A DNA stretch of 23,256 bases from a virus: the IMG/VR virus record IMGVR_UViG_3300031576_000275, positions 1-23,256 of that record, one strand, 5' to 3'. The position numbers and the translations under genes were made by a program. The notes under the pieces are model-generated. The model was not told the origin of the DNA. It worked only from the letters and a program-made list of their open reading frames with translations, and searched no databases. Positions 1 through 23,256 of this stretch are shown here, piece by piece (positions within the stretch are counted from its first letter, which is position 1; every line of letters starts with the position of its first letter).

Positions 1-2
1 CT

Positions 3-143
3 TGCGATGATATGTATGGGGCGGATACTGGCACCAGTATTGTCCTTTATTTTTTGTCTAATGCAGCGCAGTTTAGAGGGCCACAAGCAAAAGCTCTTAA
101 GAACGAATTGAGGGAACACTGTGGCCTTAAGAAGATAAAATGA
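3..143 (+). CDS. 3' end of an unidentified gene (partial)
   Basis: An open frame enters from the left edge and ends with TGA at 141-143, giving 46 C-terminal residues (ends ELREHCGLKKIK). Its stop overlaps the ATG of the next gene in an ATGA junction, the usual sign of translational coupling in this genome. The visible tail is basic and contains no motif that I recognise. The start and the bulk of the protein lie outside the window, so no function can be given. Confidence 0.6.
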   Translation, partial: CDDMYGADTGTSIVLYFLSNAAQFRGPQAKALKNELREHCGLKKIK

Positions 144-637
144 AACTAATTTTTCTTGATATAGATGGAGTATTAAATCATTGGGGTGATAATAAGTCCA
201 TTTGGAAACAAGATTACCCTATTCACCCTGATAACCTGGCTAATCTATTATCTCTCATAGATTTAACCTCTGCGAAGATTGTTTTATCTTCTTCGTGGAG
301 GTTTAATTCTAAAGCTATACAACACCTAAAAACTTTATTTCCTATCTTAAGTTTGACTCCACAAGAAGGTAGGAATCGTGGAACACAAATAGATACTTGG
401 TTGACAACAAATGATTTGTTAGATATAGAGTCATTTGTGATTTTAGATGATGATAGTGATATGTTGGATTATCAGCTTCCTTTCTTTGTTCAAACTAATA
501 TTCATGCTGGAGGTTTAACTAAGGATCATGAGTTACAGGCTCAAAAGATTCTTACTTTACCTCTTTTTTCTTACAATAAATTTTTGGTAAATAGAAGAAA
601 TAAACAAAATGTTGATTCAAATAAATCCAGGTTATAA
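140..637 (+). CDS. HAD-superfamily phosphatase-like protein, RNA-repair type
   Basis: A 165-residue protein with haloacid dehalogenase fold motifs. Motif I is FLDIDGVL (nucleophile D7 and acid/base D9), motif II is the serine run at 48-53 (VLSSSW), and the acidic motif is ILDDDSDM at 101-108. This compact layout, with motif I at the very N-terminus and a DDD motif, matches the HAD domains found in Swiss-army-knife RNA repair proteins and phage relatives; that family assignment is from memory of the motifs. A plausible role is removal of a phosphate from nucleic acid or nucleotide ends, and it fits with the RNA ligase at 12123-13022. The start ATG overlaps the previous stop (ATGA). The C-terminus is basic and Asn-rich and overlaps the next gene by 29 bases. 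Confidence 0.75.
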   Translation: MKLIFLDIDGVLNHWGDNKSIWKQDYPIHPDNLANLLSLIDLTSAKIVLSSSWRFNSKAIQHLKTLFPILSLTPQEGRNRGTQIDTWLTTNDLLDIESFVILDDDSDMLDYQLPFFVQTNIHAGGLTKDHELQAQKILTLPLFSYNKFLVNRRNKQNVDSNKSRL

Positions 638-872
638 TGGATTTCAGATTGGTTATGGTCCGTGTTCTCTATCTAATGAATTCTTTTTAGAAATTTCTGA
701 CGTAGCTATGAAAACTATTCAAGATAATGCTAAAGCTAATAAAACCGGGAAATTTCGTTATTATCTTGGTGATAAAGTTGAATTTCAAAAGTTATTGAAA
801 CACGTTACACACGTTATCTGCCAAGGAATCGCGCTGCTTGGCGATAATTCGCTCATAACGACGAAAGATTAA
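609..872 (+). CDS. Hypothetical phage protein, 87 aa
   Basis: An 87-residue ORF starting at ATG 609, inside the 3' end of the HAD gene (29-base overlap). The first third is hydrophobic and aromatic with Gly, the middle is Lys-rich (KTIQDNAKANKTGK), and the end is mixed. I see no signal peptide, transmembrane segment or known motif. The overlap and the same AT-rich codon choice as the neighbours support a real gene. Function unknown. Confidence 0.55.
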   Translation: MLIQINPGYNGFQIGYGPCSLSNEFFLEISDVAMKTIQDNAKANKTGKFRYYLGDKVEFQKLLKHVTHVICQGIALLGDNSLITTKD

Positions 873-886
873 AAAGGTCTAATAAA

Positions 887-1003
887 ATGAAGACTATAGT
901 TTGGGGTACTTTTGGCTATCTTGTGCTTATCGGTCATATTGCCTGGATTAGTTTCCTTGTTTGGTGCTTTTATAAACTTGTAACTTGGGTAATCGCTAAA
1001 TAA
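887..1003 (+). CDS. Small single-pass membrane protein, 38 aa
   Basis: A 38-residue ORF, ATG 887 to TAA 1001-1003. Almost the whole chain is hydrophobic and aromatic: FGYLVLIGHIAW followed by ISFLVWCFYKLV, with Lys at residue 2 and Lys at the C-terminus. It therefore looks like one long transmembrane helix. It sits between two hypothetical genes, with the next ATG 1 base after its stop. Early phage membrane peptides of this size often affect host physiology or lysis, but nothing here distinguishes these. A holin role is possible but not supported by position. Confidence 0.55.
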   Translation: MKTIVWGTFGYLVLIGHIAWISFLVWCFYKLVTWVIAK

Positions 1004-1004
1004 A

Positions 1005-1277
1005 ATGACAGCCGTACTTGCTACTAAACACTTTTATAGATGGGGTTTAGGAGATATTGCTTCTCCATATCCCTCTAAACGTCTCTTAGTTTCTCCTGAT
1101 GCTCTACTCCATTCTCCAGATAGCAAAGAAATCGCTTATAGTATCCGTCAAAACCCCAATAGAGAACGTGAGTTAAATAGGGCCATGGTGGATTTAGAGT
1201 TTAAAGCTTGTCCTAAAAAATATGTCGATCTTACACCTAAAATCAAATTTACTCTTACTATTTCAAGAATGTTCTGA
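1005..1277 (+). CDS. Hypothetical phage protein, 90 aa
   Basis: A 90-residue ORF beginning 1 base after the preceding stop. The sequence is basic with several Pro and Ser (SPYPSKRLLVSPDALLHSPD) and a charged middle (RQNPNRERELNRAMVDLEF). No motif is recognised. The last 56 bases overlap the next gene in another frame, and the last 18 residues may be shaped by that overlap. Confidence 0.5.
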   Translation: MTAVLATKHFYRWGLGDIASPYPSKRLLVSPDALLHSPDSKEIAYSIRQNPNRERELNRAMVDLEFKACPKKYVDLTPKIKFTLTISRMF

Positions 1278-1767
1278 GAAAATAAAGCAGGAAGGAAAAC
1301 TCTGGTATCCTGCTGCTCAAGTGTATTTTTGTGACTTAGCTAAAAAATATAACCTCAGAGAAGATACTATTTTAGGAATAGTAGCTGCTTTGAGTCCCTT
1401 TGTAAGCTGGCAAACACAACTAAAGCAAACCGAAACCTTTCTGTTAACTCAGAATTTTCCTGGTTTTAAATCCAATATTCTGGCTGCCCGCCGGATATTA
1501 AATGGAGTACCACCAGGATTTGTTCTGAAGGGGCAGAAGGTTTCGGTTTTCTTTGCTAATTTAATGGGGAATACCTCCCATGTGACCTTAGATAGACACG
1601 CTATATCGGCTGCAGTAGGGAGAAAGATTGGTCAACATGAAAAACTTTCTCGTACAATGTTTAACCAAATTAGAACAGCTTATATGGAAGCTGCTGATAT
1701 GGTTAAACCGCAAATAAATGTTAGGGATTTTCAAGCTATTATTTGGAACTGGTGGAAATCTAAATGA
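1222..1767 (+). CDS. DUF7178-like phage protein
   Basis: A 181-residue protein with the pattern of a widespread uncharacterised phage family (I recall it as DUF7178). It has WYPAAQ near residue 28, the block GIVAALSPFVSW around 50-62, a GVPPGFVLKGQKVSVFF segment near 95-110, VTLDRHA at about 121-127, and a terminal QAIIWNWWK. The conserved LSP..W and D.HA residues look like a helical DNA-binding or glycosylase-like fold, but the activity has not been established to my knowledge. The ATG at 1222 lies inside the previous gene. The N-terminus up to about residue 20 is less certain, because a later start cannot be excluded. Confidence 0.65.
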   Translation: MSILHLKSNLLLLFQECSEKIKQEGKLWYPAAQVYFCDLAKKYNLREDTILGIVAALSPFVSWQTQLKQTETFLLTQNFPGFKSNILAARRILNGVPPGFVLKGQKVSVFFANLMGNTSHVTLDRHAISAAVGRKIGQHEKLSRTMFNQIRTAYMEAADMVKPQINVRDFQAIIWNWWKSK

Positions 1768-1782
1768 AACCAACAAAAGAAC

Positions 1783-1884
1783 ATGCATAATGATATTTTA
1801 CAATTGACTGCTACTATTGCTTTAGATGCGTTAAAAATGTGTAAGTCCCCTGGAGTGGAATGGTTATATTTGACAGAGGAATAA
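1783..1884 (+). CDS. Possible 33-aa peptide
   Basis: A short frame from ATG 1783 to TAA 1882-1884 encodes 33 residues, helical in character (DILQLTATIALDALKMC) with a terminal acidic tail. No good ribosome-binding site is seen directly upstream. It fills an otherwise empty gap between two genes, which is the main reason to list it. Unknown function. Confidence 0.3.
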   Translation: MHNDILQLTATIALDALKMCKSPGVEWLYLTEE

Positions 1885-1890
1885 AGAGCT

Positions 1891-2070
1891 ATGACTATTA
1901 ATCATTATCTCAAGTACGCTACCGCTGATTTTTCTGCTGTGAATTATGGTTATGGTAAGCCTGAACAAAATGTAGAACATCTTACAAAGGCTTTAGAAAA
2001 TGTGTCTAAGGCCCTTGCGCAAGCTATACAAGAGAATAATGAAGCAGTTGCTAAGGCATCTGCCAAATAA
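1891..2070 (+). CDS. Hypothetical protein, 59 aa
   Basis: A 59-residue ORF, ATG 1891, preceded by AAAGAG. The N-terminal half carries an aromatic stretch (HYLKYATADF and NYGYGKPEQN). The C-terminal half is an Ala/Lys/Glu amphipathic helix (HLTKALENVSKALAQAIQ), which suggests a small helical or oligomerising protein. It lies 11 bases before the next ATG, in the same direction. No homologue is recognised. Confidence 0.5.
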   Translation: MTINHYLKYATADFSAVNYGYGKPEQNVEHLTKALENVSKALAQAIQENNEAVAKASAK

Positions 2071-2081
2071 AAAGGAAAACC

Positions 2082-2363
2082 ATGACTACTCCAAAAGCAA
2101 AGGCTGTTCTTGTTACCACGATTCATCGGGGTGTTTTCTTTGGTTATGCTACTAAGATTGATGAAGATACAATTTTTTTAAAGAATGCTCGTAATTGTCT
2201 TTATTGGAAGAATACCAAAGGATTTTTGGGTTTAGCAGCAACCGGCCCCAATTTTGAGTGTCGTATTGGTCCCAAAGCAGATATCACGCTTCGGAATATT
2301 ACTTCTGTTTCTATAGTAACACCAGAAGCAGTTAAAAATTGGGAAAAAGCCCCGTGGTCTTAA
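2082..2363 (+). CDS. DUF6948-like phage protein
   Basis: A 93-residue protein preceded by a clear AAAGGAAA ribosome-binding site. The conserved blocks VTTIHRGVFFGYA (11-23), FLKNARNCLYWK (32-43), FLGLAATGP (48-56) and CRIGPKADITL (60-70) match a common phage and bacterial family of about 90 residues that I recall as DUF6948. These proteins appear to be small beta-rich domains of unknown function. The length is typical of the family and the protein ends in the usual WEKAPW. The gly-rich ORF begins before its stop, in another frame. Confidence 0.75.
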   Translation: MTTPKAKAVLVTTIHRGVFFGYATKIDEDTIFLKNARNCLYWKNTKGFLGLAATGPNFECRIGPKADITLRNITSVSIVTPEAVKNWEKAPWS

Positions 2364-2857
2364 CAGAGAAAATACGAAATTTGTGTTTTAGTTGGGGTGC
2401 TTGTAAGGTTCCCCCAGTTGGGATAGAACTTGCTGAGGCAACACCTGTTCAGTTACAATGGATAAGTAATTATTTACCAAAGTTATATCAAATATTAAGG
2501 TTTAAAATTCGACAATTTAATAATTATTTAAACGGAAACAGAGACGGATACGGATACGGATACGGGGACGGATACGGGAACGGATACGGAAACGGATACG
2601 GGAACGGATACGGAAACGGATACGGGGACGGATACGGGGACGGAGACGGATACGGGGACGGAGACGGATACGGGGACGGAGACGGATACGGATACGGGAA
2701 CGGATACGGGGACGGATACGGGGACGGATACGGGGACGGAGACGGATACGGATACGGATACGGGGACGGATACGGGAACGGATACGGAAACGGAGACGGA
2801 TACGGATACAGAGACGGATACGGAGACGGAAACAAAGGGTTTTTAGACTTTTTCTGA
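2354..2857 (+). CDS. Gly-X dipeptide repeat protein
   Basis: An ORF overlapping the DUF6948-like gene. The start is uncertain: GTG 2354 (used here) or TTG 2339, as there is no in-frame ATG. The N-terminal 55 residues are an ordinary globular-looking segment with CFSWGACKVPPVGIE and a hydrophobic/basic helix (WISNYLPKLYQILRFKIRQF). The remainder is about 50 dipeptides of Gly with Tyr, Asp or Asn (DGYGYGYGDGYGNGYG and similar), ending NKGFLDFF. Strict alternation of Gly with polar or aromatic residues suggests a repetitive beta-type or disordered fibre or adhesive surface. The frame is fully open through 300 bases of repeats, and replacement changes only GGA/GGG and the X codon, both signs that protein coding is maintained. 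Function unknown; antifreeze-like, adhesive or phase-separating roles are speculation. Confidence 0.6.
   Translation: MVLTEKIRNLCFSWGACKVPPVGIELAEATPVQLQWISNYLPKLYQILRFKIRQFNNYLNGNRDGYGYGYGDGYGNGYGNGYGNGYGNGYGDGYGDGDGYGDGDGYGDGDGYGYGNGYGDGYGDGYGDGDGYGYGYGDGYGNGYGNGDGYGYRDGYGDGNKGFLDFF
2531..2839 (+). repeat. Hexanucleotide tandem repeat (GGNNAC)n
   Basis: About 50 copies of a 6-base unit GG(A/G)(T/G/A)AC, mainly GGATAC alternating with GGGGAC, GGGAAC, GGAAAC and GGAGAC. Higher-order units are visible, for example the 18-base GGATAC-GGGGAC-GGAGAC block repeated near 2630-2690. Every unit is 6 bases, so gain or loss keeps the reading frame of the gly-rich protein. GC content is well above that of the flanking sequence. 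Confidence 0.95.
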
Positions 2858-2867
2858 TAAATAACTT

Positions 2868-2949
2868 ACTCCCGTGGCGGAACTGGTATACGCATCAGAC
2901 TTAAAATCTGACACCTTTGGGTTTGTGGGTTCAAATCCCACCGGGAGTA
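2868..2949 (+). tRNA. tRNA-Leu (anticodon UAA)
   Basis: An 82-base cloverleaf. The acceptor stem is ACTCCCG pairing with CGGGAGT, and the discriminator is A. The D stem is GCG/CGC, and the anticodon stem is TCAGA/TCTGA with loop CTTAAAA, giving anticodon TAA. There is a long class II variable arm, and a T stem GTGGG/CCCAC with loop TTCAAAT. The long variable arm and anticodon agree on leucine. CCA is not encoded (TTA follows the discriminator). It is the first of three tRNAs interleaved with protein genes. Confidence 0.95.
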
Positions 2950-2953
2950 TTAT

Positions 2954-3143
2954 GAAACTATCTTGCGTTCGCGATAAGCTTGATAGTTCCAGCAAAGGAA
3001 TGTTCAGGTATGACACTAAGAGTGTCCTGTGCTGGACAATTTCTTAAGGCCAAGAAACCGAGAACCATAACGAGGCGTCACTTAGCCGGAGAAATACCGG
3101 GATATTAAAATAATAAACACGCCTACCTTTGCTGTTTTAATAT
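2954..3143 (+). ncRNA. Candidate structured RNA with possible pseudoknot
   Basis: No convincing ORF occupies this interval, but complementary segments fill it. Helix 1 is AACTATC 2956-2962 with GATAGTT 2982-2988, capped by TTGC/GCGA. Immediately adjacent, CCAGCA 2989-2994 pairs with TGCTGG 3030-3035, and inside it CAG/CTG and GACACT 3012-3017 with AGTGTC 3021-3026. The 3' strand 3021-3035 is therefore paired continuously. Downstream, AGGCGT 3073-3078 pairs with ACGCCT 3119-3124, and ATATTAAAA 3102-3110 with TTTTAATAT 3135-3143. These last two cross, so they would form a pseudoknot, with a CCGG/CCGG hairpin (3086-3100) inside. I do not recognise a known RNA family. It may be a regulatory leader for the gene at 3174 or an independent RNA. 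Confidence 0.4.
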
Positions 3144-3173
3144 TTTAAAAATGGTTGTTAGTGGAGATAGAAA

Positions 3174-3623
3174 ATGAAAAAGACTCTTTTATGTTGTTTA
3201 CTTTTAGCACCTTTTACCTTTTCTCAACAATATAATCAACCGGCAGCTTCTCTATTTGTTCCAGGGATAGATTTTTCACAAATACCTCCTTATATAATAG
3301 ATTTTCAAAGTTTATACCCAGGTGGAGCTTGGACTTCAATTACTATCGTAGGCAATATTAATCAAATTTGGTGGTTAGCTGTTTCTGCCGGTCCTCCTGT
3401 ACCTGGGTGTATGACATTGCCGTGTGGAGATATAATTGATCTTGACTGTAATAATTTTGTAATTCAGTTTGTAGGTATGACAGGAATTACAAACGGTGTA
3501 GTAAATATTCCTATTTTATATATGCCTTATATTCCTGCATATCAGGTAACATTACAAGCTGTTATTTCTACTAATGATTTTTGTGGATATGAATTGACAG
3601 CGGCAGTTTCTATCCGACTTTAA
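3174..3623 (+). CDS. Secreted beta-rich protein with signal peptide
   Basis: A 149-residue protein, ATG 3174 after GGAGATAG. The N-terminus KKTLLCCLLLAPFTFSQQ is a classical Sec signal peptide (two Lys, hydrophobic core, likely cleavage after FTFS). The mature part is strand-rich, with few charges, many Pro, Gly, Ile, Val and Tyr, and Cys residues in GCMTLPCG, DLDC and DFCG that could form disulfides outside the cytoplasm. It ends TAAVSIRL. The pattern loosely resembles repeated domains in secreted planctomycete proteins; this is a weak impression, not a match. It sits between two tRNA genes with no virion or replication neighbour, so it looks like an accessory (moron) gene that alters the host envelope. 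Function unknown. Confidence 0.7.
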   Translation: MKKTLLCCLLLAPFTFSQQYNQPAASLFVPGIDFSQIPPYIIDFQSLYPGGAWTSITIVGNINQIWWLAVSAGPPVPGCMTLPCGDIIDLDCNNFVIQFVGMTGITNGVVNIPILYMPYIPAYQVTLQAVISTNDFCGYELTAAVSIRL

Positions 3624-3631
3624 AAATTAGG

Positions 3632-3703
3632 TGGACATTAGCTTAATGGTAGAGCAGGGGTCTTATACACTCCAGGTCATAGGTTCGATTCCTATATGTC
3701 CTA
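3632..3703 (+). tRNA. tRNA-Ile (anticodon UAU), unusual 1-72 pair
   Basis: A 72-base cloverleaf. The acceptor is TGGACAT with ATGTCCT, which leaves T1 opposite T72, and the discriminator is A. It has T8 A9, D stem GCTT/GAGC with loop AATGGTA, and anticodon stem GGGGT/ACTCC with loop CTTATAC, so the anticodon TAT is at 3664-3666. The variable loop is AGGTC and the T arm is ATAGG/CCTAT with TTCGATT. All other stems are sound, so the gene is probably functional. UAU-anticodon tRNA-Ile is rare in bacteria, which usually read AUA with a modified CAU tRNA. CCA is not encoded. Confidence 0.88.
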
Positions 3704-3727
3704 TTGTGCAGTTTAAGGTGTATTTTA

Positions 3728-4120
3728 ATGATACAACATTGTCGTTATGTTCCTTTAAGAGAATCTAAATTTAGAGCTTATGCGTGGTGTGGTTCTGGAA
3801 AATTTGATAAGACAGGAGTTAGTAAAATGATGCAAAATATGGAAAAGGCAAGTACCATCGAAGACTTTCAGAAGATTATCGCTACAGCCCAAGAAATGAT
3901 TAAGAAGCTTTCTAAAAGGCGGTGGAAGATTGGAGATGTGTTTCGAGAGTCGGATGTTTCGCTATTAATGGTTGTTAGACAAAAATCTTATGGATCTTCT
4001 GTTGCTTTTGTAAGTTTGGGAGATTGTGATATACGCTGTCCAGAAGACTCCATAGAGCAGTTACAGAAGCGTTGGGAGGTGTATAACTGGCCTTTGGTTA
4101 AGTTGTCTTTGCCTTCTTAA
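3728..4120 (+). CDS. Hypothetical protein, 130 aa
   Basis: The frame is open from 3704, but ATG 3728 is preferred because AAGGTG stands 7 bases upstream and earlier codons run into the tRNA-Ile. The product begins MIQHCRYVPL. It has a helical Lys-rich middle (MEKASTIEDFQKIIATAQEMIKKLSKR) and a C-terminal half with small beta-strand-like segments (RWKIGDVFRESDVSLLMVV, SVAFVSLGD) ending WEVYNWPLVKLSLPS. I do not recognise it. It lies between tRNA-Ile and tRNA-Lys. Confidence 0.6.
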   Translation: MIQHCRYVPLRESKFRAYAWCGSGKFDKTGVSKMMQNMEKASTIEDFQKIIATAQEMIKKLSKRRWKIGDVFRESDVSLLMVVRQKSYGSSVAFVSLGDCDIRCPEDSIEQLQKRWEVYNWPLVKLSLPS

Positions 4121-4127
4121 CAAGATA

Positions 4128-4201
4128 ACCCCCGTAGCTCAGTTGGTAAGAGCAAGAGATTTTTAATCTCTGGGCCGTGAGTTCAAGTCTCACCGGGGGT
4201 A
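4128..4201 (+). tRNA. tRNA-Lys (anticodon UUU)
   Basis: A 74-base cloverleaf. Acceptor ACCCCCG/CGGGGGT, discriminator A; T8 A9; D stem GCTC/GAGC with loop AGTTGGTAA; anticodon stem AGAGA/TCTCT with loop TTTTTAA, so anticodon TTT; variable loop GGGCC; T stem GTGAG/CTCAC with loop TTCAAGT. All pairs are Watson-Crick. CCA is not encoded. It begins 7 bases after the previous stop codon. Confidence 0.96.
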
Positions 4202-4219
4202 TTAGTTTGGAGAGAAATT

Positions 4220-4357
4220 ATGACACCAGATTATTATGAATATGGTGATGGTGATGTTCATTTATGTAATTTATGTCAAGAATATACAGGTACAGAAGAA
4301 TATGATGATAGTTTAGGTACTTATCTTTGCAAATTGTGTAAAGATTGGTGTAATTAA
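4220..4357 (+). CDS. Small zinc-ribbon-like protein, 45 aa
   Basis: ATG 4220 is preceded by GGAGAG, a good ribosome-binding site. The 45-residue product starts with an acidic and Tyr-rich segment (DYYEYGDGDVHL). It then has two Cys pairs, CNLC and CKLC, separated by about 21 residues, and a last Cys (KDWCN). The two CxxC knuckles are the layout of a zinc ribbon. Its stop overlaps the ATG of the next gene (TAATG). Possible nucleic-acid or protein contact; function unknown. Confidence 0.6.
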   Translation: MTPDYYEYGDGDVHLCNLCQEYTGTEEYDDSLGTYLCKLCKDWCN

Positions 4358-4596
4358 TGAATATTTACTTAATTAGGCACGTCGGATCTACATCTTGGGA
4401 TGAATATGACTCTGCCGTTGTAATAGCAGAGTCGATTTCTACAGCACGTGAAATGCGCCCAGATGGAAAACCTTTCCTAAATACACTCGAATCTTCTGAT
4501 AGTTGGGTTCTTCCACGATTAGTGAAAGTAAAGTTGATCGGAAAGTCTATTCTTTCCAAACCTCAAGTAATTTGTGCTAGTTTTAATGCGGGTTAA
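4357..4596 (+). CDS. Hypothetical phage protein, 79 aa
   Basis: A 79-residue protein coupled to the preceding gene by a TAATG overlap. It opens with a beta-like strand (NIYLIRH), then WDEYDSAVVIAESISTAREM. It ends VKLIGKSILSKPQVICASFNAG. The layout (short strand, D-E-Y, a helix after AES, a central W, and terminal VI.ASFNAG) recurs in hypothetical phage proteins that I have seen, but no function is known to me. It is probably a small alpha/beta domain. Confidence 0.6.
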   Translation: MNIYLIRHVGSTSWDEYDSAVVIAESISTAREMRPDGKPFLNTLESSDSWVLPRLVKVKLIGKSILSKPQVICASFNAG

Positions 4597-4601
4597 TACT
4601 C

Positions 4602-4730
4602 ATGGAAAAGAAATTCGCTAAATTTTTAATAGACCTTCAATATCTTTACAAATATGAAGATGAATTTGGTAATAAAATGATTGCCTGGGCCGATATCCAA
4701 GAGCTTATTAATAAGAACATGATTACATGA
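4602..4730 (+). CDS. Hypothetical protein, 42 aa
   Basis: ATG 4602 to TGA 4728-4730, 42 residues: MEKKFAKFLIDLQYLYKYED followed by a short helix ending NKNMIT. It is charged, helical and soluble in character. Its stop overlaps the next ATG (ATGA), which argues for a translated gene in the operon. No motif is recognised. Confidence 0.5.
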   Translation: MEKKFAKFLIDLQYLYKYEDEFGNKMIAWADIQELINKNMIT

Positions 4731-5014
4731 ACTATTTAATGAAGTGCGGTTGTGTTGCTGTTGGTATAGATGCAAATGGAAAGCCAGTTTGTCCGATTCA
4801 TATTCTTACCTCCTTACATAGAGAAGCATTAGAAATAGACACTAATATTCCTACTTTAACTGGCCGGATTGCCAAATGCTGTTATGGTAACGGCCAAAAC
4901 AATTGTCACCCCGATGGTCGTCCGGAAGAGTCATCTTTAGATTTAGCGTTTTTTAAATATCAACCACAAAATCAGGAAGATAGTTATTACTGTGGTTGTT
5001 GGGGATGGGATTAA
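4727..5014 (+). CDS. Cys-rich phage protein, 95 aa
   Basis: A 95-residue protein with many metal-binding candidates: MKCGCVAVG at the N-terminus, CPIH near 22-25, a central GRIAKCC with downstream C and H (NNCHPDG), and a C-terminal YYCGCWGWD. The opening (KCGC.A...NGKPVCPIH) and the ending (SYYCGC.GWD) resemble a recurring phage family of unknown function. Spaced Cys and His suggest one or two structural zinc ions. It is joined to the previous gene by ATGA. Confidence 0.6.
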   Translation: MNYLMKCGCVAVGIDANGKPVCPIHILTSLHREALEIDTNIPTLTGRIAKCCYGNGQNNCHPDGRPEESSLDLAFFKYQPQNQEDSYYCGCWGWD

Positions 5015-5018
5015 GAAT

Positions 5019-5306
5019 ATGAGAACAGTTCCAATATCTGCTAAAGCTTATGATGAAGCCTTGGCTTTTTGTAATGAACGTAGGATAGAATTCGGTTTAC
5101 CTGGAGATTTAACAGTTTTACCGGCAGGTAGGGGTTGGGATACACGGTCATGTCCGTGCGCTAATACTTGTAATGGGAGAATTTCAGTAAAAAATAGACA
5201 ATGGTTTAAACTTTTAGAAATTATCAATCCAATGACAGGTCTTCAGCAAATTGATATAGCTCATCCAAATTACAAAGGACCTTGGGATTTTGGTACAAGA
5301 ATTTGA
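5019..5306 (+). CDS. Hypothetical protein, 95 aa
   Basis: The open frame extends upstream to 4992, but ATG 5019, 4 bases after the previous stop, gives a sensible start: MRTVPISAKAYDEALAFCNERR. A central CPCANTC (about residues 45-51) is a compact Cys cluster. The rest is mixed, with a likely strand WFKLLEIINP. It could bind a metal. I do not recognise a family. Confidence 0.55.
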   Translation: MRTVPISAKAYDEALAFCNERRIEFGLPGDLTVLPAGRGWDTRSCPCANTCNGRISVKNRQWFKLLEIINPMTGLQQIDIAHPNYKGPWDFGTRI

Positions 5307-5379
5307 TAAGCAAGTAGCTAACAAAGAGGAAGCATTTCCTATCAGAACGGAATTCTAATTAAATATTAAAGGAGATCTA

Positions 5380-5505
5380 ATGCCTGCTGATTTTATTAAA
5401 GATCCTGAGATTAAGCGTTTAGAAGAGTCTATTGATATGTTGTGGGATGAAATAAAAAATCTTCAAGAGCGTTTGGATCTTTTAGAGGAGGATGAGTATT
5501 TATGA
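5380..5505 (+). CDS. Small coiled-coil protein, 41 aa
   Basis: ATG 5380 follows a strong AAAGGAGAT site. The 41-residue product is an acidic, regular helix (IKRLEESIDMLWDEIKNLQE and RLDLLEEDEYL) with Leu/Ile at heptad spacing, so it is probably a short coiled coil. The strong ribosome-binding site makes it a good candidate for a well-translated peptide. Its stop overlaps ATG 5502. Function unknown. Confidence 0.6.
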   Translation: MPADFIKDPEIKRLEESIDMLWDEIKNLQERLDLLEEDEYL

Positions 5506-5561
5506 TAATTAAACAAAAAACCAAAACTATGCCAGTTGCAAAAACAATGGTCGTTCTGTAA
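5502..5561 (+). CDS. Possible 19-aa basic peptide
   Basis: A short frame coupled by ATGA to the coiled-coil gene, encoding MIIKQKTKTMPVAKTMVVL. GAGGAGGATGAG lies just upstream in the previous gene and could serve as its ribosome-binding site. It is too short to judge, and it is listed because of the coupling. Confidence 0.25.
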   Translation: MIIKQKTKTMPVAKTMVVL

Positions 5562-5590
5562 ATCTCTTGGGCCACCTACGCAAGCCACTT

Positions 5591-5613
5591 GGCTGTAGGA
5601 GCCCTACAGAGCC
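5591..5613 (+). other. GC-rich hairpin in the gene-free stretch before the RNA polymerase
   Basis: CTGTAGG 5593-5599 and CCTACAG 5603-5609 form a perfect 7-bp stem with loop AGC. It is extended by GG 5591-5592 and CC 5612-5613 across a bulged A. No T-run follows, so it is not an obvious intrinsic terminator. It abuts the dispersed repeat at 5610-5690. The whole interval 5562-5777 lacks a convincing gene and holds this hairpin, the repeat and a candidate host promoter. Confidence 0.55.
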
Positions 5614-5690
5614 TTATGAGGCGTATAGATTGTCTAAAGGCCCAACTGGTCTAAAGGGGGTCCAGATGCCCTATAAGGCTTCCTATTGCG
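5610..5690 (-). repeat. Dispersed repeat, copy A
   Basis: Read on the minus strand from 5690, this matches 22155-22235 (+) at about 60 of 81 positions without gaps by my count. The match includes the core AATAGGAAGCCTTATAGG and the segment CCTTTAGACNATC. It has an internal inverted repeat (AGCCTTAT 5610-5617 with ATAAGGCT 5673-5680). The part on the minus strand at 5661-5700 also matches two separate pieces of 16342-16371 inside the exonuclease gene (GCCTGTAAA, then CTTATAGGGC...TGGACC). GC content is higher than the flanks. Role unknown: promoter, origin or mobile repeat are options. Confidence 0.75.
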
Positions 5691-5724
5691 TTTACAGGCA
5701 AGCTGTTTAGTTTGTGGCCGGCTT

Positions 5725-5752
5725 TTGTGACCTAATTATGTGAATGTATATA
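5725..5752 (+). promoter_or_regulatory. Candidate host sigma-70-type promoter upstream of RNA polymerase
   Basis: TTGTGA (5725-5730) and TATATA (5747-5752) are separated by 16 bases, acceptable for a bacterial vegetative promoter. It lies upstream of the small ORF at 5778 and the phage RNA polymerase, where a host-transcribed early promoter would be expected. The sequence is AT-rich, so chance matches are easy. Confidence 0.3.
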
Positions 5753-5777
5753 TCCCGTTATAAGGAAAGGGACACTA

Positions 5778-5846
5778 ATGACAGAGAAGATAGAGACTAT
5801 TGAGGATCTTAAGAAGATTATTATAACTGCTCTAATAGGATTTTAA
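5778..5846 (+). CDS. Possible 22-aa leader peptide
   Basis: ATG 5778 follows a strong AAGGAAAGG site with 7 bases of spacing, and the frame encodes MTEKIETIEDLKKIIITALIGF then TAA. The good ribosome-binding site and the 1-base gap to the next ATG suggest that it is translated, perhaps as a leader coupling translation into the RNA polymerase operon. Confidence 0.4.
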   Translation: MTEKIETIEDLKKIIITALIGF

Positions 5847-5847
5847 A

Positions 5848-6054
5848 ATGGATAAATATTATGCTCGTCGATCTATCACAACTAATGGCTATACTATTAT
5901 GGAGCGTTCTATAGTCAAAAATAAAATACGAGAGTCTCTTATTTGTCGTACTCCACGTGGAGATATTGTTACTTTATTGTTAAAACATTTAAATACTCCA
6001 CAAAATAAACTTGCTTCTTTTTGTAATAGTTGTCAGGAATATCATAATTGGTAA
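5848..6054 (+). CDS. Hypothetical protein, 68 aa
   Basis: ATG 5848, with AGGA 8 bases upstream. The 68-residue product is basic at the N-terminus (MDKYYARRS), with a middle RTPRGDIVTLLLKHLN and a C-terminal Cys pair CNSCQEYHNW that could be half a zinc site. It overlaps the start of the RNA polymerase gene by 7 bases. No family recognised. Confidence 0.55.
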   Translation: MDKYYARRSITTNGYTIMERSIVKNKIRESLICRTPRGDIVTLLLKHLNTPQNKLASFCNSCQEYHNW

Positions 6055-8462
6055 AAAAACTCCTAACACCTTCAGAAGTTTCATTAATGATTTCTGAACT
6101 TGGTTTGGAGAGATATAGTAGAACTATAACTAAGGCTTCAGAAAGAGGTCAGGTTTCGACAACTAAACCTGGACAGATTTTATTAGATACTGCTATAGAC
6201 AAGTTTTCTAAAACATTAGAAGAATGGTTGGTTTTGGCTCAGACTCGACCTGGACCTAAACATTCGTGTTACCAGTATCTTAAGCAGTTAAAACCTGAAG
6301 TTATAGCTTTTATAACTGCCCAAATTGTAATAGATAACATTACCCTCTCGATAGCTATACAAAGTTCTGCACTAACTATAGCTAATGCTTTAGAAGAGGA
6401 AGTTCGGTATAAAGAAGTTAAGAAGAAAATTCCTGAAGATTGGAAACAACTCACACGACGTTATAACTATACTCATGAAGGTCATAAGAGAAAAGTTATA
6501 AAGGCTGCTGTAAGTAGATTAGATTTAGAATGGAAACCCTGGAATGTTGTAGATAAATACAATGTTGGTTTCTTGTTACTTGAGTTATTCGCAGTTACTA
6601 CTGGATTTATAGAAATTGGTTACATGAATACTGGTCCTAAGAGACGTAGGACTGTCGTTCGTGTTACTAATGATCTTATAAAGTGGTATACAGATAGTAA
6701 TGAGGATCATAAAGCTAAGTTTCCATTTTATTTACCACTTGTTACTCTACCTGAAGATTGGATAAGCCCTAATGAGGGTGGTTATCCTGCCAATATTATT
6801 ATGCGGTGGCCTTTGGTTCACCAGTACAATAAGAAGGCAAGAAAGCAGGAATATAAAGAAATTCCAGAAGTATATGATGCTGTAAATGCTTTACAGAAAG
6901 TTCCTTGGAGAGTAAATGAGTTTGTTTGGGAAGTTTTTAATTATTACTGGACAAATGGTTTAGCTGTAGCAGATATTCCTGCGGCAAATCTACAACCATT
7001 ACCAAATAGACCAGATGATTTTAAAACTAATATTGTAGCTAAGAAACAGTGGAAAAAACAAGCTCATGCTATATACAATATCAATGCTCGATTAGGAAGC
7101 AAGAAAACTTTATATGGTAAAATCCACTTCATTGCTAAGCACTATCAACATCAAGATTTCTGGTATCCCTACAAACTTGATTTTCGCGGAAGGGCTTACC
7201 CAATACCGGCCTTCCTTAATCCTCAAGGTTGTCCGCTCGCTAAGGGAATGCTTCGGTTCTCTGAAGGGAAACGTATCTCCACTGACTCAGCAAGGGGATG
7301 GTTCTATATTCATGGAGCTAACTGTTGGGGAGTAGATAAAGTTAGTTTTGAGGATCGTTTACAATGGGTAGAGGATAATGAAGAAAATATTATCAAGGTT
7401 TATGAAGATCCTATCTCTAATCGGTGGTGGGAAGATGCAGACTCCCCGTGGGAGTTTCTTGCATGGTGTGAAGAGTTTGGAAAGTGGAAAGAAGATCCTG
7501 ATATACTAAGTTATCTTCCTATAGGAATGGATGGGACCAATAATGGACTTCAAATTTTCTCATTGCTTCTCAAAGATCCCGTTGGGGCTGCTTCGACTAA
7601 TGTTAGCCCCGCTGATAAACCTCGGGATATTTACCAAGAAATCGCAGATATTGTTACAATTAATTTAAGAGAAGAAACAGATGAGAAGAAACAAAGATTA
7701 GCTAATAATTGGTTAGCTTTTTGTAGTGGGAAGCTTCCGCGTGAAGCTACTAAAAGACCTGTTATGGTCTTACCTTACGGTGGCACACCTTATTCTATTA
7801 GACTATATGTAGAGGATTGGTATGAGGAGATTCTTTATAACAAGAATCTCATGTTAAACAGACCATTCCCAGATACTTTTCCACATACAAAGTATTTAAC
7901 AGATTTAATTTTAGGAGCTATCGCGAAGGTTTTAGTCGGCGCTGTTCAAGGTATGGATTGGTTTAGACAAGTAGCAGCGGTGTGTACGGAGAATAAAACA
8001 CCGTTGATTTGGCAGACACCGACTGGTTTCGAGATCTTTCAGGCATCGCTGAACTACAACTCAGTGAATATAAGAACACAGCTTGGCAAGATCCATAGGA
8101 TGCGCTCGGTTCGGATACCGAATACTAATCTGTCGGCGCGTGGTCAGAAGAATGGTATCAGTCCCAACTTTGTACACGGTTTTGATGCTGCGCTTATGAT
8201 TAAGACGACGAATAGGTGTGTGCAAGAGGATATTCGGGCTCTTGCGATGGTCCATGATAGGTTTGCTACTCATGCTGATGATTGTCCGAAGATGGCAAGT
8301 ATTTTAAGAGAGGAAGTGGTTAAAATCTTTTCTATTGATCAACTAAAGAATTTTAAGGAACAAATAGAAAAATTGATACCTGGAGTTATATTACCAGATC
8401 CTCCAGGTATGGGTGTATTGGATATTAATTGTGTTTTAGAGAGTAAATACTTTTTTGCGTGA
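6048..8462 (+). CDS. T7-type single-subunit DNA-directed RNA polymerase
   Basis: An 804-residue enzyme (T7: 883) that transcribes phage genes from phage-specific promoters. The N-terminal domain carries KPGQILLDTAIDKF and YLKQLKPEVIAFITAQ, similar to the T7 PTAFQFLQEIKPEAVAYI segment. DFRGRAYPIP (around residue 385) is the family signature. Motif A is PIGMDGTNNGLQ with catalytic D495 (T7 D537). Motif B is REATKRPVMVLPYGG with K569 and Y577 (T7 K631, Y639). Motif C is MVHDRFATH with H736 and catalytic D737 (T7 H811, D812). Key residues are all present. The start is TTG 6048 with AGGA about 10 bases upstream; the first in-frame ATG (6087) would remove 13 residues. The promoter-specificity loop lies near residues 660-690 (RTQLGKIHRMRSVRIPN) and differs from T7, so recognition should differ too. 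Confidence 0.97.
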   Translation: MVKKLLTPSEVSLMISELGLERYSRTITKASERGQVSTTKPGQILLDTAIDKFSKTLEEWLVLAQTRPGPKHSCYQYLKQLKPEVIAFITAQIVIDNITLSIAIQSSALTIANALEEEVRYKEVKKKIPEDWKQLTRRYNYTHEGHKRKVIKAAVSRLDLEWKPWNVVDKYNVGFLLLELFAVTTGFIEIGYMNTGPKRRRTVVRVTNDLIKWYTDSNEDHKAKFPFYLPLVTLPEDWISPNEGGYPANIIMRWPLVHQYNKKARKQEYKEIPEVYDAVNALQKVPWRVNEFVWEVFNYYWTNGLAVADIPAANLQPLPNRPDDFKTNIVAKKQWKKQAHAIYNINARLGSKKTLYGKIHFIAKHYQHQDFWYPYKLDFRGRAYPIPAFLNPQGCPLAKGMLRFSEGKRISTDSARGWFYIHGANCWGVDKVSFEDRLQWVEDNEENIIKVYEDPISNRWWEDADSPWEFLAWCEEFGKWKEDPDILSYLPIGMDGTNNGLQIFSLLLKDPVGAASTNVSPADKPRDIYQEIADIVTINLREETDEKKQRLANNWLAFCSGKLPREATKRPVMVLPYGGTPYSIRLYVEDWYEEILYNKNLMLNRPFPDTFPHTKYLTDLILGAIAKVLVGAVQGMDWFRQVAAVCTENKTPLIWQTPTGFEIFQASLNYNSVNIRTQLGKIHRMRSVRIPNTNLSARGQKNGISPNFVHGFDAALMIKTTNRCVQEDIRALAMVHDRFATHADDCPKMASILREEVVKIFSIDQLKNFKEQIEKLIPGVILPDPPGMGVLDINCVLESKYFFA

Positions 8463-8480
8463 TATAGAGAAACTAAATAT

Positions 8481-9107
8481 ATGACTATACAATTCAAGAA
8501 CTTTTTAGGTAAGCCACGTTCTGTTACAACTCCTACTGGTATTTTTCGTTTTCCTGCCTTACAGGAAGCTCGTAAGAATCCCTTTAAGGAGGATCAAATG
8601 GAATATCAGTGTAATATAGCACTGACTCCTGATGAAGCAGCACCATTATTGCAAGAGTTAGATGTACTATTTCAAGAGAACTTGGCGAATGTTGCCCAAG
8701 ACAATAAGAACCTTAAGTCTATCAAGGCATCTAATAAACCTTATGGTGAGGAAAAGGATAAGGAAGGTGTACCTACAGGTTTTATTGTTTTCCGAACCAA
8801 GGCGTTAGCCGGCGGTATTTCCAAGAAAACAAATAAACCTTGGGAGTTCCGTGTTAAGCTGTTTAATGCCGATCTCTCGCCATTTACTGAGGCTGTGCCT
8901 ATTGGTGGTGGAACCAAAGGTAAGTTACAGTTTGATGTGACTGGTTATTATGTTAAGGGTGAAGCAGGGATTAAATTGAATCTTCGTGGAGCCCAGATTC
9001 TTAAGTTCGTGCCTGCTGGTAAGTCTAAGGGAGAAGATTTTGGTTTTAAGAGTGAGGATATGCCTTCGGATGATGTTCAAGCTTATGATTCGGGAGTGAG
9101 TAATTAA
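8481..9107 (+). CDS. Single-stranded DNA-binding protein (gp2.5-like)
   Basis: A 208-residue protein in the T7 gp2.5 position, just after the RNA polymerase. It has the features of phage SSBs: TPTGIFRFPAL near the N-terminus, an EYQCNIALTPDEA segment, an internal loop rich in Lys and Asn, and VKLFNADLSPF followed by LQFDVTGYYV and GIKLNLRGAQILKF (OB-fold strands). The tail is acidic (SEDMPSDDVQAYD), as expected for contact with polymerase and helicase. T7 gp2.5 has 232 residues. The function is coating and organising ssDNA at the fork. Identification rests on context, length and pattern, as this family diverges strongly. Confidence 0.85.
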   Translation: MTIQFKNFLGKPRSVTTPTGIFRFPALQEARKNPFKEDQMEYQCNIALTPDEAAPLLQELDVLFQENLANVAQDNKNLKSIKASNKPYGEEKDKEGVPTGFIVFRTKALAGGISKKTNKPWEFRVKLFNADLSPFTEAVPIGGGTKGKLQFDVTGYYVKGEAGIKLNLRGAQILKFVPAGKSKGEDFGFKSEDMPSDDVQAYDSGVSN

Positions 9108-9109
9108 TT

Positions 9110-9523
9110 ATGACTACGCCGACAAAGTGTACGTTACCTAAGTGTACGATCTTACAGTTAGAAGAAACGGCTCATCTGTTAACAGCAATTAGGGCATTAA
9201 AACATGCTTATGAAACGAATTCTAACAGTTGGACAATTGGAGAGTGGGGCCAAACTGAGAGTGGCTGCACTATTTCCGCCAATTGGAGAAGGTTGCAAGC
9301 TCCTGATATAATCTCTTTCTGCTTAGATGGAGGTTTTATGAAGTTTGCGAAAACTGAAGAGATGTATCCTAAATTGCAACACGCTTTCAAAGCTGCCAAT
9401 CGTCAAATAGCAATTTGGGGCTGGAATGATAAGCAAGTGTCAGTCAAACCTGTAATTGCTAAGCTAAAGATTACCGAAACCTACCTAAAGCGTCAGTTAG
9501 TTGCACAGGCGCAGGCAGTTTAA
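9110..9523 (+). CDS. Hypothetical protein, 137 aa
   Basis: A 137-residue protein 2 bases after the SSB stop. It has an N-terminal Cys pair (KCTLPKC), a helix LEETAHLLTAIRALKHAYE, then Trp-rich strands (WTIGEWGQTESGCTISANW) and a C-terminal helix ending LKITETYLKRQLVAQAQA. It lies between SSB and the endonuclease, so it may serve in DNA metabolism. No family is recognised. Confidence 0.6.
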   Translation: MTTPTKCTLPKCTILQLEETAHLLTAIRALKHAYETNSNSWTIGEWGQTESGCTISANWRRLQAPDIISFCLDGGFMKFAKTEEMYPKLQHAFKAANRQIAIWGWNDKQVSVKPVIAKLKITETYLKRQLVAQAQAV

Positions 9524-9526
9524 TTT

Positions 9527-9889
9527 ATGAGTTCCTTATCACCCACCCAACTCACCCTGAAAAAACTTCGGGGTGAGGGGTGGACCTGTGCGGTTGTGGA
9601 ACATTGGAATAGTTTTGCTAAGATACGGCAGGATTTATTCGGTTTCGGGGATATTCTTGCCTGTAGAGATAAACCAATTGAAAATATTCTTATTGTGCAA
9701 TGTACCACATTATCTAATGTAGCAGCGCGTAAGAAAAAGATCAGTAATAATCCACTGTCCTTGGCATGGGAGAAAGCTGGAGGACGGCTTCAAGTTTGGG
9801 GATGGTACAAAAAAAAGACTAAATGGCATTGTAGGATTTCAGATAGTGATTGTGGACATTGGCAGGATATAGAATGTATGGAACCTTAA
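9527..9889 (+). CDS. PD-(D/E)XK-type endonuclease, resolvase-like
   Basis: A 120-residue protein that occupies the slot of T7 endonuclease I (gp3, 149 aa). It starts SSLSPTQLTLKKLRGEGW and then VVEHWNSFAKIRQDLFGFGDIL, followed by ILIVQCTT and an R-K-K-K segment. The pattern E...R.DLFGF.DI...QxT...K is that of a phage nuclease group with a PD-(D/E)XK core, where the second acidic position is in a Q-x-T motif. Candidate catalytic residues are E25, D42 and Q58. It probably cleaves branched DNA or degrades host DNA. It is not the same family as T7 gp3 by eye, so the exact activity is inferred. Confidence 0.7.
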   Translation: MSSLSPTQLTLKKLRGEGWTCAVVEHWNSFAKIRQDLFGFGDILACRDKPIENILIVQCTTLSNVAARKKKISNNPLSLAWEKAGGRLQVWGWYKKKTKWHCRISDSDCGHWQDIECMEP

Positions 9890-10050
9890 GAGAGTTTTTT
9901 GTTTACTTAAATGGAAAAAAAATAGATAAAGTTTTTTATTCTGAATGGAGTCAAGTTACTGAAGAAGATGTAGTTAAAAGTCTAATTAACCATGATGGTT
10001 ATGATTCTAATATTACAGTAGTGGAGAGAATTCGAAATGTTTCTTCGTGA
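9874..10050 (+). CDS. Hypothetical phage protein, 58 aa
   Basis: The start is ATG 9874 with AGGA about 9 bases upstream; the open frame reaches back to 9850. It overlaps the endonuclease gene by 16 bases. The 58-residue product (MYGTLREFFVYLNGKKIDKV ...) contains SLINHDGYDSNITVVER. The layout, strand then SL..HDGY..NI.V, occurs in other small phage proteins of unknown function. Confidence 0.55.
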   Translation: MYGTLREFFVYLNGKKIDKVFYSEWSQVTEEDVVKSLINHDGYDSNITVVERIRNVSS

Positions 10051-10300
10051 TATTAATAATGATATAGTGCAAGTTGGGGACTATTTAGTATACGCTACAG
10101 ATGGACACGGAAGCACACCTAATCTTGGAATAGCCCGAGTAGATTTGATTCGCTGGTTTAGACAGCCCCGTTCTAATCATCCATTAAGTCAAGGCTCTGA
10201 ACCAAAAGTACGGTGCCATATAATCAAACATTCCGCTGTTGCTCCGGGTAATACAGTGTGGTTACAGCGGGTTGATCGTATGGTTCGGATTAGGATGTAA
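10037..10300 (+). CDS. Hypothetical protein, 87 aa
   Basis: ATG 10037 follows a GGAGAG site in the overlapping upstream gene (14-base overlap). The 87-residue product begins MFLRDINNDIVQVGDYLVYATDG, which reads as a short SH3-like beta barrel (QVGDYLVY and then GIARVDLIRWF). It ends with basic residues QRVDRMVRIRM. The gene ends 0 bases before the primase-helicase ATG. Function unknown. Confidence 0.6.
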   Translation: MFLRDINNDIVQVGDYLVYATDGHGSTPNLGIARVDLIRWFRQPRSNHPLSQGSEPKVRCHIIKHSAVAPGNTVWLQRVDRMVRIRM

Positions 10301-11926
10301 ATGGGAGAATCAAAACTAATAAGACATCAAGCTTGCGATAACTGTGCAAGTTCAGATGCTTGTGCGGTTTTTGATGATGGTCATAAATATTGTTTTAGTT
10401 GTTCGACATATTTTCCAGGTGATATAGCAGTAATAATTAGCGTTCCGAATGAAGATCGTTTACCAAGACCAAAACCTGCCCTTAAAGAATATAGCTGCAT
10501 CAGTATTCCTGAGCGCAAACTCACAGAAGAGTCTTGTAAAAAATGGTCTTATGGTACAGACTCCGCCGGGAATCATGTAGCTAATTATCTTGAACCTGGG
10601 TCAAGCGAAACTGTTGCTCAGAAACTAAGAACCAAGGACAAAAAATTTACAATCCTTGGAGATGCTAAGAAAATGTCCTTGTATGGCCAGTGGCTTTGGC
10701 AGAAGGGCGGGAAATATTTAACAATAACAGAAGGAGAGATAGATGCGCTTTCAGTCAGCCAAGTTAACAACCACAAATGGCCCGTTGTATCTGTCCCGAA
10801 CGGTGCCCAGGCTGCTCCTAAAGCTATTAGAGAAAATCTTGAGTGGGTTGAAAGCTTTGATACCGTCGTGTTTATGTTTGACACAGACGAACCGGGGATA
10901 CAGGCGGCAAAGGCTTGTGCCGCAATCCTCAAGCCGGGTAAGGCTAAGATTGCCCGGTTACCGTGCAAAGACCCCAACGAGTGTTTACAGAAGGGCCTTG
11001 GTTCGGCAATTATCGAATCCTTCTGGCACGCAGAGGAGTTTAGACCCGATGGGATCTTGGGTGCAGACGCAGTTTTAAATCGGCTTAGGAGTACCAAATC
11101 TTTACAACCAGTGGCAGGTTTCTTTGTTAAAAAACTTGACATTATGACTAAGGGAATGCGGGCTGGTGAGTTAGTTACTGTGTGTGCAGGTACAGGGATT
11201 GGCAAGTCTGAGTTTGTGCGGGAGTTAGCTTTCAACTGTAGAGAAAGAGGACTAAAGATTGGGTACGTTGCTTTGGAAGAAAGTGTTGAAAGGTCAGCAT
11301 TATCGCTTGTCGGACTCAAGCTTAATAGACCTATTAAATTTGATGAACGTCCACTTGAAACTCCTGGGTTTGAAGAAGCATGGGAAGGGACCATTAAAGA
11401 TTATTTCTACTTCTTTGATCATTTCGGGTCATTAGAAGAAGGTAACCTCTTATCCCGTCTCCGTTACCTTCGTGTTGGCTGTCAAGTAGATGTGATTATT
11501 TTAGATCATATTTCTATAGTAGTCTCTGGTATGGAGACAGGAGATGAGCGTAGGTCGTTTGATACATTAATGACAAAGTTAAGGAGTTTAAGCGAAGAAA
11601 CAGGAGTTGTTGTTGTTCTTATCTCCCATCTTAAACGACCCGCTACTGGCACGCCTTTGGAAGAAGGAGGACAAACAAGTCTTTCTCTTTTGCGAGGAAG
11701 TGCTTCTATTGCACAACTTAGTGATACCGTAATCGGTTTGGAAAGAGATCAGCAAAATGAACTTACTAAAGATGTTACTACAGTCCGATTGCTCAAGTGT
11801 CGTTGGACAGGATTTACGGGATTTGCTGGCTGTGTGGTGTATAATCATGAAACAGGAAGGCTTATAGAAATAGATAAGGAACAAGAGAAGCTTTTAACAG
11901 GATTTAAACAGGAAGTGGTATTGTAA
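10301..11926 (+). CDS. Primase-helicase (T7 gp4-like)
   Basis: A 541-residue protein (T7 gp4A: 566). The N-terminal zinc domain has C12, C15, C31 and C34 (ACDNCASSDACAV, KYCFSC). The TOPRIM fold follows: ITEGEIDALS carries the acidic residue near 145, and VVFMFDTDEPG the DxD-like residues near 195. The linker then leads to a RecA-type ring helicase: Walker A GTGIGKSE with K302, a VALEE motif, Walker B VDVIILDHISI, and VVVLISHLKRP (H motif). All parts are present, so it should both prime and unwind at the fork. It is followed by a TAATG overlap. A single product is expected, though T7 also makes a short form without the zinc domain. Confidence 0.96.
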   Translation: MGESKLIRHQACDNCASSDACAVFDDGHKYCFSCSTYFPGDIAVIISVPNEDRLPRPKPALKEYSCISIPERKLTEESCKKWSYGTDSAGNHVANYLEPGSSETVAQKLRTKDKKFTILGDAKKMSLYGQWLWQKGGKYLTITEGEIDALSVSQVNNHKWPVVSVPNGAQAAPKAIRENLEWVESFDTVVFMFDTDEPGIQAAKACAAILKPGKAKIARLPCKDPNECLQKGLGSAIIESFWHAEEFRPDGILGADAVLNRLRSTKSLQPVAGFFVKKLDIMTKGMRAGELVTVCAGTGIGKSEFVRELAFNCRERGLKIGYVALEESVERSALSLVGLKLNRPIKFDERPLETPGFEEAWEGTIKDYFYFFDHFGSLEEGNLLSRLRYLRVGCQVDVIILDHISIVVSGMETGDERRSFDTLMTKLRSLSEETGVVVVLISHLKRPATGTPLEEGGQTSLSLLRGSASIAQLSDTVIGLERDQQNELTKDVTTVRLLKCRWTGFTGFAGCVVYNHETGRLIEIDKEQEKLLTGFKQEVVL

Positions 11927-12123
11927 TGTTAACTCAAAAATATTTTAAAATATTTGCAAATCTTTTATATAACTATAAGCCTTATAATCCCAATTCTCAT
12001 ATAACAGATGAAGAGTTATTATGGAAAAATATGGTTACAGAAATAGGAGATATCTGCCAAGCTGATAATAGCAATTTTGATCGCGGTAGATTTGAATATT
12101 GGTGTGAGAATGGACATTCCTAA
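11926..12123 (+). CDS. Hypothetical phage protein, 65 aa
   Basis: A 65-residue protein translationally coupled to the primase-helicase (TAATG). It begins MLTQKYFKIFANLLYNYKP, has an acidic middle, and ends NFDRGRFEYWCENGHS. The pattern of an initial aromatic helix and a terminal F.R.RFE.WC is common to small phage proteins linked to replication modules. No assigned role. Confidence 0.6.
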   Translation: MLTQKYFKIFANLLYNYKPYNPNSHITDEELLWKNMVTEIGDICQADNSNFDRGRFEYWCENGHS

Positions 12124-13022
12124 TGGGTTATTTACATATAGAAAATATTTATAGACCTGAAGCACAACGTATACTTTGTTTTAAACACTTATATGCCCTC
12201 GAAAAAATTCATGGCACTTCTGCACATATTCGATTAACTCCAGAAGGTTTTGGGTTATTTTCTGGTGGTGAACCTCATGAAGCTTTTGTTGCTTTATTAG
12301 ACGGCAAACAAATGTGTACGCAGGAAAATTTAAAGTCTCGCTTAACACAAGTTCTTGCTGTGGGGTCTTCCTCCTCAATCATAATTTATGGGGAACTTTA
12401 TGGTGGCAAGTGCCAAGGGATGCGAAAGCTTTATGGGGATCAATTAAAGTTCGTTGCTTTTGATGTAAAGATAGATGGTTTCTGGTTAGAGGTTCCAAAA
12501 GCTGCACAGATTTGTATAGAGTGTGGTATTGATTTTGTTGATTATAAACTTATCCCTGCAGAGGAGACAGCAATAGATGTTGAACGAGATAGACCTTCTA
12601 CTCAAGCAAGTAGAAACGGCGTACTTGAAGCTCAAATCCGCGAGGGAGTTGTGCTTCGTACCCCTATCGAAGTTATCCTCAATAACGGAGCAAGACTTAT
12701 TGCAAAGCACAAGCGACCAGAATTTAGTGAACGAGGTAAGCCGCCGCCTGCGTTTACGCCTGAAAGACTTCATATCTTAGAAGAGACAAATGCGATTGTT
12801 ACTGAATGGTGTACAGAGATGCGCCTTACTCATGTTCTCGATAAGCTTGGCAACCCTATCGAACATAGGTTCATTCCTGATATTGTGCGGGCAATGGTTG
12901 AAGATATCGAGCGGGAGGCAAGCGGGGAGATTGTTAGTGGGAAAAACGTGCGAAAAGCAATAGGGCATAAGACAGTGCAAATGTTTAAGCAAAGAATACC
13001 AAGGATTTTGAGAAATGGCTAA
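12123..13022 (+). CDS. RNA ligase, Rnl2-type nucleotidyltransferase
   Basis: A 299-residue protein with the covalent nucleotidyltransferase motifs. Motif I is EKIHGTS with K28 as the predicted AMP-lysine. Motif III region is IYGELYGGKCQGM (about 96-109), followed by FVAFDVKIDG (116-125). Motif IV is REGVVLR, and motif V is LIAKHKRPEFSE. The K-x-H-G-T form and the VAFD block are typical of the T4 Rnl2 and RNA-editing ligase group, not of DNA ligases. A helical C-terminal domain of about 90 residues follows. In T7 a DNA ligase (gene 1.3) sits near the RNA polymerase; here no DNA ligase is seen. It may seal nicked tRNA or other RNA, fitting with the phage tRNAs and the HAD protein. The reaction on the natural substrate is inferred. 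Confidence 0.85.
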   Translation: MGYLHIENIYRPEAQRILCFKHLYALEKIHGTSAHIRLTPEGFGLFSGGEPHEAFVALLDGKQMCTQENLKSRLTQVLAVGSSSSIIIYGELYGGKCQGMRKLYGDQLKFVAFDVKIDGFWLEVPKAAQICIECGIDFVDYKLIPAEETAIDVERDRPSTQASRNGVLEAQIREGVVLRTPIEVILNNGARLIAKHKRPEFSERGKPPPAFTPERLHILEETNAIVTEWCTEMRLTHVLDKLGNPIEHRFIPDIVRAMVEDIEREASGEIVSGKNVRKAIGHKTVQMFKQRIPRILRNG

Positions 13023-13221
13023 AGAATATATAATTGTAGATGTGGGTTGTCTTGAATGTGGTGAACCTTCCTCTATTGTAGGTATTTTTAAAGTCCCTGA
13101 AATTGCGGAAGCAAAGCGTCAGCACTATTTGAAAGATAAAGAGCCCAAAGCAAAGGCTAATGGATACTTTAGTGGCGGGCGACATCAAGTGCAAATCTTA
13201 GAATACGGCTATGATGAGTAA
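13015..13221 (+). CDS. Hypothetical phage protein, 68 aa
   Basis: ATG 13015 overlaps the RNA ligase by 8 bases. The 68-residue product starts AKEYIIVDVGCLECGEPSSIVGIF, with one CxxC. It continues as a helix and strand (VPEIAEAKRQH) and ends VQILEYGYDE. The type resembles small phage proteins that read V.VGCLECG.PS.V.G. A lone Cys pair could bind metal in a dimer. Unknown function. Confidence 0.6.
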   Translation: MAKEYIIVDVGCLECGEPSSIVGIFKVPEIAEAKRQHYLKDKEPKAKANGYFSGGRHQVQILEYGYDE

Positions 13222-13384
13222 ATGTCATTATTGTAATCACAGCCGCGCCTTTCATCATAAAGACGGGTGTAACTTTAAAATTCGGGAGAGTTTTCCAATG
13301 AATGATGAAGATTTCTGTGATTGTATGGAATTTACTGAAGTAAAGGAAAGTTATTTAATGGATGGAGATGGAGATGATAACTAA
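13211..13384 (+). CDS. Small CxxC-H-H-C zinc protein, 57 aa
   Basis: ATG 13211 (or ATG 13214) overlaps the previous stop. Product: MMSKCHYCNHSRAFHHKDGC, then a run ending FCDCMEF and an acidic tail MDGDGDDN. The pattern CxxCxH...HH..GC ... CxCxxF is found in small bacterial and phage zinc-binding proteins, and is repeated in the protein at 16522-16731. It is probably one compact zinc site. Role unknown. Confidence 0.55.
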   Translation: MMSKCHYCNHSRAFHHKDGCNFKIRESFPMNDEDFCDCMEFTEVKESYLMDGDGDDN

Positions 13385-13496
13385 AAAAGAGTGTCAGTTA
13401 CAGTTTCCAGAGATTGAGAGTTTTGAGCAAATTTGGGATATTGCTTATCAAGAAGGTTATGATGAAGGTTATTCTGAGGCTGTAGATGCTCTCTGA
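13362..13496 (+). CDS. Hypothetical acidic protein, about 44 aa
   Basis: A frame that overlaps the previous gene; three ATGs are possible (13362, 13368, 13374). The last has GGAG with 6 bases of spacing. The product (MITKKECQLQFPEIESFEQI then WDIAYQEGYDEGYSEAVDAL) is acidic and helical with a double GYDEGY motif. This E.GYDEGYSEA ending is common in tiny phage proteins. No function can be given. Confidence 0.4.
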   Translation: MEMEMITKKECQLQFPEIESFEQIWDIAYQEGYDEGYSEAVDAL

Positions 13497-13638
13497 TAGC
13501 ACTAACTGTCCTCGCTGTCACAAACCGATTGCGCCTATGTATGTTGGGCCAAAGACCCATTGTAGCTGGTGTGGTTTGATCTTAGATGATAAGAACTGGT
13601 ACATTGAATATCCGGAAAGGAATGGTGAGTTAAATTAA
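13486..13638 (+). CDS. Small zinc-ribbon protein, 50 aa
   Basis: ATG 13486 overlaps the previous gene by 11 bases. Product: MLSDSTNCPRCHKPIAPMYV then THCSWCG and a C-terminal LDDKNWYIEYPERN. Two CxxC knuckles (CPRC and CSWC) 14 residues apart make a clear zinc-ribbon. The 3' end overlaps the proposed start of the DNA polymerase, whose initiation may depend on ribosomes ending here. Confidence 0.6.
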   Translation: MLSDSTNCPRCHKPIAPMYVGPKTHCSWCGLILDDKNWYIEYPERNGELN

Positions 13639-15418
13639 ATTAATATTAGACCTTGAAACGAACGGTCTATTACATAACTATCAACTCGCAGAAGTAGGTG
13701 CAAAGGAAGTAGCTTCTAAGATCTGGTGTATCTGCGCTATCAATGTGGATACTGGACAGGAATATCGAGTTCGGCCTGATCAAGTAAATCATTGGATCAA
13801 TGAAATTTGGAATCCAACTCTATTAATTGGACACGATATTCAGGCATTTGATATTCCTGTTATTTCTAAATTCACCGGAGTAACTTATAATGGACCAGTA
13901 TTTGATACTAAGATCGCCGCAAGGCTTGTATTTCCGGATACGAAACTCGACGACTGGCGTTCTTCCATTTCTGGTAAACCGTGGAATATGTTGCCCAAAG
14001 CACTTAGAGGATCTCATACGCTCAAAGCCTGGGGAATTCGTCTCGGTGTGTTCAAAGGGGATCGCACCAAACAAGACTTCTCTCAATTTTCTGAAGAGAT
14101 GCTGGAATATTGTATGCAGGATTGTCGGGTTACTCTGGCACTTTATAAGAAGATTATGGAGATGGCTCCTACGGAAGCGTCTCTAAAGGTAGAACATGAA
14201 TTTAGTAAAGTAATCGACCAGCAAAAATTAAATGGGTTTACGTTAGACCTGAAAACAACCCAAACATTCTTAGAACGTTTGCAAAAAGAAAGGCTGAAAT
14301 CAGAAGATGAACTTAAATCTCTCTTTCCTTCAAGACTTGTCGAATTCACAACTCCAGTCAAAAAGTTCCCAAGAACTAAAACTATTATCTTCAATCCTGG
14401 ATCTCGCGATCAAATCGCCTGGAATCTTACCGCAAAATACGGATGGAAACCAGACAAATTTACAGATACAGGAAAACCTCAAATTGATGAGGAAGTGTTG
14501 TCAGGACTTGATTACCCTGAAGCAAAGCGCCTCGTAGAATATTTATTATTACAAAAGCGTATAGGCCAAATTGCAGAAGGAGATAATGCTTGGTTAAAGT
14601 TGGTGCAAGATGATGAAAAAATACATGGCGGTGTTAACACTAACGGAACAGTTACCGGACGTTGTTCCTTCATTGCCCCCAATATGGGTCAAGTGCCGAG
14701 AGTGGGAAACCCTTATGGCAAAGAATGTAGAGGATGCTTTACAGCTTCACCGGGAGGGTTACTTGTTGGTTGTGACGCTTCCTCTATTCAACTTCGGTTA
14801 CTTGCACATTTATTAGCCAAATACGATAATGGAGAATATAGCAAGCTCGTTACAACCGGGGACATTCATGAATGTAACCGACAAGCGGCAGGATTGGAGT
14901 CTCGAAATCAAGCGAAAACTTTTATCTACGCTCTCCTTTTCGGAGCAGGATCAAAAAAGATTGCTCAAATTGTGGGGCGATCTCCAGGAGAAGGTAGACA
15001 GTTACTCCAAACCTTCTTTCGAGCTATACCTGCATTTCGACGACTTAACGATGACATTAGAAAAGTTGTTGAGGTTCGCCAGAATTTGCAAGGACTTGAC
15101 GGAAGAAGATATCCGGTTCGGTCAGCGCACCTCGGATTAAGTGTCTTATTACAGGGTTATGAAGCAGTAATCATGAAGACTGCTACTATTAACTTGCATA
15201 AAGAACTTCAAAAGAAAGGCTTAGTGCATGGTACAGATTATAAACAAGTTCTTCATCTCTATGATGAAAACCAGTTTGATGTTCCAACACAGGAAATTGG
15301 TAAATTAGTTGGAACTCAACAAGCTGAAGAAATTTTCAAAGCAGGAGAGTTTTATAAAATCCGCTGTCCTCTCGCTGGAGAATGGAAAATGGGCTTCTCC
15401 TGGGCAGACACCCACTGA
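13634..15418 (+). CDS. Family A DNA polymerase (T7 gp5-like), non-AUG start
   Basis: The first in-frame ATG (13745) would lose the first exonuclease motif, since the frame upstream encodes ILDLETNGLL (D6, E8). A TAA at 13631-13633 limits the extension, so the start is probably ATT 13634 (ATA 13643 is another choice), with GGTGAG just upstream. The chain of 594 residues (T7: 704) has Exo I DLETNG, Exo II IGHDIQAFDIP, Exo III YCMQDCRVT, Pol A VGCDASSIQ (D381), Pol B RNQAKTFIYALLFGAG (R424, K428), and Pol C HLYDENQFD (D544, E545). It ends GEWKMGFSWADTH like T7. Motif C has Tyr and Asn where T7 has His and Ile. The thumb is shorter than T7's, and whether thioredoxin binds is unknown. This is the replicative polymerase. 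Function is secure; the start is inferred. Confidence 0.93.
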   Translation: MKLILDLETNGLLHNYQLAEVGAKEVASKIWCICAINVDTGQEYRVRPDQVNHWINEIWNPTLLIGHDIQAFDIPVISKFTGVTYNGPVFDTKIAARLVFPDTKLDDWRSSISGKPWNMLPKALRGSHTLKAWGIRLGVFKGDRTKQDFSQFSEEMLEYCMQDCRVTLALYKKIMEMAPTEASLKVEHEFSKVIDQQKLNGFTLDLKTTQTFLERLQKERLKSEDELKSLFPSRLVEFTTPVKKFPRTKTIIFNPGSRDQIAWNLTAKYGWKPDKFTDTGKPQIDEEVLSGLDYPEAKRLVEYLLLQKRIGQIAEGDNAWLKLVQDDEKIHGGVNTNGTVTGRCSFIAPNMGQVPRVGNPYGKECRGCFTASPGGLLVGCDASSIQLRLLAHLLAKYDNGEYSKLVTTGDIHECNRQAAGLESRNQAKTFIYALLFGAGSKKIAQIVGRSPGEGRQLLQTFFRAIPAFRRLNDDIRKVVEVRQNLQGLDGRRYPVRSAHLGLSVLLQGYEAVIMKTATINLHKELQKKGLVHGTDYKQVLHLYDENQFDVPTQEIGKLVGTQQAEEIFKAGEFYKIRCPLAGEWKMGFSWADTH

Positions 15419-15785
15419 TGCCTACTTCGCGGGTTTCTTTGACGGAGAAGGTTGCTTCCGTTGGTCCTGTTCTCGTGTTGGGCATACCGGCGGCACTCCT
15501 CGGGTGTGTGTTAGCAATACTTACCTACCTATTCTTAAATGTCTTGCTGTTAGGTTCGGCGGGCGTATCTTACTTAAACAAGAAACTACCGAAAAATTCC
15601 GGACATGCTATGAATGGTACTGTACAGGCTCTAATGCTCGGGACTGTATCCGGTCAGTCCTGCCTTACTTAAAAGAAAAACAAGAGCAAGCCCGACTTGT
15701 CCTTATGATGGGGCAGGTTCATCCGGTGTTTAGACCAGGGTTTATTAAGAAATTAAAGGAGTTGAAAAAAATAGATTATAAATGA
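15309..15785 (+). CDS. LAGLIDADG-type homing endonuclease overlapping DNA polymerase
   Basis: The open frame extends from TTG 15309 to TGA 15783-15785 (158 codons). The motif is AYFAGFFDGEGCF (about 38-50 from 15309), matching the LAGLIDADG signature A..AGF.DGEG with catalytic D/E. The rest, with RVCVSNTYLPILKCLAVRFGG and YEWYCTGSNARDCIRSVLPY, reads as one LAGLIDADG domain that would work as a dimer. The first 110 bases overlap the last codons of DNA polymerase in the +1 frame, and no ATG is found. It may start at TTG 15309, at ATA 15354 after AGGAGAG, or by +1 frameshift at the polymerase stop region. It ends in ATGA with the exonuclease gene. A selfish or domesticated element inserted at the polymerase end is inferred. 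Confidence 0.75.
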   Translation: MELNKLKKFSKQESFIKSAVLSLENGKWASPGQTPTDAYFAGFFDGEGCFRWSCSRVGHTGGTPRVCVSNTYLPILKCLAVRFGGRILLKQETTEKFRTCYEWYCTGSNARDCIRSVLPYLKEKQEQARLVLMMGQVHPVFRPGFIKKLKELKKIDYK

Positions 15786-16600
15786 AAATCTTATATGATG
15801 GAGATATTTTTCTCTATAAACACTGTCAAGCTGCTGAAGAAATCTTTAGCTTTGGAGAAGATCTCCAAACCATAGTTTCAGATTCCCGAGAAGCAAGACA
15901 GAAAATGGAAATACATATCGAATGTATTCGTAAAGATTTGGAGAAGTGGCTTGGGCATTCTTTGGATATTCTTATTGCTTTTAGTAGTGGGAGTAATTTT
16001 CGGAAAACTCTTCTTCCATCTTACAAAGCTAAGAGGTTAGATAAGTTAAAACCTACAAGTTTTAAACCCGTTAAAGAGTGGTTTCTTAAAAATTACGAAT
16101 GTAAAGTCTGGGATGGATTGGAGGCTGATGATGTTTTGGGGATTCTTAGCACTGTATCTTTCGACGATTGCATTGTGGTTAGTACAGATAAGGACTTACA
16201 GAGTATCCCAGGCTTCTTATATAATTTTGAAAAACACAAAGCCCCACACCTTATAAGTCGTATTGCCGCTGATTACTTTCATATGTTCCAAGCCCTTATG
16301 GGGGATCGGGTAGATGGGTACTTCGGGTGCCCGCTGTACGGGCCTGTAAAGGCTTATAGGGCACTTGGACCTGTCATTGGTAGTACAGTACCTGACCTGT
16401 GGGCGCGTGTCCTGAAGGCTTATAGGGCCTCTGGGATCAGCGATGTAGATGCCACCATTCAAGCTAAGGTAGCTCGAATACTCCGACAAGGTGAATGGGA
16501 TTTTGAGAAAAGAGTAAGTTTATGGGAACCTCCGATGCTTGTGGACGATGCGACCACCCTAAAGACGCCCATAGAGAAGATGGAGAATATTGCTTTGTAA
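15782..16600 (+). CDS. 5'-3' exonuclease (T7 gp6-like)
   Basis: A 272-residue protein (T7 gp6: about 300) coupled to the endonuclease stop. It carries the FEN/5'-nuclease motifs: YDGDIFLYK (metal-binding D6 and D8), FRKTLLPSYKAKR, GLEADDVLG near 111-119, VSTDKDLQSIPG near 135-146, and LMGDRVDGYFGCPLYGPVKA near 173-191. The C-terminal region, AKVARILRQGEWDF then VSLWEP, also fits gp6. It removes RNA primers and processes recombination and host DNA. A sequence shared with the dispersed repeat encodes VKAYRAL and LKAYRAS at about residues 189-220, where the family has a helix-hairpin-helix (G.GPK.A); this segment looks lengthened. Confidence 0.92.
   Translation: MKILYDGDIFLYKHCQAAEEIFSFGEDLQTIVSDSREARQKMEIHIECIRKDLEKWLGHSLDILIAFSSGSNFRKTLLPSYKAKRLDKLKPTSFKPVKEWFLKNYECKVWDGLEADDVLGILSTVSFDDCIVVSTDKDLQSIPGFLYNFEKHKAPHLISRIAADYFHMFQALMGDRVDGYFGCPLYGPVKAYRALGPVIGSTVPDLWARVLKAYRASGISDVDATIQAKVARILRQGEWDFEKRVSLWEPPMLVDDATTLKTPIEKMENIAL
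16342..16435 (+). repeat. Two core copies of the dispersed repeat inside the exonuclease gene
   Basis: GGCTTATAGGGCACTTGGAC near 16351-16370 and AAGGCTTATAGGGCCTCTGG near 16415-16434 match the core of the dispersed repeat. The first is 18 of 21 with the minus-strand copy at 5661-5681, and it is preceded by GCCTGTAAA, which also matches (5692-5700). In protein the two give (V/L)KAYRA. They are in direct orientation here, unlike the inverted pairs at 5610-5690 and 22155-22242. Confidence 0.65.
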
Positions 16601-16731
16601 TAGTCCATTCAAGAAGAATGGATGGCTCAATTAGAGGAACGGCTCAGTGTGCTTGTCCAGGATTTATACCAATTTTATGCAAAACTACGGATGGACCGCA
16701 GTTAGTAACCTCGGACATTGTAAAGATTTAG
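16522..16731 (+). CDS. Small zinc-binding protein, 69 aa
   Basis: ATG 16522 lies 79 bases inside the exonuclease gene. Product: MGTSDACGRCDHPKDAHRED, then EYCFVIVHSRRMDG and AQCACPGFIPILC. The CxxCxH...H...C...CxCxxF layout parallels the 13211-13384 protein and is known in small zinc-binding bacterial and phage proteins. The overlap is long, but the intact Cys/His pattern favours translation. Confidence 0.55.
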   Translation: MGTSDACGRCDHPKDAHREDGEYCFVIVHSRRMDGSIRGTAQCACPGFIPILCKTTDGPQLVTSDIVKI

Positions 16732-16781
16732 ATTGTCCTATTTGTAACGAAAATATAGAAGGAGAAATTAAGAATGACTAA
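16677..16781 (+). CDS. Possible 34-aa Cys-containing peptide
   Basis: ATG 16677 to TAA 16779-16781 encodes MQNYGWTAVSNLGHCKDLDC followed by PICNENIEGEIKND. The motif HC....DCPIC looks like a minimal metal site. AGGA lies about 15 bases upstream, which is weak. It overlaps both neighbours. It is listed because the Cys spacing resembles that of neighbouring small proteins. Confidence 0.35.
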   Translation: MQNYGWTAVSNLGHCKDLDCPICNENIEGEIKND

Positions 16782-16890
16782 TCCTGAATTCTGGATTTTA
16801 TTGGATTTACTATTTATTGGAGTACCTTTGTGGTTATTGGCCTTTACTTTGATTAAGGCTAATAAGCGTACTGAGGCGTTGTTTGACTAA
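16774..16890 (+). CDS. Small single-pass membrane protein, 38 aa
   Basis: ATG 16774 with AAGGAG 8 bases upstream. The 38 residues contain one long hydrophobic helix (FWILLDLLFIGVPLWLLAF then TLIKA), followed by a charged tail NKRTEALFD. The orientation would be N-out or N-in with a cytoplasmic basic tail. Small membrane proteins between replication and virion genes are common in podoviruses; a holin role is possible but no lysozyme or spanin is beside it. Confidence 0.6.
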   Translation: MTNPEFWILLDLLFIGVPLWLLAFTLIKANKRTEALFD

Positions 16891-17164
16891 TAAGGGTTTA
16901 AAGTTTGATGATACTAAACCCCGATTTGACCTGATACCTCCCCGTGCAGAACTGGAACTCGCTAAAGTCCTTCTGCACGGGGCTTCTAAATATGGACCAA
17001 GAAATTGGGAGTTAGTAGATAATCATGTAGACAGGTATATTGCTGCTTGTCGAAGGCACCTTAATGCTTATATGATTGGTGAAAAAATAGATAAAGAATC
17101 CGGTTTGCCTCATGTGGCCCATGCAATTTGTAGTCTTATGTTTATATTAGAAAAGGACTTATGA
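16883..17164 (+). CDS. dATP/dGTP diphosphohydrolase N-terminal-like protein
   Basis: A 93-residue protein from TTG 16883 (GAGGCG upstream), overlapping the previous gene by 8 bases; no in-frame ATG precedes the conserved block. The pattern KFDDTKPRFDLIPPRAELELAKV (split 7-29), GASKYGPRNW, YIAACRRHLNAYMIGE and KESGLPHVAHAICSLMFILE is typical of the family I recall as dATP/dGTP diphosphohydrolase N-terminal (DUF5664). His and Asp residues in RRHL and PHVAHA are candidate metal ligands. It may act on dNTPs; in vivo activity is inferred. Confidence 0.8.
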   Translation: MTNKGLKFDDTKPRFDLIPPRAELELAKVLLHGASKYGPRNWELVDNHVDRYIAACRRHLNAYMIGEKIDKESGLPHVAHAICSLMFILEKDL

Positions 17165-17397
17165 CTCCTGTAGTAACCATAAAGAAAACACCAAAAAGAC
17201 CCGAATATACGAATGCTAAATTGGATATTCCCTTAATATCAAAGGAATTAGTAGACTATATTAAAGGTTATTTTGCTCCTAAAAAATATAAAAGAGCAGA
17301 GTTACCACAATATAGAGATATAGATATTGATATAGGTAATCAAGAAGTAATTGAATATTTAGAACAACTATATAGTAAACAAACAGTGGAGTCGTAA
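17161..17397 (+). CDS. Hypothetical protein before the connector, 78 aa
   Basis: ATG 17161 is coupled by ATGA to the previous gene. The 78 residues are basic at the N-terminus (TPVVTIKKTPKRP), then ISKELVDYIKGYFAPKKYKR, and acidic at the C-terminus (IDIDIGNQEVIEYLEQLY). No motif is recognised. It occupies the place where many podoviruses have small structural or assembly genes. Confidence 0.6.
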   Translation: MTPVVTIKKTPKRPEYTNAKLDIPLISKELVDYIKGYFAPKKYKRAELPQYRDIDIDIGNQEVIEYLEQLYSKQTVES

Positions 17398-17398
17398 T

Positions 17399-17578
17399 AT
17401 GTGTTTAGGAAGTCTTTTTGGGGCTCCACCAATACCAAAACCCCCGCCGCCCCCTCCTCCTGCCCCGCAACCCTCAGTTAAAACTGCGGTTAGCGCCAAG
17501 GATGCAAGGGATAAGAACAAGCAAGGGGCGCGTTTTGGGACTTCCTTGACAATTCCTCCGAGTATAAATATTCCGTAA
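17399..17578 (+). CDS. Proline-rich small virion-type protein, 59 aa
   Basis: ATG 17399 follows a GGAG motif 8 bases upstream. The 59-residue product begins MCLGSLFGAPPIPKPPPPPP, then QPSVKTAVSAKDARDKNKQG and a terminal GTSLTIPPSINIP. Small proteins with this MC.GSLF..P..P-type start, a polyproline tract and a charged linker are common just before the connector in podoviruses and other phages. They are linked to virion or host-range functions in some; the role here is inferred from position. It is 8 bases before the connector ATG. Confidence 0.65.
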   Translation: MCLGSLFGAPPIPKPPPPPPPAPQPSVKTAVSAKDARDKNKQGARFGTSLTIPPSINIP

Positions 17579-17586
17579 GATAATAT

Positions 17587-19221
17587 ATGATATACAAACC
17601 GGATGGCAATGCGGCCGAAATTTATGAGGCGCTTAAGCCGATCCGGGATAACTTCCTGAAGAGAGCGGAGAGGTCTTCAGCATTAACTATCCCTATGCTT
17701 ATACCAAGGGATTCCGAAAGACGAACAGGGAGTATCGCAGAGTTTGATACTCCAAGACAAGGTATTGGGGCTCGTGGCGTTAACCATCTTTCCTCTCGTT
17801 TACTTCTCACTCTCCTTCCGTCAGGAGCCCCATTTTTTAAATACAGTATAGATGCCTTTGCATTAGATCAGTTATCACAACTTGATCCTAATGTGCAATC
17901 TCAAGTAAAAGCTACATTAGCCCAAATAGAAGATTCTGTACATCATTATGTGGAAACAGAAGCATTACGTGTCCCCTCTGCTGAGATTTGTAAGCATCTG
18001 ATTGTGGCTGGTAATGCCTGTCAAGCCTTTCCGAAGCGTGGAGGAATGACATTCTATCCTCTCTCGCAATATGTCTGTGTTAGAGATCCTGATGGGGATG
18101 AAGTTATGGACTTTGTTCTTCGGGAGTGCATAGACAAAGCTGCTTTAGATCCTAAGCTTTTAAAACTTTATGAGGCTTCTCTTAAGCAGTTACAATATGA
18201 GGGAACTAAAGCACCGAAAGCCCCTAAAAACTCCTCTGAAAGCTCTGAGGAATACGTTGAGATATATACCCGCCAGTATCTTGAGGACAAGAAATATTAT
18301 GTCCGGCAAGAATTCTCTAATGGTTTGGTAATCCCTGGATCTGAAGGGTCTTATAAAGTAGATGCTGTGCCATATAATCCTTTACGTTGGACTAAAGTTC
18401 CCGGCGAGGCATATGGTCGCGGTCTTATCGAGGAATACATAGGCGATTTGATCTTCTTAGAAGCTCTCTCACAAGCCTTGATAGAAGGTGCCTTAGCTTC
18501 GGCTCGTGTTGTCGGTCTTGTTAGGCCCAATAGTTCTACTCATCCATCTGATATAAATAATGCCAAGAATGGCGAGTTTATTACAGGTGTAGAAGATGAT
18601 GTTAAGTTTTTACAGGTAGAAAAATATGCCGATCTTAGGACTGCTTCAGAAACTGGCGCTCGTATTGAAAAGCGTCTTGAAAGTGCTTTCCTTCTTAATT
18701 CGAGTGTTACCAGGAATGCAGAAAGAGTTACAGCAGAAGAAATCCGATATGTCGCCCAAGAGTTAGAAACAGCTTTAGGTGGTGTCTATTCCATATTGGC
18801 ACATGAGTTTCAACTTCCGTTAGTCAAAATGATTTTGGCACGGTTAGAAAAGAAGGGGGTGATCCCAAGATTTCCACCCTCATTAAAGGAGAAGGTCAAA
18901 CCAGTCATTATTACAGGAGTAGATGCTCTTGGTCGTAATGCTGAGTTAGAGCGCCTTCGTGCAGCCTTTACTATCTTTGCAAGCATTGTCGGTCCTGAAA
19001 TGGCAGCCAGTGTGATGAAACCTGGAAATGTTGGAACCTTTGTATTCTCCCAAGCAGGGGTGACTACTAAAGGTCTTATCATGACGCCTCAAGAGATTGC
19101 TACCCAAAATGCAGAGAAACAGCGTATGGCTGCGTTACAAGAAACTATTAGCAAGGGTGTTGGTCCAGCAGTTAATGCTGTATCCAAAGCTACCAGTGAA
19201 CAACAAGGAGTTCAGAAGTAA
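17587..19221 (+). CDS. Head-tail connector (portal) protein, T7 gp8-like
   Basis: A 544-residue protein (T7 gp8: 536). It has the family-typical N-terminus (EALKPIRDNFLKRAERSSAL then PMLIPRD), the GIGARGVNHLSSRLLLTLLPSGAPFF block (about residues 58-84), YNPLRWTKVPGEAYGRGLIEEYIGD, and the helical tail NAERVTAEEIRYVAQELE. It forms the dodecameric ring at one capsid vertex through which DNA is packaged and the tail attaches. It ends 0 bases before the scaffold ATG (TAAATG). Confidence 0.96.
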   Translation: MIYKPDGNAAEIYEALKPIRDNFLKRAERSSALTIPMLIPRDSERRTGSIAEFDTPRQGIGARGVNHLSSRLLLTLLPSGAPFFKYSIDAFALDQLSQLDPNVQSQVKATLAQIEDSVHHYVETEALRVPSAEICKHLIVAGNACQAFPKRGGMTFYPLSQYVCVRDPDGDEVMDFVLRECIDKAALDPKLLKLYEASLKQLQYEGTKAPKAPKNSSESSEEYVEIYTRQYLEDKKYYVRQEFSNGLVIPGSEGSYKVDAVPYNPLRWTKVPGEAYGRGLIEEYIGDLIFLEALSQALIEGALASARVVGLVRPNSSTHPSDINNAKNGEFITGVEDDVKFLQVEKYADLRTASETGARIEKRLESAFLLNSSVTRNAERVTAEEIRYVAQELETALGGVYSILAHEFQLPLVKMILARLEKKGVIPRFPPSLKEKVKPVIITGVDALGRNAELERLRAAFTIFASIVGPEMAASVMKPGNVGTFVFSQAGVTTKGLIMTPQEIATQNAEKQRMAALQETISKGVGPAVNAVSKATSEQQGVQK

Positions 19222-19983
19222 ATGAGCGAGTTAAATGCAGTTAGTGTGTTGGGAACAGATTATACCCCCGAAGCTTTAAAAAATCAGCAACCTCAACGGC
19301 CGGAGCATGTTCCAGAAAAGTTTTGGAAAGATGGCAAGGTTGATACTGATGGTTTAGCTAAGTCATATACTGAGTTACAAGGTGCCTTTAGTAAGGTAAC
19401 TGCCAGTAACACCCCTGTTACCCCCAATGAACCGGATAAGTCGGGATTAGGAATCCCGAAACCTCCGGAGAAAAAGGGAAATGATGGGGGCTTTAACTGG
19501 TCCGATGAACAAGTCACTAATTGGACTAAGGAATATGAACAAAATCAGAAGTTATCAGAAAAAACTTATAAAGAGATTGGTTTACCACGTCCACTTGTAG
19601 ACTCTTGGATTGCTGGACAAGAAGCTCTGAAGGCTAGTACACGAAATGCCTCTTTTTCTCTTGTTGGTGGAGAGGATAACTATAGTGCAATGACCACTTG
19701 GGCACGAGATAATCTTGCTGCTGAAGATCGTGATGCTTATAATCGCGCTGTAACTGTTGGGGATAGCTCAACACGTAAGATGGCTATAGAGGGTTTATAT
19801 GCTCTTTACCAGAAGAATGAAGGTTCGCCTGCTCAACGGCAGATTCATGGTACAGGTGGTGGAGATACTGCCACAGCTTTCCGAAGCCCTGACGAAATGG
19901 TAGCAGCTATGAAAGATAAACGATATAAGACTGATCCGGCCTACAATGCTGAAGTAGCTGCTCGGACAATGGCTATGAAGTAA
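19222..19983 (+). CDS. Capsid assembly scaffolding protein, T7 gp9-like
   Basis: A 253-residue acidic, helix-rich protein (T7 gp9: about 307) located between connector and capsid. The N-terminal part has RPEHVPEKFWKDGKVDTDGLAKSYTELQ, the standard opening of podoviral scaffolds. A Pro/Gly/Asn linker follows. The C-terminal part contains RQIHGTGGG and FRSPDEMVAAMKDKRYKTDPAYNAEV, a conserved helix for binding to the coat protein. It directs procapsid assembly and is released on DNA packaging. Confidence 0.93.
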   Translation: MSELNAVSVLGTDYTPEALKNQQPQRPEHVPEKFWKDGKVDTDGLAKSYTELQGAFSKVTASNTPVTPNEPDKSGLGIPKPPEKKGNDGGFNWSDEQVTNWTKEYEQNQKLSEKTYKEIGLPRPLVDSWIAGQEALKASTRNASFSLVGGEDNYSAMTTWARDNLAAEDRDAYNRAVTVGDSSTRKMAIEGLYALYQKNEGSPAQRQIHGTGGGDTATAFRSPDEMVAAMKDKRYKTDPAYNAEVAARTMAMK

Positions 19984-20030
19984 GTTTTCCCCACTCATAG
20001 CAAGTGACTGTAGGCACTATATCCTACTCT

Positions 20031-20103
20031 GGCCCTATCGTCTACTGGCATAGGACTCTGCCCCTTCAAGGCAGCAAACTCGGTTCAATTCCGAGTAGGG
20101 CTA
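20031..20103 (+). tRNA. tRNA-Glu (anticodon UUC) with C33
   Basis: A 73-base cloverleaf. Acceptor GGCCCTA/TAGGGCT with a terminal G-T pair, discriminator A; T8 C9; D arm GTCTACTGGCATAGGAC; anticodon stem CTGCC/GGCAG with loop CCTTCAA, so anticodon TTC is at 20065-20067; variable CAAA; T arm CTCGG/CCGAG with TTCAATT. The D arm is typical of tRNA-Glu. Position 33 is C where U is nearly universal. It lies in the late region between scaffold and capsid, far from the other three tRNAs. CCA is not encoded. Confidence 0.85.
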
Positions 20104-20138
20104 TTGTAAGTAACGAAAGTTCCCATGAGGAGCTTAGC

Positions 20139-20248
20139 CCAGGTACGCCTGGATAACTTAGAAATCTCTGGATAACTGTAGTGAAAGCTGTTGTGTGCTG
20201 ATAAAGCACGTTACTCTTTTACCGAACAGCTTTATAGGAGATTTCTCA
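20139..20248 (+). promoter_or_regulatory. Structured leader before the major capsid gene
   Basis: The space between tRNA-Glu and the capsid has a hairpin CCAGG-TACG-CCTGG (20139-20152), a direct repeat CTGGATAACT (20149-20158 and 20168-20177), and a long stem AAAGCTGTT 20184-20192 with AACAGCTTT 20225-20233. That stem encloses GTGCT-GATAA-AGCAC (20195-20209). The TAGGAG ribosome-binding site follows the stem directly, 9 bases before ATG 20249. It may stabilise the capsid mRNA or be a processing site, as T7 late mRNAs are processed by RNase III. No phage promoter is recognised with confidence. Confidence 0.5.
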
Positions 20249-21406
20249 ATGGCTGTTTCTACTTTTGGTCGTCCGGGTCTTGATGGCACCGGAACTGCAC
20301 CAGCCGCAAACCTTCTCAAAGTCTTTGCTGGCGAAGTTATCACTAACTTCCAACTGAATCAAATGTTCCTGGGTTTAACCCAGATGAAGAATGTTTCAGG
20401 TGGAGCGATTTCGTGGGACTTCCCTGTTGTCGGTGGTGCTACTGTGTCGTATCATACTGCGGGTTCTAATGTTCTTACGGACGATGATAATATCGCGGGT
20501 CGTAAGTATCTGAAGAAAGTCCTTGCTGCGAAGCGTACTGTCCATATGGATAAGTCGCTTGTGGCTCCCGTGTTCTTTGATCGTCTTGATGAGAAGCTTT
20601 CTCACTATGATTATCGTGGTAAGGTTGCTGGTCAGTTAGGCGAAGCGTTGGCCCGTACTGTGGATATGAATATCCAGCGGTTACTTTGGGCTTGCGGTTT
20701 AGCGGCTGGTGGCGCGACTATCACTGGCGGTTATCCTGTGGGTACCTTCGGTTCAACGTCTAAAAATGTTGGTGCATTTTCTGCCCTGACCTCGGCTGCG
20801 CTTGTCAAATCGCTTTCTGATATGAAGATTGCGTTTGATAACAAGCTTGTGCCCCGTGATGGCCGGTTTGCAACGATGGCCCCTGATGTCATGGCGCGGT
20901 TGTTTATTGATAGCAACTCGACGATTCCAGGTCTTCAGTGGGTTGATAGGGATTTCAGTGGTATGCCGGTGTCTAACGGGTCTTTCAAGGATGGAAAGGT
21001 TCCCCACCTTTTCGGATTTACTCTTTTAGAGACTCCTAACAGTGACTTCGGCGCTGTTACTGAAACGTATGGTCCTTACGATACTGCTGGTAACTTAGGT
21101 GGTCTTGGTGCTGATGATGGTGTTGCTAATACTACGAATTATAATCTTTATGATTCGGCGTTAGCAGTTACTAATCAGGCTGTTACGTCTAATAACGACT
21201 ATACTGCTACCTATAACTCCGGCACTTCTACGCCTATTGCTCTTTGTTTCCAGCAAGAAGCCATTGGTACAGTGAAGTTAGAGGATCTCTCGGTTGAGTC
21301 GGAATACATGATTGAGTATCGTGGTAGCCTTGTGGTTGCCAGTATGACGCTCGGTCACGGCATTCTGCGCCCCGAGTGTATCGGTGTTATCGGAGACCTT
21401 TCGTAA
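20249..21406 (+). CDS. Major capsid protein, T7 gp10-like
   Basis: A 385-residue protein. The open frame goes back to 20195, but ATG 20249 follows TAGGAG at the proper distance and gives the typical MAVSTFGRPG start. Visible blocks are VFAGEVITNFQLNQMFLGL, SWDFPVVGGATVSYHTAG, HMDKSLVAPVFFDRLDEKL and the helix GQLGEALARTVDMNIQRLL (HK97-fold spine), and the C-terminus LVVASMTLGHGILRPECIGVI. It is longer than T7 gp10A (345). The middle to late part, with FGAVTETYGPYDTAGNLGGL and a TNNYT-like insert, is probably a surface loop. Codon use is more GC-rich than in the early genes, as expected for a highly expressed gene. Confidence 0.95.
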   Translation: MAVSTFGRPGLDGTGTAPAANLLKVFAGEVITNFQLNQMFLGLTQMKNVSGGAISWDFPVVGGATVSYHTAGSNVLTDDDNIAGRKYLKKVLAAKRTVHMDKSLVAPVFFDRLDEKLSHYDYRGKVAGQLGEALARTVDMNIQRLLWACGLAAGGATITGGYPVGTFGSTSKNVGAFSALTSAALVKSLSDMKIAFDNKLVPRDGRFATMAPDVMARLFIDSNSTIPGLQWVDRDFSGMPVSNGSFKDGKVPHLFGFTLLETPNSDFGAVTETYGPYDTAGNLGGLGADDGVANTTNYNLYDSALAVTNQAVTSNNDYTATYNSGTSTPIALCFQQEAIGTVKLEDLSVESEYMIEYRGSLVVASMTLGHGILRPECIGVIGDLS

Positions 21407-21411
21407 TATTA

Positions 21412-21470
21412 TGGTGGTCATAGTTACGGCCATCATCCACATCCTGTAGAAATACAGGGTCCATTTTTTT
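21412..21470 (+). other. Two hairpins after the capsid gene
   Basis: TGGTGGTC 21412-21419 pairs with GGCCATCA 21428-21435 (8 bp, two wobbles). CCTGTA 21443-21448 pairs with TACAGG 21453-21458 around a GAAA tetraloop, followed 5 bases later by seven T residues (21464-21470). The second could be a weak terminator; both could protect the mRNA 3' end. Confidence 0.55.
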
Positions 21471-21473
21471 AAG

Positions 21474-21506
21474 CCCTCTTGGGAGCAATCTCAGGAGGGT
21501 TTTTTT
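21474..21506 (+). terminator. Intrinsic terminator after the capsid gene
   Basis: CCCTCTTGGG 21474-21483 pairs with CTCAGGAGGG 21490-21499 (10 bp including G-T wobbles, loop AGCAAT) and is followed directly by TTTTTTT (21500-21506). This is a canonical intrinsic terminator placed like the T7 terminator after gene 10, and it would set capsid expression above that of the tail genes by partial read-through. Confidence 0.85.
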
Positions 21507-21526
21507 CGTTTTCTGAGGAGTTAATA

Positions 21527-22147
21527 ATGGTTGCTCGTACAACTAAACTTGTTGCGGTGAATATGATTCTATCCGCTGCAGGTGAACTACCTGTTACTGC
21601 TATTACAGGTACTGTATCTGACGGGGCAGATTCCTTATTAGCTCAAAATATCTTAGAAGAAACTTCCAATAACATCCAAACAATCGGATGGTACTTTAAC
21701 ACCAGGATTGGGCCAATAGATTTAGTTCCTGCTGCAAGTAAAATTACAATAGCAGATACAATTTTAAGAATAGAATTTTATAACTATAATGATTTAACTG
21801 GATATACTATTCGTGATGATGCAAGTGTAAATAGATTATATGATCTAAAAAACCAAACCTTCACGATAACTACTACAATTTCAGTAAAGTCTATTATAGA
21901 CCTTGTACAGTGGATAGATCTTCCCGAAGCTGCTCGTCAATATATTGCTAAAAAGGCGTCCAGAATCTTCGTAGATCGTCATGTTTCAGATCCTAATTTA
22001 GCTCGCTTAACCCGTCAGGATGAGGCCGAAGCTATGGCCCTTTTAATGAGAGAGCAAACCCAGACTTCTAATCCCCGTGTATTTGGCCCTGATATGGCCT
22101 GGATAGTAGACCGTGGGAAGCCTTTGGATTGGGTTACTAATGCTTAG
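21527..22147 (+). CDS. Tail tubular protein A, T7 gp11-like
   Basis: A 206-residue protein (T7 gp11: 196). ATG 21527 has GAGGAG 6 bases upstream; the longer open frame from 21479 would run through the terminator stem and is unlikely. The product starts MVARTTKLVAVNMILSAAGE. It has the family marks: NMILSAAGELPV, ETSNNIQTIGWYFNTR, DLVQWIDLPEAARQYIAKKAS and a C-terminal LMREQTQTSN. It forms the ring that joins the connector to the tail nozzle (gp12). Confidence 0.94.
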   Translation: MVARTTKLVAVNMILSAAGELPVTAITGTVSDGADSLLAQNILEETSNNIQTIGWYFNTRIGPIDLVPAASKITIADTILRIEFYNYNDLTGYTIRDDASVNRLYDLKNQTFTITTTISVKSIIDLVQWIDLPEAARQYIAKKASRIFVDRHVSDPNLARLTRQDEAEAMALLMREQTQTSNPRVFGPDMAWIVDRGKPLDWVTNA

Positions 22148-22154
22148 CTCAGGA

Positions 22155-22242
22155 CGTAATAGGAAGCCTTATAGGCTCTCCAACCCCTAAGTAGACCAGT
22201 AGCACCTTTAGACCATCCAAACGCCCTATAAGCCTTCCTATT
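22155..22242 (+). repeat. Dispersed repeat, copy B, with promoter-like core
   Basis: Matches the reverse complement of 5610-5690 at about 60 of 81 positions. It ends in inverted arms: AATAGGAAG-C-CTTATAGG (22158-22175) and CCTATAAG-C-CTTCCTATT (22225-22242), 9 + 8 bp with one C-C mismatch and a 49-base loop. The + strand also reads TAATAGGAAGCCTTATA then GGCTCT, the same 17-base layout as the T7 promoter TAATACGACTCACTATA then GGGAGA (12 of 17 identical by my count). It lies in the gap before tail tubular protein B, which may be transcribed from here. Promoter status is a hypothesis. Confidence 0.7.
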
Positions 22243-22286
22243 GAGTTTGGGAGGGTTTTACAAAGATACCTTGGAGACTGAACGAT

Positions 22287-23256
22287 ATGCCCTTAGTCAG
22301 ACAGCCTATAAACAACCTCTTAGGAGGTGTTAGCCAACAGGCTCCGGCTGTGCGGTCTTTAGACCAATGTGAGAGGATGGAAAACGCTTGGCCGAGTCCG
22401 ATTCTTGGGCTTACGAAGCGACCTCCTACCAAGCATATTAAGAAGTTAGCTCAGACTCCCGAATCGACCTCAAAATACCACATAATCAACCGTAGTCCTA
22501 CGGAACAGTATTTGTTAGTCTTTAAAAACAATATTCTTCATGCCTATACTCTTAAGGCTATTGCAGGGTATCTTTCGGCTGGAGCCCAGATGGTCATTCA
22601 AGACCCGGCAGCCACCGGATATAACTATCTTATTTCATCTACAGCCGCTAAATTAAAAGTGCATACCGTTGCGGATTATACGTTTATTGTTAATAATTCT
22701 ATAACAACTGCAATGGATATATTAACTACAGCGGCTAAACCGTTTAACACGGAAGCTTATGTGTTTGTTAGACAAGGCAACTATAAGACCAACTACTCTA
22801 TTAGAATTAAAGTAGGCGGAACAGATCAGACAGTTACAGTTAAAACTTGGAACGGTACTACAGGTATTGCAGGTTCAACAGCCGTACCTTCTATTACAAA
22901 TACTGAATTAAACAGTATTAAAACTGATGATATTGCTCAAGAATTATTACTTCGTTTAGATAATGCTTGGAACGGTGCTTCCGGCTACGTCACAGGAACG
23001 TCTGGTATTCGTAAAGGTTCTGTTGTCAAAGTTACGTTTACTTCAGTAGCTAATATTGTTGAAACTGTGGATAGTGTTGGTGACTCCGTATTAGCGACCG
23101 TTTGGAAAGAGATTCCCCGTGTTGCTGGATATCTTCCTGAGATATGCACGGATGGGTTTATAGTTAAAGTTGGCGGTACTGAAGAAATTGTTGCCGATGA
23201 TTACTATGTTAAGTTTATTTCTGATGAAGGTGTTGGTACATTTGCAAAAGGCCATT
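22287..23256 (+). CDS. Tail tubular protein B, T7 gp12-like (partial)
   Basis: ATG 22287; the frame is open to the right edge (323 codons; T7 gp12 is 794). The N-terminus MPLVRQPINNLLGGVSQQAP then RSLDQCERMENAWPSPILGL and TKRPPTKHI is typical (the GGVSQQ, E..NA.P and G..KRPP marks). HIINRSPTEQYLLVF and DYTFIVNNSITT follow the usual pattern of the tail nozzle. It builds the tail nozzle and lies after copy B of the dispersed repeat. TTGGAG at 22271-22276 may serve as its ribosome-binding site. The C-terminal half is outside the window. Confidence 0.95.
   Translation, partial: MPLVRQPINNLLGGVSQQAPAVRSLDQCERMENAWPSPILGLTKRPPTKHIKKLAQTPESTSKYHIINRSPTEQYLLVFKNNILHAYTLKAIAGYLSAGAQMVIQDPAATGYNYLISSTAAKLKVHTVADYTFIVNNSITTAMDILTTAAKPFNTEAYVFVRQGNYKTNYSIRIKVGGTDQTVTVKTWNGTTGIAGSTAVPSITNTELNSIKTDDIAQELLLRLDNAWNGASGYVTGTSGIRKGSVVKVTFTSVANIVETVDSVGDSVLATVWKEIPRVAGYLPEICTDGFIVKVGGTEEIVADDYYVKFISDEGVGTFAKGH

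Follow-up and report, generated by a model that had tools for sequence, protein, structure and literature searches.

Genomic setting

The window, by which we mean the whole stretch of 23,256 nucleotides that was analysed, comes from an uncultured T7-like phage, as identified from its RNA polymerase, portal, and major head protein genes. The closest phage records shared only ~ 35% with the window RNA polymerase. By the same protein, the nearest IMG/VR contigs were L006 (59% identity) and L087 (82% over a 50-aa core), the only two moderately close relatives of the lineage that the searches gave. The folded stretch, 2954-3143, sits between tRNA-Leu and a 149-aa ORF, with tRNA-Ile next, so that the whole segment is flanked by tRNA genes. 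The surrounding genes are co-oriented. The main features are as follows.

2867..2950, + strand: tRNA-Leu (UAA), upstream neighbour (ARAGORN, Rfam)
2952-3047: 31-aa ORF, ATG preceded by GGGAG
3174..3623, + strand: ORF of the 149-aa orphan protein, signal-peptide-like start
3632..3703, + strand: tRNA-Ile, downstream neighbour of the whole segment (ARAGORN, Rfam)
6048-8462: RNA polymerase gene
17587-19221: portal gene
20195-21406: major head protein gene

The 149-aa protein had no relative in viral contigs, phages, plasmids, genomes, or PHROGs; its ORF is a candidate cis target of a folded leader. Within 2954-3143 there is no ORF of at least 80 aa, in agreement with the original prediction, which described the stretch as gene-free. 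The first part might instead code for the 31-aa peptide, whose frame opens from an ATG with GGGAG before it, the complementarity being incidental. We consider this highly improbable: 31-codon frames are frequent by chance, the peptide had no relative in phage records, and the would-be Shine-Dalgarno falls inside the tRNA.

The ORF directly before tRNA-Leu (2339-2857) ends in a long Asp/Gly/Tyr/Asn repeat with a 12-base unit in ~ 22 registers. The phage has four tRNA genes; alongside them, an RNA ligase family protein (12123-13022, phrog_548) and a protein with a HAD_SAK_2 ‘RNA repair’ domain (140-637) possibly form a tRNA-repair kit. Moreover, a LAGLIDADG-like ORF with weak Pfam matches (15309-15785) overlaps the 3′ end of the DNA polymerase ORF (13745-15418) and is possibly a homing endonuclease insertion.

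Helices of the intergenic stretch

Watson-Crick helices of at least 6 bp were listed systematically over 2954-3143. Eight were found, compared with a mean of 3.3 in shuffles of the stretch, and eight were seen in 1.5% of shuffles. All complementary segments named in the original prediction, which did not spell out P1, were present at the right coordinates. The proposed helices are listed below.

2956-2962/2982-2988, + strand: P0 hairpin, AACTATC/GATAGTT (fold and helix listing)
2990-2998/3126-3134, + strand: P1, CAGCAAAGG/CCTTTGCTG, 9 Watson-Crick pairs, closing the domain 2990..3134
3001-3007/3032-3038, + strand: P2, including a U-G pair
3012-3017/3021-3026, + strand: P2b (helix listing); P2 and P2b span 3001..3038
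3040-3045/3052-3057, + strand: P3 hairpin, TTTCTT/AAGAAA (fold and helix listing)
3073-3078/3119-3124, + strand: P4, AGGCGT/ACGCCT, enclosing P5
3086-3100, + strand: P5 hairpin, CCGG/CCGG, inside P4
3102-3110/3135-3143, + strand: PK, proposed pseudoknot helix, ATATTAAAA/TTTTAATAT, 9 bp, unproven

The domain closed by P1 contains the hairpins P2/P2b and P3 plus stem P4; P3 is rivalled by another pairing in the minimum-energy fold. P0 and P1 are separated by the single base C2989, as anticipated for two upstream helices stacking end to end. PK would cross both P1 and P4. The 3′ strands of P1 and PK abut (3126-3143), and the two helices could stack on each other. P2 is lost on the reverse strand, and its U-G pair is consistent with the + strand. 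All proposed helices stop ~ 30 bases ahead of the start codon of the 149-aa ORF, and the ribosome-binding site (GGAG at ~ 3162, before the ATG) lies outside them. No terminator was found after PK.

Stability of the nested fold

The nested fold was more stable than its dinucleotide shuffles, with z from about − 3.0 to − 3.6. We obtained z = − 3.13 for 2952-3145 and z = − 3.57 for 2990-3134, and a repeat run gave − 3.0 and − 3.1 for two spans. Only 1-3 in 200-500 shuffles matched the energy. Addition of 27 bases of 3′ flank, for a span of 2986-3173, weakened z to − 1.57.

The background z-scores in the window had a mean of about − 0.6 and a standard deviation of about 1.4 (− 0.62 and 1.37; 578 tiles of 160 bases). 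At least 29 of the 578 tiles reached − 3.1 or lower, many of them inside genes, and the 30 best tiles by z all start outside 2801-3140. As similar or better values are common elsewhere in the window, coding parts included, the nested-fold z carries less weight. The tile counts favour a reading in which 2954-3143 is spacer DNA between genes, with complementary segments that serve no selected function and drew notice because many windows were read. The rarity of equally stable shuffles argues against such a chance origin, which we regard as a serious contender, though not the favoured one.

The crossing helix

Among 4000 shuffles of 2954-3143, a single one had two crossing helices of at least 9 bp, which also speaks against chance. 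We counted arrangements of 9 + 9 bp with abutting 3′ strands and a span of up to 200 in 6.5 Mb of strand, with repeats and near-identical loci collapsed. Besides the window, 12 places had such a crossing, six of them with an inner 6-bp stem. This corresponds to about one crossing in every 0.5 Mb of strand of unrelated phage and bacterial DNA, and ~ 0.04-0.09 would be expected in a window of this size; these counts are in line with the chance reading.

In a pseudoknot-aware search with a crude energy model, the best crossing pairing of the 2954-3143 RNA differed from the proposed PK. The energy was ~ − 44.0 with PK (stack − 7.4, nested − 42.1, stacking bonus − 1.5, cost + 7) and − 42.5 without it, a gain of ~ − 1.5 kcal/mol at a pseudoknot cost of 7 kcal/mol. 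The best gain observed for any pseudoknot was 1.8 kcal/mol, and 24% of shuffles gained at least as much from some pseudoknot. Since the proposed pairing is not the best-scoring one and its gain is typical of shuffles, the pseudoknot is unproven. The interpretation in the original prediction is partly supported: the branched nested fold does better than its shuffles and no Rfam family matches, and the crossing helix exists, although its stability does not exceed chance and it was chosen after looking.

These results bear on a more novel reading, in which the stretch would represent a previously unseen class of small RNA with a pseudoknot, lying in the tRNA array of an uncultured T7-like lineage and serving as a ribozyme or a riboswitch-like regulatory leader that controls the secreted protein. 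Such an element would accord with the crossing helices with abutting 3′ strands, the gene-proximal location, and the absence of a match to a known class. The shuffle-like PK gain argues against it, as do the ribosome-binding site, which is not overlapped by helices, and the lack of a terminator formed by them. Furthermore, no relatives were found, whereas known classes mostly recur widely. We consider this very unlikely.

Search for relatives

Rfam 15, searched with the whole window, returned only tRNAs at the gathering threshold, and only a tRNA fragment and chance matches at a permissive E-value. No family matched 2954-3143, which bears out the statement that no known ribozyme or riboswitch class is recognisable. 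By eye, the core motifs of hairpin and hammerhead ribozymes are absent. The 9-bp inverted repeat could in principle mark the ends of a mobile element, but the window has no second copy of the region.

The blastn search of 2951-3175 against phages and plasmids gave short AT-rich chance pieces only. A covariance model, R1, built from this one sequence and its nested pairs, was run over ~ 300 loci, comprising related-phage loci, the full L006 and L087 contigs, and exact-pattern loci. No convincing relative was found among them, although a single-sequence model is insensitive and could miss distant relatives; the full contigs of the two nearest clade phages, L006 and L087, had no match to the RNA. 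The best other scores were 14.3 bits (L063), 15.1 bits (L216), and 23.2 bits (L302). The first is the end of a ribonucleotide reductase gene and the last an intergenic terminator-like hairpin; both lack P4 and PK and were taken as chance. The L216 locus shares the searched pattern by construction. Three viral-contig scans and one genome-contig scan for exact patterns (junction, P5, and P1′/PK′ segments) gave no match with the surrounding fold. No homologue, and hence no covariation, emerged from these searches, which is also compatible with the chance reading.

Other structured elements in the clade

In L006, a closed two-hairpin domain with a 10-bp closing stem (7197-7272, z = − 3.9) lies between tRNA-Gln and tRNA-Met and is followed by a terminator-like hairpin. 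Its sequence is unrelated to that of 2954-3143; structured tRNA spacers therefore occur elsewhere in the clade.

A long intergenic hairpin (5608-5694) lies just upstream of the RNA polymerase gene of the window and is conserved in L006, where the corresponding position (9008-9092) holds a hairpin of 72% identity. Second, inverted copies are found in the late region of the window (~ 22155-22246, reverse strand) and in L006 (1728-1824, reverse strand). The four copies, two from each phage, can be aligned; the changes between them are mostly one-sided, and the covariation term is not favourable. Before its own polymerase gene, L087 likewise carries a long hairpin (2340-2420), which differs in sequence. 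T7 has RNase III processing sites around gene 1, which hairpin 5608-5694 resembles in position and form.

Comparison with known RNAs

ROOL and GOLLD are phage RNAs often found close to tRNA islands (PMC12286853). The stretch 2954-3143 likewise lies near phage tRNA genes, directly after one and ahead of another, as a free-standing small non-coding RNA of the array might. However, the ROOL and GOLLD Rfam models had no match in the window at the gathering or permissive threshold. These RNAs of phages or prophages contain pseudoknots, several hundred bases, and deep, covariation-supported conservation, whereas our stretch has ~ 190 bases, a pseudoknot that is only proposed, no match, and no relatives.

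T4 has small structured stable RNAs, C and D, within its tRNA gene cluster, and they are processed together with the tRNAs. Our structured stretch is similarly placed; nevertheless, RNAs C and D are detected RNAs, while the present one is known from DNA and was compared with phage records only by blastn. A free-standing RNA is further disfavoured by its small size relative to ROOL and GOLLD, by the lack of a terminator after PK, and by its absence from the nearest clade relatives. We find it unlikely, yet less so than a ribozyme or riboswitch, because the helices neither cover the ribosome-binding site nor form a terminator.

The pseudoknot in the mRNA leader of T4 gene 32 offers another parallel, a folded leader upstream of a phage gene. 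In our case, no binding protein is known and the proposed pseudoknot is longer-range and without covariation support. In HCV-type IRES elements, a branched domain with a basal closing helix has a loop pairing to bases just 3′ of that helix. The likeness to 2954-3143 is in topology only; the window is from a bacterial virus, has an ordinary ribosome-binding site, and shows no sequence relation, and the IRES function is not expected.

A possible structured leader of the secreted-protein mRNA

We tentatively favour, with a probability of about 0.4, that 2954-3143 acts as a structured leader for the mRNA of the orphan secreted protein, shielding it after tRNA processing, and that this leader is specific to the phage and evolves fast. 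The most economical view is of a structured leader or tRNA spacer with poor conservation. Between tRNA-Leu and the secreted-protein gene, the RNA would form a nested branched domain (P0; P1 with P2, P3, P4, and P5), to which a weak pseudoknot may add a cap. The mRNA would be cut from a longer early transcript via tRNA processing, probably upstream by 3′-end trimming of tRNA-Leu and downstream by RNase P at tRNA-Ile. The folded leader may then keep the 5′ end of this short mRNA from being degraded while the ribosome-binding site stays open.

The leader reading is favoured by the nested-fold z of about − 3 to − 3.6, the strand preference of P2, the place between tRNAs and co-oriented genes, the site before the ATG lying outside the helices, and the unrelated closed domain in the tRNA array of L006. 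Against it stand the lack of a homologue and of covariation, the orphan status of the downstream gene, the frequent comparable or better z in the window, and the weaker z when the flank to 3173 is included. It competes closely with plain chance; next in probability comes a free-standing RNA, followed by a ribozyme or riboswitch. As a single sequence without relatives found, the RNA mainly shows how frequent convincing-looking crossing helices are in phage DNA. If real, it would be a further example of a structured leader or small RNA from the tRNA array of a phage, here in a T7-like lineage.
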